DNA of 64,000 bases from Nitzschia sp. pyKryTriq1 (lineage: Eukaryota > Bacillariophyta > Bacillariophyceae > Bacillariales > Bacillariaceae). The notes beneath the pieces were generated by a model. The model searched no databases, was not told where the DNA came from, and worked only from the letters and a program-made list of their open reading frames with translations. This document shows, piece after piece, positions 1-64,000 of the stretch (position 1 is the stretch's first letter; each line of letters opens with the position of its first letter). The position numbers and the translations under genes were made by a program. The stretch covers positions 2,040,001-2,104,000 of the forward strand of contig OY101120.1 in assembly GCA_956465555.1 (NCBI GenBank). Direction: 5' to 3'.

Positions 1-941
1 CAGGCCCTCAAACCATTTGGCAACTTTGTGAAGAATGTAAAAGTCGACACAAACCTGAAGCAAGCAAAAATCATGAGTCAACTCTTTCTCTTCCCAAATA
101 GACAACAGTGAACGATTACAGGCAAATATGAATGGCTTACCTTGTGCCAGATTCCAGGATGCTGTACTTTGATGGCAACCTTGGTACCCTTGGGATAGGT
201 AGGTGTAGGCTCTATCAATGTTCCTCGATATACTTGCGCCACACATCCGCTTCCAATTGGAACAGGATCTAATTCGAGGGCGTCCATGGCAGAGCCCAAT
301 TCTTCTTTGAGGATCCTTTCTGTGTCCGCCCATGGATGCCCTTCCGTCTCATCTCTCAGCTTGCCAAAGTATTGACAGAACTCGGGCGAGAATAAATCTT
401 GCCGTGTCGTCGCCCACTGTACCAGTTTGATCCAAGTCGGTCCAGCTTGCTCGATCCCCCACAAGGCGTACGACCAGGTAGCATCTTTTCCTCGTTCACT
501 AACCAAAGAAAGAGGATACAGGAAGACCAACGGACTTGTCAAGAGGGCCAAATTGGCCAGTCGCGAAGCCGCCATCCAGACTCGTTTGAGCCGCGATCCC
601 CCCACCGAGGACAGGGCCGTTTCATCCCAGTCCTTAGCTTGCCAGTTCTGCCACCGTTCCGGTTTTTCGATCACAGCCGCTTCTAATTGCGATCGGAACC
701 GTTGCGTCGCAGCCGATGCCGCCGCCAATTCCAAAATGCGTCGGGCATACAAGCGAGAAAAATTTCGTTTCCAACGTGTCAGCACTTGAAAGTACAGAGT
801 TGTCGCGTCTTTTTGCTGCCTCCAAGCTGACGGCCAAGCAGATAAAGTACCTCGTCTTAGGGCCGGTGCCATCAGGGGTGCCAATACGGAATTGGCCACG
901 AACGACGTTCGGGATGCGAAGGCGGGGGATGCCGTCAACAT
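1..941 (-). CDS. ADCK2: ADCK2-like atypical kinase (ABC1/UbiB family), 5' part
   Basis: N-terminal part of an ABC1/ADCK/UbiB atypical kinase, a family tied to coenzyme Q and lipid homeostasis in mitochondria and plastids. Exon 1 is 141..941 (267 codons, phase 0); a GT-AG intron spans 55..140; exon 2 (1..54) reads VCVDFYILHKVAKW and runs off the window. Visible family marks: the KxGQ-type helix as I-K-L-V-Q-W-A-T-T-R-Q-D near residue 172, the GSGCVAQVY loop near 226 and the VAIKVQHPG nucleotide-binding lysine near 255. GSGCVAQVY in place of the AAAS-type loop points to the ADCK2 branch. The glycine usual in KxGQ is valine here. The first 60 residues are rich in A, S and R and could be a mitochondrial presequence. 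Subfamily is inferred from motifs only; the catalytic core lies outside the window. Confidence 0.85.
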
Positions 942-1452
942 GATGCCTCGGTGACTTTGACTGGACGCGACGCGACTGTCTATGAACTACAGCAGACTTC
1001 GTAGCTAGAGGAAACCGAGGCCTTTGACTGTGAAACGTACCCTTGCTGATTAAATGCTGTGTACGAGTACAAGGTCAATCTTTTCTCGTCGGTGTCAGAG
1101 GCGAAGAGGAAGTTATCGTATGATGATGCGTTTTTTGGGAATTTGGGATCGCGACTGACTCGCGACGGAACTTCGCGCGTGCGTTGGGCCGGCGGGCGGG
1201 GTTGCATCATCGTACGTACCGGTACCGGTACCGTACACCAGGTACTCTGTACATACCGGTACGTCGGATGAAGTAAAATTCCTGATTCCATGTTTCAACA
1301 CGATTGATTCATCGGACTACAACAGTCTAAATCACGAGTGGACGACGAGTAGTAGTATTTAGACTCTATACTACTTGCAATCGTGTCTTCTTCTCCTTCT
1401 TCTTCAGTTGGTTTACGAAGTAGTCCTCTTATTATCATAATGTTATGACCGG
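942..1452. other. intergenic region with GTAC microrepeats
   Basis: No convincing gene. Positions about 1210-1262 hold overlapping gtacc/ggtac/taccggta words, the first of many such clusters in this window. The rest is unremarkable, with a T/C-rich stretch near 1385-1410. It probably carries the promoter of the ADCK2-like gene and the 3' end of the EF-hand gene. Confidence 0.6.
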
Positions 1453-2211
1453 TCAATCATCTTTGTAGTTTTGAAGTCGTTGATCTTTGTCTGCATCCCC
1501 CAAGGAAAGATCCAAGATCAAATTGACAGAGTTCATGACTATGTTTCCCAATGTGGACACTAAAACAATGATCAAACCAGTCCTACAAAAAGCGGTCGAC
1601 GTAATAACTGGTAGTATCCTGTCGTGATAACGATTGGGTACCAACGCTGCAGCCAACTTGGGCAACCACTCTCTCCCGGTAAAGAAATTCATAAAGTAGG
1701 CGGCCAGGAGGGGAGCTCCCACCAAGGTCACCAACTTGTGCGCAATAACTCTGGAAATGGCCCGTCTCGCCAAAATATTGGCCAATCCTTTGAACTCTTC
1801 CCGATTCAATTTGTTGTTATGTGTGGTGTCTGCATTTAAGAACAATTGCAGTACTCGCTGCTTGCTGGGTGGGGGGATGGGAGCTTGCTGATTGATCGTG
1901 ATATAGATCTTCAACACGAGTTCATAAACTTCTCGAAAACTGACAGAACCATCGCGATTGGTATCGGCTTCATCAAAGATCTTGTTGACAATCCGTTCGC
2001 TCGAGACAATTGCAATATGCCGACGTGTTGCGGCCGCCGATAAATCCACATCTTCAAGATCGGGAGTCGTGTCCTCTTGCTGAAGAATCTTCGACGACGA
2101 GGATACCTTCTTCTTTCCACTTCTCCATTTCGAAAATGGTTTCGGTATCCCTGCCTCGCAAGAAGGTAGCCAAAACAGAAGCAAGGCGGCAAGTAATGGT
2201 AGTTTCATCAT
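1453..2211 (-). CDS. secreted-pathway EF-hand protein with C-terminal membrane segments
   Basis: Single-exon protein of 252 residues. The start at 2211 was chosen because it opens a clear signal peptide (MMKLPLLAALLLFWLPSCEA); the frame is open further upstream but only through GTAC-repeat DNA. EF-hand 1 near residues 84-95 (DTNRDGSVSFRE) has all Ca-ligand positions. EF-hand 2 near 127 (DTTHNNKLNREE) has Asn at position 6 where Gly is usual, so it may bind weakly. Two or three hydrophobic stretches follow (about 150-170 and 210-240), suggesting a Ca-responsive protein of the ER or an endomembrane. Divergent from the Clp gene. No specific family recognised. Confidence 0.8.
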   Translation of the reverse strand: MMKLPLLAALLLFWLPSCEAGIPKPFSKWRSGKKKVSSSSKILQQEDTTPDLEDVDLSAAATRRHIAIVSSERIVNKIFDEADTNRDGSVSFREVYELVLKIYITINQQAPIPPPSKQRVLQLFLNADTTHNNKLNREEFKGLANILARRAISRVIAHKLVTLVGAPLLAAYFMNFFTGREWLPKLAAALVPNRYHDRILPVITSTAFCRTGLIIVLVSTLGNIVMNSVNLILDLSLGDADKDQRLQNYKDD

Positions 2212-2800
2212 GGTTTTCAGGTGGTTGTTTATGGCTATATGGAAAATATTTTGAAGTTGACACGAGAAACGAAAAACGCTATTGTACTTGTACTGTACAG
2301 GTACAGTACCGGTACAGCACTTGTACAGTCCTGGTACTGTACTGTACCGGTACATAGACGCGCACGAACAGGCGAGATCCGCCACAAACCCCCCAGCCAA
2401 ATGTCATTGACCAATCCGACTTGTTGATTTTTGAGTCAAAGGTGTCAATCGACCTCATGCTGCATGCAGCAGCAAGGCAGTGCGCAGGTGCGCACCAAGC
2501 ACCAAGCGTTTGTTTGTCGCGAGCACATGACGCGTGTGACGTGGTGGCATGAATTTGCTTTACTTTTCTCGCTCCCCCGCAGAAAGCAATGATCCTTCGT
2601 CCTTCTGCTGATGCACCATCAGTGTGGTCGGTGTGGATGTGGAAATGATGAGACAACATGATTCTCTTCATCCCCTTCTCAGCAAATATTATAGAACCCG
2701 AGACCCGACGCACCTCCAATTCTCCAGCGCATTTTCTTCGAAGCTTGCCGTCAACAGCAGAGGGACCAGTTGAAAACTTGTTATCATTGTTTCGAAGACT
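2212..2800. promoter_or_regulatory. bidirectional promoter region with dense GTAC cluster
   Basis: Lies between the divergent EF-hand and Clp genes. Positions 2285-2355 are almost entirely made of tgtac, gtacag, ggtac and taccggta words, about 75 bases upstream of the EF-hand start. The rest shows no coding signal. Regulatory role is inferred from position only. Confidence 0.5.
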
Positions 2801-5800
2801 ATGGCACTACTAGACGTCCGACATACGAATGCTTCGGCTGTTAGCCGAGCCGAGCTGTTCATGTGGTTATTTTGTTTATTTTCCTATTCTCAGTTGACTG
2901 CAGCTTTCTTAGGTGGTACGCACCCAGCTCTCCTAGCATCACACTCGCGCACAACACCTAAAACATCACCAGAGTCTTCGACGACCAGTCTCCATGTGTT
3001 TGAACGAATGTCCGAAGAGTGCATTGGAGCCATCGTGACGGCACAAAAGCAAGCCCAAAAGTTTAATCAGCGAGAAGTGGAACTTCCCTTTTTGGTCGCC
3101 GGAATCGTCGATATGCCCGAAAGTCCGGCGATGGAACGAACATTGAAACAGTACAGCATAACGTGGCGAAAGACCATCCAAGCCTTGCAGGTGGTCTATC
3201 CCGATCAAAAGGAATCTTCCTCGTTGGGTAGTTTCTTCCAATCTCGTGATCCCGACGACGACTTGCCGTTTGGAAAGGATGTTCAGCTAGCGCTCAAGGC
3301 AGCGGGCGTGGTAGCAGATCAAATGCAATCAACAACAATTATGCCTCATCATTTGTTTCTGGCAATGCTAGAGTACAAAAAAGGAAACCCCGGCACTGCT
3401 GTGACGGATAGTACTACCAATGGGGCCTACTATCTCATTACGAAAATTGATCCGAAGGTGCAGCCCATTGACATGTGCGAAGCGTTGCTGGGACACTTAC
3501 AGGAAAATCAGGAGAAAGAGCGAGACTTGGTGACGGGCATTGGCGATGGCGCTTCCACCAAAACGTTGGACGAATGCGGAGTGGACTTGACGGCCCAAGC
3601 GGTAGACGGCTTGCTGGACGTAGTGCAAGGACGAGACAAAGAAATTCAATCCTGTATGCGCACATTAGTACGGCGTCGCAAGAATAATGTTTGCTTAATT
3701 GGTGAAGCTGGAGTGGGCAAAACGTCAATTGCCGAGGGTATTGCCCAAGTCTTGGTCTCCCCTGAATGTCCTCCTCGCCTGAAAGGAACTCGTCTGGTGT
3801 CTCTGGAACTTGCCAATCTGGTGGCCGGTACCAAATATCGCGGAGATTTTGAGGAGCGCCTTCAATCAATCATCCAGGAAGTCACAGGGCCCAAAGCACC
3901 ACCAACCATCTTGTTCATTGACGAAATCCACAATTTGGTTGGCGCAGGAGCGGCCGAAGGTACGTAAAAGAGGCCCAAGTACTCGAGATTCATCGAATGT
4001 GGGCTCACACACTCAATCTTGTCACCTCGCAAGGCGGTATGGATGCTGCCAATCTCTTGAAACCTGCGCTTGCTAGAGGACAATTGCAAGTCATTGGAGC
4101 AACAACCATTGCAGAATACCGAAAATATATCGAGAAGGATGCCGCGTTGGAGCGTCGTTTGCAACCTGTCATGGTTAAGGAACCATCCGTCCAGGAGACA
4201 ACCGAAATATTGCGTGCCATTGCTCCGTCCTATGAAGCGCATCACCGAGTCAAATATACTCCAGAGAGCCTTATTGCGGCAGCTAAACTTTCCGAGCGGT
4301 ACCTCACCGATCGCTTCCTACCCGACAAAGCCATTGATTTAATGGACGAGGCCGGGGCGATCGCACATTTGGAGAAAAGCATGTCGATGACTGACGAAGA
4401 CTCTTATGATGACGAAGAAAATTACCCTGAGGTTGACGAGCACACTGTGGCACAGGTAATTTCCGAATGGGCCTCCATCCCTCTGGGCAAACTAGAATCG
4501 AGCGAAATGGATCGGCTTGTGCAGTTGGAGGAGGACATGACAGGTCGAGTGAAAGGACAAAGTCGGGCAGTGCAGTCGGTCGCACGGGCGATTCGAAGGG
4601 CTCGTTCTGGGCTTCGGGATCCGATGCGCCCTATTGCTTCGTTCATGTTTTGTGGGCCTACCGGAACAGGTACGTGTTATACGAGAAAAAGCGCTGGATT
4701 CGTAGAATGCCCATAAAGGCAGCCCTCCCTATGTAGACAGCTAATGTGTCTTGCTCCTTTTCAATATTTCAGGGAAAACGGAACTTTGCAAAACATTGGC
4801 AGAGACCTACTACGGTTCCGAACGCGACCTCATTCGAGTTGACATGTCTGAATACATGGAAAAATTCTCGGTTGCTCGTCTTACAGGGCCTCCTCCCGGC
4901 TACATTGGATACGTAAGTTCGAAAAGCTTACTCGTGATTTCATTTCTGATGCAAAAGTACGCTTGTGTTTCTAACGCTACTTTCTCAGGAGGAGGGTGGT
5001 CAACTGACGGAAGCAGTCCGGAAAGCCCCTCATTCGGTCGTTCTCTTGGACGAGTTAGAAAAGGCCCACCCGGATGTTCTGAATGTATTGCTTCAAATAT
5101 TGGAAGATGGAATGCTAACAGATGGTAAGGGTCGCACCGTCAATTTCAAAAACGTTATTCTTATCATGACTTCCAATGTCGGCAGCCAGAGAATTATGGC
5201 TCTTTCCAAACTGGAATCGGCCATCCAGAAAAGTAGCCAACCAAATGGCGGGGTGGACTCTGAGCAAGCCGCAGCCGACGTGCTGTATGCAAAGTTGTCT
5301 GACGTTGTCAAGGACGAGCTCGAGCAGACAATGCGACCAGAGCTTCTGAATCGAATGGATGAAATCGTAGTATTTTCGCCACTATCTGATACTGACTTGC
5401 GCAGCATCGCAAAGCTAATTATGGATAAAGTTGTGGAGCGTGCTCAAGCGGAACAAGAGCTTACACTTAAAGTGACTCCCGCATTGGTCAAAGTGGTAAC
5501 GGACGAAGGTAGCAGCAATGCCGCTCAATTTGGAGCTCGTCCCATGCGCAGGGCGGCTCAACGATTCTTCGAAGACGCCGTCAGTGATTCGATTGTGAGA
5601 GGCTTCCTGGAACGGGGAGACGACGCCGTGGTTGATTTGAAAGCTGATCGAGAGACGGATCGGCACTATGTTGTTGAGGTCTGTCGATCTAGTGATTCCA
5701 CGACGCTTGAAGTTCTCGTCGATAAGGTGATCGGCGGAATTGGTGCATCACCCCAGAAGGAGCAGACGATCAATAGAGAAGAACAGTACGAAGATGGCGA

Positions 5801-5879
5801 CGGGACTGTCGAGGCCGAAAGTCGAAAAAAGAAGAAAAGGTCCTTCTCCAATGAACTCGAAACGGAGTCTCAGATGTAA
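2801..5879 (+). CDS. plastid-type Clp/Hsp100 AAA+ unfoldase (ClpC-like)
   Basis: Two-AAA Hsp100 unfoldase, 941 residues from four exons: 2801..3959, 4034..4669, 4773..4912, 4989..5879; all introns are 74-103 bases with GT-AG ends and the joins restore conserved motifs (AAEGGMDAAN, GTGTGKTEL, GYIGY-EEGGQ). The N-terminus is a signal peptide ending LTAAF-LGG, typical of diatom plastid precursors. A Clp-N domain covers about residues 65-215. Walker A1 GEAGVGKT is near 301, Walker B1 ILFIDEIHN near 370, Walker A2 GPTGTGKT near 594, Walker B2 [11 protein letters not shown] near 662, sensor-2 GARPMRRA near 828. The linker between the AAA modules is short, as in ClpC or ClpD rather than ClpB. I see no I-G-F/L tripeptide before the MRPELLNR motif, where ClpC docks ClpP. 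It may therefore act without ClpP. Confidence 0.9.
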
Positions 5880-6743
5880 TAGACTAATAGAGAAATTCCA
5901 CAGCTATATATTCGCAACCATGTTCGAACATAGTTTTTGAAGAATCCAGTTGCCCTACTATTTGCCAATATCGTTGGAGGTCTAAAGCAGTTCTGGCAGA
6001 ATTTATGGGCATAGAGTGTCAAAGGACTATACTACTTTTGAGTAAACTCTACTAGACAACATCAGTTCCATGATACCTACTAGAGTAGTGCTGGGGTTGA
6101 CGAGAGTGAGAAATTTTTAAGTTCACTGGTCATGGTGAAATCCGACTCTACAAGTACACTGCTACTCATTCGGCCGCGCTAGATTACTTGCGTTCATGAA
6201 TTTCTCCTCGTCCCCTGCCAAAATAATAATGGATCACTACTTCTACTCTAACGGTAGAAAGTAGAGAGTATACCTGAGCAGCTCTTCTCACACTGTACAG
6301 TGCAGTAAAGATACTATTAAAACTAAAACTAACCCCTATCTGTCTCTGCCGCGGTGCTATTGTGAAGAGCATAATATTGTTTTTTTGTGAGGTGATGATG
6401 TGTCATCGTTATTACGGTGTTGTTGAGCGAAACGCGTAGAGCAGGCAGGCGCGCATCTGTCAATATTTGTATTATAGTCGAAGAGACAAAGGATCCTCCG
6501 CTTTTCCATCTGAGGCTATATTATTTGCCATATATGTTTGTAAAAAATCGAAACATCTATGGCACAAAACAGTCGCAATTCGGGAGAATCAACCGTGAAT
6601 CAACTCCTTCTTAGTGGTCCAGTGGAAACTAATTGCCGTGGTAAACTTTTTCTCGTAAGACCAAAACTTCCTGTGCCGAAAGAAACCCTCCCCACAATCT
6701 TTCCATCATTTCCATCCAGTCCATCAAAATAAAGGTCGTTACG
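5880..6743. other. intergenic region, no gene seen
   Basis: AT-rich spacer between the Clp gene and the next gene on the same strand. It holds short tagag/ctcta palindromes near 6050-6080 and 6250-6270 and many in-frame stops. Nothing coding could be supported. Confidence 0.6.
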
Positions 6744-7400
6744 ATGCCTATTCACCACCATCCCCTTGAAACAATGTTGCTCCAAGATCTATCTACTAAA
6801 AAACCTGCAGTGCAAATACATGACGACTCGACTAGTTCCTTCAATGTCCATGAATTGCCATGTTCCTCGAAGACTAGAACGGATGATGAAGTTTATACAC
6901 GGGCTACTTCTACAACATCTATCAGCTCTCTCGACGAAATTGTGCCTACAGCCCCATCTACACAAAAATCAAAAAAGTCTGTTTCGTTTTGTGATACGGT
7001 CAAGTTCCGCGAAATCCGTCACAACAAGGATATGAGCAACGCAGAACGAGCGAGGCTGTGGTATACTGTTGCCGCACTGCTGGAAATCAAACGAGAGGTT
7101 CAACAGATTGTCGGACTTATGAATTCTGGAATCGATCTGTCTTCAGACTTGGGACAACGGGGCGTTGCACATTTTTGTAAACCCGAAAAGCAAGCCAGAT
7201 CCAAAAGACGTTTCGAGGTGTACAGTTCCGTTTACCTCATGCAAGAACTACAAGAAGATCTGTGGTCCATATATGAAGACGGGGGTAATATCACTGAAGT
7301 AATTGGGCAACAATATGCTCGGTTGTCTGAGGAAAGTAAAGCGGAAGCGCTGCTTCGGGCCATGAACGATCATGCAGAAGCACTGAGCGAGCCCATATAA
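6744..7400 (+). CDS. diatom-family protein with V-x-F / WYT / RG signature
   Basis: Intron-less protein of 218 residues. After a Ser/Thr-rich N-terminus (residues 1-75) comes VSFCDTVKFREI, then ERARLWYT (near 105), an RGV motif near 140, an R-rich stretch and a helical C-terminus (MQELQEDLW...IGQQYARLSEESKAEAL). The same order of marks occurs in the gene at 41217-41735, so the window holds two members of what looks like a diatom-wide, lineage-expanded family of unknown function. No signal peptide or membrane segment. The similarity between the two is by eye; biochemical role unknown. Confidence 0.75.
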   Translation: MPIHHHPLETMLLQDLSTKKPAVQIHDDSTSSFNVHELPCSSKTRTDDEVYTRATSTTSISSLDEIVPTAPSTQKSKKSVSFCDTVKFREIRHNKDMSNAERARLWYTVAALLEIKREVQQIVGLMNSGIDLSSDLGQRGVAHFCKPEKQARSKRRFEVYSSVYLMQELQEDLWSIYEDGGNITEVIGQQYARLSEESKAEALLRAMNDHAEALSEPI

Positions 7401-7693
7401 CACAAATGTTCAGTAGAAAAATCATACTACACGGACTCTGCCGCAACATAGCAGGAATATCTCGAGACGAAATCGTCTCCTTCATTCTGCATTCAATTGG
7501 CGTTCGATTAGAGGCGATCTATTAGATTAAACCTCAGACGTTGCACATATAAAGAAACTGTCCATTGCTGCAACGGTCGGAATTCACTACCCCGCAACAG
7601 CCTCTTATTTTTTTGACGACCTTAGTTGACGAGGTTCGCCCTAGCAAGATTTTAGCCACTTACACTATATAACTACGGCTGCCTGAGTCATCT

Positions 7694-8420
7694 TTAGATC
7701 TGCATGTTGGTGATAGTTTGGGTTTCGACCAGCGATACTCCCGGGATGGCCTTGATCTTTTCCAAGAATTCCTTCTCTGGGGGGTGCCCACTATCAATAG
7801 TTGGATGAAAGGAAAACTAAAATGTGAGCGCAAATAGTCTTGCACAATACTGCGGTCTTCTTTTACAGAGCGCGAAGATTGATTCCTTTGCTCGTTCAAT
7901 CCCAGATAGATTGCCGCAATCGACTTTGAACTTACGCTTCTTCCCATTTGCCATAGTCTTCTAGAGGAACAGTGGTCATGAGCTTGAAATCCAAGCAACT
8001 TCCACAAACCAAGCGGTTAACGGTGGCATCCTTGCTAGCCTTTTTGATTTCCGGGAGGAGCTCGTCGACGACCTTGGCAATGGCTTCCAAGGACTCGGAG
8101 GTGCTCTTGTCACCTTCGTACTTGCACCTCCACTCACGGCAGACGCGGTTGAAGCTCATGGCACCATTGGCAAGGGGAACATCTGCCAAAGCTGTGTTGG
8201 AACGAGCATGCTGGGACATGGGAGCAAAGGCCTGAACGAGAAAGAAACAGAGAGATCGAGAAGGCACGATGATTCATTAGAGATTCAATTCAGCTGCAAG
8301 TCCACTTTCCCTCCCACCACAATCAAGAGTCGTCATTGTACACTGCAGTACAGTACAGTATACATTGAAACTTACCGAAGCCGAAGCCAGAGCAGCGACG
8401 AGAAGAGAAACAGTCTTCAT
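7694..8420 (-). CDS. small plastid-targeted protein of unknown function
   Basis: 145 residues from three exons on the minus strand: 8376..8420, 7936..8231, 7694..7790. Exon 1 encodes just the signal peptide [15 protein letters not shown]; exon 2 opens with AFAPMSQ, giving the ASAFAP plastid import motif across the splice join. The mature part has C-x4-C (CREWRCKY) and CGSC pairs, an alternating E/K helix ([20 protein letters not shown]) and the tail [17 protein letters not shown]. The last exon uses acceptor TTGATAG at 7791; an alternative AG nearby gives a different frame, but the chosen one keeps an open, protein-like tail to a TAA at 7694. A soluble stromal or lumenal role is inferred; family not recognised. 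Confidence 0.8.
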
Positions 8421-9117
8421 AATTGCAGATACTAGGGAAGTTATGGTTGTTCCAATACGATAACGATGGTGTTACATTGTGCCTTTTTCATCGCTCGCAT
8501 CTCCCATCACTCTCAAGAAGCGTCATCGTTCATTGATCTTGCCGTCGCGATGATTCGTATGGATATCGAGAAACCGATGCATATCTTTCTTCTGCTTTTT
8601 GTGCGTGATGTGAGTGATGATCGTCGGGAGTGACGTCAGGCGACATGTCTCGCGCGCGCTTCGCGATCGGACAACAACAACGGAAGCCGACTTACGGCCG
8701 GCATACAGACATACCAATGTGTTCGAACGCAAACGGACACAGACCTCCTCCCTGGCCTGAGAGAAGATCTTCGCCCCCACGCCGGTCGGTCGGTGCACGA
8801 AACCGATCGATGGACGACCACAGCGAGCATAGCGAGAGACACCGACCAAAGACGAGAATGACAAGTGGTACTGTACCGGTAACGTACAGTACAGGTGGGG
8901 TCACAGCCATCTGTTGGGTCTGTTCAAATGGTCCCCGGCCTGTGTTTTGGTCACTGGAGTTTACATCAACAGTTTTGAACGAAAGAGCCCTTTTGACTTC
9001 TTGATCCGTGTGGTCTCTCTCTAGCTTGTGCTTTGCTCTTCGTGCGTGGGAGAATATCACGGCGTGACCAAGGACGCTCTTGCAGCCCGTCGGGTTCTCA
9101 CGTACAACACTTGAAAG
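8421..9117. promoter_or_regulatory. divergent promoter region
   Basis: Separates the small plastid gene (-) from STT3 copy 1 (+). GTAC-type words sit near 8335-8362 (in the plastid gene's first intron) and 8869-8895. Open frames here lack codon structure and disagree between strands, so none is called. Confidence 0.45.
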
Positions 9118-12100
9118 ATGCCCAAAACAGACACATCCCTAGTTGGAGGCAATCTGTACCTTCTCTTGTCAGCTTTGTATATCGTGGCATGCTTTCATCT
9201 CTTGTACCAAGCTTGTCTGGCGGCGTATCAGATCCGACTGTACGCCATTAATGAGTACGGCCGAGTCATTCATGAATTTGACCCTTATTTCAACTACCGC
9301 GCTGCCGAGTATCTTTGGGAGCACGGCGCGGCAAAGTTCTTCAAATGGTTTGACTATATGTCCTGGTATCCTCTTGGAAGACCCGTAGGAACGACCATCT
9401 TCCCTGGAATGCAGTTCACCAGTGTCTGGATTAAGCAGTTCATTCTGCCGGACTGGTCGATTAATGACATTTGCTGTTTAGTGCCTGCCTGGTTTGGAGT
9501 GTTGGCGACCCTGGCCACTTCGGCCCTGTGCTACAGCTGCGTCAGATCTATTTCGCATTCTTCTAGAAGCAGAAGTATCCTTACAGACATTCCAGTTGTC
9601 TCGACGATTACCAAGGGGGTGCTGCTTCCCATTCTAAATGCATTGATCAAGCTTTTGAAGAATATGACTGGTTCCACCTGGGGCATTGCCACAATGAAGA
9701 ACCCTCCAGCTCTAGAGTCCGCTGTATTCACCGCCTTTATCATGAGTATTGTGCCTGCTCACTTGCTCCGAAGTGTTGGAGGGGGCTATGATAATGAAAG
9801 TGTGGCGACCTTTGCCATGGAAATGACCTTTTGGACCTGGACATTGACCTTGTCGGCCACTTCCTTGAGACAAGCTATTATCCTTGGTGTCGTTTCGGGG
9901 ATTTGCTACTTTTATATGGTTGCCGCCTGGGGTGGATATGTCTTTGTGATCAACCTCATTGGGATCCACACGGTAGCTGTTTTCTTATTGCAAAAGCTGC
10001 CCTGGGATCATTTGTATCGCTCCTACACCAGTTTCTTCCTCGTTGGTACACTTTTGGCAATGCAGGTCCCCGTGGTCAACTGGACGCCTATCAAATCACT
10101 GGAACAGCTCGGCCCACTTGCTGTGTTTGCTGGCTTTCAAGTACTGCAGCTGATGTGTGTTCTCGAATCCAAGTACAAGAAGGTGAACAAGTGGATGGTG
10201 CGAGCTGCAGTAATCTTGGCCGGTATGATTGTGGCATTACCGGTAATGTACTACTTGTACACCACTGGGTACTTTGGTCCAATCTCGTCCCGTGTTCGGG
10301 GTCTCTTTGTCAAGCACACCAAAACGGGCAATCCTCTCGTTGATTCGGTCGCCGAGCATCAAGCGGCCTCGCCTCAGGCTTACTACCAATACTTACATGA
10401 TTCCAGTACTATTGCTCCTTTTGGGTTGGCCATTGTGGCGTTGCTGGGATGTACCGCATCAAGCAGCTTCCTGATCATGTATGCCATGTCAGCCTACTTT
10501 TTTAGTCACAAAATGGTTCGTCTAATTCTATTGACAGCGCCGATTGCTAGCATTTGTGCTGGCATCGCCTTGGGATATGGCTGGGCATGGGGGGTAGGAG
10601 CTATCTTTGGTGATGCTCGCCCCAATTTAGATCTTTTTCTGGAAGATGAAGAAGAGGACGAAGCTCCACCGGAACCCAAGCCAAGCAAAAAGGCAAAGAA
10701 AAAGTCCAAGAAGGACGCCGACGAGGACGGTGCGACCTCCGAAGCAAAAGACACCCCCACCACGAAGGCTTCTGGCGATCCTCTCTGGGTTCGTGTTATA
10801 CGACTCGCCGTCCTTGGCTATGCCATTAAGCAAATTATTCCTCATGCGGAGGAGTTCAAACAGACTGCCGAGGGCATGGCCCATTCTATTTCGCATCCTA
10901 CCATTATTCAGAAAGGAAGAAACAGGAATACGGGTGAAGAGGTCACGATTGATGACTATCGTGAAGCCTATTGGTGGTTGCGAGACAATACCCCAGAGGA
11001 TGCTCGCATCATGGCTTGGTGGGATTATGGATATCAGATCACTGGCATTGCCAATCGTACGACCATTGCTGACGGAAATACGTGGAACCACGAGCACATT
11101 GCGTTGCTCGGAAGGACTTTGACTAGCCCCGAAAAAGAGGCTCACCGTATCGCACGTCACTTGGCAGATTATGTGTTGATCTGGGCTGGTGGGGGCGGTG
11201 ATGACCTTGCCAAGAGTCCTCACTTGCGACGAATTGCCAATTCGGTTTATCAGGGTCTCTGCAGAGAGCCTACTTGCAATGGATTTGGAATGAGGGTAAG
11301 TAGAACACAATCGTCACTGGGACATTGGGACATGGAGTTGCGCGAAACCACTGGACTAACACTACGGTATGGAAACATTCTTTCGGCCACAGGGACAAGG
11401 ACAGCCCACAAAATCGTTGAGCGACAGTTTGCTCTTTAAATTGCACAGTAATGGATTGGTACCTGGCGTAGAAGCCGACCGCAATCGGTAGGTCCTCATC
11501 TTGCTATTTCTATAGAAGCCGACCGCAATCGGTAGGTCCTCATCTTGCTATTTCTGTCGTCTCTAACTTCCATCGCATTATTGTTTTTATTCAGCTTCCG
11601 GGAGGTCCATCGAAGTAAGCACGGAAAAGTGCGAATTTACAAGATCATGAGCGTTTCAAAGGAATCAAAGCAATGGGTTATCGATAACCGAAAATGTGAC
11701 GCCCCCGGATCTTGGTTCTGCCCAGGGCATTATCCTCCGGCGCTCGAAAAGATCTTGGAAGAGAAGAGGGACTTTGCGCAGCTGGAAGATTTTAACAGGA
11801 AGGAAATCGATAAGGACTCACAGAAAAAATACCAGGATGAATACTTTAAAAACTTGAAGTGAGTTCTTGCAGAATATTTTCAACTCCAAGGTTGAAGGTG
11901 ATGTTTGAAAGCCTCTCATAATTTCTTTCTTCTTCTTTCGCAGCAAAAAGCGAAGCAGAGATCAGTATGACGACGAAGATGCACCCGAGATCAAGAATAG
12001 GGCTGAAAAAGGGTTCGATGGTCATCTCCGAAAACTGGATGACCTCGATATCGACATGATTAACGAGCATTGGGAAAACACGGAAGAAACTAGCATGATG

Positions 12101-12310
12101 TGGGAACTTATTTCCAACGGGAAGATTCGCGAGTTCGTAGCCATTTTACACGAAGCCCCGGAGATGATCCACATCCGCAGCGCCGACGGCAGGGGCCCAA
12201 TGTGGTGGGCTTACGAGTACAAACGACCTAAGATGATCGAAATGATGAAACAGCTTGGAGTGAGCGATGAGCGAACGGACCAGAATGGCATTCGACCGTT
12301 GGACCTCTAA
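9118..12310 (+). CDS. STT3: oligosaccharyltransferase catalytic subunit STT3, copy 1, with ankyrin-like tail
   Basis: Catalytic subunit of the ER oligosaccharyltransferase, which moves the lipid-linked glycan to Asn in N-x-S/T sites. 967 residues from exons 9118..11295, 11393..11487, 11595..11858, 11944..12310. About 11-13 membrane helices precede the lumenal domain. Key motifs: the first acidic motif EFDPYFNYRA near residue 53, an SVSE-like DSVAEHQ near 408, and the WWDYGYQ acceptor-binding motif near 635. A K/E-rich cytosolic loop (about 500-545) precedes the last helix. Beyond the usual STT3 end, residues about 890-967 form an ankyrin-like unit (IHIRSADGRGPMWWAYEYKR). Exon 2's donor lies in a 44-base tandem duplication. 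A paralogue lies at 16913-20062. Confidence 0.93.
11469..11555 (+). repeat. 44-base tandem duplication across an STT3 splice donor
   Basis: Two near-identical copies, 11469-11512 and 11513-11555, each carrying the exon end ACCGCAATCG followed by a GTAGGT donor. Using the first donor (exon end 11487) joins in frame to CTTCCGGGAG at 11595. Using the second would add 44 bases and shift the frame. The duplication therefore places a complete decoy donor inside the intron. Confidence 0.9.
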
Positions 12311-12426
12311 GCACCGTCCGTAGAAGACCACAAAAGGAGTGTCGTGCTCAAATATAAAATATCAAAAATATTGTTCTATTCGTAGCTTATTCTACGTGAT
12401 TCAATTCAAAAATCAGCGTCCTGCCG

Positions 12427-13203
12427 CTATGCTGCAGGCGCGGTAATTGCTGTTATTGGCATTGCGTTAGACAGAAGGCCTTGAAGTGTTTCACCCAACT
12501 CGGGCCTTTGGTAGCCAGTATCAATGCAATACATTGCTGCAGAGAGCAAAGATTCCTGACAAGCCGCTGCCCTGGCATCTTTGAAAAAGTCGTAGATAGC
12601 GCCCATGTTGCAAAGCACAGCCATATGCTGAAGGAGGTCGATCGCGACCTTTCCATTTGCCAGGATTTTGTTACTGTGCTCATACAGTTTGAGAGCTTTC
12701 CTCAACTTTACTGTGCGCGACTCATCGTCATCGGCTGCAATGCCGCTGAGTTGCCATGCGAGGGCAAGATTGTAGATGACAACATACGAAAGAGTCTCAA
12801 ATGTACTACAGCTTGGTTGGAAAGCCTCTGTATTCTGAATGCACATTGGGTTGCGAAAGACGAATCGGTCGATGCAGCCTTGATTTGATTCGGCATTGCA
12901 ATCTACTATCTCTGGCACAAAGCCTAGTAGGATCGGTTGTGGAGGAGTGTTCGCACCTTCAATGGAACACTTACTATGTGTGTCCATACAGCGTAGTCGC
13001 TTGGAGAGAGTCTTGAGAGCAATGGTGAGTTCTGCTATCGCGATGTTGTGATCTCCCTTCTGCAAAGCCACAGCTGCCGCGTTGTTGATTTTTGATGCAT
13101 AGCCAACGATGGCATTGAATTTGGGACTTTCAGACCAGGGCTGGTTCTGTTGTTGCGATAAGGCAAATGTACGACTTTCGTTGACTAATAACTGGCGCGT
13201 CAT
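12427..13203 (-). CDS. TPR-like diatom protein
   Basis: 258 residues, single exon, convergent with STT3 copy 1 (116-base gap). N-terminal NNAAAVALQKGDHNIAIAELTIALKTLSK matches a TPR helix pair. A central FVFRNPMCI and a second helical block, LSYVVIYNLALAWQLSG...LRKALKLYEHSNKIL, look like further TPR units. This arrangement (TPR, a short F-x-R-x-P strand, then an NLAL helix) recurs in a large family of diatom proteins of unknown role. Probably a protein-interaction scaffold; no targeting signal seen. The family link is from memory, not from a search. Confidence 0.7.
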   Translation of the reverse strand: MTRQLLVNESRTFALSQQQNQPWSESPKFNAIVGYASKINNAAAVALQKGDHNIAIAELTIALKTLSKRLRCMDTHSKCSIEGANTPPQPILLGFVPEIVDCNAESNQGCIDRFVFRNPMCIQNTEAFQPSCSTFETLSYVVIYNLALAWQLSGIAADDDESRTVKLRKALKLYEHSNKILANGKVAIDLLQHMAVLCNMGAIYDFFKDARAAACQESLLSAAMYCIDTGYQRPELGETLQGLLSNAMPITAITAPAA

Positions 13204-13683
13204 AGCCGTGAATTCTAGTATTAGAGATTGTGGAGTTTGTTGCTACTTCGTGAATAGGTTTGGGTAGTAATAGACAGGAAATCCAGAATTGGCAGGCAAG
13301 ATGAAAATTGTGAGCGTGATACTTGGTTCTCCGGTAGTAGCGTACGGTACAGTACGCACAGTACCGGTAGACCTGGTACCTGGTACCTGGTACAGGTTCA
13401 TCCAAAAAAATTGCACCACAGAAAAAGGCGTCTTGCGCTCTTCAACTTGAATTTACCGGTAGAACTAACGACTGGACTGCACTTCTTGGAACTTCTTCTC
13501 ACAAAACATACATAACGCCAATTCGACATCCCAGCCCCCCACCATCCTTCTGGCGGTATTGGAATTCAAATGTACTTGTATCATACTCACGGTGCTTGGC
13601 CGCAAGATGTGCCGTAGAGCAAGACATTTCAGAACGCGACTCGTCGCAAACATCAGATTTAAATTTATTTCATTCTGTTTCTA

Positions 13684-13775
13684 TCATGGAATTCGCAGTT
13701 TCCGTCCATGCATGGTGGAATTCGCAGTTGCCATGGTGGAATCTTGGTGGAATTCGCGTTTCTGCCATATGTATG
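13684..13775. repeat. degenerate minisatellite (ggtggaattcgcag units)
   Basis: Three to four imperfect copies of a unit containing atggtggaattcgcagtt, with lengths varying from about 18 to 30 bases. Seen directly. No function inferred. Confidence 0.75.
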
Positions 13776-14234
13776 ATACTACTGTATCATACAGTACTAT
13801 GCTAACTGCACTTTTTTTTAAACTCTAATGTTTCTACTAGCTAGATTGATGTGTATCGTACGAAGATGAACCGCCGACGGACGACTATTTTGTGGTCGCT
13901 ACCACCCTACACGCTGGTTCAGTGAAGAAATGGCCCAGAACATTGAAGTGTGGTAACTGCAACACCAGTGTTTCTTTTAGTTTTGTTGAAGGATTCACTG
14001 GAAACATTGCCATCATTCACGGGGAATGAAAGAAAAGGCACGGAAAATTTTGAGTGAGTTCCCTCAACCGGCTGTCCAGGTTGGAAATGTCTCTCTGGAT
14101 GGAGGGGTCCAGATTATGGTTCCAGAGTATACCTGCCTTCCACCGAGCTGATCGGATATCAGAAGATTACGTGCCACTTCGTATTCGACGTCATGATAGC
14201 TACTGTACAGTCTGGTAGGTACTTTACAGTCTTC

Positions 14235-14405
14235 CGGAAAAATAAAACAGAAATAGGCCCCCACGTCAGCATTAAAACAGATTCTTTTATTTTTCCATTT
14301 CTACCTCTGGTAGAAACCAGATATTAATGCGCGATATTTCACGGTAAAATCGATGCTACCGAGTGGTAGTTCCGGAAAATTAAAAGAATCTGTTTTATTT
14401 TTCCG
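14235..14405. repeat. nested inverted repeat, possible MITE remnant
   Basis: The 16-mer cggaaaaataaaacag at 14235-14250 is a perfect reverse complement of 14390-14405. A second arm pair, 14274-14296 and 14374-14396 (aaaacagattcttttat...), matches at all but one of 23 positions. The right end therefore carries both motifs overlapped. The size (171 bases) and AT-rich arms fit a small non-autonomous foldback or MITE. No clear target duplication was found by eye. Confidence 0.6.
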
Positions 14406-14476
14406 TAGGAACGCGGTAGTACTTTTCAGCAGGCTGGACGGCTGCGATCAATAGTTTAGTGTAAAAATGTGATTGA

Positions 14477-15403
14477 ACCAAGTTATTCGGACTTCCATTT
14501 ACGTGCAAAACGAGGGCACCAGAATATGCGTCTACTGAAAACTCTTCTAAACCATGTCTACCACTGAACATCGACACATCGCGAGAAACTGCCGCGTATC
14601 GAGCATCAATCACCCGAAGGAACAAAACTTCCTGCCAGAAGCGAGAACAAACAATACGAAACGAGACGACCGAGAGCCGAGAGCCCTCTGCTCTCTCTAT
14701 ACTTGTACCACAATCGCAACCACGACAACAACGACGACGACGACGACGAAAACAACAACAACAACAACAGCGACTGGCACCACTCAATTTTGACAATCCA
14801 TTTGATGACGTGGAAGATCCTGCCTTGAAATTTGACCAGCATGCCCGACGAAAGCTCTCATACGACTTTGTGTCGCCTCTGGAAAACGCCATGATGCGAC
14901 TGGGCACCAACCCTCGTCAGTCGCCTACCCAAGATACAGGCTACTCTACCTTTGCAAACTATCATAACGCCGCCAGCTTGACGACGCCTTTTTTGGAAGA
15001 CGACGATGATGAAATCACAGAGGGGTCGGCCTTGTTGCAACAACGATCGGTGGTCGTCAGTGAAAAATATCAGGAGGGACATTTCGTCTTCTCCTGGCCG
15101 GTCCCGTCCCCCGTCCCCCGCCGGTCGCCGCCGCATACCAACCGAAATCAGTACGGGAGGCCCCGTCGTGGCGTCAACATCAACATCAACATCATCCTCA
15201 CGTCGTCGATCGTCACCAAAACCACCACGCGACGGAAATCATCGTCCACGATGATTCATCAAGGTGCTGGTAGTAGCAACAAAACGAATGCGGTACTAAA
15301 AGAACTGACAAGTGGAGAGAATGAGTTTACTGGGGACTACAAGTACATTTTACTAGAGGATCTGGGGACGGCGTCCAGCTCGTTGATCCAGCTCTTGCCG
15401 TAG
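14477..15403 (+). CDS. possible coding segment of uncertain structure
   Basis: A frame open from 14477 to a TAG at 15401-15403. It includes an R/Q-rich run from cga/caa microsatellite (about 14725-14770), then LNFDNPFDDVEDPALKF and SYDFVSPLENAMMRLG, which look protein-like, and later low-complexity Thr/Ser and Asn/Ile runs. No good ATG lies before residue M-M-R-L-G; the apparent start at 14810 is GTG. Either a 5' exon is missing or the gene is decaying. Function unknown. The opposite strand also has an open frame here, which lowers confidence. Confidence 0.35.
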   Translation, partial: TKLFGLPFTCKTRAPEYASTENSSKPCLPLNIDTSRETAAYRASITRRNKTSCQKREQTIRNETTESREPSALSILVPQSQPRQQRRRRRRKQQQQQQRLAPLNFDNPFDDVEDPALKFDQHARRKLSYDFVSPLENAMMRLGTNPRQSPTQDTGYSTFANYHNAASLTTPFLEDDDDEITEGSALLQQRSVVVSEKYQEGHFVFSWPVPSPVPRRSPPHTNRNQYGRPRRGVNININIILTSSIVTKTTTRRKSSSTMIHQGAGSSNKTNAVLKELTSGENEFTGDYKYILLEDLGTASSSLIQLLP

Positions 15404-15547
15404 GTGGCCTTTTTTCTGGCGCTCCTCTTGGAATCCTCCAAATCACTCAAAGTCGCTACGATGGATCCCTTGGCGGCAAAGACGTCTTGTGTGATGCTGA
15501 TGAAGGGTGGTGATGATGAGTGGATAAGTGGTGGTAATAACAGATAG

Positions 15548-15907
15548 CAACAACATTCTTCATCTACGTACCTCTATGGAGATGTCACCTATCAGGGCCT
15601 GACGACGGAAACCGTAGCCATGGTCTCACGAGGGATGGTGGAAGCCTCTGTGATGGTGCTGCAGCAACCAATAAACAACGACAAGGAAGGTGCCATTCTT
15701 GAAAACAGCCACAGTAGCAGCGAATCGTCAGCATGGACACCCCTCTTACATCGACACCCAAAAGTCTTACCACACACTACCGTTCTTCAAGGGTACGGTA
15801 GTAGATTCCTACTGAGCAGAAAGGTCGAAGACGAGAGGTGGTCGATAATAGTGTTGATTAGCTATGACGATGGTACTAGCTTTAGCTATGACGATTGTAC
15901 TAGCTAG
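15548..15907 (+). CDS. possible exon or relic downstream of the 14.5-15.4 kb frame
   Basis: An open frame reading TYLYGDVTYQGLTTETVAMV and then MVEASVMVLQQP, ending at 15907, looks like real protein. It follows a plausible acceptor (atag at 15544-15547), but I could not find a donor in the right phase in the previous frame. A 25-base tandem repeat (agctatgacgat-ggtactagct) forms the C-terminal end at 15855-15907. It may be the 3' exon of the gene before it, or a relic. Confidence 0.3.
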   Translation, partial: QQHSSSTYLYGDVTYQGLTTETVAMVSRGMVEASVMVLQQPINNDKEGAILENSHSSSESSAWTPLLHRHPKVLPHTTVLQGYGSRFLLSRKVEDERWSIIVLISYDDGTSFSYDDCTS

Positions 15908-16912
15908 TAATTGGTCGTGGCACTGATTGGTGGGGGGTGGGCGGGGGGATGCAAGCGTTCATCGGCCACCAATTCGCGTCAAAACTCTTCATGACACAAC
16001 GTTATATTTCGTACTGTAGTTGGGAACCTTTTGTAATGCAATAGGGGTCCCATACGGTGGATCAAACTACTGTACTATGTACTTCTAACATAATGTATTA
16101 TTAAAAAATATGACGGGGGGATTCACGCCTTGTTATTTTGACGAGACTCACTACCCACGGTAGAAACATGCGTTATTTGTTATTATTTTGACGAGACTGT
16201 TACCGCGGTAAAAGCACGTGCTTCAGTGTCCTTCCGACTTGGAGGGATTTTGAATGTTGGTTGACCAAAAGGACCAACCAACATAGAAAGCAGTCCATTG
16301 AGTCACAATCCGTTAAAAGACGCTGTTTTAATTTTCATGATCACTTTACAGTAGTACCTGGTACAGTACATTCATTCCCATCGCTCTGTGAGTGAGGCCC
16401 GAAAAGTAGTGGACACGGCCCTAAAAGTAGACCCCCAAATCATCTTCATCCACCCCAAATCATCTTCATCCCCCGAGAAAACGCATCTTGCACCTTCTTC
16501 GACCGTCCATGCCATACGCCGCGGTACATGTGGTACCACCAGTATCGTACACAGTACATACCGGTAACTGTAAACAGCACGCGCTTTGCGCGGACTCCGC
16601 GGCTGTGACCGCCCATCATCATCTCGAACATCTCCTCGCTCGAGCGCGCACCAATGCCACGATGAGAAAAATACTGCGGTAATAATACTCGTCGCTGGAC
16701 GACAGTACCGTAGAGAGCAACCAGCAACCCAAAAAATCAACAAGCAACGGATCCATCTTGGGCTCGTTGGCCAACAACTCACTGCACAAGAACGACGACG
16801 ACGACAACTCGAGGCTCCTGCGAGTATTACAGTACAAGCACAGTAGCTCAAGTCATCTTCACCTTCTGATTTGAATCTTTCGTTGCGGCAAGCGAGAATC
16901 GGCGAGACAAAC
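15908..16912. promoter_or_regulatory. upstream region of STT3 copy 2 with direct repeats and GTAC cluster
   Basis: Contains two degenerate copies of a ttattttgacgagact unit (near 16130 and 16183). A 19-base tandem repeat, ccccaaatcatcttcatcc, lies at about 16433-16472. A GTAC-rich stretch spans 16520-16570. A long frame on the minus strand (16372-17013) overlaps the STT3 start and is considered spurious. Confidence 0.5.
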
Positions 16913-19900
16913 ATGGCGAAAGCAAAGACGGCAACGCAGCAGACGGAATCATCCGATCCATTTGCACCCCCACCAGAAAAAAAAGAAAAGGTGACATCAC
17001 TGCCGCCCTCCAACCCTCTAGTTGGCTGGGTTTGGTTTGGAGCCGCCGTCTACTTGGTGGCCGTGATTGTGAAGACCGCGTACCGTATTCGCATGGGAGC
17101 GATCGATGAGTTTGGACCTGTCATTCACGAATTTGACCCCTATTTCAACTTTCGAGCCACTGAGGTACGTAAGCACACGAAAATGCTCTACAGTAGACAT
17201 ACTGCACCGTACTGCACTGCACTGCACTTGCACAGAATCCATTTCATGTGAATCTTATGCTGTTTTCTCGTTTTCTTCATTATCCAACGTTATGTGCTGC
17301 AGTATCTTTACGAACATGGCGCGAAGAAGTTCTTTCAGTGGTTTGACTACATGGTCTGGTATCCTCTTGGGAGACCCGTCGGTACCACCATCTACCCTGG
17401 CATGCAATTTACCGCGGTATGGATCAAGCGTTACCTCCTTCCGGACTGGTCTCTGAATGACGTTTGCTGTTATATTCCTGCTTGGTTCGGCGCCGTTGCC
17501 AGTCTCATTGTTGGCCTCATCACGTACGAGTGTACCATTCCAGCCAACTCATCTTCCAACCTCCCCCAGTGGGTCTGGGATCTGATCCAAGGGAAGATGA
17601 CCAATCTTACCCCTGTCGCTCGACCTATGGTGCTTGGTTTGAATTCTCCTTCTCTTGAATGCGGCGTCTTTGCAATGGCGATGATGGCGATTGTTCCTGC
17701 GCACTTGATGAGAAGTGTCGGGGGAGGGTACGATAACGAGTCGGTGGCCGTCACGGCCATGTGCACGACCTTTTATCTTTGGGTTCGAAGTCTTCGAGAC
17801 GACCGTTCGTCGTGGTTGGGTGTTCTCACGGCAGTTGCATATTTCTACATGGTGGCGGCCTGGGGAGGATATGTGTTTGTATTGAACTTGATTGGAGTTC
17901 ATGCAGCTTCCTTGGTGGCAGGTGGGCGCTTTTCGACCAAGGTCTACCGAGCTTATTCTTTGTTTTACTTTATTGGAACGGCTTTGGCTATTCAAGTTCC
18001 TGTGGTAGGCTGGGCTCCATTGAAGTCTCTGGAACAACTCGGTCCTTGCCTTGTCTTTGTCGCTTATCAGTTGCTCCAAATAGCAAACCTGATCAAGACT
18101 AAAGAAATGTCTCGTCTTGATCTACTCAAGTTGCGAGTCAAGTTGTTTGCGGCGGCTGGTGTGGCAGGTGTCCTTGTGATTATGGCGGTTGCCCCCAGTG
18201 GTTACTTTGGTCCGCTTTCGTCTCGGGTTCGTGGGTTGTTTGTTCAGCACACCAAGACTGGAAACCCTTTGGTCGATTCCGTTGCCGAACATCAGCCAGC
18301 AAGTTCACGAGCGTACTTTCAGTATCTTCACCATGTATGTAGTTTGGCTCCCATTGGATACCTCATGGTCATGGCAAACTTGAGCGATTCCTCCAGTTTC
18401 TTGTTGGTCTGGGGATTTACGGCATACTTCTTCTCGCATAAAATGGTACGATTGATCTTACTGACCGCTCCAATCGGATGTACCTTGGGCGGCATCGCTG
18501 CAGGCCGTCTCTTTGCATGGTGTGTCCGCCAGTGGTGGGATTCTCACGAGGAATCATCGGCTGGGAAATCCAAGACGGACAGTTTCGGAAGCAAGCGCGG
18601 CGCTCCCAAGTCAAAGAAGCCCTCCAAGAAGTCTTCTTCGTCTTCGAAAGCCGGAAACGAAGGCTTTGACTCGCTGAAAGAGGCGATGGACAACGCTCTA
18701 TCAAGCAGCGAAGGTATAATTGCCAAGAGGACGATTGCTTGCCTGATTGTGTTGTTGGGGTACATCTTGAGTGTCAACTTTAAAGATTATTGCTGGAGAT
18801 TGTCCACTGACTTATCGAATCCAACCATCATCGTCAAAGCGCGGCTCCGAGATGGTCGTGTCATCAAGCTGGATGATTATCGTGAGGCCTACTGGTGGCT
18901 GCGTGATAACACGCCAGAAGACGCTCGTATCATGGCTTGGTGGGACTATGGTTACCAGATTACTGCCATTTCCAACAGAACTACTTTGGCGGATGGTAAC
19001 ACTTGGAATCATGAACACATTGCGCTCCTAGGAAAGGCCCTCACTGCCAGGGAGGAAGAAGGATACGAGATTGCGCGTCATCTGGCAGACTACGTTCTGG
19101 TATGGGGTGGTGGCGGTGGTGATGACTTGGCCAAGAGTCCTCACTTGGCTCGCATTGCCAACTCTGTCTACCGTGACCATTGTCCAGCAGGGGATCCGAC
19201 ATGCCGTTCTTTTGGTTTTGTGGTAAGTTCATCATCATATGACCCGCGAGGGAATTCGGTCACACAACAGTGCGCTCACCCTCTCTTCGTTTTGTACACT
19301 AATTGTTTGCAGGATAAACAAGGTACACCTTCGGCTATGATGGAACGTTCCTTGCTCTATCGCCTACATGGCCACCAAATCAAGAAGGGCGTCGAAGCCA
19401 ACCCCGACATGTGGAAGGAAGTGTACAGATCCAAGTATGGCCGGGTCCGCATTTTCAAGATCCTGAACGTCGCAGAAGAGTCCCGAGAATGGGTGAAGAA
19501 CAATGTCCATTGTGATGCTCCAGGAAGTTGGTTCTGTCCTGGATCCTACCCCCCTGGTCTTGCGGGCATATTGGCGAGCAAGACTGATTTTGCGCAGCTT
19601 GAGGACTTTAATCGTGGATTGAAAGACGCCGAGTACCAGAAGCAATACTTCGAAGCCTTGAACAACCCTAGCGAAGCGTTGAAGAAGGCTCGGATGCAAG
19701 AACGCGAGGACAAGATGAAGCAAGCTGAAGCTGGTGAATCCGTCCCGGCTTCTGGCGAACAAGAGCAGGCAGCGAACCCGAAGAAGGTCGATGAGATCTA
19801 CAACACATGGGAAGATACCGAGGATACTACGCTGATGTGGAGCTTGATCTCCAACAATCAAGTGGAAGAACTGGGGATGTGGCTCGAGGAAGACCCTACT

Positions 19901-20062
19901 GTAGCTTTCATTCGCAGCCGTGATGGGCGGGGCCCAATGTGGTGGGCTTTTGAGCAACGAAATGAAGAAATCACGAAGATGTTGATGAAGGCCGGTGTCC
20001 CTCATACCGATCGAGATTCCAAGGGAATGACCCCGGTTGACTTGCTCGAGGGAAAAGCCTAG
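16913..20062 (+). CDS. STT3: oligosaccharyltransferase catalytic subunit STT3, copy 2, with ankyrin-like tail
   Basis: Second ER oligosaccharyltransferase catalytic subunit, 973 residues from exons 16913..17164, 17303..19222, 19313..20062. The ATG at 16913 begins MAKAKTATQQ; upstream in-frame codons lack an ATG. Motifs: EFDPYFNFRA near residue 73, DSVAEHQ near 420 and WWDYGYQ near 630, with a GGGGDDLAKSPHL loop as in copy 1. The basic/Ser-rich loop (KSKKPSKKSSSSSK) sits where copy 1 has its Lys/Glu loop. The last ~80 residues (MWSLISNNQVEEL ... SRDGRGPMWWAFEQR ... KGMTPVDLL) form an ankyrin-like unit shared with copy 1. The first intron falls where copy 1 has none; the second is in a shared position. 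The paralogues probably arose by tandem duplication and have diverged. Confidence 0.94.
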
Positions 20063-20783
20063 ATTCATCTACACTATGAACTCTAGAGAAAATGGAGAAA
20101 CACATGCTTGGTATGTTCGGGCAATACTAGAAGTCACGGAATGCATTTTAAGTTATCTCGACAGTCCATAGAGTATCAATGAGCGGTATAGAAAGCTACT
20201 CCAGTATAGATGCTCTCATCTACAGTTCTACAGGTAGCTGCGATCTCGTCTCCCGTTCCCTTAGCGGCCGCTACCACTCGGCTTCGGGTAGCCTTCAGCT
20301 ATTCACTATGATTCGAACGCGTTTGTTTCACGCTGCCTCTATTGTTCTTCCAGGACAGCGCTCCACCCGAAGAATTCATCGCGATGCTGTTGTTGGTTGC
20401 GTTGCATGCATGGTGCAAAAGTCGTGGATAATATCCGTCTTGTTTCTCGCCACCTTGGTATTTTCTTCGATGACATTATTAGGAGTTGTGATGCAACAAC
20501 AAAAATGATAATTGGAGATTGAGCGCCTAAAGTTGATATCTTGATTGAAGTACTTCGGTTTCTCCTCCTGTGGTCCGCGAGACGCACCGTTGCGGAGCGT
20601 CAGGAAGCTGCAAAACGCAATTTCTCGCAATGCTGTTCCAGTCTCATTCTTCTGAAGAAGAGAAGAACCCCCTTCAAACATTCTGCTTTGATCCTGTCGC
20701 TCAAGCCGTGTTTACAGTCGGTACACCTTGGAAGCCACGGACTGTACATCATCGACCAATTCTCGCTTCGAAAAGTTCGATCC
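20063..20783. other. spacer with one weak small ORF
   Basis: The stretch between STT3 copy 2 and the minus-strand gene shows no conserved gene. A 66-residue frame from an ATG at 20308 is listed separately at low confidence. Confidence 0.5.
20308..20508 (+). CDS. weak candidate small membrane protein
   Basis: 66 residues beginning MIRTRLFHAASIVLPGQRST, basic and amphipathic like a mitochondrial presequence, followed by one hydrophobic stretch (ISVLFLATLVFSSMTLLGVV). No family recognised. Length and overlap with minus-strand frames mean it could be chance. Confidence 0.25.
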   Translation: MIRTRLFHAASIVLPGQRSTRRIHRDAVVGCVACMVQKSWIISVLFLATLVFSSMTLLGVVMQQQK

Positions 20784-21713
20784 TCATTCCTTGCTCCATT
20801 TCCTCGTTGACGCCGCATCCATGCCGCCGTCGATCATTAGTTGCCGGGTTTCATGCTGTGTTGCCACCTCGGCACGCTGTTTGCGTTCTAGTTTGGAAGA
20901 GGTGTCTCTTTTCTCCACCAAACTATCTGGCAGCCAATCGCCCCATTCGAGTTCCAGCAGAAATTCTGCAGTCAGCCCAAAAATCCGCTCGAGTTGCGTT
21001 GTACAGGTCCCAGGAGCGTATCCTTCTTCGAAATACTTTTCACTGAAACTCAAACATTCGAATTCCTGAAAGACTTGCTTCCTTGTTCTCATTGTCGACG
21101 ACGACGATGATGATGACGACTTTGGGTCATAGTCGTAGCGCTCTTCCTTGACGGTGGTCTCATGTTCACCCGTCGTCTCGAATCGTGCCCAACAGGGGTG
21201 AGGATCAGCCCTACCAAATACGGCGCCCCAATATCCCGTCAACAACCCTTCCACCCCCTTGTTAACGATGACAATGAGAGGGTGCAGCCTCCCCGCTGCG
21301 TCCAAAATGTCCATGCTGGCCACTCGATACTCCCCTAGAGCGAAAAAGGGCGTACCTCCAAAGAGTTCTTTCACGTCTGGTGGCATGGTCACGTCGGCCA
21401 ACCACCGAGACGTCGGAAAGACGCCAAGCAACTGGATGTTCTTCACAATGCCGCAAGCAATGGGAGGCCTTTCGATGATAGTAGTATGAGCCAATTGTCG
21501 GGAAAGGCATTCGTGTTCGTAGCGATTCTGTAAGGACATGAATTCATCCAGGGGGAAAATTATAGTTGGAGGCGGGTCTTCAACAAGAGGCGCTGCCGAA
21601 AAAATGGACGAATCATCACGAACGTCGTCGTCGTCGTCGTCATCGTCCTCCGTTTCGATCAGAGGCTCCGGTCGACAGGTGAAAAAAGCCCAGTGGCGAG
21701 CGACGATATTCAT
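20784..21713 (-). CDS. hypothetical protein, 309 residues
   Basis: Single-exon minus-strand gene starting at an ATG at 21713. The N-terminus has an Asp run (near residue 25). The core reads IACGIVKNIQLLGVFPTSRW, VTMPPDVKELFGGTPFFALG and DAAGRLHPLIVIVNKGVEGL, with mixed alpha/beta character. A Ser run near residue 200 comes from a tcg/tca microsatellite. The C-terminus is charged and helical (LERKQRAEVATQHETRQL). No signal peptide, membrane span or recognised domain. Dense hydrophobic patterning outside the low-complexity runs supports a real protein. Confidence 0.65.
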   Translation of the reverse strand: MNIVARHWAFFTCRPEPLIETEDDDDDDDDVRDDSSIFSAAPLVEDPPPTIIFPLDEFMSLQNRYEHECLSRQLAHTTIIERPPIACGIVKNIQLLGVFPTSRWLADVTMPPDVKELFGGTPFFALGEYRVASMDILDAAGRLHPLIVIVNKGVEGLLTGYWGAVFGRADPHPCWARFETTGEHETTVKEERYDYDPKSSSSSSSSTMRTRKQVFQEFECLSFSEKYFEEGYAPGTCTTQLERIFGLTAEFLLELEWGDWLPDSLVEKRDTSSKLERKQRAEVATQHETRQLMIDGGMDAASTRKWSKE

Positions 21714-22218
21714 CGAATGAATGAACGCTGTCTGACCTCTAGACCACTACGAGTACAGTCCATGTATCTTCTATCAACCCGTATCATCCATACCAGTAGG
21801 CGTTGTCGTTTTTGCTGCCGTACAGGTACGTATCGTACACTGCGCCCTTTCCGAACAAAATCGTCTTGCTCTAAGCTAAAGTCGACAGTGTGTAGATGAT
21901 GGAAGATGTGTCCTGCTTTCTGCTACGGTACCAGTACCTGCTACGTACTTGTAACATCTAACATCTGCCATCGTCAAACCGCTTTGCTTCTTGCTTCCGA
22001 CGCTACTCGTACTGTACCGGTACAAGTACACTACAAGTATGACAAGTAGTATGCTCGCTCGTCATCATCGTTTCAAAAATTCCAAATCGAAAGTCGTCGC
22101 AAGCCGAGATTCTATGCGAAATAGTTAGCTTTCTGCGTACAGTAGTGGATGATTCGCGCGACTTGATTTTGCAATCGGGGGCGGGGGGCGGCAGAGCGCC
22201 GGAGACGGCTGTGTACCT
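21714..22218. other. spacer with GTAC clusters beside the foldback element
   Basis: GTAC-type words at 21823-21840, 21925-21955 and 22005-22040 upstream of the 309-residue gene. No gene seen. Confidence 0.5.
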
Positions 22219-23715
22219 GGGGCGTGGGAGGAGTTCGCTTCTGTCACGTCGCACGCGCAGTTATCAGGTCAGCCTGTTCTTCGCCAAAAATACAGTGGAA
22301 GGAGGTTTTGTGTTCTGTGTGGACGACGCTTCAAATTGCAACAAGAAACCCGAACGCTCATGAGGAGTAACTGCGTCAGTTTTGAAGCTGCGTTTCCAAG
22401 CTGACGCAGCTTCAAACGCAGTTATGAAACGCAGTTATGAGGAAACGCAGCTTCGAGTGCGCGAGCTCCTCCAACAATAAATTTCTACTGCATTTTCAGT
22501 ACTAAGTTAATTCATCGCTAATCAAGTCGTGCTCTTTACATGGTAAAATAAACAAAAAACTTTGACGACGATGACGATGGTGGGTTTTTCGTCTTTTGCG
22601 ACCCTGCCTCTTGTCTCTCAGAGGACGTCGCCGATGTACTCTGGACACCTCTGGGAGAAGAACTTCGATTAGACATCGGTCCGTCTCTCGATCTCGAAGG
22701 CCCAGAACCAGACGAAGCAAGACTTCGGAGGAAGGACGCTCTGGTTCGGTGATGAAAAAGAGGAACTCGGTGGAAGCAATCGAGGAGTCGACAACAAAGC
22801 CTCGTTCCCCCAGCAGATGCGTTTGCCAAGACTCTCGAGGAGTTGTTCCGCGTAAGACGTACACTGCAAGTTCAATGGATTCTGGAATCCGTCTTTGCTC
22901 TGTTAGGAGTCCGTCATCAAGCTCGTAACTTTGGAAATGGAGGACTCGCCACGCTTTATAATGGATTGGGTGCCGGAAGTGCCTGGAATCTATCACTCCA
23001 AGGCTCCTTTCGACTTCTTCCACTCTTGGCTTTTTGTGGACGTCTGAACAATGCTGGTCGTATTCAATTTAACAGGAAAATTGCCAATACTACTGTAATA
23101 CTTGTTGAGGATAATGGAAGCATATACTTGAGGATCCTTTTCTCCCGTATCGCCTACCAAGACAAAATATCGCTTCAAAGCTCGATGTTTGGATTCCAGT
23201 GGCTCTTCTAGCACACCAACAAACCTCGCTGAGAGACAAGAGGCGACGTTACATACAGCCAAAACCGACCATCGTCTCATCGTCAAAACGAGTGTTGTTT
23301 TTGCTTCTTTCGCAAGACTTGAATTTCGATCTGACTGGCTCGTTCCACATGTCACGAATTATATAAGCCTTTATTAAGTAGGGATTTTATATAGCATACG
23401 TGTATATATGTCATATTCAGAGCTGGCAGTGCAGGTGATCGGCAAGAGCAGATTTATTATCTCGGGAGCTCGCGAAACTGAAGCTGCGTTTTATAACTGC
23501 GTTTCTGAAGCTGAAGCTGACTGCGCTTCGGAAGCGCAGTTTAGAGGCAGTTATGAAACGCAGTTATTCCTCCCCAACGATCGGTTCGGGGAGAAGGGAA
23601 AATATCAGTCATGTCAGCCTCCGTTCTGTTTATTGTTCACTGCGCGCAGACTGAATTCCCATAACTGACCAGACTGCCTTTCGGACGTTGCGCACGCGAA
23701 CTCCTCCCACGCCCC
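22219..23715. mobile_element. foldback / terminal-inverted-repeat DNA element, about 1.5 kb
   Basis: The 20-mer ggggcgtgggaggagttcgc at 22219-22238 is a perfect reverse complement of 23696-23715. Subterminal regions 22370-22475 and 23462-23580 carry multiple copies of cgcagttatgaaacgcag and gaagctgcg in both orientations. The block cgcagcttcgagtgcgcgagctcc (22445-22470) is mirrored at 23465-23487. The arms are thus about 250 bases of complex, imperfect inverted repeat around a ~985-base interior. No transposase is recognisable and no target duplication is obvious. This fits a non-autonomous foldback or Mutator-like element; class is inferred. Confidence 0.65.
22993..23280 (-). CDS. possible secreted protein encoded inside the foldback element
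   Basis: 95-residue frame from an ATG at 23280 with a plausible signal peptide (MRRWSVLAVCNVASCLSA) and then RFVGVLEEPLESKHRALKRY and VGDTGEKDPQVYAS. A second long open frame in another register (to 22502) continues beyond the stop. Either an intron joins them or the interior is captured, decaying DNA. No family recognised. Confidence 0.35.
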   Translation of the reverse strand: MRRWSVLAVCNVASCLSARFVGVLEEPLESKHRALKRYFVLVGDTGEKDPQVYASIILNKYYSSIGNFPVKLNTTSIVQTSTKSQEWKKSKGALE

Positions 23716-24010
23716 TGGCTGGTACCGGTACAGGTACTGTACACGTGTACCGTACTTGACGACGACTCCTCACTCCGCACTGTCTACCGGTAGTACTACC
23801 GGTAGATTTCCTCTGACTTGTTTTGAGGAGAGTTCATTTGAATCATCAAACGCAGTCACCCTACGCTATTTTTGTTTTGTTAGCAGTGCATTTCTACTCC
23901 TACTCTCTAGAGAAAGTGAGGACGTCAAGCAGCAGTAGAATATGTCGTCATTCTGAAACGAAGAATCAAAACCTTGAGGGCGACATAAAGAAATTTGAAA
24001 ATAAAGAAGA
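23716..24010. promoter_or_regulatory. GTAC cluster upstream of hydrolase gene
   Basis: 23720-23755 holds ggtaccggtacaggtactgtacacgtgtac-type sequence (overlapping words) and 23785-23807 the palindrome-like accggtagtactaccggt. These lie about 220-290 bases before the hydrolase start. Promoter role inferred from position. Confidence 0.4.
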
Positions 24011-25057
24011 ATGGTTGTCGAGAAAAGATCCGTTGATGTTGTAGAGCTCCGTCCCGGGCGGTTCGTTTTCTGTAGAAATTGGACATTGGGAAATTCCATT
24101 GGCACTGATGATGACATTCGCAGTAATAAGAATGAAAGACGGATAAGTTTGATTTGTGTTCATGGTACCGCGGCAAACCACTCTCAATTCATTCCCTTTC
24201 TAAAATCCTTGGAATCCCGTCTGCTATTAGACGATAGCCACACAATGCCGGTATCGATAGACTGTTGGATGTACGATGCTGTGGGATGCGGGGAGTCGCC
24301 AGTACCACAACAGGTTGAGGATGATCCAGATGTCTTCTGTGACTCTGAACAAGTTCAAGACTTGAAGGCTCTTCTGCAAAAGCATGTGCTAGAAAATGCT
24401 ACGAGTAGTAGTAGTAGTAGTAGTAGTAGTATCGACGATCACAAGACCTTCATTATGGGTCATTCCTATGGACCCAACTGGATCTACAAGCTCATTCTTC
24501 TGCTATCAAAAGAAGAAACCATGAATGTCAACATTTCCGGTTTGATACTCGTGTCCTCCTCGCTCGGGAATCCCAAATATCATTTGCAAAAGGGGGGACC
24601 TTCGTTGTTCAAGCTTCCATTGTGGATTTTGAACTGCATGCAGCCCCTTTTGACAAACATTTTTCTCAAAATTGCATTTGCCTCGGCGACCCATACCAAC
24701 AATCCTCAAATGATTGCAGAGGCCAAGCAAGCCAACAATCAAAACGATATGAAAATTGTCCGTCGCTACTACAGAGCTCATGACTGGGCACAAGATCTGT
24801 CTGAGATTCAGAAGCACTACTATGAGAGAAAAATAACGGGCGCAGGAACAACTAACAATACGAGTACGAGTTGTCAGCCTCCCCTCATTCTGCATGGCAT
24901 TGAGGATCAAGTCATTCCTATTCAATGTGGGCAAGACCTGGCCAATCAATGGAATGCACCCATTGTTTCGATACCAGATGCGAGCCACATGATATTACTG
25001 GAACAACCAGACACGATGGCAAGGCATGTCCTTGAATATATCATCACAGACAACTAG
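24011..25057 (+). CDS. alpha/beta-hydrolase fold protein
   Basis: 348-residue single-exon alpha/beta hydrolase. Oxyanion-side motif CVHGTAANHSQF near residue 50, nucleophile elbow GHSYGP near 150 (Ser), acid in HGIEDQVIP near 300 and catalytic His in DASHMILLEQPD near 325. All three catalytic positions are present, in the usual order for lipase/esterase-like members. A Ser run (residues about 130-140) comes from an (agt)n microsatellite between the acid-rich QVEDDPDVFCDSEQ stretch and the nucleophile. No N-terminal targeting peptide. Substrate cannot be inferred. It is convergent with a different alpha/beta hydrolase at 25382. Confidence 0.88.
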   Translation: MVVEKRSVDVVELRPGRFVFCRNWTLGNSIGTDDDIRSNKNERRISLICVHGTAANHSQFIPFLKSLESRLLLDDSHTMPVSIDCWMYDAVGCGESPVPQQVEDDPDVFCDSEQVQDLKALLQKHVLENATSSSSSSSSSIDDHKTFIMGHSYGPNWIYKLILLLSKEETMNVNISGLILVSSSLGNPKYHLQKGGPSLFKLPLWILNCMQPLLTNIFLKIAFASATHTNNPQMIAEAKQANNQNDMKIVRRYYRAHDWAQDLSEIQKHYYERKITGAGTTNNTSTSCQPPLILHGIEDQVIPIQCGQDLANQWNAPIVSIPDASHMILLEQPDTMARHVLEYIITDN

Positions 25058-25381
25058 TATTGCCTTTGTCATACCAAGTACTGTACGTGAATCGATGGTG
25101 ATTCATACTGTTGCGTGCTGTGCTCACTCATAAACCAATAGGTACGAGTGCTTTGTGTGATCGACGCTCCTACTGTGAACAGTGGCACTTCTACCGGTAC
25201 TGTCGCATCACCACTCCGGAATACGAAGCATCGAACGGTTTCTGTCCCTTCCGCCGATGCTGCATCCGGTCGGTTCAAGCGCTGGGACGTTTCCTTGAAT
25301 CCCTACGTAGACTAACCAGCTATCCGTCCATCCATCTGTAGCTTGCACCACCTCATTCATATTAAGGATCATCTGAATGAA
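25058..25381. other. convergent spacer between two hydrolase genes
   Basis: 324 bases between the stops of two converging genes, with scattered GTAC words (25080, 25195). No gene seen; presumably two 3' UTRs. Confidence 0.5.
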
Positions 25382-26350
25382 TCATACGCTACTATCAAGT
25401 CGATCACTTCCATGAAGCAAGTCGGTCAGCAGCTTGCAGATGCGATCGAGATCTTGAGGCCGCGACAGTCGGTGGTCACCGTCTTTGACGATACTTAGAA
25501 CCACATCTTCAGTCTCTAGTCGTTCCAGTAGCTCCATAGATTTCGTCCAATGTATATCTTCGTCTTGTCTCCCATGAATGAGACGGACTGGGCATTTGAT
25601 GGAAATCTTTCCGCTGGCTGGCTTGGACAAGATACTCCAGTTTTTTCGTGCGTCGTCTACAAGTTCCCATGAAATGGAATAGGGATTTGAATCATACTCT
25701 GTAGGTACAGAGATAAATCCATGATCTGCCCACTCTTGTTTTCGCGCAGAAGATGCTGTATCGTAAAGATCCTGGAGGAAATCTGGAGCTGCGGCTATAC
25801 CCACAAGACCCACGACCTGTGATGGGTGTTGAAGAGCTACATGACAGCCAATCCAAGCACCCATTGACGACCCCACCAGTACAATCTGACTGTGATTTTT
25901 TCTCAATAGTTCTGTTACCATTGTGGAAGCATCCCTGATCCAGTCAGATAGTATGCAGTCATCAAAGGCGGTGGAGGAAGCACCGTGGCCGCGATAGTCA
26001 AAACGGCAGAAAGCATACCCGAGCTGACGACTGTGCTTTTCCAATGTCAAAGCTTTGGTCCCGTCCATTGATGACTGAAATCCAGAGCAAAATAAAACGG
26101 CAGGTGATCGTCCTTCACTATAGTGATATGCGAGCCGTTCTTTTCCCTCGTCAATGGAGAGGAATGAAGGGCCCTTGCTCATGAGGGAGAAATGCGTTTG
26201 CTGCGAACAATTTTTGGATCTTCTTTTGTCAGACGTGTTGTGGCGCGGAAAAGATTGAACGAAAATCAAAAGAGAGAAAAGGGCGGTAATAGTGAAAGCC
26301 GCTTCGCAGTATTTCCTTGCCATAAAGGTACAAGTAGATGGAGTGTACAT
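25382..26350 (-). CDS. alpha/beta hydrolase, ABHD10-like, with signal/transit leader
   Basis: 322 residues on the minus strand. A second ATG at 26323 gives MARKYCEAAFTITALFSLLIFVQSF, a good signal peptide, so translation may start there. The body begins RLAYHYSEGRSPAVLFCSGFQSSMDG, then FDYRGHGASS, the nucleophile elbow VGSSMGAWIG near residue 165, the acid in LIHGRQDEDIHW near 270 and the His in DGDHRLSRPQD near 295. The SGF-x-S-x-M-x-G and GSSMGGW-like motifs match the ABHD10 branch (acyl-protein thioesterase/esterase). Given the leader, it likely acts in the ER, plastid or secretory route. Substrate unknown. Confidence 0.85.
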   Translation of the reverse strand: MYTPSTCTFMARKYCEAAFTITALFSLLIFVQSFPRHNTSDKRRSKNCSQQTHFSLMSKGPSFLSIDEGKERLAYHYSEGRSPAVLFCSGFQSSMDGTKALTLEKHSRQLGYAFCRFDYRGHGASSTAFDDCILSDWIRDASTMVTELLRKNHSQIVLVGSSMGAWIGCHVALQHPSQVVGLVGIAAAPDFLQDLYDTASSARKQEWADHGFISVPTEYDSNPYSISWELVDDARKNWSILSKPASGKISIKCPVRLIHGRQDEDIHWTKSMELLERLETEDVVLSIVKDGDHRLSRPQDLDRICKLLTDLLHGSDRLDSSV

Positions 26351-26830
26351 TATCGGTGTCTTGTGTCTTTAATAAACTTCGTCAACAGCAACACTCCCAT
26401 CGTCTCCCATCATCTCATTATTTGCTCCCGCCACATAGCATCCAACACGCGATAACAATATTCTGCACTTCGTGACTCACTCGTGACACTTTTTCGCTCG
26501 TATCAGTCGAAAAGAATCTTTCGTACGTACGTCATCCGATTCTATAATAGCTCGCACCTCGAAGGCCAGAGCTCGAGCGAACGCGCGGTCGAAAAATGTA
26601 ACGGCTATTTTTGCGCGCCCATGCAACGGTCCGATTTTGAAAACAACTGCACTCGATCTGGATCGCAACATCATCACAAAAAGACGCCTACTAGTAGCTA
26701 CCCGAAACTCAAAGAATTTCCCATTCCGAGACATTACTACTGTACCGGTACCGGCGCAACTCGCAGGAGTATTTTCTCCCATTGTCATTCACAGTATTGG
26801 GCTGCAAGTACCCTTACCTCATTGATAAAA
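26351..26830. promoter_or_regulatory. divergent promoter region, hydrolase / kinesin
   Basis: 480 bases between divergent genes. A tgtaccggtaccgg word lies at 26741-26754, about 80 bases upstream of the kinesin start. Frames on both strands are read as spurious. Confidence 0.45.
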
Positions 26831-29800
26831 ATGCCTCTCGCTCGACGCATGTCGAATAGTAGTGTGGCGTCGGCATCTAGCCGTCAATCCTTTCCTGCCA
26901 CCGTTGACAGTTCTACCAAGGTCTCGAAAGCCAAAGTTGGAAAAATCATGTCTCGTCGCAAGAGTCGTCGACAGGCCACATTAGTGGTGGATAAAGAGAA
27001 TGGTGAAAACAATCTGCTGCAGAGTCCAACTCCTTATTGGAAAGTTGTCAAAGAGCGTGGAGGAGTCACCACTCCCCCCGAAACACGCTCCACCAAAAAG
27101 CTCAAGAAAGATACGGGAGCCAAGAAACTGGACTTTTCGCCTAATGATAAGCCTCCGTGAGTGTGTCCTGTTGTGTCATGAATTGCGAGATTAACGACCG
27201 AAGATCTAACATTATATTCCGTTCATCTACAGAAGCGGTGTGCTGATGTTTTCTCCGCCGGATCAAAAAGCCAATGCTCGTCGCGAGAAAGCAGAAATCG
27301 AACAAAAGGAAAAGGCGAGGTAAGCATTTGCTCTTTCTGCTACATATGTACTTGTAATTCGTATTCTTTATACTTGAGACAGACTCATATGAATTATTTC
27401 CATATGGTGTTGGCCGATAGAGCCTCTAGGGTAAGAAAGGCTCGTGATAGCGGGCAGTTGTTGGTATTCAGCCCTACCATGCGAAATCCAGCCCCATTGC
27501 CTGCCGAGGCAACCGAAGAAGAAAGACAAATTGAAGGTGTAGAATCGATGGACGAGGATGAAGCACAATCAAATGTAGAAAATCCAAATGAATCCTCGGT
27601 GGGCGAGGAAGATGACGAGGACGAAACCGTGTCGCCTACCAACATGGAGGTGGAGGTGGTCGGCAATGGATCGGAGAAAAGTCAAGTTTCACTTGTCACC
27701 GCCCATTCTAATGCACACAACGAGAGCATCACTCAAGAATTGAAGAATCTTCGCGAGACCATTCATAAGCTTGTAGACCGGAAGTCGAATAGTGACGAAG
27801 TCAAACAGCGTAACATTTCCTTGGAGGCTCACATGATCCGAACCGAAAAGGTCCTCCTCGAGAACTCTAAATTGGAAAGCAAAATCGAAAAGCTCGAGGA
27901 AACAATGAAGGAAATGGAAACAAAGTCAGCGGAAGAAAAGGAACGACTCGTATCTGAGATGACTCGTATGGAATCTGACCTCGAAACCGCTACCCAAGAC
28001 GCTCAAAGCAATGTCGAGGCTCTCGAAGGATTGAAGAAGAAGATGGAAGATCAGCTTGAGCAAAGTCAAAGTGAAAAGGCCAACCTTCTCGAACAGATTA
28101 TGTGCTTGAAGGGCGAGCTGGAGGAAAGTCGATCGCGCTTGGCGGAAAGTAAAGATATGCTTCAGGCTTTAAAGGATGAACTGGTTGAGGAACGAAAATC
28201 TATGGCCGAAGAACAAGAAGAGTTGAGAAATTTGGGCTCGGACCTTGAAATGGAGATCAAGGAGCTTAGCAAGGCCAATGCTTCTTTGAAGGAAGCCATG
28301 ATATCATACGAAAAGAAGATCGATACTCTCGAGAATTCGTTGCTGCCCGAATCAGAAGAACAACTTCAGAAGGCCCAAGAGAAAGTGAACCGGTTCGAGC
28401 AGAGGGAAGACGAACTCCGTGGAAATATGATCCAACTCGAACAGAAAATTGATTCGTTGAAAAAAGAACTATCACAAATTCGGGGTGAGCAGGAAGAAGA
28501 GCGAAACCACTTTCAGGAGCTAAACGAAGAAAGCAGCAAGGCATATGAACAGATCAAGAAAAATCTTCAGGAGAAGGACGAATTGATCAATGATCTAAAG
28601 TCACAGGTTGAAGAGACCTCGACGTTCCTGGCTTCGGAATCACAAAAAATGAAAGATACCTCCGAAGAGCTACATAATGTTAGGGCGAGTATGGATGCCC
28701 GAGCCGAAGAATTGGAAATGGCTCTAGAAGATGCAACCAGAGAGTTGGAGGAGTCCACGAAGGAGAAAAAGGTATTGGAAGGGAAGCTGGCAGCAGCAAT
28801 CGAGCAAATGGAGGAGAACGCAGCCTTTAAGGAAGAGGTGTTGGCGCGTAGCAATGAAACCTCTGCCGCCAACCAGCTTCTCCATAAACGAATCCTTCAA
28901 CTCGAGCAAGCGCTTCAATTATCAAATTCAGAATGTAACGAAGCCAAGCAACGAGCCGAAACATTCAATGAACGCGAGACTGAGCTATACAAGAAGCTTC
29001 AAGAGAGCGATAGGGTTCGCCGGGGTCTTCATAACCGTGTCATGCAGCTGAGCGGTAATATTCGCGTGTATGTACGTGTACGGCCGATGCTCCCAGGAGA
29101 GAAGGACGTGTCAAAACCTTCGCAGTCACCAGGCAACAAGAAAAGAAAACACGATGAACTCGAAGAGGAGAGTCCATTCCACTATCCTGGCATGGGTGGC
29201 CAAGAAAGTGAAGTCAAATCGTCTTTTGGTGCAGATGATCCAACCAAGAATCTGCTTGAGGTAACGGAGCCATGGAGGGATCGTGGGGGCCTTAGCGAGC
29301 GAAGAAAGAAATGGAAGTTTGGTTTTGATAATGTCTTCACGCCTCACCACGACCAAGAGGATATCTGGGAGGCAACCGAACCTCTTGTTCAGTCCGCGGT
29401 TGATGGATACAACGTGACAGTTTTCGCGTACGGTCAAACGGGCAGCGGTAAGTACCAGAAATCTTTACATCATGCCATTTTCCCGTTCGATGAAATACTC
29501 ACGTCTCGGCTTGGCTACAGGGAAAACATTTACGATGTTAGGGGAGCCGGGCCAGGAAGGGATTGTTGCCAGGTCCGTTCGCAAGCTCTTTGCGGCCAAG
29601 GAGGCTATCTCAGAGCTCACACGCGGTGAAAGTCGAGTGGAGATTTCTGTCGAGCTGCTGGAAGTGTACAATGAGAAGGTTCGCGATCTCCTCGACTCCA
29701 GCAAGCCCGATGGTGAAGGAGCGGCATTGAAGGTCAAAGCTAACGAGGCTATCGGTAGTATCGTAGTTCCGACCAACAGTGAAGCTGAAGTTGCATCTAT

Positions 29801-30355
29801 TCTCGAGACGGCCCAGTCACGTCGTTGCGTGAAAGCAACCGCATCGAATGCTGTGAGTTCAAGAAGTCACATGCTCTTCACTATTTACTTCAAAGTAACA
29901 GGGAGAGATGGCTCGAGTCGAGTTGGAAAGTTGAATGTGTGTGATCTCGCTGGTAGCGAACGGCTGGGAAAGAGTAACGCCAATGAGGATGTCGGGGTAA
30001 GAAATCGCAGAAATTCTATACCAATCCATATCTTGTTTTCCTCGTCTCTCACCAACTGATCGTTTAAACTCTGAAACAGGGCGCGCTGCTAAAAGAAACC
30101 AAGCACATTAACACCTCTCTCAGTGTCCTGTCAAATGTGATCGAGAAACTTCAGGCAGGTGATTCCAACGTGCCATACCGAGAATCGAAGCTGACGCATC
30201 TCCTTCAAAATAGCCTGGGAGGCAATTCCAAAACGCTTGCGATCGTGTGCTGCAATCCATTGCAGTCACACTTCCACGAAAGTCTTTGTAGTCTTAGATT
30301 CGCTGCCAAGGTTAACAAGGTTGACTTAAAAGCGGTCGCAAACTTCAGTGCGTAA
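26831..30355 (+). CDS. kinesin-14 (C-terminal motor)
   Basis: Minus-end-directed microtubule motor of the kinesin-14/Kar3 type, 1077 residues from exons 26831..27156, 27233..27319, 27379..29447, 29521..29996, 30080..30355. The N-terminal tail is basic and has a KEN box (V-V-D-K-E-N-G, about 54-58) and an SPTPYWKV motif. A long coiled coil runs about 250-690. The motor begins with NIRVYVRVRP near 698. The P-loop GQTGSGKT (near 823) is restored across intron 3, followed by SSRSH (switch I), DLAGSERLGKS (switch II) and KLTHLLQNSLGG. A 60-residue insert early in the motor carries a basic KKRKHDE cluster that could be a nuclear signal. Intron 2's acceptor was set at 27378 because the AG four bases later gives an early stop. 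Motor at the C-terminus plus neck coiled coil is the class diagnostic. Confidence 0.93.
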
Positions 30356-31217
30356 ATCCCAACGGTATTTGAAGTCGTCGTTCCACTCTCCTGAATATTT
30401 CCCTCGTAATATGGTACATTCCACCTGCACTTCTATAGTTTTCAAGTAGACTATTAATAGTCTCTTTTTCAATAAAAGGAATCAATCTAATCCACTATTC
30501 GAGTATCGCGGACGCGATTTCCGGTACTGTATGTACAAGAACGAATACCTTGTGTAGTCTACGTAGTCGTAGATGGCATGCACACCCTACAGTACTGGTA
30601 CCAGTTACGCATGATCGCATTGATGATTGATGATCCAGGGCAAACCGGAAGACATACATGCTGTACAGGTACCGGTACAGTACCGGTATGTACCGGTACG
30701 GTATTACCGGTACTCGTAGGACTCGCACCCAGTATGCATGATACTGTACTTGGAACGTCTGGCTTCGTACGTTTCCGCGGATGCTCTACTCGGTAGAGCT
30801 TCGTGTTGTGTACACCTATGTATCGGTATGAACGAACGCGCATGACCACCCGATCAATTCGAATTGAATTAGAGTTTGATTTCCAGTAAGGCGGTGAGAG
30901 GTAATCTGATCGAGGCAGTGGCCACACGAGTTTTCGAGAGAGATGAGCCGACGACGAAGCATGCCATGGCAGTCCTCCTCCGCCAACCTCCTCCAACCTG
31001 GTGCCTCTCGAATCCGGTGTCATTGATCTCGTTGTGCATTCTATCGCAACGATTTGAATATAGCCAAGCTGACACGTTGAGAACAACAAACTTCTCACTT
31101 TGCTCTAGGTAAGATAACGTAAAGTTGAAGTTTTCGTATGTTTAACAAAAGTCAACATCGGCTAACCTGAGCGCCCCTCCCCCCCTTCCAGTCTGAAGTA
31201 TTATCTTTTGAAACATC
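30356..31217. promoter_or_regulatory. upstream region of RPS20 with GTAC cluster and probable 5'-UTR intron
   Basis: 30655-30720 is one of the densest GTAC/taccggta clusters in the window. A good donor (ctctag|gtaagat, 31109) and acceptor after a pyrimidine run (cccccttccag, ending 31191) suggest an 83-base intron in the 5' UTR of RPS20, common for ribosomal protein genes. No other gene seen. Confidence 0.5.
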
Positions 31218-31580
31218 ATGTCCTTCCCACCAAAGAAAGAGGCCGGAGCCGCGCCCACCGATGAGGTTGTCCACCGCATCCGTATCACTTTGACTTCTCG
31301 CAACGTGCAAAACTTGGAGAAAGTCTGTGCTGATTTGAAGAAGGCCTCCTTGGACAAGAAGCTCCATGTCACTGGACCCGTCCGTCTTCCCACCAAGAAG
31401 TTGCGAATTACCACCCGTAAGGCTCCCAGTGGAGAAGGTACCAACACTTGGGACCGCTTTGAAATGCGCATCCACAAGCGCTTGATTGACTTGCACGCTC
31501 CTTCGGATGTTGTGAAGCAAGTCACCAGCATCCCCATCGAGCCTGGTGTCGAAGTTGATGTTACCATCAATGACCGTTAA
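31218..31580 (+). CDS. RPS20: 40S ribosomal protein S20 (uS10)
   Basis: 120 residues, the normal length for eukaryotic uS10, a head protein of the small ribosomal subunit. Recognisable blocks: [19 protein letters not shown], then [40 protein letters not shown] and a C-terminal [13 protein letters not shown]. The coding part has no intron. Start ATG lies 26 bases after the inferred 5'-UTR acceptor. The codon use (many AAG, CTC, ACC) fits a highly expressed gene. Confidence 0.97.
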
Positions 31581-32630
31581 ATCATTAGTAGTTTTACTTT
31601 CGGTGCGGAATTCCATGTACAGGCAGCGAGAAATCACATTATCAAGTAGCATTAGTTTAGTTTTGAACGGGCGCGACTTACAGTACTCGCAATGTGGAGC
31701 TACAGCTACTTGAACACGCGTTGGGTGCTCGACGACTCACTCTCTTGTTGATCTGTGATTTTGCACCAGCGAGCTTATCGTAGACCGACAGTGTCAGGAC
31801 AGTGAAAGAAATTGCGCCCACTCAACAATAGAACGCCAACTTATTGTTGAGAATTGAGTTGAGCCGCCGATGTTGCAAAGTCGAAGCTACTTTACTAGGA
31901 GTAGCTAGCAACATGTAAACGATCAAATTTACTACTAATTTCATTGGCAACAAAAAATTCTCTCTGGCTACTACTAGCCAAATAGGACTGATCCGAATGG
32001 CACACACAATGGCAACCGTAACTATACTCATGGCTTTGAGTCCACGTTGAGCTGTGAGGAATCCCTGTTTCTGGTAGAGCCTCTACTGGTAGTAGCTCTG
32101 CAATGATAGATTCTCTACTCGAGAGAGAGGAGTAGAGAGTCAAAAATCATTCGTCCAGTAGACGACGACTTCCGTCTGGGACACTACATACACCTTTTTC
32201 TAATACTTTTGACATGCTCGACTTGGATGACCCGACCGACCGCTACGATGGGTCGACCTATACGACCACAAGCACTAGCGGCGAATATGCGGGTTCGGGT
32301 TCGTCGGGGTTCGCATCATCCCATGTACAAGTGTACTGGTACCTGGTACCAGTACTTGTACAGTACTGGTACCGGTGGCGTCGTGCGTCGTCGACACTGA
32401 ACACTGCGCATCATCATCTCGCATGCATCTTCTCCTTTTCCTTCCCGCGCGCGCACCAACTTCTCTCTTTCAATCACAAAACATCAAGCGACAAGCGGCC
32501 ATCGATCAACAACTCCTCATCATCGAAAGGACGCAGCCGCTACCGGTACCGGTACTGTACAAGTGTCACAATCAAGACCAAAACAAAACCCATTCAACTG
32601 ACGACGCTATTCACCCAAAAAGATAACATT
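31581..32630. promoter_or_regulatory. spacer with GTAC cluster upstream of globin gene
   Basis: Near 32060-32140 are tagag/ctctac palindromes. 32320-32375 is a GTAC cluster with several ggtacc and tgtaca words, and 32540-32565 holds accggtaccggtactgtaca. A frame starting at 32214 reads through this repeat into the globin and is not a real N-terminus. Confidence 0.5.
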
Positions 32631-33333
32631 ATGTCGACCGCTTTGCTTCACTATGGCGCAAATGAAAGAAAGCATCAAATGCTTCAAAAGCTCGGCGGAC
32701 AAAAAGTTTTGACGGAGGCGACAGACCGATTCTACGATCGGCAGATCAACGACAAAAGATTGCTCAAGTTTTTTCATGGAACCGACTTGGCAATATTGAA
32801 GTGGCACCAATTCAACCGTGAGTAAAGAGCAAAAAGTTACGAGCGGAATCGCAAGTAGTTCTTCACGATGACGACGACGACAAAATATCCTCGCGTTCCG
32901 CACGGTTGTTGACATGATTGTTTTCACTGATTTAATTTTTCCGCTTTTTTGCCGACCAATGTTTCGTATTTCAGTGATGAGTATTGCCTTTACTGCCGTT
33001 CCTGAGAACTTTGACGTCCGGCATTTGATCCTGAAGCGACACCAAAAACTGTTTGACGAAGGACTGGATGAGACTTATTTTGATGTCGTGATGGATCATT
33101 TCAAGTCGACTTTGACCGAAATGAAAGTGGACCCCGATATCATTGATGCTGCGGTCGAGGTCGTTATGCATCTTCGAGAATATTTTGTTCAAGGTGCCTT
33201 CGAGGCGAAAGAACGAAAACTGCAAAAGACTCAACAGGAATTGCGGACCAAGAAGCTGGTGGCAGCGTCGGTTGTGGCGACATTGATATTGATAGCGTTT
33301 CGCCTTTCCAAAAAATCAAGTAAGCGTATCTGA
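32631..33333 (+). CDS. truncated (2/2) haemoglobin with C-terminal membrane anchor
   Basis: 181 residues from exons 32631..32817 and 32975..33333. The globin domain begins LQKLGGQKVLTEATDRFYDRQI: FY fits the B-helix Tyr region, FF the CD1 Phe, and the His in KRHQKLFDEGLDETYFD fits the proximal F8 ligand. Pattern resembles 2/2 globins, which bind O2 or NO. After the globin (about residue 130) come a charged coiled segment (EAKERKLQKTQQELRTKK) and a single hydrophobic helix, LVAASVVATLILIAF, ending in RLSKKSSKRI, so it is probably tail-anchored with the globin in the cytosol. The splice join C|TG gives FNLMSIAFTAV. Subgroup not assigned; physiological ligand unknown. Confidence 0.85.
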
Positions 33334-33942
33334 TAGTTGCAGTACTACCAGAATGAAATAAACTCGAGAATATTAATATGATGGGGTTTCTGCGGCGACC
33401 TTTTGAATGGAGGGCTGGTGCGGCCTGATATTGTTTTACTCGCAATGTACGAACTGCGGCTGCTTCAAGAATCCTTGTTCGAGCCAAAATGACAAAAAAT
33501 TCCACACTACTGTACACTTTAGTAGATTTAGATAACCGTAGAGAAGTCTCTCAAAACTGTCTTTCTCTTCTGTACTCGGGAGTAGCTAGCTCTCTACTAC
33601 TGGTACTCTACCACTCTCTACTAGAGTAGGAGTGAGTAGTATTGGAGGAGTCATATTACTCGAATGGTTGGGCATGGCTGGCTGGCGCGAGACCGGCTGG
33701 CGAAGGGAGAAACCAGTTCTTCTGTTCTAATTGCTCTGTTCCCCGCGCGCGCGCCGGTCGGTGATGGATTTGCCCAATCTGAAATCTTTGTTGTTCTTGA
33801 TCTTTCGTCTGCGTCGATCGATCCAGAGCCTCACGATAGCAGAAGCCAGCATTCTCATTACAAGCAAACTACATTATAATATAAAAATCGGATACCTCTG
33901 GTTACTTTGTGTCTTCATTGTCATTCTCTCTGTCTTTCCACC
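33334..33942. other. spacer upstream of Tudor-SN
   Basis: Contains short ctctac/gtagag inverted words at 33540-33640. No gene seen. The Tudor-SN start is preceded by a pyrimidine-rich tract and tccaccATGG. Confidence 0.5.
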
Positions 33943-36900
33943 ATGGCTACTGTTCCTACTGCTGCTCCTGTTGCTCCCCGTCCCGCCATCCTTCCTGCCC
34001 GAGGTGCTGCTCGTGTCAAGCAGGTTCTAAGCGGCGATACTGTGATTTTGCTTGGAAAAGCTCCGACTCCCAACAGCCGAGCTCCTGAAGTCGTTTTTAC
34101 TCTCGAGAATGTCAGTGCTCCAAGGTGCGTGAAGCAATAATAATGGCATTTTGAGACCTGATACGATATGTACGGTCTCAACTCATCCTTCTCCATGTGC
34201 TCTTCCGACCTGACTGATGATACCACTCTTTTCATTCAGGATGGCTTCCAAAGCCAACGCCAACATTGACGAAGCTGGTGCCTTTCCAGCAAGAGAGTGG
34301 CTGCGTGAGTTGCTTGTTGGAAAGATGGTCAACTTTGAGACCCGAAAGCAAGGTGCTTCTGCTGGTGATCGCGTCTATGGTTTGTTGACTTTCACGCCCC
34401 CCGATGCTTCAGAACCAATCAATGTTGCAGTCGAAGCAGTTCGAAATGGGCACGCCACCCCCAAGGCGGCGATCCAAGCGAAAGCTGCCGACGAGGAAAC
34501 CGAGGTTGAAGAAGATGAGTACAAGAGCAGTCTGCTCAAAGCGTATGAAGAGGCTAAACAAGCGCGAATTGGAGTCCATGCGGAACTTCCACTTGTTCGG
34601 AGCCAAAAGAATGCCGGTGAGGACTTTGAAACTTTGAGTGTAGTTCAAAGCAGCTCTAAACTTGGAGCCAAAGGACGGATCAAGTGTGTCATTGAATACG
34701 TTTTTGACGGTAGCCGGTTTCGAGTGCAAGTCACCGACCCTGTCATGGGAGACCTACAATATGCTAATTTCACTTTGTTACTGGCGGGTGTCAGTTGTCC
34801 TCGCGTTGGAAGCCCCCGGGCGGAGCCTCCCGTACCATCGGACGAATTTGCAGAACAAGCCAGAGAATTCGTTGAGTTGAGGGTACTCCAGGTAGGTGTT
34901 CATGTCGCAACTGGTTGGCTACGACGCGCGTCTTTTTCGTTCTTATTCTGATCCTCCTCCTCTCCTTTCATTCTTTGTTGTCCTCTCCTTTCATTCTTTG
35001 TTGTAGCGAGAATTGGAGATCACTTTACATGGCACAGATAAGTCAGGAGTGTGTGGAGTCGGAACAGTGCACCATCCCAAAGGTAACATCGCTGTGGAAC
35101 TATTGAAGAATGGTCTTGCAAAGATCTCGGATTGGTCCGTACGATTGATGAGCCCACTGGATGCTCCCGCTCTTCGAATTGCTGAAACGAATGCCAAGCG
35201 AACAAAGACCGGCCTATGGCACTCGTATGCTGCTCCACAGCTGACAGGAGCGTCTCAGATTGCTGGAACTGTCGTAGAAGTTTTGACGGGTGATACCGTT
35301 GCCTTGTTACCCGATGGTGAAGCATACGATTCAGAAGACAAGCTTTTGAAAATTTCGCTTGCTTCCATCCGAGCTCCTCGAGCCGGAAACGATCGTGCCG
35401 GTAGACCAGATGAACCATACTCGTATGAATGCAAAGAAAGATTGCGAGTACTCACAGCTGGAAAGCAGTGCAAAGTGGACGTTCACTACGAAAGAGAGAT
35501 TCCACTGGGCGACAGAACAGAAAAGCGTCAGTTCGGTACCATTTCAGTAAAGAACAAACCCGACATTGGAGAAACTCTCATTGCAGAGGGACTTGCTGTC
35601 ACTCAATTCCACAAGGATGGCGATGTCACATCCCCTCGTTACGATGAGCTCCGAGCAGCCGAGGCTGTCGCAAAAGCGGCCAAAAAGGGCGTCCATTCAG
35701 AGGCGGAATACAAACAGAAGGCTATTAATGATCTTGCAGACCCAAAGAAGGCAAAAGCATACTCCGGTTCGCTCATGCGTGCGGGCAAGTTGAAGGCCAT
35801 TGTCGAGTATTGCTTCAATGGAGCTCGGTTCAAGATGCTGGTCCCCTCAGAGAATTGCCACATTATGTTTGCGCCAGACTATTTGCGGTGCCCCCAACCT
35901 TCTCCAACACCTGGTAGCAAGCAAACAAAGAATGCGGAGCCCTTTGGCGACGCCTCCAAGCGTCATGCGCGGCTTACTGTGCTTCAACGAACCGTCGAAA
36001 TCGACTGTACGGGTGTGACTATGGGTGGTGTCATTACTGGAAACATGTTCGTCGGGCAAGGAGACCAGCGTCGTGATTACAGTCTTGAGTTGGTCGGTGC
36101 TGGATTGGCCAATGTTGACCCCAGAAAGATCGAATACGGTGAAGCACCTAAGCAACTAGTTGATGCTCAGAATGCTGCGCAGCAAAACAAGGTCGGAATC
36201 TGGTCATTGGAAATGGCTACGGAAAACAAACCCACTAAGGTAGCAGAAAAGTACAAGGATCAAAAGTTGAAGATCCGAGTGAGCGAAATTCGCAGCGGAA
36301 ACCATTTTTTCTACCATATTGTAGGCGATGATGCCGTGAAAGTCATGGATGATAGCATGAAATTGTTCACAAAGAATAATGGTACGGCAGGAGGTCCCTG
36401 TGACGTCAAAGTCAACAAGGTCGTCGCAGCATTGTTCGACGACGGCGCTGGAAAGAGCTGGTACCGCGCAAAGGTGCTGGAACGTCAGGGTGGTGTCAAG
36501 GCAACGGTTCTCTTCCTTGACCATGGAAATGTTGCTACTGTACCAATCGCTTCACACTTGCGTCCCCTCGATATGAGTCTAGGACCCGATCGCATCCCTC
36601 CGGTTGCGAAAGAGGGAACTCTTGCCTTGACACTCACACGACCTTTGAGCGACGAAAACGGTATGGATGCGGCCCGCATGTTCCAAGCCGAGTGCTGGGG
36701 CAAAGACCTCGCCGTACATACTCATGGAACTGACGACAATGGAAGAGTTGCGGTTGCCGTTGTAACCGATTCTGGCGAGACCGTCAACGAGAAGATCATT
36801 TCTGCTGGATTGGCCCGAGTCGCCAAGGGTCCGGTGGTTACGAGCATGGCGGCACGTATGCTGGACAGCACGCAACTACTCAAGTTGGCGGCGGACCTCA

Positions 36901-36986
36901 ACGTCGCTCAAGAAGCGGCCAGAAGGTCTCGTTCAGGCATGTGGCGATACGGAGACATTCCCGATGAAGACGACGAAGAAATTTAA
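33943..36986 (+). CDS. SND1: Tudor staphylococcal nuclease (Tudor-SN / SND1)
   Basis: 937 residues from exons 33943..34124, 34240..34891, 35007..36986. Contains four tandem SNase-like (OB-fold) domains followed by a Tudor domain and a partial fifth SNase, the standard Tudor-SN plan, with normal length. SNase landmarks: VKQVLSGDTVILLGK (about 25-40), RIKCVIEYVFDGSRFRV (about 245), AGTVVEVLTGDTVALLP (about 365) and LKAIVEYCFNGARFKML (about 540). The Tudor core reads VNKVVAALFDDGAGKSWYRAKVL and VLFLDHGNVATVP (about 745-790). Roles of the family: RNA decay, splicing, stress granules. Intron 2 ends in a 23-base tandem duplication spanning the acceptor tract. Confidence 0.94.
34958..35004 (+). repeat. 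23-base tandem duplication in Tudor-SN intron 2
   Basis: Two adjacent copies of cctctcctttcattctttgt plus tgt lie at the 3' end of the intron. Each is a pyrimidine tract; only the second is followed by the AG used as acceptor (35005-35006). Seen directly. Confidence 0.85.
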
Positions 36987-37382
36987 GACTGAACTTATAC
37001 TCTTATACTGCCGAGAGCAATTGCGAGTATAGTCTTTGCCACAACAGGATTCAAATGAAGCTAGATAATGCTAATTTACCAGAATAGCTACCTGTGGTGC
37101 CTTGAGACGGTTGCTACTAGTAGTGGGGCCTTAGATCGTAGTTATGTAGAGCAATAGAGGAAGAGTTGCACCTCTTCGAAAAAGCAACTTCGCAGTGAAA
37201 AACGACATCGAAGGTCTCCGTAGCCTTCCTGTGTCTGTACTGGTCATTCAAACAGCCGAGTCGGCATTGTCTACTGTAGAGACTAACCAACCACACTTCT
37301 TAATTAAAAATTGAGTTGTGTATTCTAGAGCTCCATTCCGATCATCTCTTTGATATTTACACGGTATGTGTGCGTTTGTTTC
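36987..37382. other. convergent spacer
   Basis: 396 bases between the converging Tudor-SN and HEAT-repeat genes. Nothing beyond short direct words; presumably 3' UTRs. Confidence 0.55.
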
Positions 37383-39719
37383 TTACATACTCATGGTATC
37401 GTCCGTCCCAGGATGGCGATTGAGCATTTCAACGGGAAGCCCTGGTGACATTTTGTGTGAATATGGATTGTCCAGGTTATCCAAAAGACCTGGGGGCTCA
37501 AAGGGCGAGAATTGAGTTTGGTTCTGTTGTAGGCGCATGGATCCCATGTTTTGTTCTTCCAATTCGCGTTCGCGCAACAATCGATCCAAAGCTTCTCGTT
37601 GATAGTCATCATAGATTCGTCCACGGAAAATGTTGGGTCCCACCAATTGACCCAACTCGTAGGCGCAAGTGCCAGCCGCATGAATCGAAATGGCAGATGC
37701 CGTGCGAGACTCGATATTTCTCATCAACAGATCCATAAACACGTCCAAATAGAGTTTCTTGCAACGTTGCTTTCCGACCGCGTGCATCATACTGGGAAGC
37801 TGTCTCCACAAGGTGGCTCTCATGTCGTCTCCTTGAGGGAAATGTGAGACGCGACAAACGTCCGCCACCTGTCGCAACAGGGGCAGCAAGATGTCGTCCG
37901 ACAGTGGTGGCATGGTAGAGTCAGTTTGACTGCAAGTTTCCACTAGCTCTCGAATCAAATAAAGGCATCCATCAGTAGCCTCCCATGGTTGTTTGGGGCG
38001 ACTGACATCACAATTCGAGCATCCAATACGTCCTGCCCCTGCCTTCTTCTTGAGCTTGGGCGCCAGCGACCCACAGCTATAGAGCTGCAAATCAGAATGA
38101 GCATCCATATTGTTCTGCAAGGCCTTGTGCTCTTCCATTGTCATTGTGGGCTGATTCTTCGCGGCAGGTAGATTCTCGTCAATGAATTTGAGCAAACGCT
38201 CGAAAAAGTCTTGGCCATAGGCCTGGCAGGCTTGTCCCAGGGCCACGGCGGCATCGGCACGGACACTCCAAATCTGATCGGTCAACTGTTCGGTCCATCG
38301 AGACCACAACGTTTCCAGTTCGGGGCGGCACTCTTCTGGATAAGCCCGGCAAAAGGTACCACAAGCGAGACAGGCTTCATCACGGACAGGCCAGGATTCA
38401 TCGTGAAAGCACATGAGAAGGGCTTGCAACAAGACCGTAACATGAGGTTGCAATACCGCCGCATGCTCTTCGTCCATACCAATCTTGACGGCAAGTTCGG
38501 CTACGGCTTGGCAGGCTGCCTCGCGGACCACATGATTGTCAGCGTCGCACATTTGCACATAATAACGAACAATGGGGCCAATGGCCTTGGCCACCACGGC
38601 GACTCCACTCTCCGGAAAGATTTGCTTCCAGGTTTGGTGCGAGTACAGCTTGACACCTTGTGCCAAGTAAAATCGATTCAAGCACATGCGAGGAATCAAG
38701 GCTGGGTAGAGTTGCTCAAGATTTTCTTGTGGGAATTGACAAACTTGTTGCAAGGTGGTCCAAAAGACGCGGTTGAGGACAGAGGCAGCCATGCGTACTT
38801 GAGACCAGTTGTCTGCCAAACCAGCTTTGATGACCTTGACCAGGGTAGTCCTCAAAGAGCCACTCTCTAGACGAGGCCACTGTTCCTTATCGTTGCCTGC
38901 GGCACACACCAGCTGTTCTAGGACAGCAATGGCGGCGGCGCGAACGTGACGATTCACGTGAGTTACCGCGGAATACTCCAGGTCGCAAAGGAGAGGCTCC
39001 AAATCCAAACCTTCTACATAATAGTAGTTCGATCCAAGACTGGCAATCCAGCAAGCCAGACACTGCCAGTTTGTTTCAAGGGCTCGCCATCCAGTGGTAT
39101 CGTCGAGAGCACCCGTCGACGACTTGCTGTACTTGTCTGGGTTATCACGTCCTTGTTTGATGTGCTCAGTGATGGAAGCTACGATTTGATTGTGAATCGC
39201 ATTGCGTTCCCGCTCATGCTTGGCAGCATTTGGATCCGAGGCGGAAAGCCCCACACTCCAAGTGGCGTGCGCCCCCACCGCTTTGGCGACAAAGGTACGA
39301 ACGCGAGGCTCGTTGTGCTCCAAGTTCTTCAAACTCGACTGGTGCAACCACGTCGCCACCTGTGAGAGCTGCTCAGCACTGAGGTCTCGGTTTCCAGCAC
39401 TCTTCGACTCTTCTGTCTTGCGTTCATCGGGAACACGGGGACCATCAATATACACAGCCGCCATGGCATTTTGATCTGCAGCCGCTTGCACTAGGATCTG
39501 TGTGGCCAGCAAGAGGCCCACGGCCAGACCTTCCCAGCGTTCTTCCGCATTACTGTGCAGCAAAGTGGAAACACCTGCGATGTACTCTTCTTCTGGCAAA
39601 GAGCTCGAGGGTCCCTGCCAGAGCACAAGCTGCTTGGAAGCATCGACAATGTCATCAGGTAGAGCCGGACGACGACGTTCCAAGGACTGCAACGCACGAA
39701 TCGGGCTTGAGAAATCCAT
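37383..39719 (-). CDS. HEAT/ARM-repeat protein
   Basis: 778 residues, single exon, minus strand. Start set at the ATG at 39719 (MDFSSPIRALQSLERRRPAL). The frame is open further up but only from a non-ATG codon in GTAC-rich DNA. Multiple HEAT-like helix pairs are visible: HVRAAAIAVLEQLVCAAG, WSQVRMAASVLNRVFWTTL, VVREAACQAVAELAVKIG, WPVRDEACLACGTFCRAY and WSVRADAAVALGQACQAYG. Their VR-x-AA pattern at ~40-residue spacing is diagnostic. The C-terminal third has a cysteine-containing segment (RIGCSNCDVSRPKQPW) and another helical block. Such solenoids are scaffolds for transport, chromosome or kinase complexes; the partner cannot be inferred. Confidence 0.85.
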   Translation of the reverse strand: MDFSSPIRALQSLERRRPALPDDIVDASKQLVLWQGPSSSLPEEEYIAGVSTLLHSNAEERWEGLAVGLLLATQILVQAAADQNAMAAVYIDGPRVPDERKTEESKSAGNRDLSAEQLSQVATWLHQSSLKNLEHNEPRVRTFVAKAVGAHATWSVGLSASDPNAAKHERERNAIHNQIVASITEHIKQGRDNPDKYSKSSTGALDDTTGWRALETNWQCLACWIASLGSNYYYVEGLDLEPLLCDLEYSAVTHVNRHVRAAAIAVLEQLVCAAGNDKEQWPRLESGSLRTTLVKVIKAGLADNWSQVRMAASVLNRVFWTTLQQVCQFPQENLEQLYPALIPRMCLNRFYLAQGVKLYSHQTWKQIFPESGVAVVAKAIGPIVRYYVQMCDADNHVVREAACQAVAELAVKIGMDEEHAAVLQPHVTVLLQALLMCFHDESWPVRDEACLACGTFCRAYPEECRPELETLWSRWTEQLTDQIWSVRADAAVALGQACQAYGQDFFERLLKFIDENLPAAKNQPTMTMEEHKALQNNMDAHSDLQLYSCGSLAPKLKKKAGAGRIGCSNCDVSRPKQPWEATDGCLYLIRELVETCSQTDSTMPPLSDDILLPLLRQVADVCRVSHFPQGDDMRATLWRQLPSMMHAVGKQRCKKLYLDVFMDLLMRNIESRTASAISIHAAGTCAYELGQLVGPNIFRGRIYDDYQREALDRLLRERELEEQNMGSMRLQQNQTQFSPFEPPGLLDNLDNPYSHKMSPGLPVEMLNRHPGTDDTMSM

Positions 39720-40298
39720 ACTTGATAATTGTCTGCTTTCGTAGCTTTTTAGAGGGTTCAGTGATAACAAACAGGAGGGTTTTCGCTTGGCAAATCGAGA
39801 CGACGAACTTTGTGTCCGTGGTACAGTACAGGTGGAGATGAAATGCAATGCTACTACCAGTAGCTATGCTGTCCGCTGGCTTCTTTTCTCGTTTCTCGCG
39901 TCTCGCGTTGTTTTGGGCAGTCTTTTGGCGGGAACGCGGCGCTGCGGCGGCTGTGGGTCTCGGGCCGTTCTCGGTGTGGTCGGTTGGAGGCTACCAGTAC
40001 GAGTACGTACAGTACTTGTCATGCTGTGGTACTGGGGTCTACCGGTCGTACAGGGTACCTGGTACCACCCACAGTACGGGACGCACTGGTCTACCGTACG
40101 GTACGTACTCTCTCTACCCCGGTACGGTACGTGTACGAGTACGACTGCTTGTAGAGAGAGCAATCGTGAGTGGCCCGTCACTCTTTAGCTATCGACTGAC
40201 GTACAGACCGGGGGTACCTACATATGGGGACCCGGCTGTATACAGCCTCTCTACAGTAGAACACATAACGACAGATTTCCGAGCACGCCCACCAAGAA
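39720..40298. promoter_or_regulatory. densest GTAC-repeat region
   Basis: From 39990 to 40145 the sequence is a near-continuous run of gtac, ggtacc, cggtac and acgtac words, with more near 39820 and 40200-40240. It lies upstream of the HEAT-repeat gene. Both strands show long frames here because the repeat lacks stops; none is believed. Confidence 0.55.
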
Positions 40299-40721
40299 AT
40301 ATGTTGATGCCAAAATGGAGAACCGACCGGATGACTATGCTGGAATTGTAGTCGAGAATGCAGACCAAATTCTTCCCAACTCAACAGTTTGAACCATGGT
40401 CAGCAGAATCTTGAAGTTGAAGGACGAAACAGCAGGAAAGCTTTACACTGTGGCAGAAGGGTACAAGCTGGCGGATGAACAATCAGATTACAAGTTTCTT
40501 TCTAACGAGCAACGAGACAGACTCCAGCTCTGTATTGCGTGGCAATGCTACCAGGCTTGCAGCTCGATATGTCTAAGGGCGCTCCTCACATCCATGCCCT
40601 CAAGAGAAAGCGCCCTGTTGAGTTACAAGTCCTCTTGTTTGGTCTGAAGAAGAACGACCTAAACAAGGTAAAAGTGAACGAGCTGAAAGCTAAAGTTCTT
40701 GAGCAGATGCAGTACTCCTAG
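40299..40721 (+). pseudogene. relic coding segment of unknown family
   Basis: Protein-like pieces lie in different frames: KKYVDAKMENRPDDYAGIVV, then from an ATG at 40396 MVSRILKLKDETAGKLYTVA and FLSNEQRDRLQLCIAWQ, then KRKRPVELQVLLFGLKKNDL in another frame ending at 40721. The pieces are collinear and charged like real protein, but no single frame connects them. It reads as a decayed gene fragment. Family and origin unknown. Confidence 0.45.
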
Positions 40722-41216
40722 TAGGAAGCAAGAAGATCGTCACCACGATGACAGCTGGCACAAGACTGAGAAGAAGCCTGTACCGGGTCCAGGTACCTAG
40801 TACACCCCCCGGGCGGTTGTCTCAGACATTCGTGCGATAGAGAATTGAATCGAAGGAATTCCTCAAGGAAATTCATGACTGTCCATAAGCAGGGTCAATA
40901 TTTTCCCCGAAAAGAGAACGCCATCCTATTGGAAAGTGCCAGTCGTTATCTTGCATGTTAAGTCTTTCAAACACTTATGCCAGAGAAGCATGAAGATGCT
41001 ACTCAGAATGCTACTTATTGCATGCACGAATCAATCAGCAATCCGGCAGCGGCACTACCGGTACGCTTTGCCGGTACAGTACCAGGTACTGTATGGTACC
41101 GGTACTGGCACCGGTGTTTATCACACTGCGAACAGGATCAAAAAATCATTACTCGCATTTTCATTTCTATAAAATCCTCACAGCCGACGATCATCGATCA
41201 TAGCCAAGAAAGAAAC
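40722..41216. promoter_or_regulatory. spacer with GTAC cluster upstream of diatom-family gene
   Basis: 41055-41120 carries accggtac, ggtacagtaccaggtac and ggtaccggtac words about 100-160 bases before the next start codon. No gene seen. Confidence 0.45.
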
Positions 41217-41735
41217 ATGGCTCCCCGTCTCTCGCTAACAGAAAACTTCTCTGACTTTGTGGAGACCCAAATCTTGCAGAACAAGGACCAAATCACACAC
41301 GACTTGCATCAAAGAAGACGCAATGTGTCGTTTGCCATAAGACAAGATATCTTTTTCTCTGTCGAGGAAGTTTCTTGCAAGGAAGACACGTGGTATTCCA
41401 AACAAGATATCAGTCGATTCAAGAAGGAAATCTCGTCCAGTATCAAGGAAATGCTATCGGGAAAGCATAGACAACTTTCTGGATTTTGTGAACGGGGACT
41501 TGAAAACTCGACCAAAGCAGGTGCGCTGCAAACGAAAAACCGAAAAAAGTTTGCACTCAAGGCTGTGTTGGACGAACAACGAAGGCAACGAGACAGTTGC
41601 GCCGTTGTCGAACCTGACGCCATCGCCAAAGCTTATGCACTCTTAACGTCAAGGTCGCGATTGGCAGCTGCAGCGCAAGGACAAAGTGACGCCTCTTGGG
41701 CAATCATGCAGCAGGAGCATGACGGAAGATATTAG
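41217..41735 (+). CDS. diatom-family protein with V-x-F / WYS / RGLE signature
   Basis: 172 residues, single exon. Signature order: VSFAIRQDIFFSVEEV (about 40-55), DTWYSKQDISRFKKEI (about 60-75), GFCERGLENSTKAG (about 95-108), then AVLDEQRRQRDS and a helical tail IAKAYALLTSRSRLAAAAQGQSDA. The RGLE, R-x-A-VL-x-EQ-x-x-Q and I-A-x-x-Y marks are typical of a protein family I recall as repeated across diatom genomes. The gene at 6744-7400 shows a more divergent version. No targeting signal. Function unknown. Confidence 0.8.
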   Translation: MAPRLSLTENFSDFVETQILQNKDQITHDLHQRRRNVSFAIRQDIFFSVEEVSCKEDTWYSKQDISRFKKEISSSIKEMLSGKHRQLSGFCERGLENSTKAGALQTKNRKKFALKAVLDEQRRQRDSCAVVEPDAIAKAYALLTSRSRLAAAAQGQSDASWAIMQQEHDGRY

Positions 41736-42745
41736 CGATATTAACAACACACCACATCGCTATGATCTACTAGGAATAGTTCTACTTATAGTAGTCTGAC
41801 TAGTAGTTACGTGCATCTCATAACTAATAGATAGATTACTTTTTCTTCTTGGTATCATCGAAGAATATTATTCTTGAGGCAGTGTCTCGTGGTGGTGGAA
41901 ACAAGTAAACTACAACAACTCATGATGATGGAGGAACTAGTAGTGCTTATAGAGTGCCAGTACCAGTACTACCGGTAGTACCCGAGAACATGAAGATGTT
42001 GCACCCCGAGCTCGTCTCTCGTCATGGACTGATACTCCTCCCTCCTGTCGACTCACTCCTCATCCTAATGTCCTCGAGGCGACAGGGTGCACGTATGTAC
42101 TGTACTATCATGAGTACGATTCGTACCTGGTAGTGCAATGCAGTACAAGTAGCAGTAGTCTCTACTACTACTCTAGTAGAGAGAGAGAGAGAGAGAGAGT
42201 AGTACCGGTACACTACTAGTAGTAGAGTCTCTCTCTCTCTCTCTCTACTCTAACACCGGTAGCTAGTGGCGAGCGGTACCGGTAGTTGTTGTTCGAAGTG
42301 GTCGTCCGTCCTGCGCCACCACCATCAACAACAAACCCCGCGTTCCTGCTGGCCTGCCGCCCAACATGGCGAAACACCACGCCTTTCCACGGGGCGGCCC
42401 AGGAAGGAGGAGATCACCACGCGGAGGAACAGCCACCAAAAAGACAGCCGTCAACACTCAACACGCAAGGTCGGGACAAGACGACGTAATCATCGCCGCC
42501 TTTATCAGAGCTCACAACCAATCAGAACCATTATGTTTTCGAACGCACTTTCGCCGGGAATCGCCATCCGGCCCCGCCTTGCCTATGCCGCGCGGCGTAC
42601 GAGTATCCTTCGCAACTTGATGACCCACCGCCGCGTCAAGATTTGCCGACGACCGTTTGCCGGCCGAGAAGATCCGATGTCGACGAAATACATCACACGT
42701 CTTTCATTCTCATTCTTTTGCTGATCGTCACAAAAATAACTCGAC
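41736..42745. other. spacer rich in simple repeats and palindromes
   Basis: Holds gtac/accggta words (41960-41985, 42100-42150) and a (GA)n/(CT)n hairpin at 42176-42248. Frames over 42266-42724 exist but start at non-ATG codons or lack protein character. Precedes the enolase gene. Confidence 0.5.
42176..42248. repeat. (GA)n...(CT)n inverted repeat
   Basis: A (ga)n run at 42179-42198, flanked by gtag, mirrors a (ct)n run at 42229-42246 followed by ac. The ~27-base centre contains agtaccggtacact. Arms of about 22 bases could form a cruciform. Seen directly. Confidence 0.8.
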
Positions 42746-44529
42746 ATGAAGTATTCTGCTGCTATTGTTTCCCTTTTGGTTGGCTCAGGTAAGATACGAG
42801 ACCAAACCTCTTCTCAACTGCAAAAGAAAATGGGGATCCTCCGATAGAATCCAAGCCCTTGATGATTCAGTCTTTATCGGATCGGATAGTAGAATCTTCG
42901 CCTTTTTTGCCCTGTGAGCTCATCCGCTGGTTCTCATGTTTTCAGGTTCGGCCTTCGCACCTGCTCAGCAACTGAAGGGTGCTGCCTTTGGAGCTTCGAC
43001 AAAGTCATCGTCATCTCTTGACATGTCGTCTATTCAGAAAGTTCATGCCCGTGAAATCTTGGACTCTCGAGGAAATCCGACGGTTGAGGTAAGCAGTTAG
43101 CACAAAAAATTGCTTGGCCAAGTTACTTTTTGATTTGTCAGAATTATCGGGAACTGGCCGTCGATGAAACATTGAAATATCCAACTTGTCAGCGATTGTA
43201 AAATATGGTAGCGCCCACTCTTCATTCGTCGTGTTCCTCACAGTATTTTGCCTTCCACCCCCCGCCATTATTTTCGCCAAATAGGTCGAGGTCACGACCG
43301 AAGATGGTATGTTCCGCGCCTCGGTCCCTTCTGGTGCTTCCACTGGAGCTTATGAAGCTGTGGAGCTGAGAGATGGTGGTGCTCGATACCTTGGAAAGGG
43401 AGTTCTCAAGGCTGTTAGCAACGTCAACGACATCTTGGGAGCCGCCGTGAAAGGCATGGATGTCACTGACCAAGGAAGCATCGACAAGACTATGATCGAC
43501 CTTGATGGCACTCCTAACAAGGCCAAGTACGGCGCAAATGCCATATTGGGCGTAAGCTTGGCAGTTTCCAAGGCTGGAGCCGCAGCCAAGAAAGTCCCCC
43601 TCTACCAACATTACGCCGACTTGGCTGGCAACACCCTCGACAAATTTACCATGCCCGTTCCCTGTTTCAATGTTATCAACGGTGGTTCGCATGCTGGAAA
43701 TAAGCTTGCATTCCAGGAATACTTTGTCATTCCTACTGGTGCTTCAACCTTCAAGGAGGCCATGGTCATCGGATGCGAAGTCTATCACACTCTTGGAAAG
43801 ATCATCAAATCGAAATTCGGCGGTGACGCTACGTTGATCGGAGACGAGGGAGGCTTTGCTCCTCCATGTGACAATCGTGAAGGATGTGAACTTATCATGG
43901 AAGCTATTGAAAAGGCGGGATATGCTGGCAAGTGCACTATTGGTCTTGATGTTGCCGCCTCCGAATTCAAGGTCAAGGGAGAAGATGCTTATGACCTTGA
44001 CTTCAAATACGACGGAGACAAGGTTTCTGGAGAAGGGCTCGGGGATTTGTACCAGAGCCTCGCTGCTGACTTCCCCATCGTAACCATCGAGGATCCTTTT
44101 GATGAAGATGACTGGCAAAACTGGTCCAAGTTCACTAGCAAGAACGGTGCTAAATTCCAAGTCGTCGGCGACGATTTGACCGTCACCAACATTGAGAAGA
44201 TCTCCAGAGCTATCGACGAGAAGGCATGCACATGCTTGCTTCTCAAGGTTAACCAAATTGGATCCATCTCGGAAAGTATCGCCGCTGTTAAAAAATCCAA
44301 GCAAGCTGGATGGGGTGTCATGACTTCCCACCGATCTGGTGAGACGGAGGATACCTACATTGCCGATCTAGCTGTTGGACTTTGCACCGGACAAATCAAG
44401 ACTGGTGCCCCATGCAGGTCTGAGCGTCTCGCCAAGTACAACCAATTGTTGAGAATCGAAGAAGAGTTGGGCCCGGAGAAGACTGTCTACGCCGGCAAAA
44501 CATTCCGCACCACTGCTTGGATGGGCTAA
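42746..44529 (+). CDS. ENO: enolase with plastid-type targeting leader
   Basis: Glycolytic 2-phosphoglycerate dehydratase, 476 residues from exons 42746..42788, 42946..43088, 43285..44529. Exon 1 encodes only the signal peptide [13 protein letters not shown]; the splice junction leads directly into [12 protein letters not shown], the diatom plastid motif. The enzyme body begins [19 protein letters not shown]. Active-site marks: [51 protein letters not shown] and [12 protein letters not shown], all intact. Length beyond the leader (~430) is normal. A plastid copy would allow lower glycolysis in the plastid, as known for some diatoms. Localisation is inferred from the leader. Confidence 0.96.
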
Positions 44530-44980
44530 ATCCATTAACGATGTCGTTCGGAATTGACTCGGAAATATTTATGCATATCACATTGATTGGCTGCGCCATA
44601 CAACACTACATTAAAACGCTAGAAAGATTCGTAGCTCAAGAATAGAGGAGCTTGCTTGTGGACACCATACCGGTAGTGTTTGTACTCGTACACTCATGGC
44701 GTATTACTTCATTAATCCTTCTGTTGTATTATTTGGGGAATGTCCAGACTACCATCATGAGCGCCATGTGCTCTCACACACAGACATGAGGGTCCGATAA
44801 AACACCCACACCCGAGCCCGTTTTCTTCTATACACACACTTCTTATCTGCTGTGATATCTAACTGAAGTTGCCATGAGGCAGAGGTCATTTCGTATGCGA
44901 TGTACATGGAAGTGTAATATCAAAATTAAATCTCTATGGGGTCTATGAACATATGTAGTAGGGTGACCGTGCCTCGGAAT
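44530..44980. other. convergent spacer
   Basis: 451 bases between the converging enolase and helical-repeat genes. AT-rich; one accggtag word near 44670. No gene seen. Confidence 0.55.
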
Positions 44981-46233
44981 TTATACAATAGCAAGGAAAT
45001 AATCTTCCAAAGAGCACTCTTCCCCATCGTCAGGGCAGGGGAATTGATACATGGCATCCCAGACAAGCTCTGCTAGATCGAGGGACAGAATTAGTTGGCC
45101 ATTGAGGTGTTTCACATCCCATTCATTCTTGCTCAGTTTGTCGCCGCATACTGTGGCGGCGGTGATGAGTCTTGCCCACGGCATGTTCAAGTCCGCACTT
45201 TTGATGGGCGACTCGCTAATGACACTTCCAAGAGCGCCAAGTTCTGAAATTGCCTTCGCAGCGAGGTATGGCTCTCCTTCATAGAAATGGCGGCTCGCAA
45301 TGCTTGCCAGCGTATGAGCCCTTTGCTTCAGGACTTCTTGATTAGCTTCTTCTTTCAGACTCAATCCTTGCATAGGAAGACGCAACTCATCATTCAGGAC
45401 TTCCCATCCCTTTTCCACTTGTCCCACACGCATCAATCCTCGCACAATGGCAGCCGATTCGTGTGGCTGCATCGACGGTCTCTCGTAGATACGACGAGCT
45501 TCAATCGCGCGAGAGGCGGTCTCAACTTCGCCGGCGTGGAGTGCGGCAACTGCCAGCCGACTGAGAAGACTGCCACGGTATCCAAACCCCCAATGTTCGT
45601 CACAATGGTCTATCAAGAAGGAAGCAATGGTTGCCAAATCATGCACATCATGAAGATTTTGTGCACGCTTGATTGCACGTCTGAAGAGCGAAAAAGAACA
45701 ATGTCAGTAAAGCTGGCGGATATACAGTACCTCGTACCACATGGAATATGCTTGGATATGGGCTGCTCAGGGATTATTCTCACTTACACAATATCGTTAA
45801 CTGGCATATCTTTCTGAAGATGTGATACGGCAGAGGAGTGCAGAGTGAAGAAATCTAGGTCTGGTGTTTCCTGCAAGTGAGCCTGTTGCTGGAAGTTGTG
45901 CTTGCGTCGGTTTCGGCTACTCTTGCGTCGCGGTTCTTTCACCAATGCTTCGGGAACAGAGGATGAGGATGAGGACTGGATTCCTGGACCCTTCACTCCG
46001 ACACTCTCTGGGGTTTGAGTTTCAAAGGCCTCGAGAACCAGAGCAGCGGTGTCATCGATGATTGGTTTTTGAGTACCGGTACCCGTGGTACTCCTCGCAG
46101 CGGCTCTCTTGTTGATAAGTTCTCGAACGGCAGAGACATGCAACGCCGAATTGCTCCTGCTTCGACCGAAGGAAGCGGGTGCAAAGGCTGCACAGCCTGA
46201 GGAGAGTAATAGTGATAAAGCTGCAGTCTTCAT
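44981..46233 (-). CDS. plastid-targeted helical-repeat (PPR/TPR-like) protein
   Basis: 381 residues from two minus-strand exons, 45788..46233 and 44981..45680. MKTAALSLLLSSGCAAFAPASFG is a clear signal peptide plus A-F-A-P transit motif. A Ser/Arg-rich linker (SSSSSSVPEAL, RRKSSRNRRK) follows. The C-terminal ~230 residues are helical pairs: LLSRLAVAALHAGEVETASRAIEARRIYE, ESAAIVRGLMRVGQVEKGWEVLNDEL and LASIASRHFYEGEPYLAAKAISELG. These resemble degenerate ~35-residue PPR or TPR units. A plastid RNA-binding or assembly role is a reasonable guess only. Confidence 0.82.
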
Positions 46234-47082
46234 TGTAAACAATGCGAGTAGTTCGGATTTTGGTTGATCTACAGTTTCTAGTAGTAGCGAGAGAGAGAGA
46301 GAGATGGAAATAATGAGCGAAAGAAAAATCTCGGAAATCGGATGAAGCACCCGTACCAGGCAGGGATCGGAGGAGGACATCATCACAGAATAGCGCGAGG
46401 ATTGTTGAGGATAGTTGAATAAAGCACAGGCGAAGCACGGGAGTTCGAATTCTGGTATCTTCCAAACCGCCGGGTTCATTCAATGAAAAGATGACGTAGA
46501 CTGAGAACACTCGATCATCATGAAGAAATATGATTGGTTTTACGACGTAATCAGAATCAGAATTTTGACTCATTGTTGCCACGTCAAGCCGCATCACCCG
46601 TTTGGACCAATCATCGTCCTCGAGATGGCCGGAGAACAAAAAAGAAGAGAGCCTCGCGCCCGTTTCCAACTGGTTCCTGGTTTCCAATACGAGTACATAC
46701 TCGTACAGTACAAGTACCACTACGGTAGAGTAGTCTACACGCAGTACCGGTGGTATGACTGGACTGCGCCAGATGTTCGTTGTCTCTTGGTCAAAGTAGT
46801 CGTCTCCTTCAGATTTTCTTGTGCGTAATCAATCATCAATCGTGCTAATCATTCCCGAATCGAACCAAAACGCGACTGAAAACCGAAACCCGGTTGGATC
46901 TTGGATCTAATGTATTATTCGAACGCGAAGTAAAACGTTACCTGGTACAATTTACTGTAACGTTATTGGTGTTGTTGTTGTTGTTGTTGTTGTTTACATT
47001 CTATCACTGATGAAGAACAAGCAACCTCAACGCAACAAAGACCGCCAACAACGCAAACCAGGGGCTATCATTCGACAAAATC
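46234..47082. promoter_or_regulatory. divergent promoter region
   Basis: Between the plastid helical-repeat gene and the Snf7-fusion gene. Contains a (ga)n run near 46288-46304, GTAC words at 46680-46755 and a (gtt)n run at 46970-46994. A minus-strand frame over this area is spurious. Confidence 0.45.
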
Positions 47083-48519
47083 ATGTCGCGAACAAATAAT
47101 AATCAGGCACAAGGCGACGACTCTTCTCCAAGCTATCAACGACGCCAGGCGCTGCGACAGGCCGACGTCGGTAACACGATCCGAGTCCTCGATTCGTACC
47201 CCCTCGACAAGTACTTTGATATCTCTCAACGCCTGTTGGATGCCTTTCAAAAGGCTGTCGATGGACGTCGGCTGGATGAGGCCTACGTTTATGGACTGCG
47301 ATTTGCTGCTTTTGGCCTCGAGTCTCTGCCGAAACACAAGGAATATCGATTGCAGACCACTCGGTATAACAAACAAAAGCGACGGAACGCCATACAAGTC
47401 GAGAAGGTCATATCCATGATGGAAATAATTAAACAGCGAATGGATGCCGAGGAATGCGTGCTACAAGAAAGGAGACGGGCGCAGGAGGAAGAGGAGGCGG
47501 AAAGACAAAGGGAGCTAGAATTAGAGGAGCAAAAGACGATAAAAGAGCAGCAAAGGAAATTGGAGCTGCAGAAAAAGAAAGAAGATGACATGAAATCAAA
47601 GAATGTTGAGCAAAGTGCCATGACGAAGTTGTTGGCAATGCAGAGCAAAATCTCGGCTCCGAAGCAGCAGTCGTCAGACGAACATCATTTCTCGGCAAGC
47701 AAAAAACCAGCCAACATTGAATCATCAGAAACACCACCCTCGGAAAGGCAGACCACTGACAATACAGCGACACAGTCTGGTGAACACGGAGAAAAATCCT
47801 TAAAAGAGATTCATGTGAATGTGGACAAAGAAGGGGCTGGAACTTTCGCGACGACAGCTACGCCTTCAAAATCTAGCGGGAAGATTCAAAGGAAGATGAC
47901 TCCAATATCGTCGAAGGAGCAAAAAACCATCGATTTACTGGATAGTACTATCCGTCTGCAGGAAAAAAGGCTAGTGGACATTGAAATGACTCAGATTCCT
48001 GCGCTGGTTCGATTGGCGAAAGAATACTTGCGGCAAGATGAGACAAATCGCGACGCCGCTCTCAAATGCGTAGCACGTAAACGGGCATTGGAACGGCAAC
48101 TGGATGTCATCAAAGCAGCAATTTTCAACATGGAAACTCAAATGTTCATGTTGGAGAATGCCATGGAGGATAGACAAGTGCACAAGGCACTGGAGGAGGC
48201 CTCCCATGCCATGAAGAGCTTGCAACAAAGTTTGGGAGATAGCGAGGCAATGTCTTTCGATCTCACTGACTTGACGGCAACGTTGCCGCCTTCGATGCTA
48301 GTAGACCAAGAAGAGGACGACGAGGAACTATTGGAAGAGCTACAGGGCTGGATTTCACCCGAACAGGCGAAGGATCGAGCCACGAAAGAGGACGACCAAG
48401 TCTCCATTCTATCCATGCCAAACGTACCAGATTCTGCTGGTGGCTTTTCGTCTACGAGTTCCGAAACAGCTGACACAGATTCCACTGTCGAAAAGCTTAT
48501 AAGAGCAGTGTTGGGATAA
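47083..48519 (+). CDS. USP8-dimer-like + Snf7 (ESCRT-III) fusion protein
   Basis: 478 residues, single exon. Residues about 30-120 (RVLDSYPLDKYFDISQRLLD, GRRLDEAYVYGLRFAAFGLE, LPKHKEYR) match the USP8/AMSH N-terminal dimerisation (MIT-like) domain by the K-Y-F...A-x-x-Y...R-x-A...LPKH-x-x-Y pattern. A glutamate/lysine coiled coil (about 120-180) and a Ser/Thr-rich linker follow. Residues about 272-445 (LLDSTIRLQEKRLVDIEM, ALKCVARKRALERQLDVIKA, FMLENAMEDRQVHKAL, HAMKSLQQSL) match the Snf7/CHMP4 core. An acidic tail (DQEEDDEELLEELQGW) fits an ESCRT-III autoinhibitory region. ESCRT-III scission of membranes is the expected role. The domain pairing is unusual. Confidence 0.82.
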   Translation: MSRTNNNQAQGDDSSPSYQRRQALRQADVGNTIRVLDSYPLDKYFDISQRLLDAFQKAVDGRRLDEAYVYGLRFAAFGLESLPKHKEYRLQTTRYNKQKRRNAIQVEKVISMMEIIKQRMDAEECVLQERRRAQEEEEAERQRELELEEQKTIKEQQRKLELQKKKEDDMKSKNVEQSAMTKLLAMQSKISAPKQQSSDEHHFSASKKPANIESSETPPSERQTTDNTATQSGEHGEKSLKEIHVNVDKEGAGTFATTATPSKSSGKIQRKMTPISSKEQKTIDLLDSTIRLQEKRLVDIEMTQIPALVRLAKEYLRQDETNRDAALKCVARKRALERQLDVIKAAIFNMETQMFMLENAMEDRQVHKALEEASHAMKSLQQSLGDSEAMSFDLTDLTATLPPSMLVDQEEDDEELLEELQGWISPEQAKDRATKEDDQVSILSMPNVPDSAGGFSSTSSETADTDSTVEKLIRAVLG

Positions 48520-48765
48520 CGTGACTCATGCGCACCTAAAACAATGGCCCCTTCTCCGGCACAACCTAGTATGTTGTATTAAGCAGGGTGAAGTACTGTA
48601 GAAAACTCTATATTCAGATAGTTTACCTTCGCGAAAAAAGACATCCCGTGATGGTGCTCCATCCGTAGCTGTCAAAGCGGTCACTCGGTCCGCTTTACTA
48701 TTATCACACCGTATTGCTCATTATATCGCGAGCAACCATTTCCTCACTCGAAGACGCAGACCAAT

Positions 48766-49470
48766 TTAGAACATGGGGTTTCCAGCAAGGAGTGGGACAG
48801 AGCCCGGGATGTTCGCTGCCGCCGAAAAGGACATGATGGCGATCATAGCAAGGCGTCCGTTGTTCAATTCTCGGTCTCTCTTTACTTTCATTGTGGCAGC
48901 ATCGACCGACGAAAAGTCAATAGGAGGGAAAATGATCGTCGGGAGGTCTCCTCCCTTGGTGTAGTGGGTACCGCTGGCTTCCGAGATGATTTCAGCAAGG
49001 AAGAGAGTTCCAATGATTTGTTGCTTGCCTTTTGGTGGATAGGAAAGTGCAAGAAATGTTAGAAAGTTATTGCCTGGGTACGTTCTGGATTAACTGAACC
49101 AAGATATTTGCTTACCAGCCTCGGGGACGGCGTCCCAAGCATCGAATGGCTTCATGGTAGACAAGGACTCGAACGAGACGTCCTTGCTTAGCATACCGGG
49201 GAAATGGATTCCGGCTGCTTGGACCAAGTATCCGGTAGTAGCAAGCATGGCCACTCGGGAATGCTTAAGCTCGGCGGCACGGAACCAGGCCAAAGTTTCG
49301 TCGGATCCAAGAGTGGCAAGGCCCATGGGATCGAACGATTTCAAAGGCATGGTGCTTCCTGCCATGTCATCCAAGGCTCGGATAGCCGTGGAAGACTTTT
49401 GCTGCGAAGCAGGAGCAAAAGCAGTGACGCTGGAGGCAAGAGCGAGAACAAGAGCAGCAAACTTCATCAT
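48766..49470 (-). CDS. fucoxanthin-chlorophyll a/c light-harvesting protein
   Basis: 205-residue diatom LHC antenna protein from exons 49116..49470 and 48766..49028 (minus strand). MMKFAALVLALASSVTAFAPAS is the bipartite plastid leader. Helix 1 reads WFRAAELKHSRVAMLATTGYLVQ and helix 3 RELNNGRLAMIAIMSF; the E-x-x-(H/N)-x-R chlorophyll-ligand motifs are intact in both. The order GIHFPGML ... RDRELNNGR is typical for FCPs. It binds chlorophyll a/c and fucoxanthin in the thylakoid. It shares a 537-base divergent promoter region with TIC110. Subfamily (Lhcf, Lhcr, Lhcq, Lhcz) not assigned. Confidence 0.95.
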
Positions 49471-50007
49471 GGCAATTCTACAATTCAAAAATGAAAAGCT
49501 CATGGGCAGGAGGGAGATAGCTCAAGTTTCGCCATCGGCGGTCTCACCAAATCGGTATCTTGTTGGTCTCCACTTCATCTTGCTTCGACCGTGTTTGACT
49601 GCGTCACAACTACCGAGGATCGCGAAAAAGGAACCTCAACAAGCTAGGAATCTGGAATGTCAAAATGTTCCCGCCAAAAATTTGATTTCCAAAAACAGGT
49701 TTCTGTGCTCCTTGAAGAGGTTCCCGCCCATCACCTTCCACGTTTTCTTGCGATTATGCAGTGCCGCGTGGAATGCCGACGTCCCTCCACCGTCCACCCT
49801 TTTTTCTTCCCGGCGCGCGGTCGGTCGTTGAATAATGACGACGATCAAAACGACGCACGACGCACATCAAACCTCAACTTACTCAAGACGCACTCGGTTG
49901 GCTTCTTGGATGTCACGAGAGATCCTTTGCACTTCTTCCACACCTTCTTCAATTGCATCGTAGTGAAATAGGTCTGCGACCTATTGAAAGCAATATAGTA
50001 TATTGTC
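49471..50007. promoter_or_regulatory. divergent promoter, FCP / TIC110
   Basis: 537 bases between two divergent plastid-protein genes, so co-regulation is possible. Notably lacking the GTAC clusters seen elsewhere. No gene seen. Confidence 0.5.
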
Positions 50008-53000
50008 ATGAGATTCACATCCGCAACAGTGGCAGCTGTGCTGTTGGCAAACAGTGATATGGCAGGTGCTTTTTCCGTTCGACCGCCAGTCACTGTCTCC
50101 AACCAACTCCAAATTAGTAGTGTTGCTCAGCAGCGACTCTCGCCCCTAAAGTTCGCTGAAGTTTCAGGGGGAATGGAAGAATTGCAAGAGCTCACCGAGG
50201 ACAAAACAGCCAACGCTTTCGAGAAGACAGTCCGAAAGTCTCCTTCTTTCTGGAAGCTGGCTGGTTATGCCTCAATTCCTGTCTCGGCTGCTCTGGGTTT
50301 CGGCCTCGTACCTAGTCGCCGCCTGGCCGCCCACGCAGCCGGGGCAATCGTTACGGGTGTCGCTGGAGCCATCGGCAAGTCTCGACTTGACCTGATCACC
50401 GAAACTGCTGCCACTCCTGCCATCGCACAGGCCATCATCGATCATGGAGTCGAGGATCCAGCTACGACTGCTGGATACATTCGCGAAATCCAAACCAAAT
50501 TTGGAATTGTTGATGATGAAGAGTTTGAGGCCATGTGTGCTGATGTTTACAGTAAATATCTCTTGGGTTTGGTCAAGTTCAACCCAGTGGCGAAAACCAG
50601 TGAACCAAAGGAGCTGGAGAACCTCAAAACAGCACTCGGTTTGTCCAATCTGATGGTTGGAGAAGCTCACGGAGCAGCGGCAGCTGAGTGGTATCGCACA
50701 ACATGCCTTTTCACCCCGGAAGAGGACTTGGATGATCCTGATCACCCGGATCGCCAAGCTATGGACAAGTTCATTTTCCTGACTGAGCGTGTTTTGAATC
50801 GGGGAGGAGAAACTCCGGAAGCGTTTAAGTTTGAGATGACTCGGGTAGCAAAGGCTATGAATCTATCTCTCATGGAAGCTGTGGACCGTGTTACCGACGT
50901 TAACGAGCCCTTTTACCAACGTGCCTTGAAGTCTACTCGAGCCAAATTGGGAACCAACCAAGTTTCGCAGTCAACACTCGAGAAGGCTCGACAATCGTTG
51001 GGAATTTCCGAAGAAACCGCCTTCGACATGCATGTCGCTTGTTTCAATGAAGAAGTCCGTGACTTGCTTGGACTCCAGGCCAGCGACGAAGAAGAAGCCG
51101 CTGAAATCAACACCTACACTGCCAAATTCAGTGAAGGCGCAAGAGAAAGGGTGAGAAGATGATTTCTTTGTGTCTGGCTGCTGTTTTCACCCTGCTAACT
51201 CTAACATTTTCTTTTCTTTTTCTTCCGCTGATAGTTGGACCAATTAAAGGACATCCTTGGTCTTTCTGATGAAGACGCCGATTACGAGATTTCTGCGGAG
51301 GCGACACCTCTCTATCAAGCTACTGCCCTCGCTTCCATCAATGAGGTGTTGACAGGTAGCAGCTCGCCCGACGTCGCCTGGGAGAAAATTGAAACCCGGC
51401 GAAAAGAGCTGCTAATCCCAGAATCGAAGAGTAAAGATCTTATTTCTTCAATGGTGATGCAAGCACTTGGCGTCCCACTTGAAGAAGCCAACAAATTTGC
51501 CAAGGTCAACAATGAAGCTGCCGTGTATGATAATCTTCTTGAGACCCTCGAGGCTAAGCAAACTTTGATTGCCATTCTCACAAAGTCTGGATGGGATGAA
51601 TTTGATAATTTCGATAAGAATTTCTGCGACCCATGGGATCGGCAGTCGGCAAATGGCTTCATGCGATCAGAGGAGCGCATCAAAGTTTACAAAATCTTCC
51701 TTACTCGGACAGTCCGGAAATCGGCGGATGGAAACCTTACTGACGAAATGTACGATAAAGTTATGCAAATCAAGGGACTGCTGGGTATCTCAGACGAACA
51801 AGCCGAAATCGAAGCCCGAGCTGCCTTCGGTCCTGAAGTACAAAAGGCCTGTCTACGAGCGACCACGGAGATCGTAGCGGACTACACCCCGGAATTGGCG
51901 AAAAATATGAAGAAAGACATTGATGATGCGATGCAGAAGTACCGATTATCCGACGACTTCCTTCGCGAACAAGGAGCTAGTTATTATGCTAAGGCTGTCT
52001 CGCAGATCAGTGCCAAGTCGCCAGCTGGTATCCCGACCAAAGAGATGAACCAAGCCCTTCACGCTCTACAAGAAATGTTTAAGATCGGGAAAGAAGATAC
52101 ATATGCGGCACATATGGAGTTTTTCGGACCCGTTTACAAGAAGAGTATTGTCGAAGCCATGGGCTCAACCGGAGTCATCCGAGAAGAGCTGAAGGGTTCG
52201 CTTGCTGATTTGCGTGATCGGTTGGGAGTCCGAGAAGAAGACACAAAAGAACTGTTTTTGGAAGCAATCGAGGAGAAATTCGTTCCCATGGTCGATTGGA
52301 TCAACAGCGAGATGGAACGCACTATGCTTAACCAGAAACAACTTTCCGAACGCAGAGGAAGGGACATGGGGGAAGATATGTTCCAATCGGGCAAGATCGC
52401 TGATGTAAGTTGTTTCTTTGCCTCCTACTTGATAGCATTTCAAGGATGCAATGTTGTCTAACAAATTTTCGTATGGCAGGGTGTCTTGGGATTGGGCGCC
52501 GAAGTCAATATTATGGGCGATATCATCAATCTGGTTGACTTTTACGCAGAGAATGAAATTGCCGAAGAAAAAGAAATCGGGACAAAGGAAGTAGAAGGAG
52601 AGGATGTTCCGGTCTTGGAAACGTCCTACCCTATTACTGCTATTGGGTCGGGAGCGCTTGACCAAGAAATGGCAGAATACTTGTACCGACAGTTTGTTGT
52701 CGGCGCTTTCACCGCCCAAGGCGGACAGGCAGGGCGATACGAGGCTGCTCGCGCTAGTTTTGGAGGTATTCTTGGTCTCACTAGCGAGAAGATGGAAGAA
52801 ATCAACAGCACTATCGGAAGTTCAGTCTACGACAACTATGTGTCGAGGACGATGGCGACAAAGGGAGCTTTGGATCAACAGGATATGATGTTCTTGGCAA
52901 ACATTCAAGGCAAACTCGGTCTTTCATCTGAGCAGTCCGAAAAGCTTTTGATGCAGTCGCAGAAAAAGGTTCTATCAGAGGAAATCAACGCCTTGATGGA

Positions 53001-53496
53001 CGACCCCACGCCGGAAGGCATGAAGGCCTTCCGTGAGAAGTGCAACGTCATGGGCATGGATCTCGCCGAGGATGTGGGTATTTCAAGTACACGCATTGTC
53101 CGTATGTTTGAGTCGGAAATTATTCCAGGCTTGAAGAGCGGTGAAATCAACGTTGGGACAAGCGAAATCTTGACAGAGATTCAAGAGAGTCTCAATCTTG
53201 ATCCCGAAGAGTGCGAAGCCATGTTTGAAGGTGTCCTTTTGCGCCTGGCAAAGCAAGCGATGGATCTCATCAATGCGGAGCTCCTTCGGGGACGTGAGGA
53301 GAACACGGTCGACCTCATCAAGGAGCTTGTCGGATATGCCGCATTCGTGGACGGCGATCTTGGGCTGAACGTTGATGAAGCGCAGGCTTACCAAGTCTTT
53401 AATATTTACGAGGCATTTGACTTTTCCGGGGAAGACCCTGCGCAAGTTGAAGCCAACAAAGAGCTGCTGCAAACTGCTCTTGGCATCAGTCAATAA
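50008..53496 (+). CDS. TIC110: TIC110, plastid inner-envelope import component
   Basis: 1109 residues from exons 50008..51150, 51235..52404, 52480..53496, all in phase 0. The leader MRFTSATVAAVLLANSDMAGAFSVRPP has the A-F plastid cleavage motif. One or two membrane helices lie at about 85-125 (IPVSAALGFGLVP, AGAIVTGVAGAIG). The long remainder is helical with repeated EAA-like units (ETAATPAIAQAIIDHG, LGLSNLMVGEAHGAAAAEWY, LLGISDEQAEIEARAAFG, LGLTSEKMEEINSTIGSSVY, LNLDPEECEAMFEGVLLRLA), the HEAT-like TIC110 core seen in plants and red-lineage plastids. It scaffolds the stromal import motor at the inner membrane. The Clp unfoldase at 2801 is a possible functional partner. Confidence 0.92.
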
Positions 53497-54482
53497 TGTA
53501 TAGAATGTTTACGATTTGTTTTGGATATTTTTTACTACAGTACGATTACAAGAAGTAGTCTGCGAGTTCGACGCCGTATGCTGCAGAGGGCACATACGGT
53601 ACCGGTATCCAATTCTTCATCTCAGGAAATGATTCTAGTCTATTAAACTTTCTTGATGATGATTCAATGCTCCGTTGTAACACAACTGAACTTCCTTCCT
53701 CAATATCGATTCGTTTATTTCTTGCTAACTGTTGGGCTGTGATACCGGTAGAGGTCAAGCTATTCTAAAAGAAATGGAAAGGTTGAAAAAAGCAAAAGAA
53801 GTAATCGTAGTCAGACGCCTTACCGTTGGGCCAACAGGACACATCTTATCCCGCCTGGGATTCGAACCCAGAATCTTCTGATTGCAACTAACGCAAGATG
53901 GCGGATTGAAATATATAAATATGTTTTTAAGAACATTTTTTTGTCCTGACGAACGCTCGTTCTCAGTACCCTGGTACCATACTGTAAAGTATTACCGGTA
54001 AAATACGATTACCGAGTACACCACCGATCGCTCGTTGTAATGATATAATGTGTCTGTCCCTTTGCCCAATATATTTCTAAAAGATCCGTTAAATTACGTT
54101 CTTGAAATAAAAAGAAGTATGGTGATGAATTTATTATGATGAAAATGTGGTCTAAAATGAACTTTCGATAAGTTTGGCGGCATTTTGTTTGAACGGGAGA
54201 AAATTCGTTACTTCTATCGATCGTGCGCCGCGCCGTCTCCGCCGCCGGGCCGTTCGAGTTTTCTTTTGCACCCGCTTTTTTGCTGACAGACATTGACATT
54301 GAAATCAACGCTTCTATCGTGAAACCTTCACTTCCATTGCATATTTGGACGAACAGCAGAAACGAGCATTTCATAATATTCAGTTGCAGTTGTCGTCGTC
54401 GCTGTAGAATCTCTGTCGGTGACGGATCAAAAGTAGAAAAATCGAGCCTTCTTTCTCTTGGTTCTCTAAAAAAATTAACCCC
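53497..54482. other. spacer containing the tRNA locus and GTAC words
   Basis: Besides the tRNA at 53805-53882, it holds accggta words at 53598-53612, 53740-53750 and 53965-54005. The region 54010-54480 has no supported gene. Confidence 0.6.
53805..53882 (-). tRNA. circularly permuted tRNA-Arg (anticodon ACG)
   Basis: On the minus strand the 3' half comes first. Bases 38-73 run from 53882 to 53847: A38, anticodon stem TCAGA, variable AGATT, T-arm CTGGG-TTCGAAT-CCCAG, acceptor GCGGGAT, discriminator A. A 6-base spacer (53841-53846) follows. Then bases 1-37 run from 53840 to 53805: acceptor GTCCTGT, TGGCCCAACGGTAAGGCG D-region, TCTGA, and loop C-T-A-C-G-A. Reordered, the anticodon stem (TCTGA/TCAGA) and T stem pair perfectly and the acceptor pairs 7 of 7 with three G-U. 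The loop becomes C-T-A-C-G-A-A, anticodon ACG (Arg), and the D-region matches eukaryotic tRNA-Arg. B-box GGTTCGAATCC precedes A-box TGGCCCAACGG. A T6 run (53786-53791) can end Pol III; TATA-like sequence lies near 53909-53925. No CCA is encoded. A bulge-helix-bulge could not be folded convincingly by hand. Confidence 0.8.
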
Positions 54483-56556
54483 ATGGAAAACAACGTGGTG
54501 GATGTCAATCTGTTGAACCAGATCATCTGGAACGAGAGAAACGCCGCAAACGAAAATTTTGATAATGAGATGGATGACGATGAAGATCGAGATGGCGACG
54601 GTACTTTGGATGGAGGAGTGGCCAGGAGCTCCGACGAGACAAGTACCTCGGACCGGAAGAGCAGTTCGGACTGTGACTTGGTACGTTCCCCACACGTAGC
54701 CCCTGGTAGACTTTCTACGTGCTACGAAAACTCACATGCTTCCCCTATTTTCTTCTTCTTGTGGTTAGATGTTCTATTTGGCTTGTGAAGAAGTTCTCGA
54801 CATTGCCCCGCAACACCCGATTCTTCGACCAGGTGTAGTAGTTAGTATTGGGCTAGATAAGAGCACCAAATTGTCTGCGGTATTCCAGCGCTATGTCGAC
54901 TTTTGCAATGAAACGTCCGCATCGAAGGAGCCGGAGATTGCTGTCTCGGACTTGGAATTCATTCACTGTCAGCTTTTGAACGGCTCGGATACAGCGGAAG
55001 CCGGTGCCTTGATGAAGAACGACAAAATCAAGGTTCGAAAGGTCAGAACAGCAGAGCGAGAAGCGGAGCAAGAGCGAAAGCGTCTGCAGCGAGACGCGGA
55101 CAAGAATTTCTTCCAGCAAATGCGACACCTGATGCCTGACATGGGAGGATCGAAGACGTCCGATATTATCATAGACTGCCAGGGTAGACTTGCGGACGAA
55201 AGTGGGCGCAACCAGCAAGTGTTGAGTAGCACAGTCAAGGCTCATTCGTTGATCTTGAACAAGCGCTGCCCTTGGTTGGAGGGGATGATCCGAACAGCAC
55301 AGCTGGAGGCGGTTAGGGAAGCGCAGTTGGAGGCACGGAACCTTGAGAGAAGCGATGAGACGGAATCGAATAACCCAAACATTGTGTGTAGAGTTGAATC
55401 AGATGTCAAGTCCGGAGACGAAGTCGACGACGACGACGAGGATGATGATAGCGCGATTGTATCGTTTTCTCCTAAAGAGAAGCCAGAGATGGAGGAAGCT
55501 AGCGGCGCTGCGGAGATTGAGATCGACGATGAAGATGCTTCTTATGACGGCTCTTTAAGTCACCAGCCAGCCGTAGAGGAACGGCCGAGCTCTCCTAACA
55601 TGGTTATACCTTCCGCAAAGATGGTGCCGGGGCAGGGAAAGAAGCGTCTTCGGATTACGCTAAACCACTCACCCGAAGCAGTGAAGGTACTGTTGGAATA
55701 TTGCTACACAAACCGAGTGGCTTGCCTTGGTCAAGAAGCATTTGTGCAGGCATGCAAAACAAAGCCGCAGAAACACTCAGGTCCCATCGCACCGTACCCA
55801 ATTTCGGCGTCAGGATCACGTCGGTGGCCCAAGAACGGTCACCCGACAGTAGCATTCGCCGTTGCCGCAGCAGGTATCGTGCTAGCGGAGGAGGCTGGTC
55901 TTCCCCGCCTCTCGATAATGTGTGAAGTTGCAGCCTCGCAGCTGCTGACATCCTCGAATGTCATTGAAGCCCTCTCGCTCTGCAACAACCAGACTAGCGC
56001 CAGTGGCAACGACCTTCCACTGTTGCGCAAGGCTGCGATGTCAGTGATATTCCGAAATGGCTCTCGGGGCGTTTCCGATCTTGGACGCTCGCAATCTTTC
56101 AAACGTGGTCTCGCTGCTCGGCGGGCTGCCATTGTACCTACCTTGCTGCAAGGTACCCTAGAGGCAGTCGATGCCCAAGAAAAGAAGGGTGCAAGACGAG
56201 ATCGACACGACCTGGCACTTCTCTCCTTCGAGGTTTTAGATTCGGAAGACAAGTATCGTCGAGAACGAGAACGAAAGAAGCGCAGACTCGAGCGTATCGA
56301 AAGTGACCCCAATCGACGACACGAGCTTGTTGACTTTGAAATGGAAGAGATCTACGATGAATTCCGTGGGTGGGCACATGAGGCTCCCAAGAGATCTCTT
56401 AGACGCATGGCTAAACACCTGGAAAACATGACAAATCGTTCGATGGCAGCTTTCAACAACAGGCACCGGTACTCTTTCCCCACCGGAACAAACAGCAACT
56501 CGAGTAGCCGACGGTCAAGCAGTAGCCGGCGGAGATCGTCAAGTAACCAACCGTAA
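54483..56556 (+). CDS. SUMO-like (Ubl) + BTB/POZ-domain protein
   Basis: 661 residues from exons 54483..54680 and 54769..56556. After an acidic N-terminus, residues about 90-165 (VVSIGLDKSTKLSAVFQRYV, LEFIHCQLLNGSDTAEAGAL, KNDKIKVRKVR) follow the SUMO/Rad60-SLD pattern of strand, K-x-x-F-x-x-Y helix, F-x-x-x-x-L-x-x-x-D-T and D-x-I-x-V. A charged helix follows. A BTB domain starts at about 190 (SDIIIDCQGR, VKAHSLILNKRCPWLEGMI), is broken by a long acidic insert (about 270-350), and resumes with LNHSPEAVKVLLEYCYTNRV. A BACK-like helical part and an Arg/Ser-rich tail end the protein. BTB proteins often serve as Cullin-3 adaptors; the Ubl pairing is unusual. Assignments are by pattern. Confidence 0.75.
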
Positions 56557-56659
56557 CGCCGGCTGCATTGCACCACGCCGTTGCTAGAGCATTATACATA
56601 GCGATTTGGTATTATAGCTTTAGTAGGAACCGATAGGAATCTACTGTCTTCTAGCAGGA

Positions 56660-58369
56660 TCATGTTCGAAAAAGTTTGCATGGGTTGAGACATAGGAGAC
56701 AACAGCCCATAGCAATTAGAAAAGGATTGTCCGTCGTTTGCCCTTTCGGGAGCACCGGCATTTCCACAGGCTCATCGTCATGGGGAAAGGCTGGTTTCAA
56801 CTTCTTTTTTCTTCCATCCGTTCCTTGATTGATTGATTCTATGGGAGGTGCCTTCTTCTGCTGGCCAGGAGCTGCTACAATTTTGCTTTCGACGAATGAC
56901 TCCGTCGCATTTCCTTCCTTTAAACCCTCCTTCAAAGCTTGGATTCGACGCCGCTCTGCTCGGACCATTTTCATGTGCGGAAATGAAACTTTGCGAAAAT
57001 CCATTTCATTGCCAGATTCATACTTTGAGTCTCCGATAAATTCAAAGGGTAGGTCAAAGACCGTGCCGGAGTGACAGCAATCGACAAAAGCTGTCAACTG
57101 GAGTCCACGAGGAAGCGGAACCAACAATATACGGAATATCTCATCATCGACAATGTCTCCTTTCGTCATCACGTCAACGGGCATTAAGGTTTGGTCGAAA
57201 CCAGACTCTTCATCACCAGACTCATCGAACTTGGAAGATCCGTGTCCAGAAAAGTGGAAGAACGCAGCATCACCAGCCTTTACTCCAAAGGCAAATCGGT
57301 GAAAGGCCTTGACAATATTTTCCCGCGTTGGATTTGTATGAGCACCATCGTCCATCAAGATGGTAATGTCTTCGTCTTTGAAATCATGAACCGATTTTAA
57401 ATACTTAATCATGTTGTGGCAATCATTGTGGCATCCAGGCAATTCCCAGGGCTGCCCCTTATATCTGACTCCGATGACCAACGCTTTCCTGTTTCCATTG
57501 TGATTTTTTGGAATAATGTTAAATTCATGCTTCATCGACACCGGGCGTGATGATGTCAAGGCCGGGACTTGCTTGTATCCCTTCTCTTTCAGTTCAGCTC
57601 GTACCCGATGCAACAGATCAATCCACTTTGGGGCACCGATGGTATGTGGATCTTTGTGGTGTTCGTATAGCGCCTTGAGAATGACGGAAGTGCAAGCACC
57701 CCCATCATATCCCACCACCTTAGACCCACGCATCGACGGCCGTAAACCGAATCGTACCATGACATTGCTGCAATCAGATGTTTGCTCTTCGTCTTTACAT
57801 GCCGATATAAGACGAATATCAGCATTTAGATACTCTCTCGCATCTCGTAAAATCTTATTCTTCTCAGCTTCTTTGAGTGGTGGCAATACATCCTCTTGTT
57901 TCTCAGAGCTATGCGATTCACCACTAGTATTTGCGTCAAGTTCGTTGCCGGTAACTTCCTTCTTTTCCTCAATCTTGGCGTGCGCGTCCTCATCGCTCGT
58001 CCTTTTGTCGGTCACAGCAGGAAGCTCGTCATTAGATGAATCATCCTCGTCAACAGTTTCCACAACAATCGGCTCTGTCCTATTATGCAGTGGAGTCACT
58101 CCTGGAAGCTTGGTGTCTTCTTCTGAAGCTTCGGTCGTTTGCTTCTTCTTTGCCTTGGGTGACTTTTCTGTAACATTGCCTTTTTTGTCTCGTTTGGGGC
58201 TTTTCGATTTTGATCTCTTTTTCCTCTTGAACGATTTCTCACGTTTTGGTGAAGGTAAAGAATCATCCGCAAAGTTTGTTGGGGGCGGCTGGATAGCTCC
58301 TTTAACGTCCTTCTTGTTCTTTTTCTTCTTGGTTATCTTTGCACCCGAAGATTCGACTGGGTCATTCAT
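56660..58369 (-). CDS. type III metacaspase (p10 before p20)
   Basis: 569 residues, single exon. Residues 1-170 are a Lys-rich then acidic disordered region. Next comes p10-like sequence (LISACKDEEQTSD near 190, GGACTSVILKALYEH, WIDLLHRVRAELKEKGYKQV), then p20: KALVIGVRYKGQ near 295, catalytic His in FFHFSGHGS near 378 and catalytic Cys in DCCHSGTVFDLP near 430. The p10 block precedes p20, the arrangement that defines type III metacaspases in algae with secondary plastids. Both catalytic residues are intact. The C-terminus ends in a short Cys-rich hydrophobic tail (MGCCLLCLNPCKLF), possibly a membrane or lipidation site. Metacaspases cut after Arg/Lys and take part in stress and cell death. 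Confidence 0.9.
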   Translation of the reverse strand: MNDPVESSGAKITKKKKNKKDVKGAIQPPPTNFADDSLPSPKREKSFKRKKRSKSKSPKRDKKGNVTEKSPKAKKKQTTEASEEDTKLPGVTPLHNRTEPIVVETVDEDDSSNDELPAVTDKRTSDEDAHAKIEEKKEVTGNELDANTSGESHSSEKQEDVLPPLKEAEKNKILRDAREYLNADIRLISACKDEEQTSDCSNVMVRFGLRPSMRGSKVVGYDGGACTSVILKALYEHHKDPHTIGAPKWIDLLHRVRAELKEKGYKQVPALTSSRPVSMKHEFNIIPKNHNGNRKALVIGVRYKGQPWELPGCHNDCHNMIKYLKSVHDFKDEDITILMDDGAHTNPTRENIVKAFHRFAFGVKAGDAAFFHFSGHGSSKFDESGDEESGFDQTLMPVDVMTKGDIVDDEIFRILLVPLPRGLQLTAFVDCCHSGTVFDLPFEFIGDSKYESGNEMDFRKVSFPHMKMVRAERRRIQALKEGLKEGNATESFVESKIVAAPGQQKKAPPIESINQGTDGRKKKLKPAFPHDDEPVEMPVLPKGQTTDNPFLIAMGCCLLCLNPCKLFRT

Positions 58370-58981
58370 TGCGCGAGGAAACCTGAAACAGTAAAAAATG
58401 AATATCTTTCAGAAAACAAGGCGTGTTTTCTGGTTTTCTCTCTCTGAGCGGACGCAGATATACATAGAGATCGAGCTACGTTAAGCCCTCAATGCTTAGA
58501 GTCGCGGTATCTGAAAGTACTCTATAGAGTTTGCCAACTTGTTTCGCTCTAACGGTATGAGGGTCCTCGCATTGTAAAGTCAATTGTCTATGGATGCAGT
58601 GGTCTAAGGTAATAGCGTAGACGGCGCACCCGTACCCGTACACACACACGCGCTGCGCTGAAGTTCGTACCAGTACATTAATCGTACGACGATAGACTAT
58701 ATCGAGAGGAAAAAGATACAGTAGTCATCGCCATGAATACGGTACTCTCGCATCTCTCTCTCTCTCTCTCTCTCATGTTTCTTCCCTACCGGTAGACCAG
58801 TGAATAATAGTAGGACGTCCTCGCTCTCTCGAGTCCTTCCATTATAGTTCGTATAGGTGCTTTAATTCTACCGGTACAGTACAGTATTGCGGAGAGAGGA
58901 AACTCAATCTAAAGAAAAAGTGGTGTTATTACGAGCAGCAGGCACCGAAGCATCTACTCTAGAAGCAATATCTAAACCTGC
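58370..58981. other. spacer with (CT)n and GTAC words
   Basis: Contains a (ct)n run at 58755-58774, tacc-ggta words at 58788-58795 and 58870-58885, and ctcgc/gagcg words. Nothing coding supported. Confidence 0.55.
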
Positions 58982-60145
58982 TCATTGGAACGAACTTGGT
59001 TGTGTAAGGGCATGGATCTCTTCCATAGTTTTGCCGTTGCATTCCTCCAGGAGAGGGTGCCCAAGAGTACCGCCAAGATATCGGTCAGGAACGAAGGAAG
59101 TTCCAGGTCTCCCTCTCAACAAAATAGGCGCACTCAATCTAGCTTGTCCACCTTTGGCCGCCACCACTCGATGGACCGCCGCTGGAACCTCGTCTCGCGT
59201 TGCCAGTTGAAGGTATTCACCAGGCATAATGGCAATATATCTACAGTACCAGGGAATCTTGACCTCATCTTTGATTTCATCAACCAATGATGATGGGTCT
59301 TTTCCTCGGGACTTTTGTTCCTCCTCCCAAAGAAACCTTGCTTTCAACTCTGGTCGGTACCATTTTTCTGCCTCCTCATCATATACTTCCAAACCACTTA
59401 TTGCTGCAACTGGTACAGCTGTGATAAACGAAGAATCCACATGGGCACCGAAAACCTCCCGTGCTGATGTTGTTGCCTCCTCGTTCCCCTCGGCATACCG
59501 GCAGAGCCTATGGGGACTCATGCTTATTGACCTTTCACTATGGCTTGCATCAGTAGAGTCGGTTAATGGTTTCCCGTCATCAACTAGTTCGTCAGCCATG
59601 AGCGCTGCTGCCTTGGATGCATGCGCGAGTTGGCTTGCCTCGTCAGCGTTTTTTGATCCGAGAAACGCACCATGTTCAATGCTGCTCGCCGCAGTGGCAA
59701 TACGTACAACATCCTTTCCGACTTGAGCAACGACATCAAATGCTGCTTGCATGGAAGCAACACCAACGTCCCCCAAGATTTCTTTTGCTTCCTTCGGCAA
59801 GAAATCACCGGTACGTCTGTCGCTTCTAGTCTCTAGGAACTTCAAGGATTCACTATCATAAACTGCAAACCCAGCTTTGGCGTATTTGGATCCTGTCTCT
59901 GTCACGGTAGCCATCCCTGGTAGCTTGTTGGCAACCGATTCATCTTGAACCTTTTCGAAGAACAAGTTTGCGGCTTCCCACATTCTCGCCAGCGTTTGTG
60001 CACTCTCGAATGATTCTCCACCATCCGTCAAATCCACAAGCAACACTCCATGGGCTACGAGTGCATTCATGACATGCATCAATGCTACCACCAGATAAAG
60101 TATGACAAAGATACAGGTGAGACGAGGAACGGCTTTCATCATCAT
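58982..60145 (-). CDS. 2-oxoglutarate/Fe(II)-dependent oxygenase-like protein with N-terminal anchor
   Basis: 387 residues, single exon, start MMMKAVPRLTCIFVILYLVV, an N-terminal signal or anchor. The C-terminal half fits the double-stranded beta-helix oxygenases: FGAHVDSSFITAV near residue 232 gives H-x-D, AAVHRVV near 325 the distal His, and RLSAPILLR near 337 the R-x-S-type co-substrate motif; FVPDRYLGG follows. The N-terminal half (SFESAQTLARMWEAANLFFEKV) resembles the isopenicillin-N-synthase-like N-region (DIOX_N). It probably hydroxylates a small molecule or protein in the ER or secretory route. Its start lies only 8 bases after the stop of the upstream gene on the same strand. Confidence 0.78.
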   Translation of the reverse strand: MMMKAVPRLTCIFVILYLVVALMHVMNALVAHGVLLVDLTDGGESFESAQTLARMWEAANLFFEKVQDESVANKLPGMATVTETGSKYAKAGFAVYDSESLKFLETRSDRRTGDFLPKEAKEILGDVGVASMQAAFDVVAQVGKDVVRIATAASSIEHGAFLGSKNADEASQLAHASKAAALMADELVDDGKPLTDSTDASHSERSISMSPHRLCRYAEGNEEATTSAREVFGAHVDSSFITAVPVAAISGLEVYDEEAEKWYRPELKARFLWEEEQKSRGKDPSSLVDEIKDEVKIPWYCRYIAIMPGEYLQLATRDEVPAAVHRVVAAKGGQARLSAPILLRGRPGTSFVPDRYLGGTLGHPLLEECNGKTMEEIHALTQPSSFQ

Positions 60146-60153
60146 CGTGACAT

Positions 60154-61173
60154 TCAGATTCTCCTACTTTGCGTACTCTTTTCGCTTTCAGTTCCGTCGG
60201 CGTTCGTCGAAAAGTCTCGGAGGAGATCACTTCGTTTGATCACACGGTAACCTCTTGAGAGTCCTCCCGGAAACGCTTCCCCTTCGACAGTAGCGACCTG
60301 GGGTGCACTTTCGACGCGTTGGACATTATAGGTGGCTAAATCCGTCAAAGTGGCTAGCGTTTCGTCATCAAAAATTGAAAACAGGGCTTCCTCATCAGGC
60401 ATGACATCGTCTTTTCCTTTCAGCGACTTTGCTTCTTCTCGCAATGCACCATCAGGATCCAAGACTTTCATGAGTTCTTCCACCGATAGTTCTTTTATCT
60501 TTGCAGGGACTTGACGCACAACGAAATCAAACGGTTGACCAGGAGTCCAGTTTGGAAGAGCCTCCTCCAAGCTATCGTACAGGGTATCAAAAGCGATACC
60601 AGTCTTTTCATCATAAAGACGAACGGCCTCAACGTCTCCCCACATGCCCTGATCCTCCTCTTCTTCCTGGAGAACCATTTCCAATCCATTTTGAGACAAT
60701 GCCGCTCGAGTAGCTTCTTTCGCCGTAAAATCCATAGCATACAAAGTAAAAGCCTGTCGAATTTCATCACTCATATCCAACGAAGTCTTGGAGACAATCG
60801 TATCGAACATTCGTTTACTTAGTTTCCCTGTTTGAAACTCCTCCCCCGAAATCCCAAGATTGTAATCGTCGACCTTTTTTATGTTGACGCCGCTCTCGAC
60901 AGGAAACGATTTTTCGATCCAATTTCGACCATCGCCGACTTCACCATCCTCGTACTTCTTGTTGCTGGCCACTAACAGTTGCCAACGCGGACCACGATGA
61001 CGACGAGGCACAGTACTTGTAGTTCCACAAATCATGGAGTTTTGCTGCCCTGTGTGAGAGAAAGTAATCGAGTGGAACCCAACAGCCACTTGAGTGGTGG
61101 AAGCCAACAACAACACCAACAACAACTGAACAAACAGGATGAATTTCGACATGCTATTAGAAAGGAGATGCAT
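60154..61173 (-). CDS. secreted or plastid-routed protein of unknown function
   Basis: 339 residues, single exon. A second ATG at 61152 gives MSKFILFVQLLLVLLLASTT with QVAVGFHS as a possible plastid cleavage site. The mature part (NWIEKSFPVESGVNIKKVDDYNLGISG, FQTGKLSKRMFDTIVSKTSLD, SDEIRQAFTLYAMDFTAKEATRAAL) is acidic and helical; I do not recognise the family. Later blocks, LPNWTPGQPFDFVVRQVPAK and DPDGALREEAKSL, look conserved. The stop (60154-60156) is followed after 8 bases by the ATG of the oxygenase gene. They could be two cistrons of one transcript or parts of one spliced gene. No stop-bypassing intron was found. Confidence 0.75.
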   Translation of the reverse strand: MHLLSNSMSKFILFVQLLLVLLLASTTQVAVGFHSITFSHTGQQNSMICGTTSTVPRRHRGPRWQLLVASNKKYEDGEVGDGRNWIEKSFPVESGVNIKKVDDYNLGISGEEFQTGKLSKRMFDTIVSKTSLDMSDEIRQAFTLYAMDFTAKEATRAALSQNGLEMVLQEEEEDQGMWGDVEAVRLYDEKTGIAFDTLYDSLEEALPNWTPGQPFDFVVRQVPAKIKELSVEELMKVLDPDGALREEAKSLKGKDDVMPDEEALFSIFDDETLATLTDLATYNVQRVESAPQVATVEGEAFPGGLSRGYRVIKRSDLLRDFSTNADGTESEKSTQSRRI

Positions 61174-62583
61174 TATTTCAATTCAATTGTCTGCTTCCTT
61201 CCGAAGAATGAGAGAGCGTGCACCCAGATATCTCTGCTCAATCACAAATTACAAAGGTCAATAAGCTAATAGTAGTTTGGAGAATCATCAATCGGTGGTG
61301 GGCGGGAATGTTTCGGTCTCTGAGGAGCATCGATGAGAATAAAAAGTGATGGGTGATGGGTGCGTGTTGGGTGAAATGGTCGGAAACGGACGAAGGCCAG
61401 ACATGCACATTGTCTGGCATGGTGTGTTCGTACCGGTACTTAGGATTAGTATGATGGTATCTGCATCTGAGAACCATCAATTCTTTGGATGGAAAAGATA
61501 GTATCGATATGAGTGAAACTTTAGAATCGCAATTATAATCCGATAAACACACAAGCATCAACAACACCTACTACAAAGAGTTCAGTGCTCAACAACTGCT
61601 CGAGGATGTGTTGGAAAACCTTCTTGTTGGTGGTGCTTCTACTACTAGGATATGCGGATATTAAAGAAGGGACAAAGTATGTTTTAGGTGGAGTGCGCTG
61701 TGCAAGGGTGTGAACTTCAGAGCTGTTTATGATCATTCAGAGCTTGGCCAAATTTAACTACTACTAGCAAGAACATCGTGAGAACATTGCAAGTGAGTCA
61801 AACGTGATATTACAAGTTAAATTTGGCCAAGCTCTGAATGATCATAAACAGCTTGAAGGTCGCATCCTTGCACAGCACACTCCACCTAAAACATACTTAG
61901 ACGATTCATAACATCAGTCGATTAATTTGGTGATAGTAGTGATACATTGCCAGACAGGTAGTAGTTTCTACAACACGTGTTTTCGCGTGTGCACGATCTG
62001 GGGCGTGGTCGTTTTTGCGTTTTACGGGGTTTCTCCGTGCTTTAGGAGCCACTACGGAGCTATCGCGTGGCCGTCTTGCTGGACTAACGGAACGCGATTG
62101 TATTTGCGCGGTGATCTACAAGGGGTTGTGCACATCCCGTGTTGTTTGTACGACAGTATTCATCCCTGGTAACGGTCCGAGTACCATACCAGTACCTGGT
62201 ACTGCAATGTACCTACAGAACCGGTACCGTACCGGTAGGAGGAAGCCGAAGAACGCCTCTCTACCTAGACATCTCGCGCCGAAAAATGCGAAACGGGAGC
62301 ATTACAGACGCAAAATATGGTCCCGATAATGTGATGTCGTAGGTACGTCGTAGGTACATTTTATCGTGGAAGTGTTAAGTAAATTGTATTGGGCGAAATC
62401 AGAACGGTCCTTGATATCGTGTCCAGAACGACCTGCAGTTAGAATAAAGCTGTGCGTACTCTTCTACGTGTGCTGGTACACATCGCAGACCGCCTTCCTC
62501 GGGATCAAAACTGAGAGTGGCTTCAGCATCTCGTCGGTCTCAAAACTTTTCTATTCAACTGTTTCACTTACCCTCTCGACAAC
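61174..62583. other. region with long hairpin and GTAC words
   Basis: The main content is the inverted repeat at 61675-61898 listed separately. GTAC words lie at 61430-61440 and 62180-62240, the latter about 350 bases upstream of histone H1. No gene could be supported; short frames near 61930-62340 look spurious. Confidence 0.55.
61675..61898. repeat. 84-base inverted repeat (hairpin)
   Basis: 61675-61758 and 61816-61898 are reverse complements at about 92% (for example aagtatgttttaggtggag and tgtttatgatcattcagag), around a 57-base loop. Differences cluster in the middle (gggtgtgaacttcag versus ggatgcgaccttca). The structure could be a foldback transposon remnant or a precursor of small RNA. 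No terminal target duplication was evident. Confidence 0.8.
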
Positions 62584-63633
62584 ATGGCCACCCTTACCAC
62601 CATCAAAGAAGCTATCCTTGCCCTCAAGGACCGTACCGGATCCTCTACTATCGCCATCAACAAGTGGCTCGAAACCGAGAAGAAAGTAAGTTGATTTGAT
62701 CGTTTGCGAGCTTGTTTCCTGTTTTCGGTGACCGGTCCGGAAATCGCTTTTTTTGCAAAATTTTCGATGCCCGCCATAGTGGGTCCACCGAATATCTCGT
62801 CGCCATCATGTCCAAATCTGGATATGATGGTACTAACGTGAACCTTATTCATCAAGTTACCTGACCACGAAGTATGGATGTACAGAAGTACCCATGGCCG
62901 ATGATATCGCCGGACACATTTTCAGTACACGTCTACGAAGAAACACGTATGATTTTGTAGGAGGCGACCATGACATCGAATATCGTGTCTTTGACTTCGT
63001 TTTCGACGTAACCTCTGATCACACGTCATCACAAACAACCAATACTCACCATCGCTGTGCTTTTTTTCAGGTTACGATCAAGCCGCACGTCATGAAGGCT
63101 GCCCTCAAGAAGGGTGTCGAAGCCGGAACGCTCGTGAAAGTCAAGGTACGAACCCAACGGCAAAAAAATGCTCCCCGGTGCCATCGAAAGCCATCGTTCT
63201 CACCACCTCCAACCTCTCTGTCACGTTATTCACTCTATCCTTCTAATTCATTGCACCTCTTTCGCTTGTCGTTGTACTGAATAATCGATTGTGCCTTTCC
63301 TTTCCTACCCAACGACAACTCCGACTGATAACCTAGGCTTCCTACAAGGTTTCCGCCGAGGCCAAGAAGCCTGCCAAGAAAGCTCCTAAGAAGGCAGCCA
63401 AGGCCAAGACCGCCGCCAAGAAGAAGACAGCGCCCAAGAAGAAGAAGGCTACAACTGCCAAGAAGACAGCACCCAAGAAGAAGACTGCCACTAAGAAGGC
63501 TACTACTGCCAAGAAACCGGCTGCGGCCAAGAAGCCCACCGCCGCCAAAAAGGCCGCACCCAAGAAGACGGCGACCAAGAAGCCTGCCAAGAAGGCAGCA
63601 GCACCTAAGGCTGCTCCTGCTGCCAAGCAGTAA
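62584..63633 (+). CDS. H1: histone H1
   Basis: Linker histone, 157 residues from exons 62584..62685, 63071..63145, 63337..63633, all phase 0. The winged-helix globular domain is built from TTIKEAILALKDRTGSSTIAINKWLE (exon 1), VTIKPHVMKAALKKGVEAGTLVKVK (exon 2) and ASYKVS. The GSS-x-x-A-I-x-K and L-K-x-G-V-x-x-G-T-L-V patterns are diagnostic. The remaining ~93 residues are a Lys/Ala/Pro tail (repeated KKAP, AKKPAAAK). The two introns fall inside the globular domain; intron 1 (385 bases) is long for this window. The gene binds linker DNA and compacts chromatin. Confidence 0.93.
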
Positions 63634-64000
63634 ATTCTTCCAGGGTTGTGAGGTCTGTGTTCCTGTATTGCGGAGCCGTACCTTCCTTTCGTGGCTCATG
63701 GGCCAAGAAAGTATTTGTAGACTTTGTGAATTTATTCTATTACTAAACTATCCCCATCACAAAAACAAAAGCATTATTTCTTGATTAGCGCTATCCGAAT
63801 GTCCCAATAGACGAAGCCAGCCTCTTATTACTGGTAGCGAGCCCCGGAAAATGTTTTAAAAAAAGAATCATCGTTCGAAGAGCTGCGCACTCCCAAACGT
63901 TCTCGGAGTTCCGCTGTGCTTCTCGCCTTGCATCGTACAATCTGTCGCGAACGCACGTGCAAAACGACCAAAATGTGATACCGGTTTTAAACCCCTTCAA
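63634..64000. other. 3' flank of histone H1, no gene seen
   Basis: Contains the H1 3' UTR. A minus-strand frame (63791 to the edge) ends LASSIGTFG-stop and could be the 3' end of a gene outside the window, but nothing in it is recognisable. Confidence 0.4.

Follow-up and report, generated by a model that had tools for sequence, protein, structure and literature searches.

A type II circularly permuted tRNA-Arg(ACG) gene, in which the 3' half of the tRNA precedes the 5' half and the two halves join at positions 37/38, lies on the minus strand of the window, the whole 64-kb stretch of DNA analysed here. This gene very probably works and is probably the only nuclear one for its tRNA, because no ordinary nuclear gene was found and because a mobile element of the same genome contains a sequence that resembles a joined copy of the finished tRNA. 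We also consider it likely, with less assurance, that the only nuclear tRNA-Arg(ICG) of this diatom is made via a circular RNA, and that a retroelement uses this tRNA as a primer and has kept a DNA copy of its joined, CCA-tailed and inosine-edited form. In minus-strand order, the locus comprises the following features:

53911..53917, minus strand: TATA-like TATATAT, 29-35 nt upstream of the 3' half
53883..53888, minus strand: leader end GUUGCA, candidate relaxed bulge-helix-bulge
53882-53847, minus strand, 36 nt: 3' half of tRNA-Arg(ACG), positions 38-73, with the anticodon 3' strand, variable loop, T arm with the B box, acceptor 3' strand and discriminator A
53846-53841, minus strand, 6 nt: intervening spacer AGATGT, read from the sequence
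53840-53805, minus strand, 36 nt: 5' half of tRNA-Arg(ACG), positions 1-37, with the acceptor 5' strand, D arm with the A box, anticodon 5' strand and ACG
53786..53804, minus strand: trailer with T runs (T4 at 53797-53794, T6 at 53791-53786)

An earlier note on this DNA had placed a permuted tRNA-Arg(ACG) gene at 53805..53882, and both the coordinates and the identity proved exact: the 72-mer obtained by rejoining the halves at 37/38 was recognised by ARAGORN as a complete tRNA-Arg(acg). The four stems that the note expected on swapping the halves all formed in this call, with 7 of 7 pairs in the acceptor stem (three of them G-U, including G1-U72), a D stem of 3 bp, and 5 of 5 pairs in both the anticodon and T stems; the anticodon loop is CTACGAA and the discriminator is A. 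The position of the 37/38 junction is uncertain by one base, since either side is able to supply one A. The AGATGT spacer, six bases long as the note had read it, contains no promoter or terminator. In the genomic (linear) order, in which the note had seen no tRNA, ARAGORN found no genes in the 64-kb window and Rfam gave no match at E<=1 in 53000-54700.

The signal of the permuted gene is far above chance. The covariance search with rotation proposed in the note was run with a model, R1, built from nuclear tRNAs of the same genome and rotated at 37/38; 18 of 23 rows served as input, the permuted gene and four duplicates or near-duplicates being omitted. This search recovered the exact locus (53882-53805, minus strand, full length, 62.8 bits, E 2.2e-18), and no other match appeared in the window at E values up to 10. 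When R1 was applied to the window together with 65 of 98 loci, 290,908 bases in all with some overlap, 102 matches were obtained, two of which represent the permuted gene, in the window and in the overlapping locus L001, and the next best match scored 34.7 bits. Ordinary tRNA genes are overlapped by 99 of the other 100 matches, the remaining one being a captured tRNA copy in L002 described below; no further permuted tRNA genes stood out in this set of the window and 65 loci.

Searches by sequence and pattern of the whole genome (40.65 Mb, 20 contigs) found no colinear nuclear tRNA-Arg(ACG) gene and detected the plastid gene as a positive control, which is the outcome of the count of Arg-ACG genes suggested in the note. 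With the rejoined 72-mer as a query, four matches were obtained at E<=10, namely the two permuted halves, a copy on contig C9 (residues 26-72, 98%), and a weaker adjoining match (residues 44-72, 90%). A 3'-half pattern with up to three mismatches occurred at two places in the genome, the permuted gene and the C9 copy. The pattern YTACG-N16-GTTCRANYC matched the plastid tRNA-Arg(ACG) and one non-tRNA sequence, while TACGNA-N13..15-GTTCRANYC had 13 matches, the plastid gene and 12 others. Six of these 12 were tested as ACG genes and none was a tRNA (0/6); the other six are near-identical copies of one tested repeat, judged by the printed 28-base matches. The 5'-half pattern had ten matches in the genome, the permuted locus included, and these loci were rejected as a second nuclear ACG gene, ARAGORN having called no tRNA gene in any of them. 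Among the same ten, a model R2 matched the permuted locus alone, with two partial matches (26.2 and 11.7 bits); on the captured copy (L002/L084) it scored 43.1 bits, with the D arm missing. Across the window and all fetched loci, the sole acg gene called by ARAGORN was the plastid one, and a pattern scan of viral_contigs gave no matches. One-mismatch pattern searches returned 106 and 171 places, about the first hundred of each being listed, and no conclusion is built on them. The other nuclear Arg genes seen carry the anticodons TCG, TCT, and CCT; the list of nuclear tRNAs behind this is incomplete, since it rests on 63 scored candidates out of 1,161.

In L074, near 1515-1600 (C1, about 130930) and just downstream of a pattern match, inspection by eye showed a stretch resembling a tRNA, which includes TAGCTCAGGTGGT and GAGTTCGAATC. 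Its anticodon is not ACG, it was called by neither ARAGORN nor R2, and it may be a pseudogene or a repeat derived from a tRNA.

Standard wobble rules assign the codons CGU and CGC to tRNA-Arg(ICG). Together they account for 123 of 6,957 codons, stops counted, in 15 long open reading frames of the window picked from 24; since they are in use, this tRNA is needed under these rules. The permuted locus is probably the only nuclear gene for tRNA-Arg(ACG) in this diatom, although a diverged, intron-bearing colinear gene, or one located in an assembly gap, may have escaped searches by sequence and pattern. It is quite improbable, in our view, that such an overlooked colinear gene does the work and that the permuted locus is a dead remnant, left by tandem duplication and trimming of a tRNA-Arg gene. 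The way in which such a gene could be missed lends this explanation some room, but all stems of the rejoined tRNA are intact, the gene is the same as the captured tRNA over 47 compared positions apart from A34G, its T runs and TATA-like element resemble those of other tRNA genes, and the searches that found no colinear gene did detect the plastid control. An origin by tandem duplication was rejected, as no lost outer halves were found in the leader or trailer (local alignment, 2,000 shuffles, p 1.0/0.89).

Regarding these flanking signals, a TATA-like word within 60 nt upstream is present in 14 of 30 other nuclear tRNA genes, and all 30 have a run of T4 or longer within 30 nt. The T4 and T6 runs of the permuted gene begin at the 8th and 14th base past its 5' half; the T6 run that the note had taken as a terminator is present, following the T4 run, and the T runs of the trailer are likely the RNA polymerase III terminator.

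The leader end GUUGCA would permit a junction structure resembling that of an intron. G(-3) can pair with C32 (the A-I pair), and C(-2) and A(-1) together with A38 would give the 3-nt bulge of a relaxed bulge-helix-bulge. The junction helix has three of four pairs, with a U33 x U-4 mismatch, which taken alone is a weak sign: by a rough estimate about 6 in 100 random leaders would be equally good. Native introns at 37/38 are present in the Val(TAC) gene and in two Met genes; with their boundaries placed manually from the ARAGORN output, they form 3, 3, and 4 of the 4 helix pairs at the same places, and all share the 32 to -3 pair with the permuted gene. The predicted fold of the 78-nt core is a nested permuted structure. 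In the lowest-energy fold predicted for a 145-nt stretch including the leader and trailer, the T arm and the acceptor hairpin are kept, and the anticodon stem is lost, being replaced by other end-to-end pairings, leader with trailer among them; this predicted fold speaks against a strong bulge-helix-bulge motif.

The copy on contig C9, found with the rejoined 72-mer, occupies C9:1942967-1943013 (47 nt) and belongs to a 54-nt insert (L002:1491-1544, corresponding to C9:1942967-1943020). It reads TCTGA CTGCGAA TCAGA AGATT CTGGG TTCGAAT CCCAG GCGGGATA CCA. The match begins one base 3' of G26, spans the 37|38 junction and reaches the discriminator, with 46 of 47 bases identical to the rejoined tRNA (positions 27-73); the sole difference is a change of A34 to G. 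Immediately after the discriminator comes CCA, a triplet that is not encoded in the permuted gene. The note had considered that the two halves might match fragments of unrelated tRNA pseudogenes; this is contradicted by the single cloverleaf that the halves form and by the C9 copy, which carries the joined sequence across the junction.

The repeat hosting the insert has 41 matching places, itself included, when a 601-bp region is used as the query. Its terminal sequence starts straight after the CCA of the insert, in the manner of an LTR at a primer binding site, and a 77-bp terminal stretch is repeated about 2.4 kb off (C9:1940614-1940690) with 100% identity and in the same orientation. This anatomy suggests that the repeated element is of the LTR type. 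The 54-nt insert is absent from all ten other copies of the element that were read (L088-L097). At the primer site, nine of these ten copies have about 30 nt resembling the 3' end of tRNA-Arg, with a 1-nt insertion and T-stem changes relative to it, and L095 has fewer. The likeness of about 30 nt exceeds the usual 18 nt and recalls a primer over-extension sequence.

Reverse transcriptase copies inosine as if it were G, and it can be stopped at G26, a base that is often dimethylated. We infer from the sequence of the C9 insert that it is an overcopied tRNA primer, which would be an indirect sign of a joined, CCA-tailed, and A34-edited tRNA: the reverse transcriptase of the element, primed by tRNA-Arg(ICG), would have copied back into the primer past position 58 and stopped at G26. 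If this is right, the mature tRNA existed when this copy of the element arose. It seems unlikely that the insert was instead copied from DNA, or that it represents the mutated remains of a colinear gene that once existed, either of which would make it uninformative on maturation. One substitution and a CCA are possible by chance, A to G being the commoner transition kind, and a former colinear gene could have been the source of the copy at that time, and a relic of such a gene would likewise hold the joined order; moreover, primer copying does not fully explain the CTTA found on both sides, which ends the insert and also occurs just before it. However, the sole change in 47 sites is that of A34 to G, one of 141 equally likely single changes (its odds being somewhat higher since it is a transition), CCA comes straight after the discriminator, the match breaks off immediately 3' of G26, and the insert is located at a primer-site-like junction, at which copying of a tRNA primer would be expected, and is missing from the other copies read. 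A chance mutation would not, on this sequence evidence, explain the CCA, the primer-site position, and the G26 end jointly.

Related behaviour of reverse transcription is described in the accessible parts of two sources. The HIV-1 plus strand normally halts at m1A58 and extends further if this modification is missing, and some retroviruses have a primer over-extension sequence adjoining the PBS (PMC13191261); I34 and m2,2G26 are among the modifications with strong mutation signatures in cDNA (PMC9943672). The presumed event in the diatom resembles the over-extension of retroviral plus-strand strong-stop DNA, in which the tRNA primer is copied past the 18-nt site when the T-loop modification fails to stop synthesis (in the same available text of PMC13191261), but differs in that the extension would reach G26 and has been fixed in one genomic copy.

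For the permuted gene, the following maturation pathway is proposed. RNA polymerase III, aided by the upstream TATA-like element, would produce an RNA with the order leader-3'half-spacer-5'half-trailer and with the T run at its end. Within the anticodon loop, this RNA would be cleaved by the tRNA-splicing endonuclease, the leader and trailer serving as the ends of an intron, and a ligase would join A37 to A38 to give a circle, from which the 6-nt spacer would then be excised by RNase P and tRNase Z. Once CCA had been added and A34 converted to inosine, the product would be a tRNA-Arg(ICG) able to read CGU, CGC, and CGA, with the expected mature sequence GTCCTG...GCGGGATACCA. The transcription, the circle, the enzymes, and the order of steps are proposed by analogy with the algal pathway, which in the available text of Soma 2014 (PMC3978253) comprises a linear precursor, cleavage at the anticodon loop by the splicing endonuclease, ligation into a circle, excision of the spacer by the two enzymes RNase P and tRNase Z, and CCA addition.

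The halves might alternatively be joined in trans with another copy, as in a split tRNA, with no circle formed. Sequence cannot separate cis circularisation from the trans joining of two transcripts; nevertheless, joining in trans appears very improbable, given that only 6 nt, containing neither a terminator nor a TATA element, separate the halves on the same strand, that the 78-nt core is predicted to fold as a nested permuted structure, and that known algal cases go through a circle, according to the accessible text of Soma 2014 (PMC3978253). A split tRNA from separate loci was rejected, because the halves adjoin on one strand and a search with the rejoined tRNA turned up no second locus for the 5' half.

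Concerning the enzymes of the circular pathway, the genome encodes a tRNA_int_endo domain above the Pfam cut-off, and a second match is sub-threshold. For the RtcB ligase (Pfam PF01139) there was no match in the whole genome, while the control matched in 9 of 14 genomes; this genome thus combines tRNA introns and a splicing endonuclease domain with no RtcB match. In diatoms, ligases of the Trl1 type are reported, in the available part of PMC4090602.

With this locus, type II permuted tRNA genes extend to a new lineage, and the retroelement copy is an unusual kind of evidence. Table 1 of Soma 2014 (PMC3978253), available to us in part of that paper, lists 34 permuted genes from six algae and one archaeon, the hosts being one red alga, four green algae, one nucleomorph, and one archaeon. 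Later additions, from partly accessible sources, are the Amorphochlora nucleomorph and Auxenochlorella (PMC12636532). As far as the accessible text of PMC3978253 describes them, the type II genes of Cyanidioschyzon merolae, Ostreococcus, Micromonas, and the Bigelowiella nucleomorph likewise have the 3' half before the 5' half and a junction at 37/38, their spacers are 5-64 nt long, the 6-nt spacer of the diatom being likewise short, and they share an upstream AT-rich or TATA element and a downstream T run. The diatom gene differs from those in the table in its host, a diatom (stramenopile) nucleus, and Arg(ACG) is not listed there; one permuted gene was seen here in an incomplete survey, against 11 given in that source for C. 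merolae.

The Auxenochlorella case, in the available part of PMC12636532, is likewise nuclear and algal and was noticed through an incomplete set of ordinary tRNAs, but the host is a green alga. In the archaeon Thermofilum pendens (from the same accessible text of PMC3978253), the permuted gene is single-copy for its anticodon, apparently as in the diatom, whereas its permuted tRNAs have a junction at 59/60 and an additional intron, unlike the diatom gene. In the open-licence literature, from which subscription papers are largely absent, we found no report of a permuted tRNA gene in the nucleus of a diatom or another stramenopile.

If the proposed interpretation is true, the range of permuted tRNA genes, which covers red and green algae, nucleomorphs, and one archaeon, widens to a stramenopile nucleus. 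The arrangement would then have originated or persisted in another of the major eukaryotic groups, apparently as the only gene for a tRNA that is essential to decoding. The tRNA sets of diatoms obtained by standard annotation may then be incomplete, with permuted genes missed. The retroelement copy would offer a reading of tRNA processing and modification from genomic DNA alone, and the primer sites of retroelements could prove tRNA maturation in-genome elsewhere.

The diatom host named in the note is well supported: a 113-aa PsbB fragment encoded on contig C20 is identical at 113 of 113 residues to CP47 of PDB 6j3y/6jlu and has three differences from 8iwh. We take 6j3y/6jlu to be from Chaetoceros gracilis and 8iwh from Thalassiosira pseudonana. 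In the surroundings of the permuted gene, the neighbour gene at 50008-51162 has 162 homologues at E<=0.001, and PF16940, presumably Tic110, is carried among the 120 matches listed. Two similar long open reading frames lie close together on the same strand of the window, at 9118-11439 and 17294-20062; in our assumption, they resemble the oligosaccharyltransferase STT3. Among the ordinary tRNA genes, the tRNA-Thr(AGT) genes of L058 (C1:4275262) and L059 (C3:3135948) have nearly identical flanks on two contigs, which suggests a duplicated segment, and tRNA-Lys(TTT), Lys(CTT), and Gln(TTG) are clustered within 10 kb in L056 (C1:2243376-2253375).
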